NCBI GenBank assembly: GCA_031291305.1
Contig: JARLJH010000054.1
Coordinates: 1-64,000 of the forward strand
Direction: 5' to 3'
DNA: 64,000 nucleotides
DNA from: Rhodoferax sp.
Lineage (GTDB): Bacteria; Pseudomonadota; Gammaproteobacteria; Burkholderiales; Burkholderiaceae_C
The number at the start of each line of letters is the position of its first letter. Position 1 is the stretch's first letter. This document shows positions 1 through 64,000 of this stretch, piece after piece. The notes beneath the pieces are model-generated. The model saw only the letters and a program-made list of their open reading frames with translations, had not been told where the DNA came from and did not search any database. The position numbers and the translations under genes are program-made.

Positions 1-330
1 AGATGCCAGTAACTGGAACGCGAACAGTTCCACACTTCGAATGACTCCTGTCAGCCTACTGGTGCCAGCCGACTTTCTCCGAACCTGACCGTCAAAATTG
101 AACGGCTGCGATCGAGAATATCGCAATTCGGCAGTGCAGCGGGAGCGGCCACCACGAGCACCTGCTTTCGGGAAGTCCAAATGCACGATTTGGTGAGCCG
201 GTCATTTCCTATTTAAAAAAATACTTCCAGTCCACCCAAAACGACACAGCCTGTCTGATAAGGCAGATAAGCTATTCCCCATAGCCGTCAGAATAATCAC
301 GACGACGTTAAACAACGAGGGAATTGCTAA
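1..330. other. Window-edge region without a supported gene
   Basis: No reading frame with a credible start, ribosome binding site or recognisable protein is visible here. A short palindrome (CCAAAT / ATTTGG, 177-193) and two GATAAG copies near 268-282 lie upstream of the WYL regulator and could be operator-like, but the support is weak. Confidence 0.4.
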
Positions 331-1236
331 ATGTCAAAGGAGCTTGCAGAGCACGACAAACTGGCATATCGGCTGACTCAAATACTGGTCAAGCTCAATG
401 AAGGTGAATCACTTGACCCGCTGGCTTTAGCAAAAGAGTTTGGTGTACACCCCCGTACCATACAGCGCGACCTCAACACCCGCTTTGCCTGTCTGGCGCT
501 CCGCCGGGTTGACGGCCACTACCAGCTTGACTCAACCCACCTCGGCAAACTCAGCTTCAGCGACATTGAGCAATTCGCAAATCTGGCAGGCGTGCGCGGC
601 CTGTTCCCCAAGCTCACGAGAGGCTTCATGCGCGATCTAGCTGACCGAAACGCAAATGGCACACTATTGGTTAAAGGCTATCACTACGAAGACTTGCGTG
701 GCAAAGAAGGTATGTTCAGTCAGATTGAACAAGCCATCAGCACCCATCAGCGCATCCGGTTTGAATACCTCAAACTTGAAGGTCGCAAAAGCTACGCTTC
801 CATCGAACCCTACAAGCTCGTCAACCACGGTGGCATCTGGTATCTGGCTGGCAAAGACGGAGGCGAGCTCAAGTCGTGGACATTCACCAAGATTGAACAC
901 CTGAATACGCTGGACACCTTCACCCCTGACCCCAGTGTGCATGACACCCTGACCAAGGAAGACGGCATCTGGCTCAACGCCAAGAAGACGGAAGTTGTGC
1001 TGAAAGTGTCCCCCTCAGTGGCGGGTTACTTTCAGCGCCGCAACCTGATTGCACACCAAGTGATTGAGAAAGAACTCGCAGACGGTGGACTCATCGTGTC
1101 TTGCAAGGTGGCGCATCCAAACCAGATTCTTCCCAGCGTGCGGTACTGGCTCCCTAATGTTCGCATCATCAGCCCTGAAGGATACCAAGCGGCACTGGAG
1201 GCTGAACTGAGATCCTACCTGCAAGGCGTAACTTGA
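331..1236 (+). CDS. WYL-domain transcriptional regulator
   Basis: The protein has 301 residues. An N-terminal winged helix-turn-helix of DeoR type occupies about residues 10-65, with the recognition region near LALAKEFGVHPRTIQRDL. A WYL domain follows at about 130-195, including the core HGGIWYLAG, then a C-terminal WCX-like region at about 215-300. This domain order and length match the WYL regulators that sense ligands or nucleic acid and often control anti-phage loci (BrxR/CapW type). That link is family knowledge; no effector is identified here. The start at 331 has only a modest upstream ribosome site (GAGGG). Two small genes follow on the same strand and could be its targets. The family call is secure and the role unknown. 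Confidence 0.85.
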   Translation: MSKELAEHDKLAYRLTQILVKLNEGESLDPLALAKEFGVHPRTIQRDLNTRFACLALRRVDGHYQLDSTHLGKLSFSDIEQFANLAGVRGLFPKLTRGFMRDLADRNANGTLLVKGYHYEDLRGKEGMFSQIEQAISTHQRIRFEYLKLEGRKSYASIEPYKLVNHGGIWYLAGKDGGELKSWTFTKIEHLNTLDTFTPDPSVHDTLTKEDGIWLNAKKTEVVLKVSPSVAGYFQRRNLIAHQVIEKELADGGLIVSCKVAHPNQILPSVRYWLPNVRIISPEGYQAALEAELRSYLQGVT

Positions 1237-1291
1237 ATCGCGCCCTAATTTGGCCGAATTTTTCAAACTCGTTTAACCCAAGGAGAAAACC

Positions 1292-1426
1292 ATGCTTGAC
1301 TCATTCTCACCCCTCGAAAACCTTAAAGCCTTTGCCATTACTTACGCAGCTGGAATTGCTTCGGCCATTCTGGTTAGTTTTTATGTGAGGTGGGTAAAAG
1401 AAGATGCAGAAGACATGCGGCAGTAA
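1292..1426 (+). CDS. Small single-pass membrane peptide, 44 aa
   Basis: A short frame starts with ATG at 1292, eight bases after a strong AGGAG ribosome site (1281-1285), and ends with TAA at 1424. The peptide has one hydrophobic helix (about residues 13-33, core TYAAGIASAILVSFYVRW) and a charged tail ending KEDAEDMRQ. It lies 55 bases after the WYL regulator and may be co-transcribed with it. The function is unknown. The good ribosome site and clean helix are the grounds for calling it a real gene. Confidence 0.6.
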   Translation: MLDSFSPLENLKAFAITYAAGIASAILVSFYVRWVKEDAEDMRQ

Positions 1427-1576
1427 TACAGTCGTCAATTTAATGACCCACTGATATTGAGTTAGTAGTGAATTATTTCAGTATTTTCCTAAATGTGTGT
1501 ACAGTTATCGAAAGATTTGTAGGTTTCTCGCACAGCTTTTGCTAAATTATTTAAAAGCCCAACTGAGTATAAAAAA

Positions 1577-2413
1577 ATGAGTGAAAATATTCTTAAAACA
1601 TTGCCGTACTCCGAGCGGCAGTTTGTGGTGGTAATGCCGGATGAAATTGTGCATAAACAAAGAGATAGTCTCGCTGAGGATGCATCAGGTTCTATTGACT
1701 GGAAAAATGTCGCCATGACTGTTGCCTTAGGCTCGTTCCGAGCTAGTCCACTTGTTGCTTTAGCGAGTGTCGTAGTCAAAGAAGGTTATGCTGCTTGGGA
1801 GCGATCTCGTGATAATGGTATAAAAACACTTCCAATTAAAAGATCCGAGGCTGAGGAATTGATTTTTCCACCTGGACACCCAAGAGATGGTGTGCTGTAC
1901 GCATGTCATCCGGCAGATACCAACACATACTTTACGGTTGCAACTTTTCATCGCGCTGCTTTTGAACACAAGTTAGCCGAAGCAGTGAACTTGCTTATGC
2001 ACCTCGGAGCTACAAAGTTCAAAGTTGAACATATTACTGGCTGGTCAACTGAATTTGCATCACATCTGGCTGTACCTTTTCAGCAAGCCACAGTTAAAGC
2101 AGATGTAAATTCTAATTCTGGATCTAAATCAAAAATTCTGTTTGAAGCATCATTACCAAAAAACAAATCTTGTGTTTTACCTCCAGATATGGTTTGGTAT
2201 CCTCATGAAAAAACCTGGCAATCAGTCGCTAAAGGTCGGTTGAATTTTGGTATGGATGATTTTTCATTGACGATTAGCTATGTCGATGATTTTGGCATTA
2301 ATGCAGGCCTAAAACTAAAAGCTACAAATTCGGGGTTGGATTTGGGTGGCAAGTTTGAAGAGCATATCGCGACCAGTTGGAAAATCGAGGGAGTGTTTGC
2401 ACCCTCAATTTAA
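1577..2413 (+). CDS. Uncharacterised 278-aa protein
   Basis: I do not recognise a named domain. There is a weakly hydrophobic stretch near residues 48-70 (VAMTVALGSFRASPLVALAS), a conserved-looking FPPGHPRDGVLYACHP segment near residues 97-112, and a C-terminal part that looks beta-rich and ends in alternating hydrophobic strands. No signal peptide is visible. The DNA is clearly AT-richer than the housekeeping genes that follow, and codon use differs, which suggests acquisition by transfer. The start at 1577 lacks a good ribosome site. It may form an accessory cassette with the WYL regulator and the 44-residue peptide; this is inference from position only. Confidence 0.6.
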   Translation: MSENILKTLPYSERQFVVVMPDEIVHKQRDSLAEDASGSIDWKNVAMTVALGSFRASPLVALASVVVKEGYAAWERSRDNGIKTLPIKRSEAEELIFPPGHPRDGVLYACHPADTNTYFTVATFHRAAFEHKLAEAVNLLMHLGATKFKVEHITGWSTEFASHLAVPFQQATVKADVNSNSGSKSKILFEASLPKNKSCVLPPDMVWYPHEKTWQSVAKGRLNFGMDDFSLTISYVDDFGINAGLKLKATNSGLDLGGKFEEHIATSWKIEGVFAPSI

Positions 2414-2906
2414 AAATATAGACCTAGCCTGACTGAATTTCACCATATTCACGAGGGTCATCAGGCCCTGGTTCTCATTGGGTTGCAAACCGTCCATCAT
2501 CGGGATAGAAATCACGTTGCAGATTGTTGGATTGCTGATTGTCAGCGGCGGCTTTGGAGCAACTAGTTCGGCAATCTCGACAGCCGGAATCAGCCTTAAG
2601 TTGAATCCCCCAACATCCCGTCGCCTCAAAAAATGTTGAAGGCGGGTGGTGGGGTTGGCGGGCGCAGGCACCATTCGCGTGGAGTGGCTGGTGGCGCACC
2701 AAGGGGGTCAGCAAATCAAAGGCGGCTCAGCCATCCAGGCACTCGCCCGCGAGCGTGGGCCGGAGAACGCAAGCCACGCCGCCCGCCTGGTGCCACCCAA
2801 GAGTTGTATAAATTTTAGGCTGCTAGCCCTTTAAATATAAGGGCTAGCAGCTATTACTTTTGAATGCCTGCGTAGGTGATGCGACGACATTCAGGGTGTC
2901 GCAAAC
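2414..2906. other. Decayed intergenic region before ppc
   Basis: About 490 bases hold no supported gene. Short overlapping frames exist on both strands. One plus-strand frame at about 2672-2815 reads like protein (VEWLVAHQGGQQIKGGSA), but it has no start signal and no family I recognise, so it may be a gene remnant. The right end contains a perfect 13-bp hairpin (see the repeat entry). Confidence 0.45.
2814..2862. repeat. Palindromic mini-repeat downstream of ppc
   Basis: A perfect 13-bp stem (2819-2831 with 2839-2851, arms GCTGCTAGCCCTT and complement) encloses a 7-base AT loop and is flanked by TTTT and TATTACTTTT. It looks like the AT-rich palindromic mini-repeats scattered through Comamonadaceae genomes. 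It shares the 15-mer TAGCCCTTTAAATAT with a site inside recN at 55196. Lying just past the ppc stop, it may also act as a transcription terminator for ppc. Confidence 0.7.
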
Positions 2907-5777
2907 TCAGCCCGTGTTCCGCAGTCCCGCTGCAATCCCGTTGATCGAGATGTGAATGCCGCGCTTGATGCGCTCATCACTGTTGCCCGCGCGGTAGCGG
3001 CGCACCAGTTCCACCTGCAGGTGGTGCAACGGGTCGATGTAGGGAAAGCGGTGGCGCATGGAGCGTTGCAGCGAGGCGTTGTGCGCGAGCCGCTGCGAGT
3101 CACCCGTTATCAGCTGCAGTGCGTGCACGGTGCGATGCCATTCGGCCTCAATGGCTGCGAAGATTTTTTTGCGCAGCTTCTTGTCGGCCACCAGCTCGGC
3201 GTAGCGTGAGGCTAAGGCCATGTCACTTTTAGCCAGAACCATGTCCATGTTGGATAGGAGCGTATTGAAGAAGGGCCATTGTTGCTCCATTTTTTGGAGC
3301 ATTGCAAGGCGCTGTTTGCTGAGCTTGGCAGGTGTTTTGTCTTCGTTGGGGTACAAAAACTTTTCCACCGCCGAACCAAAGCCAAACCAACCAGGCAAGG
3401 TCAGGCGGCATTGGCCCCAGCTGAAGCCCCAGGGGATGGCGCGCAAGTCTTCAATCTTTTGCGTGGCCTTGCGCGAGGCCGGGCGCGAGCCGATGTTGAG
3501 TTCGGCGATTTCGCGGATGGGCGTGGCACCAAAGAAGTAGTCGGTGAAGCCGGGGGTCTCGTACACCAGTGCCCGGTAAGCTGCCATGCTGGCCAGTGAA
3601 ATCTCGGCCGCAGCCTCCAGAAAGGCCGGTTCAGCCGCCTGGGTGGGGTGCAGCAGAGTGGCTTCCAGGGTGGCCGCGACCAGGGTCTCCAGGTTGCGGC
3701 GACCAATTTCGGGGTTGGCGTATTTGGAGCCGATTACCTCACCTTGTTCGGTCAGGCGGATCTGGCCGCGCACGGTGCCGGGGGGCTGCGCCAGAATGGC
3801 CTCGAAGCTGGGGCCGCCGCCACGCCCAACCGTGCCGCCCCGGCCGTGGAACATGCGCAACTGGATGAAATCACGGTTGTCAGGGGTCGGGTGGGCCTGG
3901 TTGATCTCGTCAAACACCTCCACCAGAGCAAGTTCACCGCGGTACAGCTCCCAGTTGCTGGTGAAGATGCCGCCGTCCTTGTTGCTGTCGGAGTAGCCCA
4001 GCATGATGTCCTGCTCGCCATACTGGTCGGCATTGCCGCGCTGCACCATGGCCAGAATGCCGGGCAGGGCGTAAAAGGTTTGCATGATCGGAGCGGCGTG
4101 GCGCAGGTCGTCAATGGTCTCGAACAGCGGCACCACAATCAGGTCGCAGGTGGCGTTGTCGCCGTCCAGCGTGCCGCGCATCAGGCCCACTTCTTTTTGC
4201 AGCAGCATCACTTCCAGCAAGTCACTCACGGTTTCGGTGTGGCTGATGATGTAGTGGCGAATGGCCTGGGCACCATAGCGCTCGCGCATGGTTTTGGCGG
4301 CTTCGAAAATGGCGATTTCGCTGAGCGTGTGCTCGCTGTAAGTGGCCCCCACTACGCGCAACGGCCGGGCTTCGTTGAGCAGGGTCAGCAGCAGCTGGCA
4401 TTTGGCAGCTTCGTCCAGACTGGCGTAGTTGGCAGTGACGCGGGCGTTGGACAGCAGCTCGGTGAGCACCGCTTCGTGCTGGTCGGAGCTTTGGCGCAGG
4501 TCCACCGTGGCCAGGTGAAAACCAAACACCTGGATGGCACGCATCAGCGGCTGCAGGTGCTGGGTCACCAAGGGTTGGGCGCGTTGTGACAGCAAAGAGG
4601 CTTCAATCACCCGCAGATCGGCCAGCAGTTCTTTCGCCGTTACATAGGGGTTCTGCGGTGGCACAGCATGGCGCGCGGCCTCACCGCCCGTCAGTTCCTT
4701 GAGCGTCGCAGCCAGCCGGGCATAAACGCCGATCAGCGCGCGGCGATAGGGTTCGTCCTTGCGGTGCTCGCTGGTGTCGGCAGAGTGTTCTGCCAGGGCC
4801 TGCATGTCGGGTGAAAATGTCATCAGCAGCGCCGATTGCGACAAATCACCGCCCAGCAGGTGAATTTCGGTGAGGTAGTGGCGGATGGCCACGTCCGCTT
4901 GGCGGCGCAGGGCGTGCTCCAGGGTATGGGCGTTGACGTTGGGGTTGCCGTCGCGGTCGCCACCAATCCACTGACCCATGCGCAGGAAGTTGGCAATCGG
5001 CTGCTGGCCCAAGGCTTGTTCCAGATGGGCGTAGATCCGCGGAATTTCACGCAAGAAGGTCGATTCGTAATAACTCAGCGCGTTGTCCACCTCGTTGGCC
5101 ACGGTGAGTTTGGAAAAGCGCAGCAGCCGGGTTTGCCACAGTTGCAACACACGGGCGTGCAACTGGGCCTCGTTGTCGGCCAATTGGCTCGGGGCCAGCG
5201 CATCTTCGGGCACATGGTAGGCGATGGCCTGTGCCAGGATGTCATCGCGCTGGGCCAGCAGTTTGGCAATGTCACGCTCGGCATCCAGAATGCTTTTGCG
5301 CTGCACTTCGGTCGGGTGGGCGGTCAACACGGGTGAGACATAACTGTGCGCCAGCATCTCGCTGATGGCTTGTGGGGTGATGCCGCCTTCTGACAGGCGC
5401 TGCAGCGTTTTGCCAATGCTGCCTTCGCGTACCTGTCCCATGCGCAGGTGTATGGCGCGGCGGCGAATGTGATGCCTGTCTTCAGCCAGGTTGGCCAAGT
5501 GGCTGAAGTAGGTGAAAGCACGCACCACGCTGACGGTCTTGTCGCCACTGAGCGACTTGAGCAGCTTGCTCAGCGTCTTGTCCGCCTCATGATCCGCATC
5601 CCGGCGGAAGGCCACGGACAGTTGGCGAATCTGTTCCACCAGGGCAAAGGCGGCGTCGCCTTCTTGCTCTCGGATCACGTCGCCCAGGATGCGGCCTAAC
5701 AGACGGATGTCTTCGATCAGGGGCTGCTCAGTGTTTTGGGGACTGGTTTTGGTGCGGGGTGTGCTGATCTTGGTCAT
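2907..5777 (-). CDS. ppc: Phosphoenolpyruvate carboxylase
   Basis: This cytoplasmic enzyme carboxylates phosphoenolpyruvate to oxaloacetate with bicarbonate, replenishing the TCA cycle. Family signatures are present: the catalytic-histidine motif [11 protein letters not shown] (about residue 154), [10 protein letters not shown], the loop [24 protein letters not shown], and the C-terminal signature ending RNTG. I chose the ATG at 5777 (956 residues) because the extra 12 residues from the upstream ATG at 5813 look non-conserved. It is divergent from hemC with about 100 bases between them, and the palindromic repeat follows its stop. The length is normal for the bacterial enzyme. Confidence 0.97.
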
Positions 5778-5879
5778 GTTGGGTCCGGGGATGGTTCTGC
5801 CGTTGCTAAGCAAGACTCATGCTAGCATTCCCGTTCACATCGAGATAACAAAGAGGTTACGGCTGAGCGCCATACGCAT

Positions 5880-6830
5880 ATGAGTAAATTCACCATTGCC
5901 ACCAGAGAGAGTCGTTTGGCCATGTGGCAGGCTGAGCATGTTCAGGCTATTTTGAACGGTAGGGGGCATTCAGTCGCTATTTTGGGTATGACCACTTTGG
6001 GTGACCAGATATTGGACCGTGCTCTGAGTCAGGTCGGTGGCAAGGGGCTGTTTGTCAAGGAACTGGAGGTCGCTCTGGAGAACGGCAGCGCTGATCTGGC
6101 AGTGCATTCGCTCAAAGACGTGCCCATGGAGTTGCCAGAGGGTTTCAACCTGGCCTGCGTGATGGAGCGTGAAGACCCCCGCGATGCATTTGTTTCGCCG
6201 CGCTACGCCAATTTGAATGCGTTGCCGCAAGGTGCGGTGGTGGGGACTTCCAGCCTGCGGCGCACGGTTTTGTTGCGCGCGTTGCGGCCGGATTTGAAGA
6301 TCGAGCCCTTGCGTGGCAATCTGGACACCCGCTTGCGCAAGTTGGATGAAGGCCAGTACGACGCCATCGTGCTGGCGGCGGCCGGGCTCAAACGCCTGAA
6401 GCTTGAAGAGCGTATTCGTGACATTTTTGAGCCCGATGTGATGCTGCCAGCCGCCGGGCAAGGTGCCTTGGGGATTGAAGTGCGCAACGATGGTGCCGAG
6501 GTCATGGCCGCCATGGCGCCGCTGGCGCATCAGCCCACCTGGTTGGCGGTGGCTGCTGAGCGTGCGGTCAGCCGTGCCATGGGGGGGAGTTGCTCCATGC
6601 CACTGGCCGCCTATGCCACGTTGCAAGGGGACGTGCTGACCCTCAACGCCGCTTGGGGCGATATCCAGAACAAGCTGCCACTGGTGCGCGCCAGCGCGAC
6701 GGGTCCCGTCACCGATCAGGCCAGTGCTGCCGCACTGGGTCAGCGTGTGGCGGAGGACCTAATGGCTGGCGTGCTGGCCCAGGGCGGTAGCCTGGAGCAT
6801 CTTGACAAGGCGTTGATCGCTGGGCGGTAA
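5880..6830 (+). CDS. hemC: Hydroxymethylbilane synthase (porphobilinogen deaminase)
   Basis: It polymerises four porphobilinogen units into hydroxymethylbilane in tetrapyrrole synthesis. Visible hallmarks are [18 protein letters not shown] with the catalytic aspartate (D80), [19 protein letters not shown] and [10 protein letters not shown], where C238 anchors the dipyrromethane cofactor. The length of 316 residues is typical. It is the first gene of a hemC-hemD-hemX-hemY run with gaps of a few bases or overlaps, so it is probably one operon, divergent from ppc. Confidence 0.97.
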
Positions 6831-6833
6831 GGC

Positions 6834-7664
6834 ATGCGCGTACTGGTGACACGGGTGCAGCCACAAGCGGCGCGCTGGGTGCAATTGCTCTCCGACCAGT
6901 ATGAGGCAGTCGCCTTGCCATTGCTTGAAACCCGTGCGCTGGCAGATACGGCAGCGTTGCAGGCTGCCGGGCAGCGTTGGTCAGATTACGCTGCGGTGAT
7001 GTTTGTCAGCAGCCAGGCTGTATCGTTCTTCTTTGCATCAAATCAGGCTCTAGCCCAGGTATATCAAGAGCAGACAGCTCTCGATACAAGAGCATGGGCC
7101 ACGGGCCCTGGTACCCGTACGGCCTTGCTGGCGCAGGGCGTACCTGCGCATCAGGTGGACGCGCCGCCGATGGATAGCGGTCAGTTTGACTCCGAGGCTT
7201 TGTGGCAACAGGTGTGCGGCCAGATTGCACCTGGGGCGCGGGTGCTGGTCGTGCGCGGTGACGTCCAGGGCGATGGGTCCGAGGTTGACAAGCCTGATGA
7301 AGGGGCCACCAAACCGCAAAATACGCCCGGTGTAGGTCGCGACTGGCTGGCACAGCGCCTGCAGCAGGCTGGGGCGAGGGTGGATTTTGTGGTCGCTTAC
7401 CAGCGCTGCGCGCCCGTTTGGGGGGACGCTGAGCGCGTCCTGGCCACGCAGGCTGCCACTGACGGCTCAGTCTGGTTGTTCAGCAGTGCCGAGGCGGTGG
7501 GGCATTTGCGCAACCTGCTGCCAGGTCAGAGCTGGGCACAGGCCCGAGCGGTGGCCACGCACCCGCGCATTGAGCAGGCGGCACTTGGTTTGGGCTTTGC
7601 TCAGGTGCGGGAATCACGTCCGACGCTTGACGCTGTGCGGTCCTCTATAGAATCGTTCCTATGA
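6834..7664 (+). CDS. hemD: Uroporphyrinogen-III synthase
   Basis: It closes and inverts ring D of hydroxymethylbilane to give uroporphyrinogen III. The family is weakly conserved. The start MRVLVTRVQPQA, the segment VMFVSSQAV and position directly after hemC (3 bases) make the call. Residues about 68-87 are encoded by a sequence resembling the AT-rich mini-repeat family, so the protein may carry a repeat-derived insertion between its N-terminal strands. The stop overlaps the start of hemX (ATGA). Confidence 0.93.
   Translation: MRVLVTRVQPQAARWVQLLSDQYEAVALPLLETRALADTAALQAAGQRWSDYAAVMFVSSQAVSFFFASNQALAQVYQEQTALDTRAWATGPGTRTALLAQGVPAHQVDAPPMDSGQFDSEALWQQVCGQIAPGARVLVVRGDVQGDGSEVDKPDEGATKPQNTPGVGRDWLAQRLQQAGARVDFVVAYQRCAPVWGDAERVLATQAATDGSVWLFSSAEAVGHLRNLLPGQSWAQARAVATHPRIEQAALGLGFAQVRESRPTLDAVRSSIESFL
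7037..7094. repeat. Mini-repeat-like segment inside hemD
   Basis: The AT-rich segment contains AATCAGGCTCTAGCCC (7041-7056), which matches AATCAGGCACAAGCCC inside the sppA-like gene (16834-16849) at 14 of 16 bases. It is in frame and adds residues to HemD without breaking it. Membership of the dispersed palindrome family is inferred from this match and the AT-rich character. Confidence 0.5.
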
Positions 7665-8728
7665 CCGATGCCAATACTCCAGAACCTGAAAGCCTCAGCG
7701 AGGCAGTGTTGGCACCGCCTGCCAGTGCCACGACCAACGCGCCGACGCTTGGCCGCAGCTTGACCCTTGGCGTGGGCGTACTTGCCATAGCCGCCTTGCT
7801 GGCATCGGTGATGCTGTGGCAAAAGGTCAGCAATATCCAGACGCAACTGGCATTGCAAAGTGCTGATGCCCAAAGCAAGTCGCAGGAGGCGCAGACATTG
7901 TCCAAGCAGTCACTGTCTCAGGCGCAGGATGCAGTGGCTCGCGTGGCGGTACTCGATGCCCGTCTAAGTGAAGTGGCACTGCAGCGCAGCCAGCTTGATG
8001 AACTGATGCAAAGCCTCTCGCGTTCGCGCGATGAGAATCTGGTGGTTGATATTGAAGCCTCGTTGCGCTTGGCGCAACAGCAGGCCGATCTCACCGGAAC
8101 CGTCGAGCCTTTACTGGCTGCTTTGAAAACTGCTGACCAGCGTGTGGCACGTGCCGCGCAACCGCGCATGGCATTGTTGCAACGCGCGCTGACACGAGAT
8201 ATTGAGCGCGTCAAATCAGCAGCAGTGAGCGATACCCCGACCATGCTGGTCAAGCTCGATGAACTCGTGCACATGGCAGACGATTTGGTACTGGCCAATG
8301 CGGTTGGACCATTGAAGAAGGTGAAGGCGGCCGGTGACTCTGAATCAACTGCTAACAAACCGCTCGAAAAGTGGCAAAAAGTGCTGCAGCAGGTTCTGGG
8401 AGACGCACGCAACCTGGTACGGGTCAGCCGTATTGAGACGCCCGAAGCTGCTTTACTGTCGCCTGAGCAGTCCTTTTTTGTTCGTGAAAACTTCAAACTC
8501 AGGCTGCTGAATGCCCGCTTGGGTTTGCTGTCTCGGCAAATCACCTCCGCTCGCGCTGATTTGGTGGTGGCACAAGATGCCCTTGGCAAATACTTTGACC
8601 ACAACGCACGCAGCACCCGCACAGCTACCGCCTTGTTGCAGCAGGTGCAATCGCAGATGCTTCAGTTGCAGATTCCCCGGGTAGATGACACGTTGACGGT
8701 GCTGAGCACTGTTGCGGCGGGGCACTGA
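7661..8728 (+). CDS. hemX: HemX-like membrane protein of the heme operon
   Basis: The 355-residue protein starts with a low-complexity cytoplasmic segment. One membrane helix lies at about residues 33-53 (LTLGVGVLAIAALLASVMLW), followed by a long coiled coil and a helical periplasmic domain. This is the HemX family, often annotated as uroporphyrin-III C-methyltransferase, although no methylase motif is visible. Its exact role in heme synthesis is not established. The ATG overlaps the hemD stop, and hemY follows after 2 bases. Confidence 0.9.
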   Translation: MTDANTPEPESLSEAVLAPPASATTNAPTLGRSLTLGVGVLAIAALLASVMLWQKVSNIQTQLALQSADAQSKSQEAQTLSKQSLSQAQDAVARVAVLDARLSEVALQRSQLDELMQSLSRSRDENLVVDIEASLRLAQQQADLTGTVEPLLAALKTADQRVARAAQPRMALLQRALTRDIERVKSAAVSDTPTMLVKLDELVHMADDLVLANAVGPLKKVKAAGDSESTANKPLEKWQKVLQQVLGDARNLVRVSRIETPEAALLSPEQSFFVRENFKLRLLNARLGLLSRQITSARADLVVAQDALGKYFDHNARSTRTATALLQQVQSQMLQLQIPRVDDTLTVLSTVAAGH

Positions 8729-8730
8729 TC

Positions 8731-10032
8731 ATGCGGCTGACGGTCTGGTTACTGGGTTTGTTTGGCGTGGCTGTGGCCTTGGCGCTGTTTGCCAGCGGTA
8801 ACTCGGCCACGATCACGGTGTTTTGGCCGCCGTACCGCGTTGATTTGTCGCTCAATTTGGTGATTCTGGCGATTTTGTTGGCGTTTGCACTGGTTCATGT
8901 GGCCCTGAAAGGTCTGTCAGCACTGTTTGCCATTCCAGGACAGGCCAAGTCCTGGCGCTTGCGCTACCAGGAGCGTGTCATGCATTCGGCCTTGCTCGAT
9001 GCCTTGTCTCATCTGGTGGCCGGGCGCTTCATTCGTGCCCGCAAATCTGCTGAACTGGTGCTCTCGCGCGAGGCTGCCATGGCGCGCAGCGGCGAGGTCT
9101 GGCCTGATGCGGCGCGCCTGCGGGTGATGGCGCATCTTCTGGCCGCAGAAAGTGCGCAGGCGCTGCAGGATAAGACGGCGCGTGAAGTGCACTTCCAGCA
9201 AGCTCTGGCGCAGTCTGCTGTTGCCGAGGCCAGCAGTACGCGTGAAGGCGTGCAGTTGCGCGCCGTACGGTGGTCGCTGGAAGACCGCGACCCCCATTCC
9301 GCGCTGGACTGGCTTTCGCAGTTGCCCTCGGGGGTGGCGCGGCGCACCGTGGCATTGCGACTGCGTCTGAAAGTGGCACGTCTGGCCGGGCAGAATGATC
9401 AGGCGCTGGAAACTGCGCGTCTTCTTGTAAAGCACAAGGCGTTTTCTGAGGCAGCAGCATTGAGTCTGGTCCGTGCCCTGGCGCTGGAATACATCCAGAC
9501 GGCTCACGAGCCTGAGCAACTGAACGCGTTGTGGCAGCGCCTGGAGGCTACCGAAAAAGGTATGCCTGAGGTGGCCATTGTGGCTGCAGGGCGGCTTCTC
9601 AGGATGGGTGGCGATGTGCGTCAGGCGTTTGATTGGTTGCTACCTGTTTGGGAGCGGATGGTGCAGGCACCAGATGGGCTGAGCGCGGATCAGAAGGTTG
9701 TTCTGATTCGGGTAATGGAAAATGGTTTCTCGGCCATAGGGCCTGCCATTGACGCCGTTTGGTTGTCCAGGATCGAGAATGCGCAGCAGGCAGCGCCGGG
9801 TGATGCCGCTTTGCAGTACTTGGCGGGCGTGGCGTGTTTGCACCTTCAACTCTGGGGTAAGGCGCAACAGTTGATTCGCCAGGCCTTACCACGTCTGGAA
9901 GACAAGGGTTTGCTGACCCGCGCCTGGCAGGTTATGGCCGAGCTGGCGCAGCGCCAGGGTGACGACGCGCAGGCTATGGCTGCTTGGAGAAACGCTGCAC
10001 AAGTTGGGTCGCGTCGCAGGGCTGAGAAGTAG
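8731..10032 (+). CDS. hemY: HemY protein (TPR-type, heme operon)
   Basis: The 433-residue protein has two N-terminal membrane helices (about residues 3-24 and 38-60), the HemY_N arrangement, and then a helical TPR-like region to the C-terminus. This is the proteobacterial HemY of heme operons, not the Bacillus protoporphyrinogen oxidase of the same name. It probably acts as a membrane scaffold in late heme synthesis (inference from the family). It is the last gene of the hem run and is followed by the GGDEF-like gene after about 75 bases. Confidence 0.92.
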   Translation: MRLTVWLLGLFGVAVALALFASGNSATITVFWPPYRVDLSLNLVILAILLAFALVHVALKGLSALFAIPGQAKSWRLRYQERVMHSALLDALSHLVAGRFIRARKSAELVLSREAAMARSGEVWPDAARLRVMAHLLAAESAQALQDKTAREVHFQQALAQSAVAEASSTREGVQLRAVRWSLEDRDPHSALDWLSQLPSGVARRTVALRLRLKVARLAGQNDQALETARLLVKHKAFSEAAALSLVRALALEYIQTAHEPEQLNALWQRLEATEKGMPEVAIVAAGRLLRMGGDVRQAFDWLLPVWERMVQAPDGLSADQKVVLIRVMENGFSAIGPAIDAVWLSRIENAQQAAPGDAALQYLAGVACLHLQLWGKAQQLIRQALPRLEDKGLLTRAWQVMAELAQRQGDDAQAMAAWRNAAQVGSRRRAEK

Positions 10033-10108
10033 GCGTGCGTGCCTTGCATCAAACGGTGTGAGTGGTGATTTGCGTGACTTGTCAAGCGTTCGAGTCTATG
10101 ATTTGGCA

Positions 10109-11170
10109 ATGAGTACATTCATTGAACACATCGTCAAACTAACGAATCATCGGGACCGTGACCTTCTGGAACTCACGTTGTCCAAGGCGCTGATTGACCT
10201 GCTGCCGTTGGAGCGCATCGTGATCGCGCGCGTGGTGCGCGAAGAGGGTATTAGCCGTTGGCTGGAGGTGGCGCGTCTGGATGCCAAAGGGGGCGGGCGT
10301 GTGATTGACCCGCAGCGGGTGGATTTTCAGACTTTGGTGACGCTCGAGGAGGCCTCTGATCGGTTCAAGTGCCTGCAAACTCGTGACGTGGTGGAAGTCG
10401 CCTGGGCTGGACCCGAGGGGCCGCGCATCACCCTGCTGCCACTGTTTTCCGACTCGCGGCTGGAAGATTCGGGCGTGTTGGAACTGCATTCCGAGGCCGC
10501 TTTGAGCCCCGATAGCATGGCCTTGGTGGACGCTCTGCGCCAGATTTACCGCAACATGTATTCGTTGTTAGAGTACAGCGAACGTGATCCCTTGACCGGC
10601 TTGCTCAACCGTAAGTCGCTTAATGATGCGTTTTACAGTGCCGTGCTCGAAGACCTCGATGGCACTGCGCCTGCCATGAATACTGACAAAGATCAGGAAC
10701 GTCGCCATCGCGTGCCGGCTAACTACTGGATTGGTTCGGCATCCATTGATAATTTTGACCTGATTGGTGACAAACATGGTGCCGCCGCAGTAGAAGATGT
10801 CTTACAGCGGGTGGCTCGCATCATGAGCAGTACGTTCAGAACCTATGACCGTCTCTATCACTTTGAGGCCGAAAGCTTTGGTGTGCTGTTGCATTGTCCT
10901 GATGAAGCGCTGGTGTTGTCGGCCTTTGAGCGCTTTCGCGCCAACGTAGAAAAGACCCGATTCCCTGTGGTAGGGCGGGTTACCGTAAGTTGTGGCTTCA
11001 CCACGGTCAGGGTGGATGATTCACCTGATAGCGCGCTGGACAACACCGCCAAAGCGGTTGATTTCTCTCGGCGCAGCGGCGGTAACAAAGCCTGCAGTCA
11101 CCTTGGTTTAGTGCGCCGGGGCTTTTTTGGGCCGGTGCCCGTCCTGACGGAAGCAGCTGAGAGTGTCTGA
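10109..11170 (+). CDS. Degenerate GGDEF-domain protein
   Basis: The 353-residue protein has an N-terminal sensor-like region (about 1-150) and a GGDEF-family domain (about 159-330) recognisable by DPLTGLLNRKSL and SIDNFDLIGDKHG. The signature loop that should read GG(D/E)EF is EAESF (residues 253-257), so c-di-GMP synthesis is unlikely and a binding or structural role is more probable. I chose the ATG at 10109; a longer frame runs back into hemY but has no conserved sequence. A strong hairpin terminator follows the stop. Confidence 0.85.
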   Translation: MSTFIEHIVKLTNHRDRDLLELTLSKALIDLLPLERIVIARVVREEGISRWLEVARLDAKGGGRVIDPQRVDFQTLVTLEEASDRFKCLQTRDVVEVAWAGPEGPRITLLPLFSDSRLEDSGVLELHSEAALSPDSMALVDALRQIYRNMYSLLEYSERDPLTGLLNRKSLNDAFYSAVLEDLDGTAPAMNTDKDQERRHRVPANYWIGSASIDNFDLIGDKHGAAAVEDVLQRVARIMSSTFRTYDRLYHFEAESFGVLLHCPDEALVLSAFERFRANVEKTRFPVVGRVTVSCGFTTVRVDDSPDSALDNTAKAVDFSRRSGGNKACSHLGLVRRGFFGPVPVLTEAAESV

Positions 11171-11184
11171 TACCTATCGAGAAT

Positions 11185-11213
11185 AAAAAAAGGGCACTCA
11201 AGTGCCCTTTTTT
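11185..11213. terminator. Bidirectional rho-independent terminator
   Basis: The hairpin AGGGCACT / AGTGCCCT (11191-11208) is flanked by an A-run on the left and a T-run on the right. It therefore fits a terminator for the plus-strand GGDEF-like gene and for rne on the minus strand, which converge here. Confidence 0.9.
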
Positions 11214-11243
11214 GATAGTAAGCATCCCTTGCGGGACAGGGGT

Positions 11244-14192
11244 TTATTGTGTTTCGGTCTGCTCAAACGGCAAGCTCATGTTGCGCAGGTCGCGCCGGGT
11301 TTCCACCAGCACCAGTGGTCGCTCGTCCATAACGATGACGGGTGGACGTTCGCGCGGCAAGCGCACCGGTTCGGGCTGGGCCTTAATCGCAGCTTGCGCC
11401 GCTGCCACTTTGTCAGCGTCTGACGATACCCAGCTCAAACCACTGCTTTGTGCAAGTTGTGCCAATTCTTCCAGCGGCAAGTTGTAGGGCTGCACCTTGG
11501 GCATGCCACTGTGTGCAGTTGCCGTCAGAGCCGGTGCTGCCTCTGGCGTAGCCGCCATCACCGATTCAGGGGCGGGGGCTTGTGCAGCCAATGGGGTTTC
11601 AACCATGACGGAATCTGACTGCGCCTCGGCGTGCACAACCAGTGTTGGTGCAGGTGGCGCATCGGCAACGGCCGATGCATTGACAGCAGGCATGTTGAAA
11701 TACGACTTGCGAGGCGCAATCTCGTCTTGCGCATCCGACGCTGCATCCAAAGGCAGTGAGGTCTGTGCATCGTCAGATGCCACCGCGTCTATGGACGGAC
11801 GCTCGGAGCGCTCGCCACGCGACTTGCGTTCACGACCGTAACGGTCGCGTGAACGCTTTTCCCTTGGGGTGGATTCACCCCTGTCGGCCTGTTCACCGGC
11901 AGGTAAGTTGTCGCTTGGTGACGCTTCCGCAGCATCCGACGCAGCATTGGCAGTATTTGCCAGGTCAGTTGCTGGCACTGGACGATTTTCACCATCCATA
12001 CGCGGACCGCGCGGACGGCGTTCACCACGCTGACCCCGGCCACCACGCTCCTGGCGCAGCTCGTTTCGGTTGGTCTCATTGCCCTCCACGGTCACTTGCA
12101 TGTCTGCGTCCGGGCGGCTCGCATCTGCGGCCATGGTGTTGACCTGACTGTCCTGGCGCTCGCTGCGTGAACCGCGATCCTGACGTTCGCCACGTTCTGG
12201 GCGGTTGGCGCGGTCACTGCGATTAGGTCTGCCATCCGGACGACCATCGGTACGGCCTTCCGGGCGGGCATTGCGGGATTCACTGCGAGGGCCTCGGCCA
12301 CCTTCCGTGCGGTCATTGCGGGTTTCATTGCGGCGGCTGCCGTCGCGGCTTGTACGGCCACCTTGTTGGGCGGTGCTTGGCTCTGTCGTGCTGGTTGCCG
12401 GGGGAGTGGCGGGTGCCTTGGGTGTCTGCGCCGCCAGGGGTGCGGGTGCAAACAGGTTCTTGATCCAGCCAAAGAAGCCTTTTTCGATCACCACGGGTGC
12501 TGCCACCGGGGCCTTAGGCTGCTGATGACCTGGGGCTGATGGCGGTACGTGTGCCACAGGCGCTGGTTTGGGTGGTACTACCGGCGCGGGGGCGTCGGGA
12601 AGCACGCCCTTGATGACCGGCGTTTGCCGGTTGGTAGGCTCCTGGGCGCGGCGCGTGACGGCAGTGACGTCTTCCACCTCTTCGGCCATCGTGTAGCTGG
12701 GGGTGATGTTGTCCAGACGCGGGTCATCGTGCTTCAGGCGCTCCAACTTGTAGTTGGGCGTTTCCATCGACTTGTTGGGCACCATCAGCACATTGATGCG
12801 CTGCTTGAGCTCAATCTTGGCGATTTCGGTGCGTTTTTCGTTGAGCAGGAACGAGGCGACCTCGACCGGCACCTGGCAAAGCACTGAGGCGGTGTTGTCC
12901 TTGAGTGACTCTTCCTGAATCACGCGCAGGATTTGCAGCGCGCTGGACTCTGTGTCACGGATGTGACCGGAACCACCGCAGCGTGGACAGGGAATGGAAG
13001 CGCCTTCAGACAGGGCTGGACGCAGGCGTTGGCGGCTCATTTCCATCAGGCCAAATTTGCTGATAGAGGCAAACTGCACGCGGGCACGGTCTTGCCGCAG
13101 CGCGTCGCGCAGGCGGTTTTCCACATCGCGACGGTTGCGGCTTTCTTCCATGTCGATAAAGTCGATCACGATCAGGCCACCCAGGTCACGCAAGCGTGCC
13201 TGGCGCGCCACTTCGTCAGCCGCTTCGAGGTTGGTGCGGGTGGCGGTTTCTTCAATGTCACCACCCTTGATAGCACGCGCTGAGTTCACGTCCACGGACA
13301 CCAAAGCTTCGGTGTGGTCGATGACGATGGCACCACCGGACGGCAGCGTCACGGTACGGGCGTAAGCGGTCTCGATCTGGTGCTCGATCTGGAAACGGCT
13401 GAACAGTGGGGCGTCGTCACGGTAGCGTTTGACGCGGGCAGCGTGTTCAGGCATCACATGCGCCATGAACTGCTGCGCTTGGTCGTACACGTCGTCGGTG
13501 TCGATCAGGATGTCGCCAATGTCGTTGTTGAAATAGTCGCGGATAGCGCGAATCACCAGGCTGGATTCCTGGTAAATCAGGAAGGCACCCTTGCCACCCT
13601 TGGCTGCACCGTCAATAGCGGTCCACAGTTTGAGCAGGTAATTCAGGTCCCATTGCAACTCGGGCGCACTGCGGCCAATCCCTGCGGTGCGGGCGATGAT
13701 GCTCATGCCATTGGGGTATTCGAGCTGGTCCAGTGCTTCTTTGAGTTCGGCGCGGTCTTCACCTTCGATACGACGGCTGACGCCACCGCCACGCGGGTTG
13801 TTGGGCATCAGCACCACATAACGGCCAGCCAATGACACAAAGGTGGTCAGGGCCGCGCCCTTGTTGCCACGCTCTTCTTTTTCGACCTGGATCAGCAGTT
13901 CCTGACCTTCCTTGATCACATCCTGGATGCGCGCCTGGCCGACCGACACGCCTGGCTGGAAATACTGCTTGGAGATTTCCTTGAATGGCAAAAAGCCGTG
14001 ACGTTCTTCGCCGTAGTCGACAAAGCATGCCTCCAGCGAAGGTTCGACGCGGGTGACGACCGCCTTGTAGATATTGCCCTTGCGCTGTTCGCGCCCTTCA
14101 ATCTCGATTTCGTAGTCGAGCAGTTTCTGCCCGTCCACCACTGCCAGGCGGCGTTCTTCCGCCTGGGTGGCGTTAATCAGCATCCGTTTCAT
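11244..14192 (-). CDS. rne: Ribonuclease E
   Basis: This essential endoribonuclease drives mRNA decay and rRNA/tRNA processing and scaffolds the degradosome at the membrane. The catalytic half is complete: an S1 domain (about 38-120), the DNase I-like site with D301 and D344, and the zinc-link CPRCGGSGH (C402, C405) used for tetramer assembly. From about residue 520 the protein is proline-, arginine- and acid-rich and disordered, with dense RSER/DRGE-type stretches, as expected for the RNA- and partner-binding tail. The length of 982 residues is usual. It is divergent from rluC, as in other proteobacteria. Confidence 0.97.
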
Positions 14193-14715
14193 GGGTAGCG
14201 TTCCTTCAATTCAAATATCAACAAACAAGCTCATGTCGAGCCATTGATACACAAACTGACGCTATGAAATGCGTAGGAAATTGCCGCAGGCCCGGACTCA
14301 AGTGATGAGTCTGGGCGGTGGCGCGTGGAGGGGAGTCATCGGGTTTGTGGGGATTTCTGCTACTGACTTAGTAGCCTTATGCGCCTGTTTGACGGGCGCC
14401 AACGCCAGATGTGTGCCAACAAACAGCACGTTTACGCGCCGCTGGCAAAAACACATCAAAGACATCAACACAAACATATCACTTCATTCCGCTCACAGTC
14501 CAGGACTGCGAGTTTTTGGTTATTCCGTATCAGGATTTCAAGGCGTCGTTTGAACCCTTCAGCATGGCCGCCACGGGAGACATAGGGTCACCTGTTTGCA
14601 GCCTGGATGTCAGGCGGTATCGACTTTTCTGGCGAAGCAGTTGGTGCGTGAACTAAACTTCACCCATCCAACGAATTAACTTTCTGTTAAATCAACCACT
14701 TACAACGCATCGCCA
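14193..14715. promoter_or_regulatory. Divergent rne/rluC intergenic region, probable rne leader
   Basis: About 520 bases separate rne (minus) and rluC (plus). No supported protein gene lies here. In enterobacteria rne has a long structured 5' leader through which RNase E autoregulates. The same space and a stable GC hairpin near 14380-14399 (GCGCC / GGGCGC) make a leader plausible, by inference. Clear sigma-70 promoters could not be fixed by eye. Confidence 0.45.
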
Positions 14716-15750
14716 GTGAAAGTCATTATAGGGGGCAAAGCCGCTCCACCGGCCCCCAAAGTGGAAACCCTTTGTATCGACGAGGATGCGGCTGGTCAAC
14801 GTGTTGACAATTTCCTCATACGGCACCTCAAAGGGGTGCCTAAGACCCACATCTACCGCATGATTCGCAGCGGAGAGGTACGGGTGAACAAAGGTCGCGT
14901 CGGCGCTGATACACGGCTGCAAAGCGGCGACGTACTGCGTGTGCCGCCGGTGCGCATCTCCGAACGGGTGGCTGAAAAAGCGCAGGCTATGGTCGCGCAG
15001 GTGGCGCGTGGCGCACCTGCGCGCGACTTTCCGGTGCTGCTGGAAGATGACAGCCTGATCGCCATCAACAAGCCTGCTGGCGTGGCCGTGCATGGCGGCT
15101 CGGGGGTGAGTTTTGGCGTGATCGAGCAACTGCGCATGGCTCGTCCGCAGGCCAAGTTTCTGGAACTGGTGCACCGGCTTGATCGTGAAACCAGCGGTAT
15201 TTTGCTGGTGGCCAAAAAACGCAGTGCCTTGAAAAATTTGCAAGATCAGTTTCGCGAGCGCCAGACTGGCAAGACTTACCTGGCTATGGTGCGTGGTCAA
15301 TGGCCGACCAAATTGAAGGTGTTGGACAAGCCGCTGCATAAATATTTGCTGGACGGCAACGATGCGCAGGCGGGTGAGCGTCGGGTCAAGGTGGTTTCTC
15401 GCGACGATCCGGACGGCATGTCATCGGTCACACTGGTGAAGGTGCGTGAGTCCGGTGAGCACTATTCATTGCTGGAAGTCACCATCAAGACGGGGCGCAC
15501 GCACCAAATCAGGGTGCATCTGGCCAGCGAGGGCTACCCGATCCTGGGTGACGACAAATATGGCGACTTTGAATTGAACAAGTCGCTGGCCCGCGCCAGT
15601 GCTCGGCCAGGCCTCAAACGCATGTTTTTGCACGCCTGGCGCTTGCAGCTGCATCACCCCGCAACGGGCGAACTGTTGCAATTGCTGGCAGACTTGCCCC
15701 CCGAATTGGCCCAATTTTCTGCCGCAGCGCTGGCGCCGTATCCTGATTGA
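14716..15750 (+). CDS. rluC: 23S rRNA pseudouridine synthase RluC
   Basis: It isomerises specific uridines of 23S rRNA to pseudouridine. An S4 RNA-binding domain at about residues 27-90 (QRVDNFLIRHLKGVPKTHIY) precedes the RluA/RluC/RluD catalytic domain with HRLDRETSGILLVAK, where the aspartate is catalytic, and RTHQIRVHL. The length is 344 residues with a GTG start. The divergent rne-rluC pairing supports RluC rather than RluD. The HAD phosphatase begins 6 bases after its stop. Confidence 0.93.
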   Translation: MKVIIGGKAAPPAPKVETLCIDEDAAGQRVDNFLIRHLKGVPKTHIYRMIRSGEVRVNKGRVGADTRLQSGDVLRVPPVRISERVAEKAQAMVAQVARGAPARDFPVLLEDDSLIAINKPAGVAVHGGSGVSFGVIEQLRMARPQAKFLELVHRLDRETSGILLVAKKRSALKNLQDQFRERQTGKTYLAMVRGQWPTKLKVLDKPLHKYLLDGNDAQAGERRVKVVSRDDPDGMSSVTLVKVRESGEHYSLLEVTIKTGRTHQIRVHLASEGYPILGDDKYGDFELNKSLARASARPGLKRMFLHAWRLQLHHPATGELLQLLADLPPELAQFSAAALAPYPD

Positions 15751-15756
15751 CACCGC

Positions 15757-16416
15757 ATGACAACTCGTAACTTTGACCTGATCGCCTTCGACTGGGATGG
15801 CACACTGTTTGATTCCACCGCCATCATTGCCCGCTGCATACAGGCTGCGGTGCGTGATGTTGGGGGCAAAGAACCCAGCTTTGAAGAGGCTTCCTATGTG
15901 ATCGGCATGGGTTTGATGCAGGCTCTGGCCCATGCCGCACCTGATGTCCCCAAAGAGCTCTACCCGAAACTCGGTGACCGCTATCGCCACCATTACTTTG
16001 CCATTCAACACGAAATTAACTTGTTTGAAGGTGTGCTGCCTTTGCTGGCGGCCCTCAAGGCGCGCGGTCACTTGCTGGTGGTTGCCACTGGCAAAAGCCG
16101 TCGCGGTCTGGACGAGGCGCTGCAGACCTCGACCCTGGCGGGTGTGTTTGATGCATCGCGCACAGCTGATCAAACCGCAGGCAAGCCAGATCCATTGATG
16201 CTGCAGGAACTGATGTCCGAATTTGATGTGCCAGCAGAGCGCACGCTGATGATTGGCGACACCACTCACGACTTGCAGATGGCCCTGAATGCTGGCTGCC
16301 CCAGCGTTGGCGTGAGTTACGGCGCGCACGACCATGCTGTGTTTGAAGCTCTGCGCCCGCTGTATGTGGCGCACAGCGTGGCCCAGTTGCAAGACTGGTT
16401 GCTGGCGCATGCCTGA
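15757..16416 (+). CDS. HAD-superfamily hydrolase (phosphatase)
   Basis: The 219-residue HAD-IA phosphatase has motif I DWDGTLFDS (about residues 9-17), a helical cap domain, the lysine of GKPDPLML and the acidic motif IGDTTHD. It resembles phosphoglycolate phosphatase and pyrophosphatase-type HADs, but the substrate cannot be fixed from sequence. It sits in a tight run of rluC, HAD, Rieske and protease genes, and its stop overlaps the Rieske start. Confidence 0.9.
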   Translation: MTTRNFDLIAFDWDGTLFDSTAIIARCIQAAVRDVGGKEPSFEEASYVIGMGLMQALAHAAPDVPKELYPKLGDRYRHHYFAIQHEINLFEGVLPLLAALKARGHLLVVATGKSRRGLDEALQTSTLAGVFDASRTADQTAGKPDPLMLQELMSEFDVPAERTLMIGDTTHDLQMALNAGCPSVGVSYGAHDHAVFEALRPLYVAHSVAQLQDWLLAHA

Positions 16417-16777
16417 AGCGATATTTCTGTGTCGGTCATCGCAGCTCAAGGACGGTGGTGACGCGGTACCGTTTGAGGTGCGCTACTTTTCACAAAGCTG
16501 TGCCGCCTTTGCGGTGCGCTACGCTGGCACGGTTTACGCTTATTTAAACCGTTGTTCCCACGTTCCGATGGAAATGGACTACCAGCCGAATCAATTTTTT
16601 GACCTGACGGGCCACTGGCTGATCTGCGCTACACACGGTGCACTGTACGCACCGCAGACTGGGCAGTGCCGTATGGGTCCGTGCCGGGGTGGCCTGACAA
16701 AGATTGAGGTCAGCGAGGCCGACGACATGGTGTACTGGCATACTTCCGACAAACTTCAACCTGAAAATGACTTATGA
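16409..16777 (+). CDS. Small Rieske [2Fe-2S] protein
   Basis: The soluble 122-residue protein is made almost entirely of a Rieske fold. The cluster ligands are in CSH (near residue 49) and CATH (near residue 72), followed by GALYAPQTGQC. There is no signal peptide or membrane helix, so it is a cytoplasmic ferredoxin-like electron carrier rather than a bc1 subunit. The ATG at 16409 overlaps the end of the HAD gene by 8 bases, and the stop overlaps the protease start. Its redox partner is unknown. Confidence 0.9.
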   Translation: MPEAIFLCRSSQLKDGGDAVPFEVRYFSQSCAAFAVRYAGTVYAYLNRCSHVPMEMDYQPNQFFDLTGHWLICATHGALYAPQTGQCRMGPCRGGLTKIEVSEADDMVYWHTSDKLQPENDL

Positions 16778-17829
16778 CAGACCCTGTTGACGCCGACAAG
16801 CCCGGCGTGTTTTCTGAATCAGATAATATGAAAAATCAGGCACAAGCCCCTATAGATAAAGGGCAAGCTGCTACAAAAGACAAAGCGATCGACGTGCCTG
16901 GCGGGCTTGGCTGGGAGCGCGCCACGCTGGAAAAGCTGGCATTTGCCACCCTCAACGAGCAACGCTCCGCCAGACGCTGGCGCACGTTCGTACGGCTGTC
17001 CTGGCTGGCTTTTTTTGTTGTGCTGGTCTGGTTTGGATTTCATCAGGCCGAAGGTAATCAGAATATTGCTACCCCACACACTGCCGTGGTTGAAATCAAG
17101 GGTGAGATCGCATCGGGGGCCGATGCTAGCGCCGAACTGATTTTGTCGTCCGTGCGGGCTGCGTTTGAAGACGACGGTGCCAAGGCCGTGGTGTTGCTGA
17201 TCAATTCGCCCGGCGGCAGCCCGGTGCAGGCCGGCATCATCAACGATGAAATCCGTCGCCTCAAGGCGCTGCACAAGAAGCCCATTTATGCGGTGGTGGA
17301 GGAGTCCTGCGCCTCGGCTGCCTATTACATTGCTGTTTCGGCTGACAAAATATACGTCGATAAGGCTAGCATTGTCGGCAGCATTGGTGTGCTGATGGAC
17401 GGCTTTGGCTTTACCGGCCTGATGGACAAACTGGGAATCGAACGGCGTTTGATGACAGCGGGTGAAAACAAGGGTTTTCTGGACCCGTTCAGCCCACAAT
17501 CCGAGCGCCAGAGAGCGTATGCCCAAACCATGCTCAATGAGATTCACCAGCAGTTTATCGATGCAGTCAAGGCGGGGCGCGGGGCGCGGCTGAAGGAAAA
17601 TCCTGAGACCTTTAGTGGCTTGTTCTGGAGCGGCCAGCAAGCCATTGAGCTTGGCCTAGCGGACCAGTTGGGCAGCGTGGATTATGTGGCGCGAGAAGTG
17701 GTGAAAGCCGAGGAGATCGTTGACTACACCCGTCGCGACAACGTGGCCGAACGGTTGGTAAAGCGCTTTGGTGCAGCGATGGGCTCTGCTGCCGTGCAGG
17801 CCATCCAGTCGTCAGCGACTTTGCGCTGA
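16774..17829 (+). CDS. sppA: SppA-type signal peptide peptidase (S49 family)
   Basis: This membrane-anchored S49 serine protease (351 residues, the short SppA36-like form) has one helix at about residues 72-90. The ClpP-like core follows with NSPGGSP, the catalytic serine segment SCASAAYY and the lysine region TAGENKGFLDPFSP. Such proteases cut residual signal peptides in the membrane. The disordered cytoplasmic N-terminus (residues about 19-37) is encoded by a mini-repeat-like sequence, an unusual insertion. The gene overlaps the Rieske stop by 4 bases. Confidence 0.93.
   Translation: MTDPVDADKPGVFSESDNMKNQAQAPIDKGQAATKDKAIDVPGGLGWERATLEKLAFATLNEQRSARRWRTFVRLSWLAFFVVLVWFGFHQAEGNQNIATPHTAVVEIKGEIASGADASAELILSSVRAAFEDDGAKAVVLLINSPGGSPVQAGIINDEIRRLKALHKKPIYAVVEESCASAAYYIAVSADKIYVDKASIVGSIGVLMDGFGFTGLMDKLGIERRLMTAGENKGFLDPFSPQSERQRAYAQTMLNEIHQQFIDAVKAGRGARLKENPETFSGLFWSGQQAIELGLADQLGSVDYVAREVVKAEEIVDYTRRDNVAERLVKRFGAAMGSAAVQAIQSSATLR
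16828..16879. repeat. Mini-repeat-like segment inside the sppA gene
   Basis: AATCAGGCACAAGCCC leads into CTATAGATAAAGGGC; AGCCC and GGGC can pair across an AT-rich loop. It closely resembles the segment in hemD (14 of 16 bases shared) and the hairpin at 19344. It reads through in frame as a flexible NQAQAPIDKGQAATK-type linker. Confidence 0.55.
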
Positions 17830-17831
17830 TT

Positions 17832-18614
17832 TCAGCGTCCAATCGAAAACACGGCGGGAGTTGTATTGTCCACGGCGGGGGTTTTCTTCTTCCAGTTGCT
17901 GACGCTGTCGCTGACCAGCTTGGCTCGCTGCAAAGTCAGGCCAGATCCAATAGACAGGCGGGTATTGTGCTGCAATGTCTGTAGCAAAGACTGAAGCATC
18001 GCCAGATTGCGGTAGGGCGTCTCGATGAACAATTGCGTCTGCCCGTGGCGCAATGCCAAGGATTCCAGCTCGCGAATGCGCTGACTGCGCTCTGATGCAT
18101 CTTGCGGCAAGTAGCCGACAAAAGCGAAGTTTTGCCCATTGAGTCCGCTGGCCGCCAGCGCTAGCAACAGGGACACCGGCCCCACCAGCGGCACCACGGT
18201 GATGCCGAGATCGTGTGCAGCACGCACGACAGAAGAACCTGGGTCGGCGACTGCGGGCATTCCGGCCTCGCTGATCAGCCCTAGGTCATGCCCCTCCAAG
18301 GCGGGCTTGAGCAGCCCACGGGCGTCAAAATTGCCGTTGTGATCACCTTTTTTGTGCACTTCGCGCGGCAATTCCACCAGCTGCATGTCCTGGATGCTGC
18401 AGCACAAGGGTGTGATCGCATGGATGCGCTTGAGGTAGGCACGGGCAGATTTGGCGTTTTCGCAGACCCAGTGCTGTAAACCGGCCGCCACGGTCAGTGT
18501 GCCCAGCGGTAGCGTGGCTTGCAAGTCGGGCATTTCATCGCAGCCAAAGTCCAGCGGGGCGGGCACCAGGTAGAGCGTACCTTTTTGGGGTGTTTGGATG
18601 TTGCTCATGGTCAC
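17832..18614 (-). CDS. RsmI-like SAM-dependent methyltransferase (tetrapyrrole-methylase fold)
   Basis: The 260-residue protein starts GTLYLVPAPLDFG, and the central motif SEAGMPAVADPGSSVVRAA with GPVSLLLALAASG is typical of the RsmI/tetrapyrrole methylase fold. RsmI methylates C1402 of 16S rRNA. This protein matches only loosely at the N-terminus (PAPLDFG rather than ATPIGNL), so a paralogue with another target is possible. The GTG at 18614 overlaps the maf stop; ATG at 18608 is an alternative. Confidence 0.8.
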   Translation of the reverse strand: MTMSNIQTPQKGTLYLVPAPLDFGCDEMPDLQATLPLGTLTVAAGLQHWVCENAKSARAYLKRIHAITPLCCSIQDMQLVELPREVHKKGDHNGNFDARGLLKPALEGHDLGLISEAGMPAVADPGSSVVRAAHDLGITVVPLVGPVSLLLALAASGLNGQNFAFVGYLPQDASERSQRIRELESLALRHGQTQLFIETPYRNLAMLQSLLQTLQHNTRLSIGSGLTLQRAKLVSDSVSNWKKKTPAVDNTTPAVFSIGR

Positions 18615-19204
18615 AATACTTTGACGCCAGCGGCTTCGATCATTCGGCAGGTGCGAATCAGTGGCAGGCCAATAAGTGCGGTCGGATCGTCGTTGTCAAT
18701 CCGTTCCAGTAAGGCAATGCCCAGGCCCTCGCTTTTGGCGCTGCCCGCGCAGTCATAGGGCTGCTCGGCCAGCAGATAGGTTTCAATCTGTGCGTCGCTC
18801 AGGTCGCGAAAGCGCACTTTGATGCAGGCCAGCTCGGTTTGTGCAAAACCGGATTCCAGGCAAACCACGGCAACCGCCGTCTGAAAAACCACCGTTTTAC
18901 CGCGCATGGTTCGCAATTGGGCCACAGCCCGCGCGTGGTTGCCGGGCTTGCCCAGTGCTTGACCGTCCAGGTCGGCCACCTGGTCAGAGCCAATCACCAC
19001 GGCACTGGGATGCGCTTGCGCCACCGAACGGGCTTTGGCCAGGGCCAGACGGCAGGCGATCTCTGGCGGCGATTCATCGGGCAGCGGTGTTTCATCTACG
19101 TGAGAGGCGACGACGCTGAACGGGAGTTGCAGGCGCTCCAGCAGTTGACGGCGATAGACCGATGTGGAGGCAAGGATCAAAGGGCGTGTTGGCAAAGAAA
19201 TCAT
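18611..19204 (-). CDS. maf: Maf-family nucleotide pyrophosphatase (YceF type)
   Basis: This house-cleaning pyrophosphatase hydrolyses non-canonical or methylated NTPs. ILASTSVYRRQLL opens the protein, followed by HVDETPLPDE and the catalytic GSDQVADLDGQ with KPGNHARAVAQL. I chose the ATG at 19204 (197 residues, the usual length), because the upstream 35 residues of the open frame are not Maf-like. In enterobacteria yceF lies next to rluC, which favours the YceF subtype here. It is probably co-transcribed with the RsmI-like methylase. Confidence 0.9.
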   Translation of the reverse strand: MISLPTRPLILASTSVYRRQLLERLQLPFSVVASHVDETPLPDESPPEIACRLALAKARSVAQAHPSAVVIGSDQVADLDGQALGKPGNHARAVAQLRTMRGKTVVFQTAVAVVCLESGFAQTELACIKVRFRDLSDAQIETYLLAEQPYDCAGSAKSEGLGIALLERIDNDDPTALIGLPLIRTCRMIEAAGVKVL

Positions 19205-19324
19205 GTTGCGATTCTCCCTTACGCTGCCCTGCATGGTGCGACTCGATGTTGCATCATTCCGTCCTGGCACCATGTTGCTCTCACCACGGAGGCCGGTGGC
19301 GGATCGCACCTGTCCCCGTTGTTA

Positions 19325-19385
19325 TATCAAAAAATACCCTCTAGCCCAGATAAATACTGGGCATGTAGCTATATGTTTTGTAGTT
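19325..19385. repeat. Palindromic mini-repeat upstream of maf
   Basis: GCCCAG (19344-19349) and CTGGGC (19357-19362) form a 6-bp stem around an ATAAATA loop, flanked by AT-rich sequence ending GTAGCTATATG. The loop and flanks resemble the element after ppc. It lies between maf and the GNAT gene in about 210 bases without a gene. Confidence 0.6.
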
Positions 19386-19418
19386 TAGAGCGGCGTGGTA
19401 TTTGGTGAATGCAAGTCT

Positions 19419-20012
19419 TCAGCGCGGCTTGTTCAGTAAATACAGCAGCTGTGCTTTGGCCTCCGGCCACTCGCCAGCACGCATGCTGTACATGACGGTG
19501 TCGCGGATGGTACCGTCGCGTCGCAGGGCGTGACCACGAATCACCCCGTCTTTTTTAGCCCCCAGGCGTTCGATGGCGGCCTGGCTGGCAAAGTTGAAAT
19601 TGTCGGTGCGCCAGCCGACGACGTGGCAACCCAGGGTCTCAAAGGCATGGGTCATCAGCAACAGCTTAGCCGTGCTATTGACGTGGCTGCGCTGCACGCT
19701 TTTGGCGTACCAGGTCCAGCCAATTTCGACGCGTTTGACGGCAGGTAGGATGTCATGGTAGCTGCTGCAACCCAGCACTTTGCCGGTGGCGGTTTCGGTC
19801 ACGCAAAAGGCAAAGCGGTTGCCCGCCTCACGCATGGCCAGCGCGTCTTCAATGTATCTGCGGGTGTTCTCGGGTTCGGGGACCGAAGTGATGCGCAAGT
19901 TCCATAACGCGCCATCAGCGGCGGCGGCACGCAGGCCGGCTTCGTGTTCAAGTGAGAGCGGCACCAGGGTGATGCCGCGTGTGGTCAAGGTGACAGGTTC
20001 AACAAATGCCAT
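19419..20012 (-). CDS. GNAT-family N-acetyltransferase (RimJ/RimL-like)
   Basis: The 197-residue protein has a GNAT fold. TTRGITLVPLSLEHE opens it in the manner of RimL-type enzymes, VEIGWTWY marks the central strand, and a helical acetyl-CoA region with KLLLMTHAFETLGCHVVGWRTDNFN follows. Such enzymes acetylate protein N-termini, antibiotics or metabolites. The substrate is unknown. It lies downstream of the MoxR gene on the same strand, with a large hairpin between. Confidence 0.88.
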   Translation of the reverse strand: MAFVEPVTLTTRGITLVPLSLEHEAGLRAAAADGALWNLRITSVPEPENTRRYIEDALAMREAGNRFAFCVTETATGKVLGCSSYHDILPAVKRVEIGWTWYAKSVQRSHVNSTAKLLLMTHAFETLGCHVVGWRTDNFNFASQAAIERLGAKKDGVIRGHALRRDGTIRDTVMYSMRAGEWPEAKAQLLYLLNKPR

Positions 20013-20060
20013 TCAACAACTCCAAAAAGTATCAAAAATACATGATCGTCCAGTATCGTC

Positions 20061-20136
20061 GCGCGGTAGTCGGTATGGGCGACCTCCGATTTCTGGTACT
20101 CCAGTATGAGGGGGTCGCCCATACCGGCTGCCGCGC
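20061..20136. repeat. Long imperfect inverted repeat (REP-like hairpin)
   Basis: Two 24-base arms (20061-20084 and 20113-20136) pair with only two G-T wobbles around a 28-base spacer. The spacer itself holds CTGG/CCAG. The arms share the core CGGTATGGGCGACC. It lies between the MoxR and GNAT genes and has no T-run, so it resembles an extragenic REP-type or mobile hairpin more than a terminator. Confidence 0.75.
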
Positions 20137-20175
20137 AGTGCAGACCAACGCCGCTTGAATACCGGCTACAAAAAA

Positions 20176-21030
20176 CTACCGGTTGCGCTGCTGCATAAAC
20201 ACCAGTTTCTCGAACAGCGTCACATCCTGCTCGTTTTTCAACAGCGCACCAACCAGTGGCGGCACGGAAACCTTGTCACCTTCTGCCTGCAGCACGGAAG
20301 CTGGAATATCCTGCGCCATCAATAGCTTGAGCCAGTCCAGCAGTTCGCTGGTGGAGGGTTTCTTCTTCAGGCCGGGCAGGTTGCGGATGTCAAAAAAAGT
20401 CTTCATCGCGGCATTTAGCAGCTCGGCCTTCAGGCCTGGAAAGTGCACGTCCACGATCTGCTTCATGGTGGGGGCGTCGGGGAACTTGATGTAGTGGAAG
20501 AAGCAGCGGCGCAAAAACGCATCGGGCAGCTCTTTTTCATTGTTGGAGGTGATGAACACCAGCGGGCGGTGCTTGGCACGGATCAGCTCGCGCGTTTCGT
20601 AGCAGTAAAACTCCATGCGATCGATCTCGCGCAGCAGGTCGTTGGGAAACTCGATGTCGGCTTTGTCGATCTCGTCAATTAACAACGCCACGGGCTGATC
20701 CGCAGTGAACGCCTGCCACAACACGCCTTTGACGATGTAGTTGTGGATGTTTTTGACGCGTTCACCGCCGTCAACGTCCGACAGCTGCGAGTCACGCAGC
20801 CGACTCACCGCGTCGTACTCGTACAAGCCCTGCTGTGCCTTGGTGGTTGATTTGATGTGCCATTGCAACAGTGGCAGGTTCAATGCGCCTGCAACCTCCT
20901 CGGCCAGCATGGTTTTGCCGGTACCCGGTTCGCCTTTGACCAGCAGTGGGCGTTGCAAGGTGATGGACGCGTTGACCGACAGCATCAGGTCAGTGGTGGC
21001 GACGTAATTTTGGGTGCCTTGGAATTTCAT
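20176..21030 (-). CDS. MoxR-family AAA+ ATPase
   Basis: The 284-residue AAA+ ATPase has Walker A GEPGTGKT (residues 33-40), Walker B VALLIDEIDKAD, sensor-1 FITSNNEKELPDAFLRR and an arginine finger region. MoxR proteins act as chaperones that mature metal- or cofactor-containing enzymes, usually together with a VWA-domain partner encoded next to them. No VWA gene is adjacent here. The divergent neighbour is a diheme cytochrome c. Confidence 0.9.
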   Translation of the reverse strand: MKFQGTQNYVATTDLMLSVNASITLQRPLLVKGEPGTGKTMLAEEVAGALNLPLLQWHIKSTTKAQQGLYEYDAVSRLRDSQLSDVDGGERVKNIHNYIVKGVLWQAFTADQPVALLIDEIDKADIEFPNDLLREIDRMEFYCYETRELIRAKHRPLVFITSNNEKELPDAFLRRCFFHYIKFPDAPTMKQIVDVHFPGLKAELLNAAMKTFFDIRNLPGLKKKPSTSELLDWLKLLMAQDIPASVLQAEGDKVSVPPLVGALLKNEQDVTLFEKLVFMQQRNR

Positions 21031-21148
21031 GGTAAGTCCGAATACTGCAAAGCCATAAGCTTACAGGCAGTCGCCAGTTTGGCGCAGCTATGGGGCTCTA
21101 CATCGGGTTAACGCCAAGTCTCGATAGATGACATTTGCTTATACTGGC

Positions 21149-21162
21149 TTGATATAAATCAA
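21149..21162. promoter_or_regulatory. FNR/ANR-type binding site
   Basis: TTGATATAAATCAA is a perfect match to the consensus TTGAT-N4-ATCAA for the oxygen-responsive FNR/ANR regulator. It lies 35 bases before the cytochrome c ATG and about 120 bases before the divergent MoxR start, so it could control either gene in response to oxygen. Confidence 0.7.
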
Positions 21163-21196
21163 TCTTTTGTGCTTTACATCCAATCCGTCCAGCACC

Positions 21197-21853
21197 ATGA
21201 AAAAAATCCTTTTCACTGCAGCAGCCCTGGTGATGGCATGGACGGGCATGCTGCCCGCACAGGCCCAGAACATTAACGGCGACGTCGCGGCAGGTTCTCG
21301 CAAGATCGCCATGTGTATGGGCTGTCATGGCATCGAGGGTTATCGCGCTACGTTTCCACGGGTCTATCGGGTCCCTAAGATTTCCGGGCAGGGTGCAGGT
21401 TATATCGTTGCGGCCCTGACGGCTTACAAGCAGGGGCTGCGCAAACACCCGACCATGCAGGGCGTTGCTTCGGGTTTGAGTGAGCAGGATATGGCGGACG
21501 TTGCAGCCTACTACTCAAGTCGAGGCAGCGTGGTCATGACGGTTGTTGATAAGGCCGTGGACGTGGCGGGGCTCGAATTGGTTACCCGAGGCGGCTGTGT
21601 TGGTTGTCACGGTGCGAACTTGAGCCAACCCATTTTGCCAACCTATCCCAAAATTGCGGGGCAGTACCCGGACTATTTGTTCGCGGCATTGAGTGCTTAC
21701 AAGACGAATACTCATTCTCTGTGGGGGCGGGACAACCCCGTCATGGGCGCAGTGGTTCAGCAGTTCAGCATCAATGAACTTCATGAATTGGCACGATATC
21801 TGAGTTCATTGCCTGGGAACCTCAGAACAACCCAAGAGGGTGGATTCAAGTAA
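21197..21853 (+). CDS. Diheme cytochrome c (c4-like)
   Basis: The periplasmic electron carrier has 218 residues. A signal peptide covers about residues 1-24 (cleavage near AQAQ). Two heme-binding motifs follow, CMGCH (C40-H44) and CVGCH (C134-H138), each in a small cytochrome domain, as in cytochrome c4. I chose MKKILF at 21197 as the start because it begins the signal peptide. It stands just before the cytochrome oxidase cluster, so it probably feeds electrons to that aa3 oxidase (inference). An FNR/ANR box lies upstream. Confidence 0.92.
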   Translation: MKKILFTAAALVMAWTGMLPAQAQNINGDVAAGSRKIAMCMGCHGIEGYRATFPRVYRVPKISGQGAGYIVAALTAYKQGLRKHPTMQGVASGLSEQDMADVAAYYSSRGSVVMTVVDKAVDVAGLELVTRGGCVGCHGANLSQPILPTYPKIAGQYPDYLFAALSAYKTNTHSLWGRDNPVMGAVVQQFSINELHELARYLSSLPGNLRTTQEGGFK

Positions 21854-21920
21854 ATACCTTCCGTGCTGCTGGCGACTAGAGCAGCCGGGTTTAGATTGTT
21901 TGCACTGATGAGGTCACTGC

Positions 21921-22859
21921 ATGAAAAGTATTTTTGATAAGGTGGGTGGTGCGCTACTGGTGCTGGTTTCGTCGGCTTGGACGGCATCCGCTGCCGCCCA
22001 AAGCAAGGTCAATGATCTGCCAGGGGGGCCTGCGGTCAACCAGTTGAATCTGCAACCAGCCGCCACCAGAATTGCCGAAGATCAGGTATCGCTGCATTGG
22101 CTCATGCTGATCATCTGTGGCGTTATCTTTGTCGCTGTCTTTTCGGTCATGTTTTATTCCATCTGGAAGCATCGCAAATCGGTGGGCCACAAGGCTGCCA
22201 ACTTTCATGAGTCGGTGACGGTGGAAATTCTCTGGACGGCGGTGCCGTTCATCATTGTCGTGTTGATTGCCTGGCCAGCCACCAAGGCTGTGATAGCGAT
22301 GAAAGACACGGCGAATCCCGATTTGACGGTGAAGGTAACAGGCATGCAGTGGAGGTGGCGCTACGACTATCTCAAGGGCGAAGGCGAAGGCATTGGTTTT
22401 GGCTCGGCTCTGGACACGGCTCAGCGCGCGATGTCTGACAACGGTGGCCCTGGCCACGTTGTGGCGGTCGACGACTACCTATTGAAGGTTGATCATCCCT
22501 TGGTGGTTCCCGTGGGTAAAAAAATTCGTGTTGTGACCACGGCGAATGACGTGATTCATGCCTGGTTTGTACCGTCTCTCGGTATCCAGCTTTCCGCCAT
22601 TCCCGGTTTTGTTCGAGATACCTGGTTCCGGGCGGACAAAGTCGGTGACTATTACGGTCAGTGCAGTCAACTGTGTGGGAAAGAGCATGCCTACATGCCC
22701 ATCCATGTCAAGGTCATGTCACAGGAAGACTACACCGCATGGGTCAATAGTGAGAACAAAAAGGCGACCGCCTCGGCGGATGATTCCATCAAGGTTTCAG
22801 CAGCGCCAAATGATGTGCTCCAACGAAGTGAGCATGTTGGCGTCCTCGCAGCGCGCTGA
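21921..22859 (+). CDS. ctaC: Cytochrome c oxidase subunit II
   Basis: This subunit accepts electrons from cytochrome c through its CuA centre. It has an N-terminal signal or helix (about 8-26), two membrane helices (about 58-82 and 103-123) and a periplasmic cupredoxin domain. The CuA ligands are visible in [13 protein letters not shown] (C248, C252, H256, M259), with H213 and the aromatic GMQWRWRY patch. The length of 312 residues is normal, with no fused cytochrome c domain. It opens the oxidase cluster. Confidence 0.96.
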
Positions 22860-22902
22860 ACGTTGGTTTGAGTTTGTGCTGGTTTCGATAGAAGGAAATT
22901 CC

Positions 22903-24540
22903 ATGAGTGCTGTTTTGGATCACCCGGTGCACGATGTTCATCACGACCACATCCCTCTGGGTTGGCGCAGATGGGTCTATGCCACCAATCACAAGGATAT
23001 CGGAACGCTATATCTTTTGTTCAGTTTCACCATGCTCATGTTGGGCGGTGTGCTGGCACTGTTGATTCGAGCTGAGTTGTTTCAGCCAGGATTGCAGTTC
23101 GTCAATCCGGAGTTCTTTAACCAACTCACCACCATGCATGGTCTGATCATGGTGTTTGGCGCCATCATGCCGGCATTTGTCGGATTGGCCAATTGGATGA
23201 TTCCGATGCAAATTGGCGCGCCGGACATGGCGTTTGCGCGCATGAACAACTTCAGTTTCTGGCTGATGATTCCGGCAGCCATCATGCTGGCGGGCTCCTT
23301 TTTCATGCCAGGTGGTGCACCGGCAACCGGCTGGACGCTTTATGCCCCGCTGACGTTGCAGATGGGGCCGTCCATGGACACCAGCATTTTTGCGCTGCAC
23401 CTGTTGGGTGCATCCAGCATCATGGGCTCGATCAACATCATCGTGACTATTCTGAACATGCGGGCGCCGGGAATGACCTTGATGAAGATGCCGATGTTCT
23501 GCTGGACCTGGCTGATCACCGCTTTTCTGTTGATCGCCGTGATGCCCGTGCTGGCGGGTGCGATCACGATGACGTTGACTGATCGTCACTTCGGAACCAA
23601 TTTTTTCAATGCTGCCGGTGGTGGTGATCCGGTGATGTTTCAGCACATTTTCTGGTTTTTTGGACACCCTGAGGTCTACATCATGATTTTGCCGGCCTTC
23701 GGCGTGATCAGTCAGATCGTGCCTACCTTTGCCCGCAAAAAGCTGTTTGGTTACACCTCCATGGTGTACGCCACGTCAAGCATTGCCATCCTTTCATTTA
23801 CGGTGTGGGCTCACCATATGTTCACCTCCGGGATGCCGGTGGCCGGACAGCTTTTCTTTATGTACACCACGATGGTGATTGCCGTGCCGACGGCCGTGAA
23901 GATTTTTAATTGGATTGCCACCATGTGGCAGGGGTCCATGACGTTTGAGACGCCGATGCTCTTCGCTGTTGGTTTTATTTTTGTGTTCACGGTGGGCGGA
24001 TTCACCGGCCTGATCCTGGCGATGGCACCCATCGATATTCAACTTCATGACACTTACTATGTTGTCGCCCATTTTCACTATGTATTAGTGGCTGGCTCCC
24101 TCTACGCCTTGTTTGCTGCTTACTACTATTGGTCGCCCAAATGGACTGGGGTGATGTACAACGAGACGCGCGGAAAGATCCATTTCTGGTGGTCGCTCAT
24201 CGCCTTTAACGTGACCTTCTTCCCGATGCACTTTCTGGGCCTGGCGGGCATGCCAAGGCGCTATGCGGACTATCCGATGCAGTTTGCAGACTTCAATGCT
24301 GTGGCCTCCGTCGGTGCCTTCTTTTTTGGCTTCGCCCAGGTTTATTTCTTCATCTTCATTGTGATCCCGACGATGCGCGGTCACGGCAGTCCGGCGCCCC
24401 AGCGGCCCTGGAATGACCCGGATGGTGCAGGGGCCGAGGGTCTGGAATGGGAGCTCCCGTCTCCAGCGCCGTTTCACACCTTTGAAACGCCACCGAAACT
24501 GAATGCGGCAGCGACAAGAATCGTTCTGGACGCGGTATGA
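22903..24540 (+). CDS. ctaD: Cytochrome c oxidase subunit I
   Basis: This is the catalytic heme-copper subunit (545 residues, twelve helices). Ligands and signatures are visible: TMHGLIMVF for low-spin heme a, FFGHPEVYI with the CuB histidine and cross-linked tyrosine, [10 protein letters not shown], and [10 protein letters not shown] for heme a3. The true start is the ATG at 22903, preceded by GAAGGAAATTCC; the longer open frame overlaps subunit II. The stop overlaps the next small gene (ATGA). Confidence 0.97.
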
Positions 24541-24653
24541 GTCTGACGCCTGAGCAACAGAAAGCCAATCGCCTGACCGGACTGGCTCTGGGCGTTGTGG
24601 CCTTGCTTATCTTTTTTGGTTTCATCCTAAAGATGTACTTGGAGAGCAGATAG
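24537..24653 (+). CDS. Small cytochrome oxidase assembly membrane protein, 38 aa
   Basis: A 38-residue frame starts with ATG overlapping the ctaD stop and ends 3 bases before cox11. It reads [19 protein letters not shown] and then one hydrophobic helix ending KMYLESR. Proteins of this size occur at this place in many Burkholderiales and are named small assembly proteins. Its action is unproven, but overlap, spacing and helix support a real gene. Confidence 0.75.
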
Positions 24654-24656
24654 GTC

Positions 24657-25253
24657 ATGCAGCAGCAACGGAAAAACTTGCTGTTGGTTGTCAAGCTCAG
24701 CTTGATCACTTTGGTCATGTTTGCTTTTGGCTATGGGTTGGTGCCAATTTACAAGACATTTTGCGATTTGACTGGTATCAACAAGCTGTCAGTTGAAGAC
24801 CGTGCGCTTGGTCTTGGCGAGGGCACAGTGCCCGCCAATACCCAAGTTGACATGACCAGAACCATCACTGTGGAGTTCGATGCCAACTCCCGGGGCCCCT
24901 GGAAATTCAAGCCGGAGCAGCGCTCACTCCAGGTCCACCCAGGTGAGTTGGCAACGGCGGTGTATGAATTTCAGAATGTACAGTCCCGGCGCATCACGGC
25001 GCGTGCAGTGCCGAGCTATGCACCTCAGCAAGCAGCAGCTCACTTCACCAAGCTTGAGTGTTTTTGCTTTCAGGAACAAACTCTGGATCCAGGCGAAAAG
25101 AAAACTTGGCCTGTGGTTTTTGTTGTGGACGCCGGTCTGTCACAGGATGTCCAGACCATTACGCTTTCATATACATTTTATGAAATAGGTGCCAAGACAC
25201 CATCGGCCCCGGTGGCCAATGCCAATAAGCATCTTGCTGGAGCGGGCGCGTGA
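24657..25253 (+). CDS. ctaG: Cytochrome c oxidase assembly protein Cox11/CtaG
   Basis: Cox11 delivers copper to the CuB site of subunit I. One N-terminal membrane helix (about residues 10-32) anchors an immunoglobulin-like periplasmic domain. The copper-binding motif is KLECFCFQEQ, with the family's CFCF pair, and YKTFCDLTG provides another conserved cysteine. The length of 198 residues is normal. The next gene starts at its stop (GTGA). Confidence 0.95.
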   Translation: MQQQRKNLLLVVKLSLITLVMFAFGYGLVPIYKTFCDLTGINKLSVEDRALGLGEGTVPANTQVDMTRTITVEFDANSRGPWKFKPEQRSLQVHPGELATAVYEFQNVQSRRITARAVPSYAPQQAAAHFTKLECFCFQEQTLDPGEKKTWPVVFVVDAGLSQDVQTITLSYTFYEIGAKTPSAPVANANKHLAGAGA

Positions 25254-25474
25254 GGGACTCTGATGAGCCCACCTCTGTGTTGGCACAGGTGCGATCTTTT
25301 CTGCGCAGCATGAAGATGGTGGTCTGGGCATTTGCGGGCATTCGAAAAAGCAGTGCCTCTCAGGAAGACGTGGCCACCGTAAAGCCGGTTCATATCGTTG
25401 TCGCAGGACTGATTGCCGGGCTGTGTTTCATTGCGACACTGGCTTTGCTGGTGAATTGGATTGTGGCCAAATGA
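25250..25474 (+). CDS. DUF2970-family membrane protein
   Basis: The 74-residue protein has a GTG start overlapping the cox11 stop. The segment SFLRSMKMVVWAFAGIRKS and one C-terminal helix (about 48-70) match the DUF2970 family, which is commonly found in oxidase clusters of betaproteobacteria. Function unknown, presumably in oxidase assembly or stability. Confidence 0.8.
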   Translation: MRDSDEPTSVLAQVRSFLRSMKMVVWAFAGIRKSSASQEDVATVKPVHIVVAGLIAGLCFIATLALLVNWIVAK

Positions 25475-25528
25475 GCTGCTCAGTGGCCCTGCATTTATTT
25501 CAAAGTTGGTAGAAGAACTGGAGCTGAG

Positions 25529-26407
25529 ATGAGCACAACAATACAGGCTACCCCCCATTATTTTGTACCTGCGCCGTCCAAGTATCCTGCGCTGGCGGCT
25601 CTGGGACTATTTTTTGTAATCCTGGGCGCCGGCACCTGGATCAATGAGGTCAGTTGGGGCAAGTATTCCTTTGCTTTTGGAATGCTGTGGTTTCTTGGTG
25701 TGTTATTCAGGTGGTTTGCGGCATCCGTCGGGGAAAACCAGCACGGCAGCTATGGGCGCAAGATTGACATGTCTTTTCGCTGGAGCATGAGCTGGTTTAT
25801 TTTTTCTGAAGTGATGTTCTTCGGCGCCTTTTTTGCTGCGTTGTGGTGGACGCGTGCGCATGCTCTGCCGTCACTTGGCAGTGGAGACAACGCCTTGATA
25901 TGGCCTGGTTTTCAGGCCATCTGGCCCAGTGTGGCAGCTGGTGCGACCGGCTCACCAGCGGGCATTGTCGAGCCGTTCACCACCATGACGCCGTTCTGGT
26001 TGCCGACGATCAACACGGCTTTGCTATTGTCTTCAGCTGTCACTTTGACGATTGCTCACCACGCGCTGATTGCAGGTCAAAGAGGAAAAACGATTGGCTT
26101 GATGTGGGTCACCGTTTTGCTGGGGTTGGTGTTCCTGTTTGTCCAAGGCTATGAATATCACCATGCCTACCAAGAGTTCAATTTGAAATTGTCCTCGGGG
26201 GCCTACGGCTCAACCTTTTTTATGCTCACCGGTTTTCACGGATTTCACGTGTTTGTCGGCATGCTGATGCTGCTTTCCATCACTCTTCGTCTGCAAAAGG
26301 GTCATTTCAGTGCTGAGAGACACTTTGGTTTCGAGGGCGCTGCATGGTATTGGCACTTCGTTGACGTGGTGTGGCTGGGCTTGTACGTGGTGGTTTATTG
26401 GTTATAG
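25529..26407 (+). CDS. ctaE: Cytochrome c oxidase subunit III
   Basis: This seven-helix membrane subunit (292 residues) stabilises subunit I and proton uptake. Recognisable segments are WSMSWFIFSEVMFFGAFF, GYEYHHAY, FFMLTGFHGFHVFVG and the C-terminal AAWYWHFVDVVWLGLYVVVYW. The start at 25529 has an upstream GAGCTGAG ribosome site. It is the last structural oxidase gene before a small minus-strand gene. Confidence 0.96.
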   Translation: MSTTIQATPHYFVPAPSKYPALAALGLFFVILGAGTWINEVSWGKYSFAFGMLWFLGVLFRWFAASVGENQHGSYGRKIDMSFRWSMSWFIFSEVMFFGAFFAALWWTRAHALPSLGSGDNALIWPGFQAIWPSVAAGATGSPAGIVEPFTTMTPFWLPTINTALLLSSAVTLTIAHHALIAGQRGKTIGLMWVTVLLGLVFLFVQGYEYHHAYQEFNLKLSSGAYGSTFFMLTGFHGFHVFVGMLMLLSITLRLQKGHFSAERHFGFEGAAWYWHFVDVVWLGLYVVVYWL

Positions 26408-26472
26408 GTCGTCGTCAACACGCTGGTTCAAAGTCACTTCGGTGTCGTTGTGACTTAGCCGCCGGAGAGCTT

Positions 26473-26700
26473 TTATGGCCCGATCCGGATACCTGTCGGC
26501 TGAATGTAGCCCAGTTGCCATGCAATGAGGACGCCCAGGAAAAGCATGATGGACAAGACTATGCGTATGGTTAAAGCCCGCGCCATGTTTTTGCTGCGTG
26601 AGTGGTCATCGCCTTTGTCACCGTTTCTCATCATGAAGAACAGTGCTGAGCCCAGGCTGGCGACAATGCCGAATAGCGCAAAAATGATCCAGAATTTCAT
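26473..26700 (-). CDS. Twin transmembrane protein (DUF2909-like)
   Basis: The 75-residue protein has two helices (about 2-24 and 46-68) separated by a charged loop, MRNGDKGDDHSRSKNM. I chose the ATG at 26700 over the longer open frame because the upstream part runs into surf1 sequence. It lies against the direction of the oxidase genes, between ctaE and surf1, which is a usual place for this small family in betaproteobacteria. Function unknown. Confidence 0.75.
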   Translation of the reverse strand: MKFWIIFALFGIVASLGSALFFMMRNGDKGDDHSRSKNMARALTIRIVLSIMLFLGVLIAWQLGYIQPTGIRIGP

Positions 26701-26715
26701 CGTTGGGATTATGTT

Positions 26716-27441
26716 GTGAGTTTGCGCTGGCGGTTTTTGCTGTTGACTGTAACTGCTGTTTTGGCCGTCGTCGCCACGTTTTCCCTGGGGCGTTGGCAAC
26801 TGTCGCGTGCGGCGCAGAAAGAAGCCTTGCAGGCCCATCGGGATGCGCAGACTGGCTTGGATCGTTTGGATGGCCGAACCTTGGCATCACTGGCTGATCC
26901 GTCGCTCATGCTGGACCGCGAGGTTGCCTTGCGCGGTACCTGGATCGCGCAGCAGCTGGTGTTTCTCGACAACCGGCAGATGCACGACAAGCAGGGTTTT
27001 TATGTGGTCACGCCGCTGCAATTGCAGGATAGTGCTGGTGTGATTTTGGTTCAACGTGGCTGGGTAGCACGCAATTTCCTGGATCGCACCGCTGTGCCAG
27101 AGGTGCCGACACCCAAAGGTACCGTCGATATCGTGGGTCGAATTGTCCCTCCGCCGTCCAAGCTCTATGAATTGGGTGCGGAGCAGCCTGGCAGAATTCG
27201 CCAGAATCTGGACTTGGTCAAATTCCGTGCTGAGACCGGTTTGCCATTGTTGACTGCTGTTTCTGTTCAGCAAATAGGCACGGCAAGCGATGGCCTGCTG
27301 CGTGACTGGCCGCGCCTGGCAACTGGGGTTGAAAAACATTACGGCTATGCTTTTCAATGGTTTGCTTTGAGTGCGTTGATCACGATACTTTATGTCTGGT
27401 TCCAAGTTGTTAAACGATTCATCTTCCCTCGGCGCACCTAA
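26716..27441 (+). CDS. surf1: SURF1-family oxidase assembly protein
   Basis: SURF1 helps insert heme a into subunit I. Two membrane helices frame the protein (about 4-24 and 213-233). The N-terminal FSLGRWQLSRAAQKEAL, the central VLVQRGWVARNF-type segment and the C-terminal KHYGYAFQWFALS are family signatures. It has 241 residues and a GTG start. The gene overlaps the next one by 50 bases. Confidence 0.93.
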   Translation: MSLRWRFLLLTVTAVLAVVATFSLGRWQLSRAAQKEALQAHRDAQTGLDRLDGRTLASLADPSLMLDREVALRGTWIAQQLVFLDNRQMHDKQGFYVVTPLQLQDSAGVILVQRGWVARNFLDRTAVPEVPTPKGTVDIVGRIVPPPSKLYELGAEQPGRIRQNLDLVKFRAETGLPLLTAVSVQQIGTASDGLLRDWPRLATGVEKHYGYAFQWFALSALITILYVWFQVVKRFIFPRRT

Positions 27442-28150
27442 ACAGTCTCGCGCCAATGATGCAGTCCAAGCGGATCAACCCATTAGGTTGACCGTGCATT
27501 CGCTGCCTTCTCCTGATCAGCTCATCAAAAGTCAGTTGGCTGGTGTGCGTGCTGGCCGTTGGAAAATGATGGCGGTGTTTCTGGTCTGTGCTGCGCCGGT
27601 CATTGCATCCTATTTCACCTACTATGTGTGGCGACCGGAAGGAAGGCGCAATTTTGGCGAGTTGATTGAGCCTCAACGGCCATCGCCTGATTTGGTGGGT
27701 ATGAGCTTGACTGGCCAACCGCTGAATCTCATGGCGCTCAAGGACCAGTGGTTGCTCATCAGTGTCAGCGGGGGTGCGTGCGATGACAACTGCAGCCGAC
27801 ATTTGTATTTGCAACGGCAATTGCGCGAGGCAGTTGGCAAGGATAAAGATCGCGTTGATTGGGTGTGGTTGATTGCGGATGAGGCGCCGGTGCCTGAGGC
27901 ATTGCTACCGGCCCTTGCCTCTGCAACTGTCTTGCGTGTCCCCGCAGCGCGCTTGGCGGCGTGGCTACCCCCTGCCACTGGACACCAGTTGACCGACCAT
28001 CTTTACCTGGTAGATCCTCTGGGTAATCTGATGATGCGATTTCCGGCCCAGGTCGACCTGAGCAGCGCGTCCAAGGTCAAACGCGATCTGGATCGTCTGC
28101 TGCGCGCCTCCGCGTCGTGGGACCAGCCGGGTCGTCCTGTGGTTCAGTAG
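27392..28150 (+). CDS. SCO-like membrane protein of the oxidase cluster
   Basis: The 252-residue protein has one membrane helix (about 58-80) and a thioredoxin-like outer domain. It carries CDDNC (a CxxxC pair) in SGGACDDNCSRHLYLQRQL and a histidine just before LYLVDPLGNLMMRFP. This is the metal-ligand arrangement of SCO copper chaperones, although the overall sequence is divergent. It overlaps surf1 and precedes heme A synthase. A copper-handling or thiol-reducing role in CuA assembly is inferred. Confidence 0.7.
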   Translation: MSGSKLLNDSSSLGAPKQSRANDAVQADQPIRLTVHSLPSPDQLIKSQLAGVRAGRWKMMAVFLVCAAPVIASYFTYYVWRPEGRRNFGELIEPQRPSPDLVGMSLTGQPLNLMALKDQWLLISVSGGACDDNCSRHLYLQRQLREAVGKDKDRVDWVWLIADEAPVPEALLPALASATVLRVPAARLAAWLPPATGHQLTDHLYLVDPLGNLMMRFPAQVDLSSASKVKRDLDRLLRASASWDQPGRPVVQ

Positions 28151-28163
28151 CAAGGAGCCACAG

Positions 28164-29336
28164 ATGCAGTCTCTTTTTAACTTTACGCCTTTGGCTACCA
28201 TGCTGTGCATCGGTGCGCTGCTGGCCTTGGGCCCTGTATCCTGGGTGTGGCTGCGTCATCGGCGCAAGACAAGCTCACAGCGTGTGTATGCACTGACCCT
28301 GCTGACGCTGTTCTTGTGTTTTGATCTGGTGATGTTTGGCGCCTTCACACGACTGTCCGATGCCGGTTTGGGGTGCCCCGATTGGCCAGGCTGCTACGGA
28401 AACGCGAGTCCACATGGTGCGGCGAGTCACATTGAAGTCGCTCAACGCGCTATGCCCACAGGGCCGGTCACCCATGAAAAGGCCTGGGTCGAAATGATTC
28501 ATCGCTATTTGGCCACGACGGTGGGAGGGCTCATTTTGTTCTTGACGCTAAGTGCCTGGTTACGCGTATGGACGGAGAGGCGATCCGTATACCGTCTCCA
28601 GGGGGGCGATCCCTGGTGGCCGACCCTGACTCTTGTGTGGGTCTGTATCCAAGGCGCTTTTGGTGCATTGACTGTGACGCAGAAATTGTTTCCTGCGATC
28701 GTGACTATGCATTTATTGGGAGGCCTGGTGTTGCTGGGCCTGTTGACGGTTCAGGTGGTGCACATGACAGCACCGCGGGCGCCCCGTATGCCAGACTTTT
28801 CCCCAGGGCTGAGCTGGCTGTTATGGCTGTGCTGCACCCTGTTGATCATTCAGGTGGCGTTGGGCGCCTGGGTAAGCACCAATTACGCGGTGCTGGCCTG
28901 CGCTGATTTTCCAACCTGCCAGGGAAGTTGGTGGCCGCAGATGGATTTCCAGAAAGGCTTTGAAGTCTGGCGCGAACTCGGTTTGACCCGTGGGGGCGAA
29001 TACATCCCCTTTGCCGCACTGACGGCCATTCACTATGTCCACCGCATTGCCGCCTTCATGGTCGTATTCGCGCTGGGGATTTTGGCCTGGCGACTCAATC
29101 GACTACCCGAGTGGCGGCGGCCTTCGCGTTGGTTGGCTGCGCTCATCGTCTTGCAACTCGGTACAGGTATCAGCAATGTGGTGTTCGCTTGGCCACCGGC
29201 TGCAGCCATTTTGCATACCGGCGGTGCGGGGGCGTTGGTTGTTGTATTGACGTGGGTGCTGACCACCAGCCGGTTGCAACACCGCCATCAGATGTTTGCT
29301 CGCGACGAGTTTGTAGGACTGGGGCAGACCTTATGA
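28164..29336 (+). CDS. ctaA: Heme A synthase (COX15/CtaA)
   Basis: This integral membrane enzyme oxidises the C8 methyl of heme O to make heme A for the oxidase. It has 390 residues with about eight helices. Signature segments are [31 protein letters not shown] (heme-ligand histidine), [19 protein letters not shown] and the second-half ADFPTCQG and HRIAAFMVV. Its stop overlaps the ctaB start (ATGA). Confidence 0.95.
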
Positions 29337-30232
29337 GTGCTGTATTGGCTGAGGGGCGACTGTCAATCATGAGTCAGTTCTACGCGCTGACCAAACCACG
29401 GGTGATTGAGCTGATTGTTTTTTGTGCGTTGATTGGTATGGTGTTGGCCGTGCCTGGCTGGCCGTCCATGCGGCAACTTGGTGTCGCAGCTACCGCTTGC
29501 CTGGGGATATGGTTGGTCGCGGGAGCGGCGGCGGCGTTGAACTGCATTATTGAGAAGAACATTGACGCCAAGATGAAACGCACCTCCTGGCGCCCCACAG
29601 CTCGCGGCCAACTTGGTGACGGGCAAACCCTGGTTTTTGCTGGCACGCTGTGTGCACTGGGTTCAGGGCTGTTGTACTGGGCGGTCAACCCGCTGACGAT
29701 GTGGCTCACCTTTGCCACATTCATTGGCTATGCCGTGGTTTACACGGTGATTCTCAAGCCATTGACACCACAGAATATCGTGATTGGTGGCGCCTCCGGC
29801 GCTATGCCGCCGGTGTTGGGCTGGGCGGCCATGACTGGACATGTGGGGCCTGAGGCCTTGATCCTCTTCCTGATCATCTTCGTGTGGACGCCCCCGCATT
29901 TCTGGGCGCTGGCGCTGTACCGGGTTGAGGAATACCGCAAGTCTGGTTTGCCGATGCTGCCCGTCACCCATGGCAACCCATTCACGCGGCTTATGGTGTT
30001 GCTCTACACCTTGATTTTGTTGGCAGCCTGTCTGCTTCCGTTCATCTACGGCATGAGTTCGTGGCTGTACCTTGGAGTAGCCTTGGGCTTGAGCTTTACC
30101 TTTTGTCTGTATGGCTGGTGGCTGTGGCGCGACTATTCCGACGCGCTGGCCCGCAAGGCGTTCCGGTTTTCACTGATTCATCTCAGCGGGCTGTTTGCCG
30201 CCTTGCTGATTGATCACTACCTTTTCTTCTGA
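29333..30232 (+). CDS. ctaB: Protoheme IX farnesyltransferase (heme O synthase)
   Basis: A UbiA-family membrane enzyme that attaches a farnesyl chain to heme B. It has 299 residues and about nine helices. The prenyl-diphosphate binding region [19 protein letters not shown] and the second motif [17 protein letters not shown] are present. The ATG at 29333 overlaps the ctaA stop; a longer frame reaching back into ctaA is not real. It closes the heme A branch of the cluster. Confidence 0.95.
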
Positions 30233-30266
30233 ACGCCGAAACCCCATGGGGTGGGGTCAAGGCACG

Positions 30267-30701
30267 TCAGTCCCGTGTGGCTTGTCGTTGCACGCAGTCG
30301 ATATAGGCTTGACCGTCGGGAAGTCGGCCAGCGCGCTGGCTCTCCCACATCATTTGGCCCAGACAGTCCATCACCGCATGATGTGCGTCATGCAAGGAGT
30401 CCAGCCGATGCGTGAGCAATTCGACCGCTTGGCGAATGCCACGCGGCTGGTCGATGCTGCATTGCTCGGTAATGGATAAGTGCATGGACAAGTGCAGGAA
30501 GGCGTTGCTTTTGCCATCCTCCGGCACTGCCATGGCGGCCAGCGCCGCGGCTTCATCAGCCAGCTCAGCGTGATATTCGGGGTGCTCATCGATCCACAGT
30601 GAAGCTATGGTTTCAATAGCTTCCATCGGTAGATCTGTCTGGGCTTTGGCATAAACAGAGCAAAAAAAATGGCGAACATCGGCTTGAGAAGGGGTAAACA
30701 T
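30267..30701 (-). CDS. DUF1841-family protein
   Basis: The 144-residue soluble helical protein has HPEYHAELAD near residue 55 and FLHLSMHLSITEQ near residue 85, histidine-rich segments typical of the DUF1841 family. The function is unknown. It is convergent with ctaB and divergent from the TSUP transporter. A short GAAGCTAT/ATAGCTTC palindrome occurs inside the gene near 30601. Confidence 0.8.
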   Translation of the reverse strand: MFTPSQADVRHFFCSVYAKAQTDLPMEAIETIASLWIDEHPEYHAELADEAAALAAMAVPEDGKSNAFLHLSMHLSITEQCSIDQPRGIRQAVELLTHRLDSLHDAHHAVMDCLGQMMWESQRAGRLPDGQAYIDCVQRQATRD

Positions 30702-30721
30702 GGTGGTTTAATTGTCGCGCC

Positions 30722-31489
30722 ATGTTGTCTCACACCGATTTCCCCCTGATCACCGACCCGTATTTCTACATGGTCAGCATTCCCGCCGTGTTGTTGATGG
30801 GTATCAGCAAAAGCGGCTTTGGGGCAGGTTTCGGTTCGCTAGCGGTGCCGATGATGGCGCTTGCAGTGAGTGTGCCGCAGGCAGCTGCCATTCTGATGCC
30901 GGTGCTGTTTGTCATGGATGTCTTGGGCATGGCGGCTTTTCGTAAAGACTTTGACCTGAAACTGCTGCGTTTTTTGTTACCTTGGGGCGTGCTCGGAATT
31001 GGTGTGGGTACGCTGCTCTTCAAGGTGTTGCAAGCGCATGTAGTAGCGGGTCTGGTGGGGGCGTTCACGCTGCTGTTTTTGGCACAGCGTCTGTTGTTCC
31101 CGCCCAAGCCCGACAGTCCACCGCCGCCGAGGTGGTTAGGTGTGCTGCTGACCGTCATGTCCGGTTTTACCAGCTTCATCGCCCATGCGGGTGGCCCGCC
31201 GATCAACGCCTATGTGATTCCGATGCGCCTGTCGCCGGTGCGTTTCACCGCCACCATGGCGTTTTTCTTTTTTGTGATCAACCTGTCGAAATGGATTCCG
31301 TACGCTTGGCTGGGGCTGCTGGACTGGCGCAACATGGCGACGTCGCTGGTGTTGTTGCCGATTGCACCGATTGGCGTATGGGTGGGGGTGTGGATGGCGC
31401 GGCGCATCAGCCAAGTGCTGTTCTACCGGTTTTTATACACCGGCATGTTGCTCACCGGGCTCAAACTGCTATGGGATGCGCTCGTATGA
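30722..31489 (+). CDS. TSUP-family (TauE/SafE) membrane transporter
   Basis: The 255-residue membrane protein has about eight helices in two similar halves. Typical segments are LLMGISKSGFGAGFGSLAVPMMAL near residue 20 and GFTSFIAHAGGPPINAYVIP near residue 145. TSUP proteins export sulfite, sulfonates or related small anions; the substrate here cannot be told. It stands alone between minus-strand genes, with a mini-repeat after its stop. Confidence 0.88.
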   Translation: MLSHTDFPLITDPYFYMVSIPAVLLMGISKSGFGAGFGSLAVPMMALAVSVPQAAAILMPVLFVMDVLGMAAFRKDFDLKLLRFLLPWGVLGIGVGTLLFKVLQAHVVAGLVGAFTLLFLAQRLLFPPKPDSPPPPRWLGVLLTVMSGFTSFIAHAGGPPINAYVIPMRLSPVRFTATMAFFFFVINLSKWIPYAWLGLLDWRNMATSLVLLPIAPIGVWVGVWMARRISQVLFYRFLYTGMLLTGLKLLWDALV

Positions 31490-31493
31490 TGCT

Positions 31494-31560
31494 TTGAAAT
31501 ACTATTGAAACAAGAGCTATAAACCTAGATGATATAAGGGCTATACACCGATTTTTCTTA
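31494..31560. repeat. AT-rich mini-repeat between TSUP gene and yacG
   Basis: AT-rich sequence with AGAGCTATAAACCTAGATGATATAAGGGCTATA and TTTTT flanks fills the gap between the convergent TSUP and yacG genes. It matches the general make-up of the dispersed elements (AGCTATA and GGGCTAT blocks around an AT centre), but its stem is degenerate. Confidence 0.45.
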
Positions 31561-31570
31561 AAAGTTAGGT

Positions 31571-31786
31571 TCAGTGCACTTCTGGAGGAAAATCATCGGG
31601 TTCAGGCGCCGAAGGTACGGCGAACTGTTCGCTGGCCCAGGCGCCTAGGTCCAGTTGTTTGCAGCGTTCGCTGCAGAATGGCCGAAACACGTTACTCGCA
31701 GCGTACAGGCTGGAGCCGCCACAATGCGGGCAAGTGACCCACTTTTCCGGGAAGCTCGGCGACGTGGCGGACTGCGTCATGAACAC
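31571..31786 (-). CDS. yacG: DNA gyrase inhibitor / zinc-binding protein YacG
   Basis: The 71-residue zinc-ribbon protein has ligands CPHC (near residue 19) and [14 protein letters not shown] (near residue 38). YacG binds GyrB and inhibits DNA gyrase in E. coli. Its place after zapD in the pilD-coaE-zapD-yacG run is conserved. It overlaps the zapD stop. Confidence 0.92.
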
Positions 31787-32532
31787 AGTGCCAGTTCAAA
31801 CGCCACGTCATCGGTCACCAGATGTGGGCGCAGGTCTTCACCCAGTTGCATCAACCGCACCGACACCATCAGCCGGTTGCCACTGATTTCGGGGATAAGT
31901 TCTTGTGCCACGTCCAGTGCCACCCGCATCAGCAGAAAGGTGCGGCTTTGCGGCAGGTTTTGTTGGAACTGCCCGCCATTGGCGATGACTTTTTGCGGTG
32001 TGCCGGAGTCGCGCAGCAGCTTGACTAGCAACTGAACGGCATCGGACAGCGCGGTGAGGGTGCTGGTCCACTGGTGCAAGTCGGTTTGCCGACTGACGCC
32101 GGTTTTGTGTTGCCATGCGTAATACGAGGGTAGATCAAACTCGCAGGTGCCTCCTGGAATGCTGATGCGGCTGCGAATGCTCATCAACCAGTCGTTTTCG
32201 GTCAAAGGCTGCCCAGCCTTGCCTTGTTGCCCGTTCAGGGCTGCATAACACTGGTCGATCTCGCCAACAACTTTATCCAGCACCGTCTCGGCAATGGCTG
32301 GGTTACCCCGGTAACCGTCGAGCAGGTGTCTTTGTTTGTCCAGGTCTTTCAGCAGATCGGATTTCAGATCGGCGCGGGCGGCCACATCCATGATTTCAAA
32401 CAGCGTGACCAATGCAAAGTGGTGATCCAACGCATCAACACGTGTTACCAACTGGTGCAGACGCAGGAAGAGGTGCTCAAGCCGCAGGTAAGTGCGCACG
32501 CGTTCGTGGAGGGGATATTCGTAGAGGATCAC
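31777..32532 (-). CDS. zapD: Cell division protein ZapD
   Basis: ZapD (YacF, 251 residues) cross-links FtsZ filaments at the division ring. The helical N-terminus begins [19 protein letters not shown], the family start, and [12 protein letters not shown] and a beta-rich C-terminal half are recognisable. Overlaps with coaE and yacG indicate co-transcription. Confidence 0.93.
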
Positions 32533-33173
32533 GCTTGGAGCAGAGGGTCTGGATGGATGGTCAATGATAGCCCGAAGCGTGTGGCCAACGTGACCACTTC
32601 CGCGTGTAAAGCCTGCAAAGACATATTGTCATTGAAGATAACGGCATCAGCGGCTTGCAGTCGGAGATTGCGCGGGGACTGCGCCACGATGATGGCTTGC
32701 ACTGCGGCCTCATCCAATTGGCTGCGTGCCATCACGCGGGCAATTTGGGTCGGCACCGGGCAATCCACCACCAGGACGGCATCAACGCGGGCGCGCCAGT
32801 GCTTCGATTCGACCAGCAGCGGCACATCAAACACCAGGCAACGGCTGCCAGCGGCCTCGGCAGCATCAGCCTTTCGCCAATTTTCCTGGCCAACCAGCGG
32901 ATGAATGATGGCTTCCAGCCGGTCTCTGGCACCGGGGTCTGAAAAAACCAGTGCACGCATGCGCGCACGGTCCAAGGCACCCTCGGGCGTGATCACTTCG
33001 TCGCCAAAGCATTCCCTGATCGGGGCGATGGCCAGACCATCAGGTGCGGTGACAGATCGGGCAATGGCATCGGCATCTATCACGGCTGCACCCAAGTCGG
33101 CCAGCATGCCCGCGACGGTGCTTTTGCCACTGCCAATGCCGCCGGTCAGCCCCAGGCGGAACGTTCGTGCCAT
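32529..33173 (-). CDS. coaE: Dephospho-CoA kinase
   Basis: It phosphorylates dephospho-CoA in the last step of coenzyme A synthesis. The P-loop GLTGGIGSGKSTVAGML (residues 8-24) and DADAIARSVTAP are diagnostic. It has 214 residues and lies between pilD (3 bases) and zapD (4-base overlap). The preceding CoA enzyme, coaD, is also in this window at 41950. Confidence 0.95.
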   Translation of the reverse strand: MARTFRLGLTGGIGSGKSTVAGMLADLGAAVIDADAIARSVTAPDGLAIAPIRECFGDEVITPEGALDRARMRALVFSDPGARDRLEAIIHPLVGQENWRKADAAEAAGSRCLVFDVPLLVESKHWRARVDAVLVVDCPVPTQIARVMARSQLDEAAVQAIIVAQSPRNLRLQAADAVIFNDNMSLQALHAEVVTLATRFGLSLTIHPDPLLQA

Positions 33174-33176
33174 GGG

Positions 33177-34022
33177 TCAGAAACCCACGGCGCTCAGGAT
33201 GGCTTGCGGACCAAAGATCATGGCAGTCAGGCCCGCACCAGCCAGGAAAGGGCCAAACGGGATATAGCCGCCTTCCCGCAGTCCGCTAGAGAACTTCATG
33301 GCGATGCCAACGATGGCACCGATGACCGAAGCCATCAAAATGATGGGGATTAGCGCTTGCCAGCCAAACCAGGCTCCCAAAGCGGCAAACAGCTTGAAAT
33401 CCCCAAAGCCCATGCCTTCTTTGCCCGTGGCCAGTTTGAAGCCCCAATAAACAAGCCACAGCGACAGGTAACCACCCACTGCACCCCATAGGGACTCAGC
33501 AAGGGTCACATGCGTGAAGCCAACTGCGGTAGCAATCAGGCCCGCCCAGACAAACGGCAGGGTGATGTTGTCGGGCAGAAGTGTGGTGTCCCAGTCGATC
33601 ATGCAAAGTGTGATCAAGGTCGCCGCAAAGCCGCTCCATGCCAACGCCGTAGGGGTGATGCCCCAGCGCCAGGCGCAAAAGAAAAACAGTGCGCCAGTGA
33701 CTAGCTCCACCAGCGGATAGCGCACGCTGATGTGTGCACCGCAGTGCTTGCATTTGCCACGCAGTACCAGGTAGCTCAGCACCGGAATGTTTTCATACCA
33801 GGACAGTTGATGACCGCATTTTTGGCAACGTGAGCGCGGCACCATCAGGTTGAACGGTTGCGTCGCTGCCTGCTCCTTACCTGCCAAATCAGCGCATTCG
33901 GCTTTCCACTGCGCCTCCAGAATCACGGGCAAACGGTAAATCACGACGTTCAGAAAGCTGCCAATCAGCAGCCCCAGAACGGCCAATAGGCTGGCGTCGA
34001 TACTCTGGGACACCACCATCAA
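33177..34022 (-). CDS. pilD: Prepilin peptidase PilD
   Basis: This aspartic membrane protease cleaves and N-methylates type IV prepilins and pseudopilins. The N-terminal methylase region has the zinc-type cysteine pairs CQKCGHQLSWYENIPV and CKHCGAHI. The catalytic aspartates lie in MIDWDTTLLPD and GMGFGDFKLFAALGAW. It has 281 residues and about eight helices. Its start overlaps the pilC stop. Confidence 0.96.
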   Translation of the reverse strand: MMVVSQSIDASLLAVLGLLIGSFLNVVIYRLPVILEAQWKAECADLAGKEQAATQPFNLMVPRSRCQKCGHQLSWYENIPVLSYLVLRGKCKHCGAHISVRYPLVELVTGALFFFCAWRWGITPTALAWSGFAATLITLCMIDWDTTLLPDNITLPFVWAGLIATAVGFTHVTLAESLWGAVGGYLSLWLVYWGFKLATGKEGMGFGDFKLFAALGAWFGWQALIPIILMASVIGAIVGIAMKFSSGLREGGYIPFGPFLAGAGLTAMIFGPQAILSAVGF

Positions 34023-35242
34023 ACCACCTGACCGAGCTTGAAAATGGGCAGGTACATGGCGATCACGATGCCGCCAATGACTGTACCCAGAATAACGATG
34101 ATGATGGGCTCCATCAGGCTGGAAATACCTGCCACCATGTCATCCACCTCTGACTCGTAAAAGTCGGCGGCCTTGCCCAGCATGTGGTCGATAGAGCCGG
34201 ATTCTTCACCAATGGCGCACATCTGCAACACCATCGACGGGAACAAGTTGACGTTGGTCATGGCGGCAGTAAGCGCCGTGCCAGTGGACACTTCCTGTTG
34301 GATCTTGATGGTGGCGGACTCAAACACATAGTTGCCCGCTGCGCCACCCACCGAGTCAAGTGCCTCTACCAGCGGAACACCTGCGGCAAACATGGTAGAA
34401 AGCGTGCGCGTCCAGCGAGCAATGCTGGACTTTTCGACCAGCACGCCAAAGATGGGCAGCTTCAGCATGACCTTGTCCATGAATATCTGCACTTTTTTGT
34501 TGCGCTGCCAGGATTGCATGAAGAAATACAGGCCACCGCCCAATCCGCCAAAAATCAGCCACCAGTACTTGACAAAAAATTCGCTCATGGCGATCACGAC
34601 CAGCGTCGGGGCAGGCAGGTCAGCGCCAAAGCTGGTGAAAACCTCCTTGAAAGACGGCACCACAAAAATCATGATGACGGCAGTAACGATAAACGCCACC
34701 ACCAGCACGGCAATCGGGTACATCAAGGCCGACTTGATCTTCGATTTCATGGCCTCGGTCTTTTCCATATAGACCGCCAGGCGATCCAGCAACTGGTCCA
34801 AAATGCCTGCTGCTTCACCGGCCTCTACCAAGTTGCAGTACAGGGCATCAAAGTACAGCGGATATTTGCGAAACGCCACACTCAATGAGGTGCCGGTTTC
34901 CACGTCGCTTCGGATGTCATTGAGCAGGCGTGTCACGCTCGGGTTGGGATTGCCACGCCCCACAATGTCAAACGCTTGCAACAGTGGCACGCCTGCCTTC
35001 ATCATGGTGGCCAACTGGCGCGTGAATATCGCCATGTCCTTGGGCCGGATGCGTTTGCCAGCGCTCATGCGGCGCTTTTTGATCTTGGTGGGCATCACGC
35101 CCTGACGGCGCAGCGCGGACGTGACCTGATTTTCGCCACCGGCGCGCATCTCACCTCGGACCTGCTTTCCATTTCGGTCTTTGCCTTCCCATTCGAAGAC
35201 AAATTCCTTGATGGTTTTCGGTTTTGCTTTGTCGGTTGCCAT
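34019..35242 (-). CDS. pilC: Type IV pilus inner-membrane platform protein PilC
   Basis: The GspF-family protein (407 residues) is the membrane platform on which the PilB motor acts. Two repeated GspF domains are visible, marked by FTRQLATMMKAGVPLLQAFD and WTRTLSTMFAAGVPLVEALD, with three membrane helices. It lies between pilB (20 bases) and pilD. Confidence 0.95.
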   Translation of the reverse strand: MATDKAKPKTIKEFVFEWEGKDRNGKQVRGEMRAGGENQVTSALRRQGVMPTKIKKRRMSAGKRIRPKDMAIFTRQLATMMKAGVPLLQAFDIVGRGNPNPSVTRLLNDIRSDVETGTSLSVAFRKYPLYFDALYCNLVEAGEAAGILDQLLDRLAVYMEKTEAMKSKIKSALMYPIAVLVVAFIVTAVIMIFVVPSFKEVFTSFGADLPAPTLVVIAMSEFFVKYWWLIFGGLGGGLYFFMQSWQRNKKVQIFMDKVMLKLPIFGVLVEKSSIARWTRTLSTMFAAGVPLVEALDSVGGAAGNYVFESATIKIQQEVSTGTALTAAMTNVNLFPSMVLQMCAIGEESGSIDHMLGKAADFYESEVDDMVAGISSLMEPIIIVILGTVIGGIVIAMYLPIFKLGQVV

Positions 35243-35262
35243 AGTGCGCGGCTAGTGTTTGC

Positions 35263-36996
35263 TTACTCGTTGGTAACAGCCAAAACTTCTTCAAGAGAAG
35301 TTAGACCCATTTTGACTTTGTTCAGACCTGCATCGCGCATGGTTCTCACGCCTTCGCGGCGGGCTTGCTCGCTGATTTCAAGTGTGCTGCCATCGCGCAG
35401 GATAATGCGCTGAATTTCTTCACTGATGGGCATCACCTGGTAGAGGCCGACCCGGCCCTTGTAACCATTGTTGCAGGAATTGCAGCCTACCGGATGGTAC
35501 GGCTTCCAGCTCCCGTCGAGTTCTTCTGGCTTGAATCCCGCCGCGAGCAAGGCTTTATCCGGGATCTCGATCGCTTTCTTGCATGTGGGGCAAAGCCGAC
35601 GTGCCAAACGTTGGGCGGAAATGAGCAACACGCTTGACGCGATGTTGAAGGGCGCGATACCCATATTACGCATGCGGGTGAGCGTGGACGGAGCGTCGTT
35701 GGTGTGCAGAGTAGATAGCACCAAGTGACCAGTTTGCGCAGCTTTGATGGCAATGTCCGCTGTTTCCAAGTCCCGGATTTCCCCCACCATGATGATGTCT
35801 GGGTCTTGTCGCAGAAAAGACTTGAGTGCCGCAGCAAAGGTGAGTCCGGCCTTTTCGTTGACATTGACCTGATTGACCCCGGGCAAGTTGATTTCGGAAG
35901 GGTCCTCCACCGTGGCAATGTTGACTCCGGGCTTGTTGAGCAGATTCAAACAGGTATACAAAGACACTGTCTTGCCGGAACCCGTGGGGCCGGTCACCAG
36001 AATCATGCCGTACGGGCGGCTGATGGCCTGCATCAGGCGCTCTTTCTCTTCAGTATCGTAGCCCAGCGCATCAATGCCCATCTTGGCGGAACTGGGGTCC
36101 AGAATCCGGATTACTACCTTCTCGCCAAACAGCGTTGGCAAGGTGCTGATACGAAAATCGATCACCCGGTCCGGCCCGATCTTGAGCTTCATCTTGCCGT
36201 CTTGCGGTACCCGCTTTTCGGAGATATCCATTTTGGAGATCACCTTGATGCGCGAAGCCAGCTTGTCCTTGATGGCGATCGGCGGCGAGGCGATCTCGCG
36301 CAACTCGCCGTCAATGCGGAAACGCACCCGGTAATTGTGCTCATAGGGCTCAAAGTGCAGGTCCGAGGCGCGCATCGAGAACGCATCAAGCATCATCTTG
36401 TGCAGGAACTTGACGACCGGCGCGTCATCCACCTCGGCGGTTGTCGCAACCGCGCTGTCGTTGACCTGCTCAGTCATCAGATCATCGAATTCGAAATTCT
36501 CACCGATGATGTTGTCGATGGATTCAGTGGCGCTCAGCGCATTGCTCGATACCAGCTTGAGCAGCTTGTCGTACTCTGCCACCACCCAATCGACGTTCAA
36601 GCGCGTGGCAAATTTGATCTTTTCAGCAGACTGCTGATCAGATGGGTCAGCGGTCGCGACAATCAGCCGGTTTTGTCGCTTGCCCAGGACCACCAAGCGA
36701 TAGTCCTGGCAGATTTTGGTGTCGAGCAAGCCTTGGGGCAAAAGCTGCGGGTTGATGGCTTCCAGGTCGATGAGTGGCACAGCAAACTCTAACGACAGCG
36801 TATGCGCTAGGTCGGCGGCAGACACAGCGCCAGACCCCGTGAGCTCGGCAATGAAGCTTGATCGCTTGGCCTGTGCCTTGCGGAAAATGTCTTCGGCAAA
36901 CTTTTCGGCAATTTTGCCTGCCGATACCAGCGTGCGTCCCAGTCCAGGAAGGTTGCTGGCTGGCGTGCTGAGTGGTATGGATTCAGTGGTGGACAT
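35263..36996 (-). CDS. pilB: Type IV pilus assembly ATPase PilB
   Basis: This hexameric motor powers pilus extension. It has 577 residues from the ATG at 36996 (an upstream frame to 37068 is not conserved). An N-terminal GspE_N domain precedes the ATPase core with Walker A GPTGSGKT, an Asp box, Walker B IIMVGEIRD and a tetracysteine zinc motif CPTCKK / CNSCNNGY. It is the first gene of pilB-pilC-pilD. Confidence 0.95.
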   Translation of the reverse strand: MSTTESIPLSTPASNLPGLGRTLVSAGKIAEKFAEDIFRKAQAKRSSFIAELTGSGAVSAADLAHTLSLEFAVPLIDLEAINPQLLPQGLLDTKICQDYRLVVLGKRQNRLIVATADPSDQQSAEKIKFATRLNVDWVVAEYDKLLKLVSSNALSATESIDNIIGENFEFDDLMTEQVNDSAVATTAEVDDAPVVKFLHKMMLDAFSMRASDLHFEPYEHNYRVRFRIDGELREIASPPIAIKDKLASRIKVISKMDISEKRVPQDGKMKLKIGPDRVIDFRISTLPTLFGEKVVIRILDPSSAKMGIDALGYDTEEKERLMQAISRPYGMILVTGPTGSGKTVSLYTCLNLLNKPGVNIATVEDPSEINLPGVNQVNVNEKAGLTFAAALKSFLRQDPDIIMVGEIRDLETADIAIKAAQTGHLVLSTLHTNDAPSTLTRMRNMGIAPFNIASSVLLISAQRLARRLCPTCKKAIEIPDKALLAAGFKPEELDGSWKPYHPVGCNSCNNGYKGRVGLYQVMPISEEIQRIILRDGSTLEISEQARREGVRTMRDAGLNKVKMGLTSLEEVLAVTNE

Positions 36997-37117
36997 AAGA
37001 TGTGAATGTACTACTTGGACAGCCTTTTTTAATTCGCAAGTCTGCTCGGATGCCGTACGAGTTGGCAAATTCGCGACGTATTGATCACATCAGCCTTTTC
37101 ATGCGGGACATTTGGCG

Positions 37118-38296
37118 TCAAGAAAGCAGGGCCTGTGCAAATTCCTGGGCGTTGAAGGTTTCCAGGTCTTCAAGCTTTTCGCCAACACCAATGAAATAAA
37201 CCGGTACTGGTCGCTCACGTGCGATGGCAGCCAGCACGCCCCCTTTGGCAGTACCGTCCAGCTTGGTCACGATCAGGCCAGTCAACCTCAGAATGTCGTC
37301 GAATGCTTTGACCTGGGTGAGCGCGTTCTGGCCGGTGTTGCCATCGATGACCAGCAGAATTTCATGCGGTGGCACGCTGGCGTCGGGCTCAACGACCGCG
37401 CGGGGTGCGTCAGGCTGACCCTGGTTGGCGCCTGTGGCGGCCAATGGGCCCGTCTTTTGGATCACCCGCTTGATTTTTTTCAGCTCTTCCATCAAGTGCA
37501 GTTGTGTGGGCAAGCGCCCGGCGGTGTCGACCAGCACCACATCACGCCCACGTGCCTTGCCAGCAGTGACCGCATCAAACGATACCGCCGCCGGGTCGCC
37601 GCCATCCTGGCTGATGATCTCCACTGTGTTGCGATCGGCCCACACGCCGAGTTGCTCACGCGCCGCTGCTCGAAATGTGTCGGCAGCGGCCAGCAGCACG
37701 GTGGCACCCTCGTTGGCCAGGTGGCGGGTGAGTTTGCCAATGGAGGTGGTTTTTCCCGCGCCGTTGACACCGGCAACCATGATGACCGTGGGTTTGAATT
37801 GGCCAATCAGCAAAGGTTTCTGCAACGGGGTGAGCAATTGGGTCAGTGACTGCACCAACAGCCCTTTGACAGCGGCCGGATCGGTGGTTTTGCTGTCCTT
37901 GACGCGACGCTTAAGGTCGCTGAGCAAGTGTTCGGTGGCCTTGACTCCGGTGTCGGCCATCAGCAGGGCGCTTTCCAGGTCTTCGTAGAGCTGGTCGTCA
38001 ATCTGCGTGCCGGTGAACACGGTGGTGATGCTGGCACCGGTTTTGCGCAGGCCGGTCTTAAGCTTGGCCAGCCAGGACACTCGCGCTGGCGGCGCTTCAG
38101 ATTGCTGGCCGGGACTGGGACTATCAGCGACAGGTGTCCGGCTGGGTTGCTCCGCTGATACGGTGTCAGCCACGCGCGTGGAAGTGCCTGATCCTAATGG
38201 CGCTGTAACGTCATTCGTGGCCGGTGTGTCAGACGCAGGCGTGTCCGAAGTGGTTATAGGGGCTGAAGCGAACTTTTTTTTGAAGAAGCTGAACAT
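37118..38296 (-). CDS. ftsY: Signal recognition particle receptor FtsY
   Basis: The SRP receptor GTPase docks ribosomes to the Sec translocon. The protein has 392 residues from the ATG at 38296 (MFSFFKKKF), an acidic/Ser-Pro-rich A domain of about 90 residues, then the NG domain with G1 GVNGAGKTTSIGKL, AADTFRAAAREQL, VDTAGRLPTQ and TKLDGTAKGG. It is divergent from the M16 peptidase gene with only 29 bases between starts. Confidence 0.96.
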   Translation of the reverse strand: MFSFFKKKFASAPITTSDTPASDTPATNDVTAPLGSGTSTRVADTVSAEQPSRTPVADSPSPGQQSEAPPARVSWLAKLKTGLRKTGASITTVFTGTQIDDQLYEDLESALLMADTGVKATEHLLSDLKRRVKDSKTTDPAAVKGLLVQSLTQLLTPLQKPLLIGQFKPTVIMVAGVNGAGKTTSIGKLTRHLANEGATVLLAAADTFRAAAREQLGVWADRNTVEIISQDGGDPAAVSFDAVTAGKARGRDVVLVDTAGRLPTQLHLMEELKKIKRVIQKTGPLAATGANQGQPDAPRAVVEPDASVPPHEILLVIDGNTGQNALTQVKAFDDILRLTGLIVTKLDGTAKGGVLAAIARERPVPVYFIGVGEKLEDLETFNAQEFAQALLS

Positions 38297-38325
38297 TTTT
38301 CGGTTTCGTGGTATCACTGCATTCT

Positions 38326-39795
38326 ATGAAACGCCACACCACCATCGCCTCTCCTGCTTGTTTCGCCAAACGCGTTCTATGGCCAATTCTGGTGATGATT
38401 GGGTTCGCCGTCCCGGCTGATGCGCAAATCAACGCCGTGTCAGAAGCCCTTTCAGTCCGTGCCGCCGCCCTGGACGCCACTCGCGCCCAGCAATTCACCC
38501 TGGCCAACGGTATGACGCTGATCGTCAAACCAGATCGGCGCTCGCCCACTGCGGTGCAGATGTTGTGGGTGCGCGTGGGGGCCATGGACGAGGTGGACGG
38601 CACTTCGGGCGTGGCGCATGTGTTGGAGCACATGATGTTCAAGGGCACGCCCAGCGTTCCGGCGGGTGAATTCTCACGCCGTGTGGCGGCTCTGGGTGGT
38701 CGAGACAACGCCTTCACCAGCCGCGACTACACCGGCTTTTACCAAATGGTCCCGGCGCGGCGGCTTGAAGATGTGATGCGGCTCGAATCGGACCGCTTTG
38801 CGCATAACCAGTGGTCAGACGATGTGTTCAAAAAGGAACTCGAAGTGGTCAAGGAAGAGCGCCGACTTCGTACAGAAGATAACCCTCTGGCCCTGATGAA
38901 TGAAGCGCTGAATGCTGCGGTGTTTGAAGCGTCACCGTATCGTCGCCCGATTGTTGGCTGGATGAGTGACCTGGATGCCTTGACACCGGCAGACGCGCGG
39001 GCGTTTTACCAGCGCTGGTATGTGCCTGCCAATGCGGCGGTGGTGGTGGCTGGGGACGTGGATGTTGCCAAGGTACGCGCGCTGGCCGAAAAATACTATG
39101 GCCGTTTGCCAGCGCGCCCCGTGCCTGATCGCAAGCCGCGCACGGAGCCCGTGCAGGTGGGCATCAAACGCATCGTTTTCAAGGCCGCGGCTGAGCAGGC
39201 CAACGTCGCGCTGGCGTTCAAGGTGCCTTCCTTGCAATGGCAAGCGGGCTCGCAAGGTGACACCGACGCCCTGGCGTTGACTGTGTTGGCCGCGGTGCTG
39301 GACGGTTACCAGGGTGCGCGGCTGGAGCGCGCGCTGACGCAGGGGCCGGACCATGTGGCCGACAATGCAGGCGCCGACAACGGCCTGTGGGGCCGGGGGC
39401 CGCAGTTGTTCATGTTGATGGGTGTGCCGACGCAGGGCAAGACGGCGGACCAGGTGGAGCAGGCTTTGCGTGCCCAGGTGCAGCGCGTGGCCACCGAGGG
39501 CATCACCGAGGCCGAGCTGGCGCGCGTCAAAACACAGTGGGTGGCCAGCGAGGTTTACAAGCTCGATTCGCTTTTCAACCAGGCGCGCGAACTCGGCAAG
39601 CAGTGGGTGCAAGGCCTGCCGGTGGACGCTGGCGAGCAACTGGTGCAGCGTCTGCGCGCGGTCACCGCAGACCAGGTTAAGGCGGTGGCCGCCAAATATT
39701 TTGGCGACGATCAGCTCACTGTGGCGCAGCTGGTGCCCCAGCCGCTGGACAAAAACCGCCGACCCCGCGCCATGCCCGCCGGACTCCGGGACTGA
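38326..39795 (+). CDS. M16 zinc peptidase, catalytic subunit
   Basis: A pitrilysin/PqqL-type zinc peptidase (489 residues from MKRHTTIASP). It has a signal peptide (about 1-34) and the inverted zinc motif HVLEH (H98, E101, H102), with downstream EVVKEERRLRTEDNP supplying the third ligand. It is followed by a second M16 gene without the zinc motif, the usual arrangement for a catalytic/structural pair in the periplasm. The substrate is unknown. Confidence 0.92.
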   Translation: MKRHTTIASPACFAKRVLWPILVMIGFAVPADAQINAVSEALSVRAAALDATRAQQFTLANGMTLIVKPDRRSPTAVQMLWVRVGAMDEVDGTSGVAHVLEHMMFKGTPSVPAGEFSRRVAALGGRDNAFTSRDYTGFYQMVPARRLEDVMRLESDRFAHNQWSDDVFKKELEVVKEERRLRTEDNPLALMNEALNAAVFEASPYRRPIVGWMSDLDALTPADARAFYQRWYVPANAAVVVAGDVDVAKVRALAEKYYGRLPARPVPDRKPRTEPVQVGIKRIVFKAAAEQANVALAFKVPSLQWQAGSQGDTDALALTVLAAVLDGYQGARLERALTQGPDHVADNAGADNGLWGRGPQLFMLMGVPTQGKTADQVEQALRAQVQRVATEGITEAELARVKTQWVASEVYKLDSLFNQARELGKQWVQGLPVDAGEQLVQRLRAVTADQVKAVAAKYFGDDQLTVAQLVPQPLDKNRRPRAMPAGLRD

Positions 39796-39800
39796 AACAG

Positions 39801-39885
39801 TTTCATAAAATATCTATGAAAACTATTAAAAACATAGCTACTTATTATTTGTTGACGGGGGCTATAGGCCTATTTTTTATAAATC
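39801..39885. repeat. Mini-repeat-like AT-rich sequence at the start of the second M16 gene
   Basis: The stretch has AACATAGCTACTTATTATTTG and GGGGGCTATAGGCC followed by a T-rich run, with blocks (ATAGCTA, GGCTATAG) seen in other mini-repeats of this window. It covers the ATG at 39816 and codes for most of the signal peptide of that gene. Confidence 0.45.
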
Positions 39886-41192
39886 CTGTGTGGGCAGGTA
39901 TCCCCATTGAGTACTGGACGCAAGCTACCGGTGCCCAGGTTTATCTGGTGCCAAGCCCGGCGATTCCGATGGTTGATGTGCAAATTGACTTTGATGCGGG
40001 CAGCCGTCGGGACCCGCCAGACAAGGCTGGTTTGGCGACTGTCACCGCCGGTATGGTGAGCAAAGGCTTGCGTGCCGGTGTTGGTGCGCAGGAGCCAGCG
40101 CTGGATGAAAACGCTTTGGGTGAAGCCTGGGCTGATCTGGGCGCGGGGTTCACGGCCCATGCCAGCGATGACCGCATGAGTTTCTCTTTGCGCTCGCTCA
40201 CTTACCCGGACTTGTTGGGCCGCTCGGTGCAACTGGCTGCGCGGCAACTGGCGCAACCCGCTTTTCCGACAGACATCTGGCAGCGCGAACGGGGCAGCCT
40301 GCAGTCAGCTCTCAAAGAGGCCAACACCCGTCCGGCCACCGTGGCAGGCCGTGCTTTCTCACAAGCGGTATATGGCACGCATCCCTACGGGTATGAGATG
40401 ACCGAGGCCACGCTGGCAAAGATTGACGTGGCAGACATGGCCGCGATGTATCGCCAGATGATCGTGCCTTGCCGCGCCAAGGTGACCATCGTCGGCGCGG
40501 TCAATCGCCCGCAGGCCGATGCGCTGGTGCAGCAGCTTCTGGGCAGGCTGGTTGCGGGTCAGCAAGCAGGTGCCGAGACTTGTATGCCTCTTCCACCCAT
40601 AGCCGAGGTGCAACCGCTTGCCTCTGCCAGCGAGCAACACATTGCCTTCAACTCGGCGCAGGCGCATGTGCTGATTGGCCAGCCCGGTTTCAAGCGCGAC
40701 GATCCGGATTACTTTGCATTGATCGTGGGCAACTACATCCTCGGCGGCGGTGGCTTTGTGTCGCGCTTGACCGAGGAGGTTCGTGAAAAGCGTGGCTTGA
40801 GCTACAGCGTGTCTAGCGGTTTTGCCCCAGGTTTGCATGCGGGTGCCTTTACCATTTCGCTGCAAACCCGCCCTGATCAGGCGGTAGAAGCCGTCAAGGT
40901 TGCGCGGGAGGTGCTCACCAGCTTTGTCGCCCATGGGCCGACCCCGGCTGAGTTGCAGGCCGCCAAAGACAACCTGGTGGGTGGCTTCCCGCTGCTGATT
41001 GACAGCAATCGCAAGTTACTGGGTAACGTCGCCAACATAGCCTGGAACAACTTGTCGCTGGATTACCTTGATGGCTGGACACGGCAGGTGGAAAAAGTCA
41101 CGCTGGCAGATATCAAAAGCGCATTTGCACGCAAGCTGCAGCCCGACAGGATGGTGACTGTTGTGCTGGGTGGCATGCCAGCCAGCCGTTGA
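39816..41192 (+). CDS. M16-family protein lacking the zinc motif
   Basis: The 458-residue M16 fold protein has a signal peptide (about 1-27). Where the partner has HxxEH this one reads GLATVTAGMVSKG, so it is catalytically dead. It keeps the R/Y motif EEVREKRGLSYSVSSGF, as non-catalytic subunits of M16B pairs do. The signal peptide is encoded by AT-rich sequence resembling a mini-repeat. It follows the catalytic gene by 20 bases. Confidence 0.9.
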   Translation: MKTIKNIATYYLLTGAIGLFFINPVWAGIPIEYWTQATGAQVYLVPSPAIPMVDVQIDFDAGSRRDPPDKAGLATVTAGMVSKGLRAGVGAQEPALDENALGEAWADLGAGFTAHASDDRMSFSLRSLTYPDLLGRSVQLAARQLAQPAFPTDIWQRERGSLQSALKEANTRPATVAGRAFSQAVYGTHPYGYEMTEATLAKIDVADMAAMYRQMIVPCRAKVTIVGAVNRPQADALVQQLLGRLVAGQQAGAETCMPLPPIAEVQPLASASEQHIAFNSAQAHVLIGQPGFKRDDPDYFALIVGNYILGGGGFVSRLTEEVREKRGLSYSVSSGFAPGLHAGAFTISLQTRPDQAVEAVKVAREVLTSFVAHGPTPAELQAAKDNLVGGFPLLIDSNRKLLGNVANIAWNNLSLDYLDGWTRQVEKVTLADIKSAFARKLQPDRMVTVVLGGMPASR

Positions 41193-41258
41193 GTGTCGGG
41201 CAGTGTCTGCAACACGGGATAACATGCCCGTACTGTTGAGCAACCGCTTACCCACCTG

Positions 41259-41879
41259 ATGAAAAAAGACCCCCCCAAGCCTTACCGCAAACCTTTGCGC
41301 CCACGCGCCATGCAGACTCACGAGGTTCGCATCATTAGCGGCCTGTTCAAGCGCACCAAATTGGCCGTGGCCGACAAGCCCGGCCTGCGTCCCACGCCCG
41401 ACAGGGTGCGTGAAACCCTGTTCAACTGGCTCGGGCAGGACTTGACAGGCTGGCGCTGTCTGGACGCCTTTGCGGGCACCGGTGCGCTGGGCTTCGAGTC
41501 TGCATCACGCGGTGCCAAAGCGGTGCAGTTGGTCGAAAATGATCCGGCGCTGGTGGCCCAGCTCAAACGTGTCATCGAGCAGCTGAAGCTGACCGGCGTG
41601 CAGGTGCTGCGCGGCGACGGCCTGGCGGCACTCCGGCAGGCGTTGCCCGCCAGTTTGGAAGTGGTTTTTCTCGACCCGCCGTTCGACTCAGAGGTGTTCG
41701 ATGCGGTCGTGCAGGCGGCGGGGCAGGCCGTGACAGTCAGCGGCTTTGTTTATCTGGAAGCTCCCACGCGCTGGACCGACGAGCGGCTGCAAGCGGCGCA
41801 CTTGCAGGTGGTTCGTTATCTAAAGGCGGGTGCCGTGCATGCGCATTTATTGCAACGCAATGACGCTGCCGGGGTTTAA
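41259..41879 (+). CDS. rsmD: 16S rRNA (guanine966-N2)-methyltransferase RsmD
   Basis: It methylates G966 of 16S rRNA. The 206 residues include VRIISGLFKRTKLAV, RPTPDRVRETLFNWL, the SAM loop LDAFAGTGALGFE and the catalytic FLDPPFDSE. It precedes coaD, a widespread pairing. A shorter start at the internal ATG near MQTHEVR is possible. Confidence 0.94.
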   Translation: MKKDPPKPYRKPLRPRAMQTHEVRIISGLFKRTKLAVADKPGLRPTPDRVRETLFNWLGQDLTGWRCLDAFAGTGALGFESASRGAKAVQLVENDPALVAQLKRVIEQLKLTGVQVLRGDGLAALRQALPASLEVVFLDPPFDSEVFDAVVQAAGQAVTVSGFVYLEAPTRWTDERLQAAHLQVVRYLKAGAVHAHLLQRNDAAGV

Positions 41880-41949
41880 CCGTTCTTGCAGAGCAGATAC
41901 AGGGTCGCACGATAATCAGCTCTGTTGTTTGGTTTGCGAGACTTGACCC

Positions 41950-42450
41950 ATGCCCCATCATCTGACTGCTGTTTACCCCGGTACCTTTGACCCGATCACC
42001 TTAGGTCACGAAGACATCGTGCGCCGTGCGGCGCAATTGTTTGACCACGTGATCGTCGCTGTGGCCGCCGGGCATCATAAAAAGGCGTTGTTTTCAGTGG
42101 ATGAACGTGTGGACATGGCTCGTCATGCCCTGTCAGACGCGCCTGGCGTGGAGGTCGTGGCGTTTCACGGCCTGCTGCGGGACTTTGTGATTGCTCGTGG
42201 TGCCAAGGCTATGGTGCGCGGCTTGCGCGCCGTTACCGACTTTGATTACGAATTCCAGTTGGCAGGTATGAACCGCACTCTGATGCCTGACGTTGAAACC
42301 ATTTTCCTGGCACCGAGCGACAAATTCCAGTACATCTCCAGTACCCTGGTGCGCGAGATCGCCACCTTGGGTGGCGAGGTAGACCAGTTTGTGTCGCCCG
42401 GTGTCAACCAGCGGCTGCTTGACAAAGTGCGCAGCGCGGCCGCATCCTGA
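41950..42450 (+). CDS. coaD: Phosphopantetheine adenylyltransferase
   Basis: It adenylates 4'-phosphopantetheine, the penultimate step to coenzyme A. YPGTFDPITLGHEDIVRRA holds the nucleotidyltransferase HxGH-type site (TLGH), and the C-terminal YISSTLVREIATLGG is the second signature. It has 166 residues, as expected. Confidence 0.96.
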   Translation: MPHHLTAVYPGTFDPITLGHEDIVRRAAQLFDHVIVAVAAGHHKKALFSVDERVDMARHALSDAPGVEVVAFHGLLRDFVIARGAKAMVRGLRAVTDFDYEFQLAGMNRTLMPDVETIFLAPSDKFQYISSTLVREIATLGGEVDQFVSPGVNQRLLDKVRSAAAS

Positions 42451-42471
42451 CGTTTAAATCTGGAGAACCCC

Positions 42472-42927
42472 ATGAAGATACTTTTGCCTATTGATGGCTC
42501 GCCTGCTGCACTTGAAGCGGTAATGTTTGCGATTCGCTTGGCTGGTGATGGTCTGAACACCACCGTAGTGCTGGCCAATGTTCAAGAGCATGCCAGTTTG
42601 TACGAGCTGATGGTGGCGCATGACCCGCAGGTGATCGAACAGGTGAGCGCGGCCGCGGGTGCCAACACTTTGAAGCCCGCGCAGACCTTGTTGCAGGACG
42701 CGGGCATTGCCTTCGAGAGCGAGATTGCCATTGGTGACCCGGCGCGTACCTTGGTGGATATCCTGGAAAACTATGGCTGTGATCTGGTGGTGATGGGGGC
42801 CAGAGGCACCAGCACCCTGCGCAGCGCGCTGATGGGTTCTGTTTCCAATGAATTGCTGCACGCTGCAGGTGTGCCGGTGATGATTGTCAAGAGCTCGGAA
42901 GAACCTAACGACGAGACCGAGGGCTAA
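42472..42927 (+). CDS. Universal stress protein (UspA family)
   Basis: The 151-residue protein has one Usp domain. It starts MKILLPIDGSPAALEAV and carries the nucleotide-binding loop GARGTSTLRSALMGSVSNELL, so it is of the ATP-binding type. Usp proteins support survival under stress by mostly unclear means. It stands between coaD and a ferredoxin with its own GGAGA ribosome site. Confidence 0.93.
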   Translation: MKILLPIDGSPAALEAVMFAIRLAGDGLNTTVVLANVQEHASLYELMVAHDPQVIEQVSAAAGANTLKPAQTLLQDAGIAFESEIAIGDPARTLVDILENYGCDLVVMGARGTSTLRSALMGSVSNELLHAAGVPVMIVKSSEEPNDETEG

Positions 42928-42978
42928 GCCCCACATTTCAATAGCGTTTTCATTCAAACGACATCACGGACAACTTGC

Positions 42979-43248
42979 ATGGCTTTGCTGATCACCGACG
43001 AATGCATCAATTGTGATGTTTGCGAGCCTGAATGCCCGAATCAAGCGATTTTTATGGGCGCAGAGATTTACGAAATTGATCCTGGCAAGTGCACCGAATG
43101 TGTGGGCCATTTTGATGAACCGCAGTGCGTGCAGGTATGCCCGGTGAACTGTATTCCGGTCAACTCGGCGTATGTTGAAGACCACGAAACACTATGGCAA
43201 AAATACCGGCGGCTTCAGGCACTGACAACGCAAAATCTTTCTGCATAG
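42979..43248 (+). CDS. YfhL-type 2[4Fe-4S] ferredoxin
   Basis: The 89-residue ferredoxin has two clusters, ligated by CINCDVCEPECP and CTECVGHFDEPQCVQVCP; the longer spacing in the second motif is typical of the YfhL/allochromatium-type group. It is adjacent to coaD in many betaproteobacteria. The electron partner is unknown. Confidence 0.93.
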   Translation: MALLITDECINCDVCEPECPNQAIFMGAEIYEIDPGKCTECVGHFDEPQCVQVCPVNCIPVNSAYVEDHETLWQKYRRLQALTTQNLSA

Positions 43249-43306
43249 TGACTGGAATTGGCGTTACACCAACTGTCCATGGATATGACTGACTTGATTG
43301 GTACGG

Positions 43307-43762
43307 TCATCCAGGCTGTCGGTCGAGTTCCGGCTTTTTGACACTTCGCTTTTTGGTGGGCTGATGAGCGGTTCCGGGTACCAAGGCGGTAAAGTCTTTT
43401 GGCTTGGTAACTTGATGTCTGGGCCGTTTGGGTTTGATGATGACGACCGTCGGCTCTGAGGCGGCGGATTTGGGCTTGTGCGCCACATGGTTCTTGGCCT
43501 CGGTGGCGCGCAGTGCAGCTTCGTTCGCAAGCCTGCTTCTTTCCATCTCTTTGGCCAACTCTGCATCACGTTGCGTGGCCGCATCCTGTTGCAGTTTCTG
43601 TTGTGGATCGCGTGAATCATCGATATTCAGCAGCTTGCCGCCAGGGCAGGGTGACTGACTGTAGGCATCGCCACATTTGTAGATATTTTCGGCTGTAGCC
43701 CGCGTCAATACTGCACTTGAAGCTATAAAAATAGAAATTATCAACGAGCACTTTTTGATCAT
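43307..43762 (-). CDS. DUF4124-domain secreted protein
   Basis: The 151-residue protein has a signal peptide (about 1-24) and then a short DUF4124 module, IYKCGDAYSQSPCPGG, with two cysteines. A charged coiled-coil region and a lysine/proline-rich tail follow. DUF4124 proteins are periplasmic or envelope proteins of unknown role. Part of the signal peptide is encoded by AT-rich sequence like the mini-repeats (43718-43742). Confidence 0.82.
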   Translation of the reverse strand: MIKKCSLIISIFIASSAVLTRATAENIYKCGDAYSQSPCPGGKLLNIDDSRDPQQKLQQDAATQRDAELAKEMERSRLANEAALRATEAKNHVAHKPKSAASEPTVVIIKPKRPRHQVTKPKDFTALVPGTAHQPTKKRSVKKPELDRQPG

Positions 43763-43804
43763 GTTGTTTCCAATTTTTTGGTTGTAGCGGTGACAGAAGT
43801 CTAT

Positions 43805-44425
43805 TCAGGAGTCAAAGTTCCCGCCAGGGGGCCGAGGAATCTTAGGCCTAGGTGGCTTGCTGGTGTGGATTAGCCTAGTAGCCTGATCCATGTCACCAGC
43901 CAGCAAGGCAGGCAGAGCTTTGAGCGCACGGTCAATCGTCTGTTCAATGGCGATGCGGTGGTCTGGAGACGGCTTTTTCAGAACCCAATGGATCACGTCT
44001 GCGCGGTTGCCAGGATGCCCGATGCCGATTTTCAGTCGCCAATATTGATCAGTACCCAGTTGGGCGTGAATGTCGCGCAGGCCATTGTGCCCAGCGTGGC
44101 TGCCACCGAGTTTGAGTTTGGCTTCGCCTGGAGGGATATCCAGGTCGTCATGCGCCACCAGCATCTCCTGCGGGCTAATTTTGAAGAAATTGACCAGCGC
44201 CGCCACCGATTTACCGCTGAGATTCATGAACGTCTGGGGTTGCAGCAACCACACGGTTTGACCAGCGACAGAGGTACGAGCCACCATCCCGTAGTAGCTT
44301 TTGTCGATGACCAAAGGTGCGTGCAAAGCCTGTGAGACCGTATCGATCCACCAGAACCCTGCGTTATGGCGGGTCTGGTCGTAGTCAGGGCCGGGGTTTC
44401 CCAGGCCAACAAAAAGTCGAATCAT
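43805..44425 (-). CDS. pth: Peptidyl-tRNA hydrolase
   Basis: It recycles tRNA from prematurely released peptidyl-tRNA. I chose [21 protein letters not shown] at 44425 (206 residues) and rejected the extra 60 residues of open frame. The catalytic histidine is in that N-terminal motif, and [26 protein letters not shown] is diagnostic. It lies downstream of rplY and its terminator, in the usual prs-rplY-pth order. Confidence 0.95.
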
Positions 44426-44450
44426 GATGGGGATTATGCAAGTATTGGCC

Positions 44451-44478
44451 AAAAAAAAGCCCACCGAGGTGGGCTCTT
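44451..44478 (-). terminator. Rho-independent terminator after rplY
   Basis: Read on the minus strand, AGCCCACC / GGTGGGCT forms a stem followed by a run of eight T. It sits 18 bases after the rplY stop and before pth. Confidence 0.85.
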
Positions 44479-44495
44479 GAGTGGTCAAGGTTGGC

Positions 44496-45161
44496 TTACT
44501 TCTTGGCCGCGGGCTTGGCGCCAGCTTTAGCAGCCGGTTTGGCTGCAGCGGCATCAGCTGCGGCAGGTGCTGCTTCCGCGGCGGGTGCTGCTTCCACGGC
44601 AGCAACCATTACCACAGACACTACGACCGGGTTTTTGTCGCTACCGTGGGTAATGGCTTTGACGCCCTTGGGCATTGGGATGTCCTGCAGGTGCAGGGAG
44701 CTGCCCTTTTTCAGACCACTCAGATCTACCTTGATGAACTCAGGCAGGTCAGCCGGGAGACACAACACGTCGATTTCACTGAATACGTGGTTAGCAATGC
44801 AACCTTCGGACTTGATGGCGACCGACTGGTCGTCACCGACAAAGTGCAATGGCACCTTCATGTGAAGTTTGGTGGTGGCGTCAACGCGCTGGAAATCAAT
44901 GTGCAACACGAGTTGTTTGAACGGGTGCACTTGCACGTCGCGCAACAAAACCTTCTGCTCTGTACCAGCGATGTCCATATCCAGAATGCTGGAGTGGAAG
45001 GCTTCCTTTTTCAGGGCGTGCCACAGGGCGTTGTGATCGATTTCGATCAGCTGGGGTGCGGTGGCTCCACCGTAGACGATACCGGGCGTGCGACCGGTGA
45101 TGCGCAGACGGCGGCTCGCACCCGTACCTTGCTTGGCGCGCTCAAAAGCGACTAATTTCAT
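44496..45161 (-). CDS. rplY: 50S ribosomal protein L25 (Ctc form)
   Basis: L25 binds 5S rRNA. The 221-residue long form has an N-terminal L25 domain ([17 protein letters not shown]) and the C-terminal TL5/CTC beta domain. It ends in an Ala/Lys/Pro tail rich in repeats of the [10 protein letters not shown] kind. It lies between prs and pth and is flanked by terminators. Confidence 0.95.
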
Positions 45162-45204
45162 GTTCTAACTCCTGATGGGGCCGACCGCGACCAGTGCGAC
45201 CCTG

Positions 45205-45240
45205 TTTAAAAAAAGCCCGCCACCCTGAATGAGTGGGGGC
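45205..45240 (-). terminator. Probable terminator after prs
   Basis: On the minus strand, GCCC-CAC and GTG-GC-GGGC can pair imperfectly before a run of seven T, about 20 bases past the prs stop. The stem has mismatches, so it is less certain than the rplY one. Confidence 0.5.
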
Positions 45241-45255
45241 CACTTGAGATTCTGA

Positions 45256-46233
45256 TCAGAACAGGTTGTCTTGATCAGAAAACAAACTCATGACCGACTT
45301 GCCTAATGCAATCCGGTGGATGGTCTCCGCAATGAGCGGTGCCACGTTCAGTTGCCTTATTTTGGGGCAGGCCATTGCGTTGGGGCTCAGCGGAATGGTA
45401 TTTGTGACCACAACTTCGTCTAGTGCTTGGCCGTTGCTGATACGGTCGATCGCCGGGCCAGAGAAGATTGGATGGGTGCAATAGGCATAAACTTTCTTGG
45501 CGCCGCGCTGTTTCAGGACTTCTGCGGCCTTTACCAGCGTACCGGCGGTGTCGATCATGTCGTCCATGATGACGCAGTTGCGGCCTTCAATCTCGCCAAT
45601 CACATGCATGACTTCGCTGACATTGGCCTTGGGACGGCGTTTGTCGATGATGGCCAAGTCGCAGCCGAGTTGTTTGGCCAGCGCCCGTGCACGCACCACA
45701 CCACCCACATCGGGAGAGACCACAATTAAGTCGTCATAATTTTTCTGGCGCAAATCGCCCAGCAAAACGGGGGATGCGTAAATGTTGTCAACGGGAATGT
45801 CAAAGAAACCTTGAATCTGGTCGGCATGCAAATCCATGGTTAAAACGCGGGCAACACCGACAGCCTGCAGCATGTTGGCCACGACTTTGGCAGAAATCGG
45901 CACACGGCTGGAGCGTGGGCGGCGATCTTGTCGCGCGTAACCAAAGTAAGGAATCACCGCGCTGATACGTTCGGCAGAGGCACGTTTGAGCGCGTCCACC
46001 ATGATCAGCAATTCCATCAGGTTTTCATTGGTGGGTTGGCAGGTGCTTTGCACCACAAACACATCACGGGCGCGCACGTTTTGCTTGATTTCGACGGTGA
46101 CTTCACCGTCAGAGAATCGGCCTACTTCCGCTGCACCCAGCCTAGTTTTAAGATGGTGGGCAATGTCTGCAGCCAACGAAGGGTTGGCATTGCCGGTAAA
46201 AACCATGAATTCAGGGGGTTGATCGGCTAGCAT
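45256..46233 (-). CDS. prs: Ribose-phosphate pyrophosphokinase
   Basis: It makes PRPP for nucleotide, histidine and tryptophan synthesis. The protein has 325 residues from the ATG at 46233. [13 protein letters not shown] opens the family core, [15 protein letters not shown] is the ATP loop, [17 protein letters not shown] and the PRPP loop [13 protein letters not shown] are intact. It follows tRNA-Gln and ispE, the classical order. Confidence 0.96.
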
Positions 46234-46296
46234 GGTGTTCCCAACTGATAAGTCGCAATTGCTTAGGCGTGCTGGCAAGCAACACGCATGGAAATT

Positions 46297-46373
46297 TGGC
46301 AGGGGAAGAAGGATTCGAACCTTCGCATGCTGGAATCAAAATCCAGTGCCTTAACCAGCTTGGCGACTCCCCT
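46297..46373 (-). tRNA. tRNA-Gln (anticodon UUG)
   Basis: A 77-base cloverleaf on the minus strand: AGGGGAG acceptor stem, anticodon loop TTTTGAT giving UUG, T-loop GTTCGAATC, and encoded CCA at the 3' end. It lies between ispE and prs. Confidence 0.95.
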
Positions 46374-46414
46374 ACACGGGTGTGGCATACAAAATGACAC
46401 ACCGATAAACCGAT

Positions 46415-47251
46415 CTAGACAGCCCAACCCTGCAAAGGATGTGCTGACAGGTTGTTGCATAACTTAACTTGAAACGAGTCCGGAGCCCCGTCTATTTCAG
46501 CATCATGCAACATTCTCGCAAACACAGCACTTCCAGAGCCTGTCATGCGCCCATTCAAACCCAACAAGTTTAGCCAATCCAGTGCCTGGCTAATTTGAGG
46601 GCAGAGTTGCCGCGCAACAGCTTGCAAGTCGTTTTGGCCATAACCAAAGGTGTTTGCAGCGAAGCCTGAAAGTATAGCGGATTTGGTATCTCTTTTCAAA
46701 TCCGGGTGAGAAAAAATTCGCTGGGTTTCCAGCCCTTGAACTGGTTTGACCACCAGGAAGCGTGCTTTGGGTACGTCCACAGGCTGCATGACCTCGCCAA
46801 CTCCAGTTACCCAAGCGTTGCCGCCACCCAAGAAGAAAGGTACATCCGCACCCAACTTCAGGCCGATCTGCATCAGTTTGTCCAAGCCTAGATTCAGCCC
46901 CCACAAGCGGTTCAATGCCAGCAAGGTACTGGCAGCGTCCGACGACCCACCACCCATACCTGCTTGTGTCGGAATCTGTTTGTCAATGGCGATATGGGCA
47001 CCTTGGCGCGTGCCGCTGGCCCCCTGCAATGTGCGGGCAGCACGCACGATTAGATCATCAGGAGGCAATGGTGTTGTCAAGTCTTCCCGGCTGATCTGGC
47101 TGTCATTGCGAACCTCGACATGGATGGTGTCGCACCAATCAATCAGCATGAAAACCGACTCCAGCAAATGGTAGCCATCCGGGCGGCGACCGACGATGTG
47201 CAAAAAGAGATTGAGTTTGGCGGGGGCACAAATGTCGTAGATGGATTTCAT
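46415..47251 (-). CDS. ispE: 4-diphosphocytidyl-2-C-methyl-D-erythritol kinase
   Basis: This GHMP kinase of the MEP isoprenoid pathway has 278 residues from MKSIYDICAPAKLNLF. PAKLNLFLHIVGRRPDGYH and the ATP loop PTQAGMGGGSSDAAS are diagnostic, and MTGSGSAVFA lies near the C-terminus. It is preceded by lolB and followed by tRNA-Gln and prs. Confidence 0.95.
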   Translation of the reverse strand: MKSIYDICAPAKLNLFLHIVGRRPDGYHLLESVFMLIDWCDTIHVEVRNDSQISREDLTTPLPPDDLIVRAARTLQGASGTRQGAHIAIDKQIPTQAGMGGGSSDAASTLLALNRLWGLNLGLDKLMQIGLKLGADVPFFLGGGNAWVTGVGEVMQPVDVPKARFLVVKPVQGLETQRIFSHPDLKRDTKSAILSGFAANTFGYGQNDLQAVARQLCPQISQALDWLNLLGLNGRMTGSGSAVFARMLHDAEIDGAPDSFQVKLCNNLSAHPLQGWAV

Positions 47252-47278
47252 GATGGCAACGTGCAAAACATGGCAGTG

Positions 47279-47797
47279 TCAGTCTTCAAGGATCACGCGC
47301 AGCTCGGCCTGCGGCGCGGGCGACAGGCGGCGTGCCAGGATTTTGCCCTGCGTTTGTTGCGACAGGTCCACCTGCCATCCATTGGCTTCTGAAGCTTGTC
47401 CTGCTAGCCAGGAAAACAGGGCGGGGACGGGGACATCTGTGCCCAACACTACCTCGATTAACTGCGCCAGATCGCTGAATGTGCGCGTTTCGCCCCGAGC
47501 CTGTAGCACGGCGCTGCCTGGCGCCCAATGAATATCCGCCACCGTGCTGCCCAGCGGGGTAAAAAACTGAAGCTCGCCTTGATCCGGGTCGCCAAGTAAT
47601 TCAAATGCTGCGTTAAAGTACTGGTCATGCCCCAGGCCTTGGTAAGGGTTCGCCTCTATACGTAAAGACAAGCGGCCACGCCACATTGAAGCAATAGAAC
47701 GATTTTCGCCTCCAGCCCTTTTGGGTGCTGCACAACCAGCTATAAATAACGTAGTTATTAAGCCTCCGAAAGCAATTAGCGCGCGGCGACTTTTCAC
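47279..47797 (-). CDS. lolB: Outer-membrane lipoprotein receptor LolB
   Basis: It accepts lipoproteins from LolA and inserts them in the outer membrane. I chose the GTG at 47797, which overlaps the TGA of the upstream TPR gene (GTGA). This gives a 172-residue protein with a lipobox FIAGC at about residue 20, and MWRGRLSLRIEA follows as in LolB. The long upstream open frame is an artefact. The lipoprotein signal is encoded by an unusually AT-rich stretch. Confidence 0.88.
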   Translation of the reverse strand: MKSRRALIAFGGLITTLFIAGCAAPKRAGGENRSIASMWRGRLSLRIEANPYQGLGHDQYFNAAFELLGDPDQGELQFFTPLGSTVADIHWAPGSAVLQARGETRTFSDLAQLIEVVLGTDVPVPALFSWLAGQASEANGWQVDLSQQTQGKILARRLSPAPQAELRVILED

Positions 47798-49524
47798 AAC
47801 GTAACACGCAGACGTTTGATCGTCTCTTGTAGCGTTTCGTTGTCCGGGTTCAGTTTGAGACCCTCCCGAAAGATCTGCGTGGCTTCTCCCTGCTGACCAG
47901 AAGTCCAAAGTACTTCGCCCAGATGAGCTGCTATTTCCGGGTCCGGTTGATCTTTGAAGGCGCTTTTGAGCAGGCGCAATGCTTCGGAAATGTTGCCGCT
48001 GCGAAACTGCGCCCAAGCCAGGCTGTCAATGATGAAGGGGTCCTTGGGCGAGAGTTCAAGCGCCTTGCTGATCAGCTCAATGGCTTCAGGCAAGCGCATG
48101 TTGTGGTCTGCCAGGGAGTAACCCAGCGCGTTGTAGGCGTGTGGGTCATCCGGCTTGGCCGCCATCAGGCTTCGCAAAAGCCGCTCCATGTCGGGCAGAT
48201 TGCCCAGTTTTTCATCGAGCATCGCCAATTCGTATACCAAATCCAAGTCGTCGGGGTATTGCTTGGTGAGTGCTTCAAGCCTGTCGCGTGCGCGGTCATA
48301 GAGTTTTTCATCACGAAGCAGCTGCACCTCGGCCGCGCGTTTGAGTGCTGCATCAGCATCCGAGTTTTCAGGTAGTGATCGGATCAGTGCGATGGCTTCT
48401 TCCAACCGACCTTGTTGGGCGATCAGTGAAGCTCTACGCACTTGCGCCCGCAACACATCCTCGGGGTTGTCCACGCTCTGCAGCCAAGCTTCGGCGGCGT
48501 TTAAGTCCTTGCGTCGCTGCGCCACTTGGGACAGGGAAAAGAATGCCTGCGAACGCCCGCGCGCGGTTTCGGCAGGCCGCTGCGCAACAGGAGTGGCATC
48601 CACCAGCTCCAAGTAGTGCCGAAGTTGCTTATCGGCTAGTTCAAGTTGGCCTGCTTGCAGCGCCAGTGCACCATCAATCAGCCACGCGTCGGCGTAGTCT
48701 GGCGTCTGGGTTCGGATGATCTGCAATTGCTGCTTGGCGTCGTCTTCGCGCTGTGCGTTCAGCAGAGATTTGATGTAGGCCATGCGGAATTCCGGCCGGG
48801 AAAAGGGTAGGTGCTTTTTAACCAGATTTTCGGCTTGTGGCGCGTCCGGGCTCATCATCGACAACGCCAGCAACGCTGGGTGTTCGGAACGCGCATCGGA
48901 TGCCATGCCCTTGGTGGCAGCGTCCAACGCCTTCGCCTTGTCATCCGCGCTCATCCATAAGCGCCCAATGGTTGCCCAAGCCGTGGCACCAACGCCCGGA
49001 TCGTTTAACCAATTTGTGAGTGCTTTTTGCACAGTGGAAGCGGCGGCCCGCCTGTCACTGACGCGTTCAAAGTTTTGCGGTAACGACCAGATGAAGTCGC
49101 GCCGCTCCTTGGTTGGCGTGAGCGCAATCTCGTGTTTCAGTGGTTCCAGTATGTCTGAGATGTGGTTCAATCCCAACAGGATTTGCAGTACAAAATGGCT
49201 GGCTTCCCGGGATTCGGGGATGGCATGACTCCAGGCTTTGGCGGCCCGCAGTGCAGATTCGCCTGAGCGCGCTTGCAAGGCCACCTGTACGGCACGCCGA
49301 AAAACTGCCGGGTCTTTGGTTTTTTGCGCGGCGTCAAGCAACAAGGAAAAAGCAGCCCCGGGTTCTCTGTCGCGCGCATTGAGTTCGCCGAGCAGGATCT
49401 CATAAAACAGCGGGGCATCCAGCGCAGATTGCTTAGGGATGGCTTGCGTGGGATTGGAGCCCTGAGCATGAAGTCCAAGCGACAAGGACAGCAACACAGG
49501 CAATAAAACTATTTTGAGGCGCAT
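47794..49524 (-). CDS. TPR-repeat protein (exported)
   Basis: The 576-residue protein from the ATG at 49524 has a signal peptide ([20 protein letters not shown]) and is built almost wholly of tetratricopeptide repeats, clearest in the C-terminal third ([20 protein letters not shown]). It is encoded directly before lolB, a conserved pairing in betaproteobacteria, and is probably a periplasmic scaffold for envelope assembly (inference). It is divergent from mutM. Confidence 0.88.
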
Positions 49525-49563
49525 CCATTCATAATAATCCATGCCCTCAACAAACATTTGTCC

Positions 49564-50379
49564 ATGCCTGAATTACCTGAAGTTGAAGTCACCCGGCGAA
49601 GTTTCGTGCATGCCATCGAAGGCGCACGGATCACGACGCTTCATCTGGGCAAGCCGTTGCGCTGGCCTTTGGGGTGTTTGCCTGAAACATTGGTGGGGCG
49701 CACGGTTCGCACGGTGGGCAGGCGAGGCAAGTATTTGCTGATTGAACTGAATCAGGGCTGGCTGGTGCTGCATCTGGGCATGTCTGGGAGCTTGCGTTTT
49801 GCGCAGGATTTATCGGCGCCGAGTGTGCATGACCACATGGATATGCGAACGACACGCGGCACGCTACGCCTGAATGACCCCCGCCGCTTTGGTGCTGTCG
49901 TGTATGTGGACAGTCTTGCGTCCCCCATCGCCATGAAACTGCTGGGACACCTGGGCATGGAGCCACTGTCGGATGATTTTGATCTGGCCCGATTTCGGGC
50001 CGGGCTCAAGCAAAAAGTGACAGCGATCAAGCAGGTGCTGATGGCCGGTGAATTGGTGGTGGGCGTGGGCAATATTTACGCCTCCGAAGCCCTGTTTCTC
50101 GCAGGAATTCAGCCGACCTGTCGGGCCAACAAATTGAGCAAATCCCGTGTGGCGCGTCTCTACGATGCGATTCGCGATGTGCTGGCACGCGCCGTGGAGC
50201 AGGGTGGCAGCACCTTGCGGGATTTTTCCAATGCCAACGGCGAGGACGGATACTTTCAGCTGGAAGCCATGGTTTATGGCCGTGCAGGGCAGCCGTGCAG
50301 GCAGTGTGGCACCTTGATCAAAATGATTCGTCAAGGCCAACGCTCTACGTTTTATTGCCCGGCTTGTCAAAAATCTTGA
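49564..50379 (+). CDS. mutM: Formamidopyrimidine-DNA glycosylase
   Basis: It removes 8-oxoguanine and FaPy lesions. I start it at the ATG at 49564 so that the catalytic Pro2-Glu3 (MPELPEVE) is N-terminal, giving 271 residues. The H2TH segment with [12 protein letters not shown] and the zinc finger [21 protein letters not shown] are intact. It lies close to mutY, the partner enzyme of the GO repair system. Confidence 0.96.
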
Positions 50380-50447
50380 AAAATGTGCTTGGTGTAGGTG
50401 CTGGCAAGGGTGCTATATTGGCCGCAGACTCTTGTTTCGGAGGCAGA

Positions 50448-52403
50448 TTGGGTACTTCATTCAACGAAAAATTTGACCAGCACAGCGTCTGGCGTCGTGA
50501 GTTTGCATTGCGGCTCAAGCTCTTATCCCAATGGTTACAGGAGCAGGATTTGCTCGATGCTTCGGTAGAAGACCGACTGCATCGATTAGAGGCACAGGTG
50601 CGTGTTGATAAGGTGATGGTGGCTTTTGTAGCTGAGTTCTCGCGTGGTAAGTCGGAGCTGATCAATGCCATTTTTTTCGCTGACTATGGCCGACGCATCA
50701 TGCCAGCCAGTGCAGGTCGCACCACCATGTGTCCGACCGAAATGGGATATGACCCTGATGTGCCACCGTGCTTGCGCTTGTTACCCATAGAAACTCGCCT
50801 GCAGCCACAGTCGCTCATGGAGTGGCGCATGGTGCCCGAGAAATGGGAACGCATTGATCTGGATGTGACCAATCCCACGCAGTTGTTCGGGGCCTTTGCT
50901 AAGGTGGCAGAAACCCGCCGTGTAACCCAGGAAGAGGCTCGTGCCCTGGGGTTTTGGCATAACCAGTCCAGTGAGAATAACCCGGTTCAGGACGCCAATG
51001 GCCTGCTGGAAGTACCCAAATGGCGGCATGCGTTGGTCAATATAGCCCATCCGCTACTCAAGCAAGGGTTGGTCATTCTGGACACACCAGGGTTGAACGC
51101 GATTGGTGCAGAGCCCGAACTTACGGTTAGCCTGATTCCTCAAGCCCAGGCGGTGGTGTTCATTCTTGGTGCCGACACCGGTGTGACCCAGTCTGATTTG
51201 TCCATTTGGCGTGAGCATTTGGTGGACGATGAGCAGGATATGTCTACCCGCCTGGTGGTGTTGAACAAGATTGACACCCTGTGGGATGCCATGGACAGCC
51301 CGCAGGAAGTTCAGGCCCAGATCGGTCGGCAAAAGCGCAGTTCGGCTGAGATACTGGGTATCCCGGAAAGCCAGGTAGTGGCCGTGTCTGCTCAAAAAGG
51401 GTTGCTTGGCAAGGTCAAGAACGACGCGGCGCTGTTGAAACGGAGTTGTCTGGAGAAACTGGAAGACGCGCTGAGCCAGGACATCATGGGGCGGCGGCAG
51501 AAGATTCTGGGCGCTGCGGTAACGCGGGGCATTTCTGCGTTACGTGGTGAAACCGGGCGTTTTGTGCACATCCGCCGCCGTGATCTGACCGAGCAGTTAC
51601 TTGAACTCAAGGGGTTGCAGGGTAAGAACAAACCGGTCATCAACAACATGCGGGCTCGTGTGGCCCATGAGCAGGCCGAGTTTGACGCGGCTGGCGTCAA
51701 GATTCACGCTGTGCGCTCGGTGCATATGAAACTGATGCGAGAAATTTTCAATCTACTGGGGCCGTTGGCGCTCAAAGACGAGATGGCTCAACTGACCACC
51801 GCCCTCAAGCAAAAAGGGTTCAAGCTGGGCATTAAGAGGTCTTATGGAGAAACCTTCGAGCGTTTGCGTGCCAATTTGCGCGAGGTGCATGCCAAGGGCC
51901 TAGAAATTCACACCATGCTGGCAGCGACTTTTTTGCAACTTAACACCGAATATGGTTTCTCGTTGCAGGTTCCAGACGAGCCGCAGATTGAGTCGTATGT
52001 GAGCGATTTGGATTTGATTGAGCGCAGCCATGTGCAGTATCTGGGCATAGGCAACGCGTTCAGGCTGGCGCAACCCGAATTTGCTGACCGGTTGATACGT
52101 GCACTTAGCACCCGCTTGCGAATGGTGAATGAAACCGTTTTGAGCGATATTGAAGCCTGGAGCAAGTCTGCAGCATCGCAGCTTGATTCGCAGCTGCGTG
52201 AACGCCGCAAGAACTTTGTGCGACGGCTCGAAGCCATTGATCGCATTGCCGTGGCATCAACAGGGTTGGATGAGCGCATTGCTGAGATCAACAATCGCAG
52301 CGTCGAACTGGATCGAGCTGAACTCAAACTGGTCGAACTGACCGACTCCTTGTTGCAAATGACCACCCCTGCGCGATTTGGTTTGGCCATGAATGTGTCT
52401 TAG
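50448..52403 (+). CDS. Dynamin-like GTPase
   Basis: The 651-residue dynamin-family protein has the G1 loop EFSRGKSELINA (GKS near residue 67), a switch threonine in GRTTMCPTE, G3 LDTPGLNAIG and G4 LNKIDTLWD. Long helical regions follow. I chose the TTG at 50448 because it has a GGAGG ribosome site and lies outside mutM. Bacterial dynamins remodel or protect membranes; the role here is unknown. It sits between mutM and mutY and overlaps mutY by 11 bases. Confidence 0.85.
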   Translation: MGTSFNEKFDQHSVWRREFALRLKLLSQWLQEQDLLDASVEDRLHRLEAQVRVDKVMVAFVAEFSRGKSELINAIFFADYGRRIMPASAGRTTMCPTEMGYDPDVPPCLRLLPIETRLQPQSLMEWRMVPEKWERIDLDVTNPTQLFGAFAKVAETRRVTQEEARALGFWHNQSSENNPVQDANGLLEVPKWRHALVNIAHPLLKQGLVILDTPGLNAIGAEPELTVSLIPQAQAVVFILGADTGVTQSDLSIWREHLVDDEQDMSTRLVVLNKIDTLWDAMDSPQEVQAQIGRQKRSSAEILGIPESQVVAVSAQKGLLGKVKNDAALLKRSCLEKLEDALSQDIMGRRQKILGAAVTRGISALRGETGRFVHIRRRDLTEQLLELKGLQGKNKPVINNMRARVAHEQAEFDAAGVKIHAVRSVHMKLMREIFNLLGPLALKDEMAQLTTALKQKGFKLGIKRSYGETFERLRANLREVHAKGLEIHTMLAATFLQLNTEYGFSLQVPDEPQIESYVSDLDLIERSHVQYLGIGNAFRLAQPEFADRLIRALSTRLRMVNETVLSDIEAWSKSAASQLDSQLRERRKNFVRRLEAIDRIAVASTGLDERIAEINNRSVELDRAELKLVELTDSLLQMTTPARFGLAMNVS

Positions 52404-53439
52404 CGCTGCTGTGGACGACTTTGCTCAGGCGCTGGTTCGCTGGCAGGTCACCCATGGCCGACATGATTTGCCTTGGCAGGCTACCCAGGACCCATACCGT
52501 GTCTGGTTGTCGGAAATCATGCTGCAACAAACTCAGGTGGTCACCGTGCGCGATTACTTCACCCGTTTTTTGCAGCGGTTTGCTGATGTGGCTGCTTTAG
52601 CACAGGCGCCATTGGACGACGTGCTGGGCTTATGGAGCGGCCTAGGCTACTACAGTCGTGCACGAAACATGCACCTGTGTGCACAGAGGGTGATGACTGT
52701 GCACGGCGGTGTATTTCCAAATACGGCGGCGCAACTTGCGACCTTGCCGGGTATTGGACCCTCCACCGCTGCGGCGGTTGCGTCCATTTGTTTCGGCGAG
52801 CGGGTGGCGATCCTGGACGGCAATGTCAAGCGTGTGCTGACGCGTTATCTGGGGTTTGAGGGTGACTTAGCCAGCTCAGTTAACGAACGCAGCTTGTGGC
52901 AGGAGGCCGTCCGTTTGCTGCCTGAGCATGATCCGACGACGAATATGCCTCTCTACACCCAGGCCATCATGGACCTGGGTGCGACGGTGTGCACGGCCAG
53001 AAAGCCAGCTTGTACCGCCTGCCCGCTGCATGGCCAATGCCGTGCTGAAGCGTTGGCTAGCCCGGAATCATTCCCGGTCAAAACGCGCAAGCTCAAGCGT
53101 ACGGCGCAGACCCTCTGGCTGCTGTGGGCGGTGTCAGAAGATGGTGCGGTGTGGTTGAGCCAGCGGCCTACACCCGGTGTTTGGGCCGGTTTATATTGCC
53201 TGCCTTTGCTGGATGATCGCGATACCTTGCAGGCTACTGTGCCAGTAGCGGCACAGGGGCAGTTGCATGAACTGGGTGTTGTCAAGCATGTGTTGACGCA
53301 CAAAGACCTGTATTTGCATCCGGTTCGTGTGGCGTTGCCACGCGGTCTATCTCCAGAGGTTGCTGGGGGCTGGATAGAGGCAGGGCGTTGGCAGCAACTG
53401 GGTCTGCCGGCACCCATTAGAAAGTTGCTGGCCGCTTAG
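52393..53439 (+). CDS. mutY: Adenine DNA glycosylase MutY
   Basis: It removes adenine opposite 8-oxoguanine. The 348 residues include the active-site [10 protein letters not shown] (Glu41), the helix-hairpin-helix [11 protein letters not shown] with downstream catalytic LDGNVKR, the 4Fe-4S loop C-x6-C-x2-C-x5-C ([16 protein letters not shown]) and a NUDIX-like C-terminal domain. The gene converges with rapZ, overlapping by 4 bases. Confidence 0.96.
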
Positions 53440-54326
53440 CGGGCATCCATCTCACGGTGGCGCTTTAGGGTGACCCAGCGCGCCTCAAAAAGTGCTGTGA
53501 GCTTCTCCACCAGGTAGACCGACCGATGTTGGCCGCCAGTGCAACCGATGGCTACCGTGACGTAGCTGCGGTGATTCTGAGCCAAGTCGTCCATCCAACT
53601 GTCCAGAAAACCGTGAATATGGTCCAGCATGCGGTTGACTTCGGGTTGCCGATTCAAATAGTCAGCTACAGCATCATCCTGCCCCGTTAACGCCCGCAAT
53701 TCTGGCTCGTAATGTGGATTGGGCAGCATGCGCACGTCAAAGACGAAGTCTGCGTCGCTGGGCACACCGCGCTTGAAAGAAAAGGATTCAAACACCAGGG
53801 TTAGTTGGTCGCCGGGCGCTTCGATAAAGGCCTTCACATAACTCTGCAGTTGCGTCGGACGGATGACACTGGTGTCAATCACGTGCGCTTGCATGCGCAG
53901 GTCGCTGAGCAAATTGCGCTCCAGTTCAATGGCCTCGGCCAGCGCTCGGCGTTGGTCGTTCAAGGCGCTTATCTGTGCGCTCTGGGACAAAGGATGGCGC
54001 CTGCGTGTTTCAGAAAAGCGGCGAATCAGCGTTCCAGTGGTGGCATCCAAAAAAATTGAATCTACTTGAAAGCCCTGGGTTTTCAGGCGTTGCAACTGTT
54101 CAGGCACCAGAGGTAGCGAGCTGGCACTGCGCACGTCGATGGCAATGGCCAGTCGCTTGGCGTGGTGGGCGTGTTCCAGCTCAACCAGGGGCATTAGCAG
54201 TTCGGGTGGAAGGTTGTCGACACAATAAAAACCCAGATCCTCCAGGGCGTGCAGTGCCACGGACTTGCCGGAGCCAGACATGCCGGTGATCAGGACAATT
54301 TGCACATCGAGTTTGGTGGTGTTCAT
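53436..54326 (-). CDS. rapZ: RNase adapter protein RapZ
   Basis: RapZ binds nucleotide and small RNA and controls glucosamine-6-phosphate synthase mRNA decay with RNase E in enterobacteria. Walker [12 protein letters not shown] (about 14-24), VDNLPPELL and the C-terminal [19 protein letters not shown] are diagnostic. It has 296 residues. It is co-transcribed with recN and nadK, each overlapping the next by 4 bases. Confidence 0.95.
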
Positions 54327-55981
54327 GTCAGACTTCCTTGAATCTGTAGCATGTCGCGAGCATGAGTCAGGGTACTGGCCAAGATGCGCTCACCGCCCAG
54401 CATGCGCGCCAATTCGGTTACTCGTTCTTCGCCGTTGACTGACACGACTGAACTGACGGTGGATGTACCTGTAAGCTGTTTGCTGACCACCAGGTGATGG
54501 TCGGCGCATGCAGCAACCTGCGGCAGGTGCGTGACGGCGAGCACTTGTCGGTCTATGCCAAGCTGACGCATCAAACGACCGACGGTTTCTGCCACCGCGC
54601 CGCCAACTCCGGCATCCACTTCGTCAAAAATTAAGGTTTGTGCTGTGCCCAACTGGCTGGTCGTGACTGCGATGGCCAAAGCCAGTCGCGACAGTTCGCC
54701 ACCTGAGGCCACCTTGTTAACCGGGCGTGGCGTGCTACCCGCGTGACCTGCCACCAAGAAATTAACCTCTTCCAGACCCGTTTGCAAAGGCTGCCCGGCA
54801 GCCTGAATCTGTACTTCAAACTGACCACCTTGCATGCCCAGCCCCTGCATCGCCTGGGTGATAGTCTGGGCCAGCTTAGGCGCAGACTTCTTTCGCGCCT
54901 GGGTAAGCTTGTTCGCCTCCTGAAGGTAGCCTTGCCAGGCGGACTCCAGTTCGCACTCCAGAGCTTGCAGGTCAGCCGCCGTGTCCAGGGCTTGCAGCTG
55001 TTGTTTCCAGCCTGATAACAGGTCAACCAGTTCTTCCGGGCTACGCTTGTAGCGGCGTGCCAGAGATACCCAGAGTCCCATGCGCTCGTCCAGTGCCGTG
55101 AGCCTGTCCGGGTCAAGTTCGGTCTTGCGCAGGTAGGCGCGCAGCGAATGCACGGCGTCTTCCAATTGCGCCAGGCTGGATGACAAAACATCGCTTAGCC
55201 CTTTAAATATGGGCTCTATGTGCTCGTGTTTCTGTAGTGCCTCGCATGCGCTACCTGTCAGACCGCAGGCGTTGTCTTCGTTTTCATCGAGAGTCAACAA
55301 GGCTGATTGGGCCGCATCCAGCAGCGCCTGGGCGTTGGAAAGCCGTGTGTGCTCGGCATTCAAGGTGGGCCATTCATCGCGGGCAGGATTGAGTTTGTCC
55401 AACTCGCCAATCTGCCAGTTCAGGCGTTCACGCTCGCTCAGCAGTGAATCTTGGGAGGCACGCGCTTGGGCAAACTTGTCCTGGGCGGCGCGCCATATTT
55501 GCCATCTGGCCACCGCGGCGCTGGTAGTCACTTTCGCGTAGGCATCAAGCAGACCGCGCACGGCTTCAGGACGTGTCAGGCTTTGCCAGGCGTGCTGCCC
55601 GTGGATGTCCAGCAGTTGTTCGCCCAGAGCGCGCAATTGGGTGGCTGTGGCGGGGCTACCATTGATCCACGCACGGCTCTTACCCTGCGTGTCAATCGTG
55701 CGGCGCAGTAGCAGACTGTGATCACTCTCGAACCCGGCATCCTCCAGCCAGTCGGCGATGGCAGGTGTGGCTTCAAATTCGGCGCTGACATCGGTGCGGC
55801 TTGCACCCTCGCGTATCACCGTGACATCAGCTCGCCCTCCTGTGACGAGTTGCAAGGCATCTACCAAAATGGATTTACCGGCACCGGTCTCGCCGGTCAA
55901 TACGGTAAAGCCGCTGGCAAGGTCCAGATCAAGCTCGCTGACGATGACAAAGTCGCGCAAGACGATGCGTTTGAGGCTCAC
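54323..55981 (-). CDS. recN: DNA repair protein RecN
   Basis: The SMC-like ATPase acts in double-strand-break repair. The 552-residue protein has Walker [15 protein letters not shown] at the N-terminus, coiled coils, and the C-terminal [14 protein letters not shown] with Walker [13 protein letters not shown] 20-base palindrome-like segment shared with the element after ppc lies inside the coding region near 55195-55215. Confidence 0.95.
55195..55215. repeat. Mini-repeat core inside recN
   Basis: The 15-mer TAGCCCTTTAAATAT (55196-55210) is identical to 2824-2838 in the element after ppc, and AGCCC pairs with GGGCT. It is read in frame within a coiled-coil part of RecN (EPIFKGLSD). Confidence 0.6.
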
Positions 55982-56886
55982 GTTGACGTTACTCCTTCGT
56001 TCCAGTGCAATTTTTCCCGCAGCGTGTCAAAGTAAGACCATCCCTTGGGGTGCAAAAAGCGCACGTGATGGTTGGATCGGGTGACTTCAATGCGGTCGCC
56101 ATGCATAAGAGACGCCAGTGACTGCTGGTCAAAACTCGCGCTGGCATCCCTTCCAGCTACTATTTCAATAGCTATATGTGAAGTATTTGCAAGGACTATT
56201 GGTCGATTTGATAGTGTATGTGGGGCAATGGGCACCATGACCCAGCCAGGAATAGAGGGGTGCAGCAAGGGCCCGCCTGACGACAGCGCATACGCCGTCG
56301 AGCCCGTGGGCGAGGCGATGATCAAACCGTCAGCACGCTGGTTGGCCACAAAATGGCCATCGACTTCAACGCGCAACTCGACCATGCCGGATGTCGCCCC
56401 CCGATTCACAACCACATCGTTCAGAGCCATGGCGGTATAGACGCAATGTCCGTCGCGCATTACCCGGCCATTCATCAGACTGCGGTGGTCTTCGACGTAG
56501 TCACCCCGCAGCATTTTGCTCAGACAGGTTTCAAAACTGTCGTAGGGAATATCGGTGATGAAACCCAGGCGACCCTGGTTGATGCCGATCAGTGGCACGC
56601 CGAAAGAGGCAAGCTGCCTGCCAATACCCAGCATGGTGCCGTCGCCACCCACGACCATGCCCAGATCACATTGCTCGCCAATTTGCTTCATCGTCAGTGC
56701 TGGGTAGCCGACCATGTCCATATTGCTGGCGGTGTCGGCCTCAAGCACTACGTCACAGCCTTGTGCATTCAGAAAATGGGTGACGGCTTCCAGAGCGGCC
56801 CTAGAACTGGCAATGGCTGCGGAACTGGACGACGTCTGGTACTTGCCGAACAGGGCAACGAGCTGAAATTTGGAATTCATTCTCAA
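55978..56886 (-). CDS. nadK: NAD kinase
   Basis: It phosphorylates NAD to NADP. The 302 residues include [11 protein letters not shown] (the catalytic GGDGT motif), [10 protein letters not shown] and [15 protein letters not shown]. The start may be the ATG at 56886 or 56880. A mini-repeat-like segment (56153-56200) encodes part of the C-terminal domain ([13 protein letters not shown]). It is divergent from hrcA. Confidence 0.95.
56153..56200. repeat. Mini-repeat-like segment inside nadK
   Basis: AGCTA-C-TATTTCAA-TAGCT (56155-56173) is an AT-rich palindrome of the type seen elsewhere in the window and continues in AT-rich sequence. It is read in frame within nadK. Confidence 0.45.
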
Positions 56887-56908
56887 ATTACATCATTAAA
56901 ATGAAATC

Positions 56909-57913
56909 ATGCTGGATGACCGTGCCAAGTTATTGCTCAAAGCGCTGGTAGAGCGTTATATCGCTGATGGTCAGCCGGTGGGTTCACGTACCTTGTCCAA
57001 GGCGTCGGGGCTTGAGCTGTCTCCTGCCACCATCCGCAATGTGATGTCTGATCTGGAGGAACTCGGCCTGATCGCCAGTCCGCATACCTCTGCCGGGCGC
57101 ATCCCCACGGCACGAGGCTACCGCCTGTTTGTGGACACCATGCTTACCGTGCAACGCAGTCATTTGGGCGAACACGTCTTGGCGTACGACCAGCCGCAAA
57201 AAGTCATCTCGAATGCGGCCAATCTGCTCTCCAACTTGTCCCAGTTTGTTGGAGTTGTCGTCGCTCCGCGGCGCACATCCGTGTTTAGACATATCGAGTT
57301 TTTGCGTTTGTCTGATCGACGCTTGCTGGTGATCATCGTTTCCCCAGAAGGGGATGTGCAGAACCGGGTGATTTTCACCGAAGTGGATTACGCACAACAG
57401 CAGTTGGTCGAGGCCGCCAATTACCTGAACGCCAACTACATCGGCCTGGATATTGCTCAAGTGCGCGAACGGCTAAAAAACGAAGTTGAGTCTTTGCAGG
57501 CGGAGATTGCCTGTCTGATGCAGGCAGCCGTGGCCGCCAATTCAGAAGTCTTGGCCGAGGCCAGCGATGAAGTAGTTATTTCGGGTGAAAGAAATTTGCT
57601 GTCGGTGAGTGACTTTGCACACGATATGGGGCACTTGCGGCGCGCTTTTGACCTGTTTGAGCAAAAAACACAGTTGATGCGACTGCTGGATGTGACTGGC
57701 CGTGCCGAGGGTGTGCGCATTTTCATTGGCGGGGAAAGTCAGGTCGTCCCTTTTGAGGATCTGTCCATCGTCAGTGCGCCGTATGAAGTGGATGGGCAAG
57801 TGGTTGGCACACTGGGTGTGGTGGGACCCACTCGCATGGCCTATGACCGCATGATTCAAATCGTGGACATCACATCCAAGCTGGTCAGCAACGCGTTGAG
57901 TCACCACAAGTAG
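56909..57913 (+). CDS. hrcA: Heat-inducible transcription repressor HrcA
   Basis: HrcA represses chaperone genes by binding CIRCE operators. The 334 residues include a winged helix with [21 protein letters not shown] and [18 protein letters not shown], then a GAF-like domain with [15 protein letters not shown]. No CIRCE element fits in the 22 bases between it and nadK, so it does not appear to autoregulate here. tRNA genes follow. Confidence 0.95.
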
Positions 57914-57923
57914 CCTCTACAAT
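57896..57923 (+). promoter_or_regulatory. Probable sigma-70 promoter for the tRNA genes
   Basis: TTGAGT (57896-57901) and TACAAT (57918-57923) are spaced by 16 bases, about 14 bases before the first tRNA gene. The -35 box lies inside the end of hrcA. Confidence 0.5.
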
Positions 57924-57936
57924 CCACCGTTCGGTT

Positions 57937-58013
57937 GGGGCGTTAGCTCAGTTGGTTAGAGCAGAGGACTCATAATCCTTTGGTCCACAGTTCAAGTCTG
58001 TGACGCCCTACCA
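57937..58013 (+). tRNA. tRNA with CAU anticodon (tRNA-Met or tRNA-Ile2)
   Basis: The 77-base cloverleaf has acceptor GGGGCGT/ACGCCCT, anticodon loop CTCATAA (CAU), T-loop TTCAAGT and encoded CCA. The D-arm, loop and T-loop resemble E. coli tRNA-Ile2 (TTAGCTCAG, TTCAAGTC) more than elongator tRNA-Met, so it may read AUA after lysidine modification. A standard scan would label it Met. Confidence 0.9.
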
Positions 58014-58039
58014 GTTTTTAGGCTATAATTTATAGCTTC

Positions 58040-58116
58040 GCGGCTGTAGCTCAGTTGGATAGAGTACTTGGCTACGAACCAAGGGGTCGTGGGTTCGATT
58101 CCTGCCAGCCGCACCA
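58040..58116 (+). tRNA. tRNA-Arg (anticodon ACG)
   Basis: The 77-base cloverleaf has GCGGCTG/CAGCCGC acceptor, anticodon loop CTACGAA (ACG), T-loop TTCGATT and encoded CCA. It is 26 bases after the first tRNA. Its 3' end marks the border between housekeeping genes and the element to the right, so it is a likely integration site. Confidence 0.95.
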
Positions 58117-58125
58117 ATATAATCA

Positions 58126-58158
58126 AGGGGTTACAGATTTCGGTCTGTAACCCTTTTT
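58126..58158 (+). terminator. Rho-independent terminator after tRNA-Arg
   Basis: A perfect 10-bp stem, GGGTTACAGA (58128-58137) with TCTGTAACCC (58144-58153), is followed by TTTTT. It lies 12 bases after the tRNA. Confidence 0.88.
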
Positions 58159-58251
58159 GGTTTTTGGTCGATTTACCCCTTCCGTGTCCCGCGTGTGTCC
58201 CGATTATCAAAAGGCACAGTCTGCTTCCCCTCCCCCTTCATCCTTCCGGCT

Positions 58252-58722
58252 TCATGCGCGACTGCATATCGCGCTGAAGGGTATCCCCCAAACTCCCGCA
58301 TTTATGGCTGTGATGATTTCGCCTTCTGTAACGGTGCGCGATTTCGATATCAGGCATGGAAAGTCATAACCATCCGCAGCAAATTTTGCAAGAGCTTCGA
58401 TATCCGCAGTTGTTCTTGCGCTGAGGAGGTTTGAATCGTCCTTCCATTCCCGGTTCGCGGCGTACCAGCGATCAAACCTTTCTTGCAGTTCCCTTGCCAG
58501 ATGCCGCGCTTCGATGCGTTGCGCCTTGGATGGATTTAACGGTGGCTGATACGGTTCGTAATATTCCGCCCACCGCGCAAACCGCACATGCCGTATCAAG
58601 CCATAGAGCAGCGTCAAGTATTGGTCGTCGCCATCGGCAGCGTCAATGTATTCCGGGAGCGCCAGTGCATCGCGGGCGGCTTGAATATATCCTTCGTAAG
58701 TATCGCAGTGCAGAGTTTCCAT
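58252..58722 (-). CDS. Hypothetical protein of the integrated element, 156 aa
   Basis: I recognise no family. The protein is soluble and mostly helical, rich in Tyr, Trp and charged residues, with RWAEYYEPYQPPLNPSKAQR in the middle and an Arg-Cys C-terminus. An AGGGAAG ribosome site precedes the ATG at 58722. It is the gene nearest to the tRNA-Arg junction. The 21-bp-phased repeats lie about 80 bases before its start. Confidence 0.6.
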   Translation of the reverse strand: METLHCDTYEGYIQAARDALALPEYIDAADGDDQYLTLLYGLIRHVRFARWAEYYEPYQPPLNPSKAQRIEARHLARELQERFDRWYAANREWKDDSNLLSARTTADIEALAKFAADGYDFPCLISKSRTVTEGEIITAINAGVWGIPFSAICSRA

Positions 58723-59048
58723 ATGCTTCCCTATTTCAGTTGATCGAGCACACAGTATGGCGCATTGGTGAAGGGTTTACAAGGGCTTGCCAGTGTGATA
58801 TAGAAACGTACTAACTACCTGAATGTTAGTATGTTCGGCGAACTTGTTAGTACGTTCAACCGCTTAGTTAGCGGGTTCGACCACTCGGAGCGAGGGGGTG
58901 GGCTGGACCATCGCAAGGCGTCGGGCGTTCGGATGGTGGGCCCACGTAGAGCAACTGCCAAAAATTGGTGACCTACACACGTTTTCCTAGACAAAGCGAA
59001 ACTGCCGCCTATACTTCATTGTCAATAAATTAGAAATAGGGTCAGATT
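58723..59048. other. Divergent control region of the element
   Basis: About 325 bases without a gene lie between the 156-aa gene (minus) and the 342-aa gene (plus). They hold the phased repeats and, at 58899-58945, an imperfect GC-rich inverted repeat (GTGGGC...CCATC with GATGG...GCCCAC). The plus gene has a weak GGGTCAG ribosome site. The region may be an operator or replication origin. Confidence 0.5.
58804..58887. repeat. 12-bp repeats phased at 21 bp (iteron-like)
   Basis: Three direct copies start at 58825 (GTTAGTATGTTC), 58846 (GTTAGTACGTTC) and 58867 (GTTAGCGGGTTC). A fourth, inverted copy occupies 58804-58815 (AAACGTACTAAC). All four starts are exactly 21 bases apart, two turns of the helix, so a protein could bind all sites on one face. 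They lie between two divergent genes of the element. Confidence 0.75.
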
Positions 59049-60077
59049 ATGCGTAATAGTATTTATGCACTTATCGTATTCAGCGCTGCGGTTTCCATGC
59101 AACACTCTTACGCAAATAACAGTAAATATCCGTCAAGCGATATATACGCAATTAGTGGCGAGGCCACAATATTTCTGGGGCCAAACGTTAGTCCGTTGAA
59201 GAAATGCAATGGGCAAAGGTTTGGAGTCGAGACCAGCGGCGCTGTTGACGCAATGCACTTTCGAGACCTTTGCTACGTATTAAAGGGGGCAGGCAAAGTG
59301 CGGATCACCGACCCCAACACGGGGAAATCGTTTTATATGAATCTTTCTGATTTTAAGCCCGCGCCAATCACACCGCCTGAAATTGTGCAGGAGGCGATCA
59401 AATCAGCTAAAGTTCAGGTAGAAAAAAAAGTAATATCAAAATCTGCCAAGGTTCCGATAGCCAAACAGAAAGTTGCACAAACTCCGGTTCCGGTCGCCGA
59501 ACAACAGGTAGCGAAGCTACCAGAAGAGGACAGCCCTTGGCGATGGTTCAAGAAACAGCCAGAAAGCTATATCTTTTTATCCGAAGCGCCAAGCATCGAA
59601 AAGGGTTGTGAGGGGCAGAACGAAGCAAGCGAGCAAAATCTAGTTCTGGATAAGTGGATATGGATTCGTCACCTATGCTACGTAGTAGACAAATCGGGCA
59701 AGGTTAAAGTTACCGACCCTGCCAAAATGATGTTCTTCGATACGTTCACGCTGAATGCATCAGACTTCACGCGTATACCAACCAACGCGGAACAGGCGCA
59801 GATCGAGCAGCAACAGCGAGCAAACCAATGGGCGCAGAATATCCGATCTGCACAGCAGCAAAATAACGAACGCGCCGCATACCAACCCACGTGGCAACCC
59901 AGACAAAACACTTACCAAAACTTTGATCAAGAAAACCAAATGGCCGACCTGCAAGCAAGGCAGCGCCAACTGGAAATACAACAACAGGAGGCAGACGCAG
60001 AAAACCGGATGCGGCTGCAGCGCATCCAGGACGATTACGATGCCCAACAACTACATCGTGACATTTGGCAGCAATGA
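59049..60077 (+). CDS. Secreted protein with two internal repeats and a Gln-rich coil
   Basis: The 342-residue protein of no known family has a signal peptide (about 1-23, ending SYANN). Two related modules follow, about residues 30-112 and 175-240. Each has an IFL start, a cysteine (KKCNGQ / KGCEGQ), an RDLCYVL / RHLCYVV core, GKVRITDP / GKVKVTDP, and a terminal SDF. The linker is rich in Lys, Val and Pro, and the C-terminal 90 residues are Gln/Asn-rich coiled coil. It looks periplasmic or surface-bound; the function is unknown. Confidence 0.65.
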   Translation: MRNSIYALIVFSAAVSMQHSYANNSKYPSSDIYAISGEATIFLGPNVSPLKKCNGQRFGVETSGAVDAMHFRDLCYVLKGAGKVRITDPNTGKSFYMNLSDFKPAPITPPEIVQEAIKSAKVQVEKKVISKSAKVPIAKQKVAQTPVPVAEQQVAKLPEEDSPWRWFKKQPESYIFLSEAPSIEKGCEGQNEASEQNLVLDKWIWIRHLCYVVDKSGKVKVTDPAKMMFFDTFTLNASDFTRIPTNAEQAQIEQQQRANQWAQNIRSAQQQNNERAAYQPTWQPRQNTYQNFDQENQMADLQARQRQLEIQQQEADAENRMRLQRIQDDYDAQQLHRDIWQQ

Positions 60078-60137
60078 AAACAGCGGGACACATGTGGCAC
60101 CTATCATGCACACCATAAATCATATATACATAACTAC

Positions 60138-60569
60138 ATGACTACCCAATTTGGCGATAAATTAGTTGATGAGGGAAATGAATATTCCATCAAACCGTTC
60201 CCGTTGAATGACCTTGCCGGAACCTGGAATACGGTCATCGTTGACGGCGAAGAAGTGCCACGGTTTCGCGCTTCCAGTTCCGCATGCTGGCGTGGCTACA
60301 TCGCAACTTGGACCATTGAAGACGGCAAACTCTACCTGACAAATTTTGCTGCCAAAGATAGGAACCGCGCCGATCTAACCATGCACGATGTGTTTGGTGC
60401 AGATCGCCTGTTTGCAATCTGGTTTACTGGTGAGTTGTCTAGTCCATTCGGCAATCGAATATCTGGAAGGTATGAACCGATGTTCGAGCAGAATAATGTT
60501 TGGCAGTTTGAAAAAGGCGTGCTCCTACAGCGCTTCGTCCGCAACAATCACGCCCCTGCCGCAATCTAG
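60138..60569 (+). CDS. Hypothetical protein, 143 aa
   Basis: No family is recognised. It is a compact, aromatic-rich, probably beta-type soluble protein (ACWRGYIATWTIEDGKLYL near residue 48, NVWQFEKGVLLQRFV near the end). It follows the 342-residue gene by 60 bases on the same strand and may be co-expressed with it. It converges with the minus-strand genes to its right. Confidence 0.6.
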   Translation: MTTQFGDKLVDEGNEYSIKPFPLNDLAGTWNTVIVDGEEVPRFRASSSACWRGYIATWTIEDGKLYLTNFAAKDRNRADLTMHDVFGADRLFAIWFTGELSSPFGNRISGRYEPMFEQNNVWQFEKGVLLQRFVRNNHAPAAI

Positions 60570-60640
60570 GATTACCACTGGCAACACGAGATAAACGGCA
60601 AGAGTCAGTAGCAGGCAATGACAATAGCGTGCCCTCCCGA

Positions 60641-61243
60641 CTATACCTCGCCGGTAATTTTCCGCATGTGGTCAATGAACGGTAGCCAGTCTTCATAATA
60701 CCATTCGATAAGCGCGGCCTTATATTCGGTCCACCGTTCCGACCATTTCGCCTTCCCGGTCAAATGTGCCGTCCGCTGGTCAATACCATGCAGGGCGCGG
60801 CTGTATGCGGAAACGATACGTTCAAACTCATGGCGGTACTGTCTACTAGGGTCAATGCTCAACATTTCCAGCGCCGCGCATGCGGGGTAAATTCGGTCGC
60901 CGGTTTCAGGTACCCACGCCGTGACAAGCGTGCACCATTCTTTATATTCAGGGGCGGGCCATTCCCGCATGACGGTGGAGTATTCAAGTCGGGCATGCAA
61001 TACCCGCGCCGCCTCCGCTACATGGTCTCGTGCATGGAGTAGCGCCATATCAGGCAGGGCTACTGATATTTCATATTCTCGCGTCGCTCGCCCAACGTGT
61101 TCATGAGTGCCGCCGTAGGCAAAATATGCGTGCTGGAATGCTCTACCTTTGAAATTAGGCGACCATGCACGGGGTTTTCCGTCCAGTCTGGCTATGATGG
61201 CTTTAGCTGCATCAGTGGCGATCTTCGTTGAATCGATTGTCAT
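60641..61243 (-). CDS. Hypothetical protein of the primase operon, 200 aa
   Basis: No family is recognised. It is a helical soluble protein with many Trp, Tyr and Arg residues and a C-terminal EWYYEDWLPFIDHMRKI. A strong AGGAG ribosome site precedes the ATG at 61243. It is the third gene in the leftward run that starts with the primase. It shows general likeness in size and composition to the 156-residue protein, but I see no clear homology between them. Confidence 0.6.
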   Translation of the reverse strand: MTIDSTKIATDAAKAIIARLDGKPRAWSPNFKGRAFQHAYFAYGGTHEHVGRATREYEISVALPDMALLHARDHVAEAARVLHARLEYSTVMREWPAPEYKEWCTLVTAWVPETGDRIYPACAALEMLSIDPSRQYRHEFERIVSAYSRALHGIDQRTAHLTGKAKWSERWTEYKAALIEWYYEDWLPFIDHMRKITGEV

Positions 61244-61301
61244 TTAAAATTCTCCTATATGAATGGTGTTGCAGTTGGTTACCTGTCTTTGCGTAGTGGG
61301 G

Positions 61302-61667
61302 TCAATCAGGCGGGGGAACCCAGTACCGCAAATTCCGGCCTGCTACTGACCAGTCGCGCCGGGGGAGAAAACCATTGACACGCAGCGCGGCACCTATCAT
61401 GCGGACGGCGGGCCGGTCTCGGTATCTCCCGGCGAACTTCGTCAATAGCTCCTCTGTCGTGTATCTGCGCTGCCGCGCCGCTGGGGGTATTGAGCTATAC
61501 CACTCGCGGATTAAAACGGCGTAGTCGGTCTGTATTCGGTTCCGTGCGGCGGTTTTCCGCTGTTGGATAGCGTCATCCTGTTTTGCTGCGATGGCTTGGG
61601 CTTCGATTTGTTGCCGAAGCTGGCCCATGATCTCGCGCATGCGTGGGGCCAATTGCGGTGGCGGCAT
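61302..61667 (-). CDS. Hypothetical protein next to the primase, 121 aa
   Basis: The ATG at 61667 is preceded by a good GGAG ribosome site, so I prefer it over the GTG at 61748, which would run through the inverted repeat. The protein has a charged coiled N-terminal half and a basic C-terminal half (TEELLTKFAGRYRDRPAVRM) that could be a small winged-helix DNA-binding domain. It lies directly after the primase gene. Confidence 0.6.
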   Translation of the reverse strand: MPPPQLAPRMREIMGQLRQQIEAQAIAAKQDDAIQQRKTAARNRIQTDYAVLIREWYSSIPPAARQRRYTTEELLTKFAGRYRDRPAVRMIGAALRVNGFLPRRDWSVAGRNLRYWVPPPD

Positions 61668-61704
61668 GTCTGTTTCTCCATATTCATCATCGTTATTCGG
61701 TAAA

Positions 61705-61810
61705 AGTGGTGGACAGTGGTGGAGTTTGGGGTTTTTCAATGTTTTCACACAAGGAAATTTTTATAGAGAAAAACCCCAAAAAAGCCCCAACTCCACCACT
61801 GTCCACCACT
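61705..61810. repeat. Long inverted repeat beside the primase gene
   Basis: Arms at 61705-61737 and 61768-61810 share a perfect 22-base outer block and an 11-base inner block; the right arm carries about 10 extra bases. Each arm contains two GTGGTGGA units. The spacer is AT-rich. It lies between the primase stop and the next gene start, so it could be a replication structure, an attenuator or a mobile hairpin. Confidence 0.75.
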
Positions 61811-61829
61811 CCATGAACAAATTACGCCG

Positions 61830-64000
61830 CTATCGCTTCGCCATACCTCTGTAGTATGCGCCTTGATTATTGGCCCCTTTGCTGCATCCCCGGTCCTTCA
61901 GTTTCTGCGAAAAAGTTTGGTTGCTAATTTGGCGGTGCCCATTGTTGAACGACCAGTTTTTGTAACTTGCATACGCTTCGCCAGCACGGATTTGTAGGTC
62001 AGCGCCAATGGTGCACTCGTCGTCAATCCAATGCTGCACTAAATCCATATCGGACTTGTACGCTTCGATCTGCCGGACAATCTCCGTTGGGCGGTCGAGT
62101 CCTCGCCGTTGCCATTCGATGCATCCGGCTATAAGCCAGTTCAGGATGCCGGGGCGTTCATTGCACAAAAGTTCCGGCAGGTGTTTGTTCTGCTCGCTTG
62201 GTAAAAATTTGTGGTCAAAGCCGATCATTACCAGCCGCCGCCATATACCGTAGTCGTTGCCGCGAATGACCGGACGATGATTGCCAGCTAACCAAAGTTT
62301 GAACAGCGGAACGAAGTCGAACGGTGCGCCGTGCAAGACTCTGGCAGTCATGGCATCCCCGCCCGTAAGCTGTTTCACCATTGCTTCCGCAAGCCGCTGC
62401 CCTTCTTCGGTCTCATTCGCGGCGACGAATCGCGGGCCTGCCAACCGGGCAATTTCAGGTGTTGGCCCGGAGGCGTTAATGTTGGATTTCGCCATCAACA
62501 CTTCAGGTGAGGTCTGTATGCCATAACTACCGGCAATTTCGCGCAATACATTTAATACGGTTGATTTACCGTTAGCGCCGCTACCATACAAGAAGAACAA
62601 ACATTGCTCCGACGTGCTCCCGGTTATCGAATACCCCGCCGACCGCTGAAAGAAAGCCACTACTTCCGGGTTTTCATTAAGCACTGTATTGATCGTAGCT
62701 TCCCAAACCGGACAGGTTGCCCCGGCGACATACTCAACATTCATGCGGCGTGTAATCAAGTCATCGGCAGTCGCTGGCCGGAATTCGCCAGACCGCAGAT
62801 CAACGACGCCATTTAGCACACCGATTAAAAACGGGTTGGCGTCTAGTTCGCTCGCTGCAACTGGAATTCCAGCGCATGATTTCATCAACTCGATTGCAGC
62901 CGCTATTCTGGAAAGCGACAGGCTATTGCTCGCATGCTGCGCAAGACGCTTCGCATCGCCGGTATGACTTTCCTGCTTGGCCTCGTCATATATGCCACGC
63001 ATAACGCCCGTGGCGTACTGCACCACGCCGCCACGGCCATCCCAGCGCCAGTGCATGTCATCCCAAACCAGCCATCCCGCCAAGTCCTTGCACCAGCGTA
63101 GCCGCCCCGCAGCGGCCCTTACAATACGATCTGCGTTGCCAGCGTCGTTAAGGTCTTGCAGTTTGCCGGACGGGGCATTGAGTGCTGAAGCTGCTGCTAC
63201 GGCGACCCGCCCCAACTGTATTGGCGATGTGATTTTCCCTTTGTGTGTGCAACCGTCGCACCCAGTGGGATTATGCTGGCCAAAGAACTGGCAGGTAGTC
63301 GGCCCCGCGTTCCATGTGTCGAGTTTCTGCTGGGTTTCGGCATTGCTATACTGCGGACTTTTCCCGCTCCAGACATGGGCTATCGCTTCGCCGCCTTCGC
63401 AATGCTTCACGATTCCGATGACGCCACGCCACGTATCGTATCCATCACCACCATTCTCGCGCACGCGGGCGATTTGCTGGCATCGGTCTGCAATCAAGTT
63501 CGCGTCGATTGGCGCATCTGGGTAAGCGCGTGCCGTCATGTGCCCGGTAAGATCGCTATTCATACCGTCTGTATATGCAGTAACGTGCTCAATACATACA
63601 TCGTAGTTGGCGACGATGTTGCTTAGTATGGCAATGAATTCCGAAGGTGTATGCGATACTGCCTTGTTCCCGATTGCCTTGACCTCTTTAAGTGCATCAG
63701 GGTTCTTTTTGTTGTGACTACCTACCGGGCGCAATATCGACGCCATGTCAGCGGTGCGCGACGGATCGGCCCGCACGCCAAACTTTTTTAGCACGGCCTT
63801 CAAGGTAACAGCCTGTACCTTCCATACGTCTGGCGGGATGGCTTCGGTCAACGGCCAGTAGGCATGCAAACCATTGCCAGACGATACCAGCACAGGGACA
63901 GGAAAGCTGGTTAGTTTGCAGAAGTTGGATATGGCTATTGCCGCGTCTCGTTTTGTGACGTAGCCTTTACCTTCCGCCGCTTTTGCAGGCCCACAGTCCA
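61830..64000 (-). CDS. D5-type phage primase-helicase (partial, cut by window edge)
   Basis: The open frame continues to the right window edge with no in-frame stop, so the N-terminus is missing (723 residues seen). SGNGLHAYWPL belongs to a primase-polymerase-like domain. A PriCT-type segment and a CDGC zinc-like pair follow, then the D5_N region and an SF3 helicase with Walker A GSGANGKST and motif C LWLAGNH. A C-terminal winged-helix part ends the protein. Such proteins start replication of phages, plasmids and phage satellites. It leads a leftward gene run. Confidence 0.88.
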   Translation of the reverse strand, partial: DCGPAKAAEGKGYVTKRDAAIAISNFCKLTSFPVPVLVSSGNGLHAYWPLTEAIPPDVWKVQAVTLKAVLKKFGVRADPSRTADMASILRPVGSHNKKNPDALKEVKAIGNKAVSHTPSEFIAILSNIVANYDVCIEHVTAYTDGMNSDLTGHMTARAYPDAPIDANLIADRCQQIARVRENGGDGYDTWRGVIGIVKHCEGGEAIAHVWSGKSPQYSNAETQQKLDTWNAGPTTCQFFGQHNPTGCDGCTHKGKITSPIQLGRVAVAAASALNAPSGKLQDLNDAGNADRIVRAAAGRLRWCKDLAGWLVWDDMHWRWDGRGGVVQYATGVMRGIYDEAKQESHTGDAKRLAQHASNSLSLSRIAAAIELMKSCAGIPVAASELDANPFLIGVLNGVVDLRSGEFRPATADDLITRRMNVEYVAGATCPVWEATINTVLNENPEVVAFFQRSAGYSITGSTSEQCLFFLYGSGANGKSTVLNVLREIAGSYGIQTSPEVLMAKSNINASGPTPEIARLAGPRFVAANETEEGQRLAEAMVKQLTGGDAMTARVLHGAPFDFVPLFKLWLAGNHRPVIRGNDYGIWRRLVMIGFDHKFLPSEQNKHLPELLCNERPGILNWLIAGCIEWQRRGLDRPTEIVRQIEAYKSDMDLVQHWIDDECTIGADLQIRAGEAYASYKNWSFNNGHRQISNQTFSQKLKDRGCSKGANNQGAYYRGMAKR

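Follow-up and report, generated by a model that had tools for sequence, protein, structure and literature searches.

A helix-phased array of four 12-bp repeats, a candidate operator, between divergent genes of a small PICI-like element in Rhodoferax sp.

The integrated element and its gene order

The window analysed here comprises the first 64,000 nucleotides of an 82.0-kb Rhodoferax contig (JARLJH010000054.1), and close to its end begins an element of about 8.5 kb that is integrated in a tRNA-Arg gene (58040-58116). The repeat that forms attL (58064-58174, plus strand) is 111 bp long, covers the 3' part of the tRNA-Arg gene and is 95% identical to contig positions 66577-66687. Read from the far end, the minus strand encodes a tyrosine integrase (contig 65043-66479), AlpA (contig 64470-64691), a primase and two proteins of 148 and 200 residues; then follow, toward the tRNA gene, a 143-aa and a 342-aa ORF on the plus strand, the repeat array and a 156-aa ORF on the minus strand. 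The primase of 837 residues (61830-64000, minus strand, extending beyond the window to contig 64343) is of the P4 type (TIGR01613 with 282 bits at a cut-off of 108.7, D5_N with 93 bits at a cut-off of 22.4), in agreement with the original prediction of a primase-encoding element. The predicted position of the array between divergent genes also holds, the flanking genes being the 156-aa ORF (58252-58722, minus strand), which lies downstream of a leftward promoter-like site and for which no relative was found, and the 342-aa ORF (59049-60077, plus strand), which has an N-terminus that by eye resembles a signal peptide and matches no family above cut-off.

To which class of elements does it belong? 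The layout of the sequence suggests a PICI-like element. Integrase and AlpA profiles (PF00589, PF13356, PF05930) score above cut-off, and the order of int, alpA and primase on one strand is shared with Gram-negative PICIs of the EcCICFT073 type as presented in parts of PMC6092414 and PMC10111431. A candidate origin 3' of the primase gene may be a further shared feature, since a stem-loop follows that gene, a correspondence in sequence layout only. PICI transcription is described as unidirectional in a section of PMC6092414, and as running one way for most genes in a section of PMC10111431; of the eight genes of the present element six are on the minus strand, and those of the 342-aa and 143-aa ORFs are on the plus strand. 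In contrast to the Gram-negative PICIs, for which the part of PMC10111431 used here gives 10-20 kb, the element measures 8.5 kb, its accessory genes are orphans, two of them in the opposite direction, and no helper-related gene was recognised.

Small proteins and relatives of the element

None of the five small proteins of the element scored above cut-off in Pfam or NCBIfam, and none matched PHROGs at E up to 0.01. Below cut-off, the 156-aa protein matched ComP_DUS, the 342-aa protein HopBF1 (16.2 bits, cut-off 200), the 143-aa protein DUF5640 and Sputnik_MCP_1st, and the 148-aa protein Specificity_I and BrxC, matches that were judged to be due to chance. AlphaFold gave a poor model for the 156-aa protein (mean pLDDT 49.5), and a structure model of the 148-aa ORF starting at its ATG (123 residues) reached a mean pLDDT of 67.3.

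Relatives were sought in samples of family, order and genus genomes, each a subset of a larger set. Among 299 family genomes the 156-aa protein had two matches at E ≤ 0.001, one of which was its own copy; the other (4.3e-4) contains an internal stop and overlaps a 911-aa ORF of another kind. In 399 order genomes nothing beyond its own copy was found, and in phages, plasmids and viral contigs it had no match. Similarly, the 200-aa protein retrieved its own copy alone in 299 genomes and nothing in viral contigs or plasmids, the 148-aa protein had no match in viral contigs, and the 342-aa protein had none in plasmids and no second copy in its own genome. In a weak test, the element DNA was compared with 89 genus genomes, with scoring of the three top candidates in each; the matches listed lie either within its first 265 bases or in the att repeat at the far end. 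Relatives of the primase are distant, with at best 40% identity in the 299 family genomes and a single contig at 36% among viral contigs; matches were found in 857 phage records, none of them covering 80% of the primase, and in 377 plasmid records, one of which did. For the integrase, the relatives listed at E ≤ 1e-60 share 39-49% identity. No close relative of the element was found in the collections searched, an absence there not being an absence in nature.

A phased array of four 12-bp repeats

The four-copy phased array of GTTAGTAYGTTC-like 12-mers is real. As originally predicted, four 12-bp repeats follow each other at 21-bp steps, and the positions can be read directly from the sequence: repeat 1 (GTTAGTACGTTT, 58804-58815) is inverted, i.e. 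on the minus strand, and has one mismatch to GTTAGTAYGTTC; repeats 2 (GTTAGTATGTTC, 58825-58836) and 3 (GTTAGTACGTTC, 58846-58857) are on the plus strand with no mismatch; and repeat 4 (GTTAGCGGGTTC, 58867-58878, plus strand) is degenerate with three mismatches. Repeats 1-3 are strong and repeat 4, matching in 9 of 12 positions, retains just GTTAG...GTTC. All four repeat windows are in exact 21-bp register, about two helix turns per step, and the 9-bp spacers between them show by eye no clear conservation. That repeat 1 is inverted but still in exact register favours a site that acts at the level of DNA.

Shuffled sequences, which had been proposed as a control, did not produce comparable phased sets. 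No set of equal score appeared when the 306-bp intergenic stretch was put through 300 dinucleotide shuffles (periods 14-44), with a score of 13 for the array and of 7 for the best shuffle, nor in 200 shuffles of 8.6 kb of the element (periods 15-32, at least four copies). The array is the sole one of its kind in the 77.9 kb of the contig that were examined. In 397 kb around related primases (21 loci) one other phased array was found, in a related genome (L082, 4066-4190), where five copies of a different, TTTTCGGCACATAGGAGCCA-like word follow each other at 25-bp steps. Immediately to the right of the present array, at 58903-58943, lies an imperfect hairpin (GGGCTGGACCATC...GATGGTGGGCCC) that is not followed by a T run.

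Occurrence of the array word elsewhere

In a scanned stretch of 9.3 kb the array word occurs at 10 places with up to three mismatches. The only copies within the element with no or one mismatch are the three of the array, and the next-best place in the stretch, with two mismatches, is at 59187 inside the 342-aa gene. The exact word GTTAGNNNGTTC is found nine times in the 4.98-Mb genome, three times in the array and six times as scattered singles, as compared to 32 occurrences of its reversed control word, and by this word the host genome contains no second array. Given these counts, a host regulator with such a site is unlikely, and the ligand more probably comes from the element itself or from a visiting helper.

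The array region itself had no match in phages or plasmids. Scans for a pair pattern, i.e. the exact word with a fixed 9-bp gap, by which arrays with another word or gap are missed, found 18 stretches in 84,980 genomes, a set from which the own genome may have been left out. When up to 117 bases around each were inspected by eye, 9 of the 18 were clear 21-bp tandem repeats, 4 were partial and 5 were isolated pairs; none resembled the present array. Viral contigs contained the pattern in two stretches, L049 and L050, of the latter of which 601 bases were read. In L049, a viral contig of 90 kb, positions 4615-5381 hold numerous copies of GTTAGTCTRTTCATGG, in both orientations, in the vicinity of a gene whose product has a Rep_3 domain (31 bits, cut-off 22.4). 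These iterons (GTTAGTCTGTTCATGG) differ from repeat 2 by one base over the first 12, and one pair is exactly 21 bp apart, the other steps being 20, 41, 42 or more. Genuine Rep_3 iterons with nearly the word and the step of the array thus exist.

A stem-loop behind the primase gene

Where does replication of the element start? About 20 nucleotides past the stop codon of the primase gene begins a stem-loop (61705-61810) with arms of 41 nucleotides, which are 85% complementary, and a loop of 24 nucleotides, of which 17 are A or T by hand count. Each arm contains AGTGGTGGA twice, and folded as DNA the structure reaches -36.4 kcal/mol (z = -8.21). We consider it a candidate replication origin. Up to 200 bases past the primase stop were surveyed, both for the own element and for 32 of the other 36 primases among the matches listed, and a stem was counted if none of 100 mononucleotide shuffles reached it. 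By this test the own element and 14 of the 32 relatives have such a stem, and 18 relatives have none. In 12 of the 32 it starts 8-53 nucleotides past the stop, and the arms in 11 of these 12 contain by eye a doubled word such as TGACGGATTTGACGG, the exception being L046; as some relatives are near copies of each other (L036, L038), the 12 cases are not independent. In the other two (L041, L042) the stem lies 141-153 nucleotides past the stop and is more terminator-like.

A P4 iteron word, GGTGAACA, does not occur in the own element; GGTGGACA is present in the arms of the stem-loop and is not regular near the primases of the relatives. The excerpts of PMC4234260 on which we draw describe a stem-loop that is needed for pRN1 replication and one that is also found 3' of the replication gene of phage BIP-1, and a large stem-loop just 3' of the primase-helicase gene is what the present element shares with these pRN1-type origins. 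Unlike in those, the arms here have doubled repeats, and the likeness concerns the stem-loop, not the array. PICI origins, according to the relevant part of PMC6092414, are located 3' of the replication gene and consist of an AT-rich region between two sets of iterons, an arrangement that the doubled repeats of the arms and the loop of the present stem-loop match in sequence layout. The replication start of the element is thus probably elsewhere than at the array, which is unlikely to be the main origin, being 2.95 kb away from the end of the primase gene and made of a different word. The stem-loops that 12 of 32 relatives have shortly after the primase stop represent testable candidate origins for this group of primases.

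Alternative explanations for the array

The original prediction offered two functions for the array, cooperative sites for a regulator and iterons of a replication initiator, of which the former still provides the best reading and the latter is weakened. Replication iterons, or a second site like P4 crr, a cis-acting replication site, bound by the primase or another protein of the element, appear unlikely to us, even though the L049 iterons come within one base of repeat 2, include a pair 21 bp apart and lie near a Rep_3 gene, and the C-terminus of the P4-type primase has a sub-threshold match to Pox_D5 (15.9 bits, cut-off 21.4). The array does not lie beside an initiator gene or its candidate origin: the primase gene, the sole initiator-like gene, ends 2.95 kb from it, the array word does not recur there, and the iteron reading is further weakened because the primase stop is followed by a stem-loop with doubled repeats of its own, as a stem-loop is in 12 of 32 relatives. 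Origins of PICI and pRN1 type, as far as the cited parts of PMC6092414 and PMC4234260 describe them, also lie 3' of the replication gene. Moreover, the L049 array differs in having more copies, on both strands and at other steps, next to a Rep_3 gene, whereas no Rep_3 match was found among the proteins of the element or in the present genome, which is 99.99% complete. Iterons would be expected to adjoin an AT-rich melting region; no marked AT-rich tract lies over the array itself (G+C content 0.525 at 58800-58999), though the content falls to 0.405 at 59000-59199. Arm-type sites of the integrase, or sites for an excisionase, would fit the distance of about 0.6 kb from the element end, but such sites would be expected near both att cores, and the array stands at a single end, from which a gene separates it; near the far end nothing of the array word was found beyond a match with three mismatches inside the tRNA repeat (contig 66598). 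This explanation, highly improbable in our view, is weakened by a different doubled word, GTGTCCC (GTGTCCCGCGTGTGTCCC), which is present near both cores, at 58184-58201 (plus strand) and co-oriented at contig 66416-66433, and is a candidate for the integrase arm sites. The section of PMC10111431 on such motifs reports that attP is flanked on either side by a doubled co-oriented motif of other sequence in helper-embedded PICIs, a motif not found in other PICIs, and proposes integrase arm binding among other options.

A step of 21 bp also corresponds to seven codons, and the array could be the remnant of a gene, or a small gene, for a heptad repeat, as the plus strand reads VSMFGEL VSTFNRL VSGFDHS within an open frame of 55 codons (58804-58968) and the copies show synonymous differences at one Leu (CTT/TTA) and one Ser position (AGT/AGC). 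Such a coding origin is nevertheless improbable: by eye no ATG, GTG or TTG precedes repeat 2 in this frame (repeat 2 itself contains an ATG), repeat 1 keeps the register despite its inversion, and the frame has no Pfam family and matches nothing in phages at E up to 1. Of the 89 genus genomes 40 match it at E up to 1, which is background level, and the best match outside its own copy (0.024) contains two stops. Somewhat more doubtful is a packaging or partition site for a protein of a helper phage or plasmid, notwithstanding that PICIs are described in a passage of PMC6092414 as relying on packaging by the helper phage and that no packaging gene was recognised in the present element; of the two viral-contig stretches with the pair pattern L049 is a Rep_3 iteron region and L050 was read over 601 bases, and the host genome is without a second array by GTTAGNNNGTTC. 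Control at the level of RNA, in which a transcript would pair its repeat 1 with either repeat 2 or repeat 3 like a P4-like immunity RNA or an attenuator, is very unlikely. Repeat 1 is indeed a near-perfect reverse complement of repeats 2 and 3, and 58800-58960 folds with z = -2.99 for the plus and z = -2.62 for the minus strand, values to both of which the separate hairpin right of the array contributes. Exact 21-bp steps are however unnecessary for pairing, the Rfam models C4 and isrK matched nowhere in the element at E up to 1, and immunity RNAs, according to the portion of PMC10111431 cited here, are located between the integration and replication zones, while the array lies at the opposite end.

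Promoter-like sites and the array as a candidate operator

Three promoter-like sites, each a match to the consensus only, surround the array. The leftward one for the 156-aa gene (TTGTAA-17-CATACT, 58754-58782, minus strand) is weak with 8 of 12 positions, and its transcription start is estimated near 58747. A rightward site (TTTACA-17-TATAGA, 58776-58804, plus strand) has 9 of 12 positions and a TGn before the second hexamer, and its final base is the first base of repeat 1; these two sites of opposite strands overlap at 58777-58781, next to repeat 1. The third (TAGACA-16-TATACT, 58988-59015, plus strand, 10 of 12) lies upstream of the 342-aa gene. Above a stricter threshold two sites were counted and 1.2 on average in shuffles (sd 1.0), which is no excess.

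We assign a probability of roughly one half to the array being an operator, i.e. a set of sites for one DNA-binding protein encoded by the element that controls the promoter region between the 156-aa and the 342-aa gene of a small PICI-like element. The helical phasing would place the bound proteins on one face of the helix, next to promoters that are themselves weak predictions. It could be imagined that the protein, once bound, assists RNA polymerase at the leftward promoter, which is weak, and obstructs the rightward one, the -10 hexamer of which touches repeat 1. With a leftward start near 58747, the centres of the sites would be at about -62, -83, -104 and -125 relative to it, positions that would be in the helical phase of class I activator sites. 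Candidate ligands would be the product of the 156-aa gene, the 148-aa protein encoded next to the primase and, less likely, AlpA. AlpA is the weaker candidate because AlpA of EcCICFT073 activates its own promoter (described in part of PMC6092414) and no array word with up to three mismatches lies between alpA and int in the present element. Several observations count against the operator: the two promoter-like sites next to the array match at only 8 and 9 of 12 positions, and the stricter threshold gave no excess; the 156-aa and 342-aa products match no DNA-binding family, and the 156-aa model is poor; the three direct copies can also be read as an in-frame heptad VSxFxxL; and the L049 iterons differ by one base from repeat 2. 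Relatives of the array or of the flanking genes, which could show conservation, were not found in the collections searched.

If the array is an operator, it would provide a handle on the control of orphan accessory genes in small satellite-like elements. A more far-reaching version, of which we are rather sceptical, would be a PICI-like satellite with an undescribed switch, composed of a bidirectional promoter, the phased array of four sites and a regulator of a novel family, the adjacent 156-aa protein, by which accessory genes would be turned on or off at induction independently of AlpA. Helix-phased operators of activators and repressors have sites two turns apart by a promoter. Unlike these, the present array has only candidate ligands and no homolog in the collections searched; like them, it combines a spacing of two turns with a promoter-like site nearby, here a weak one, and it is ordinary in kind.
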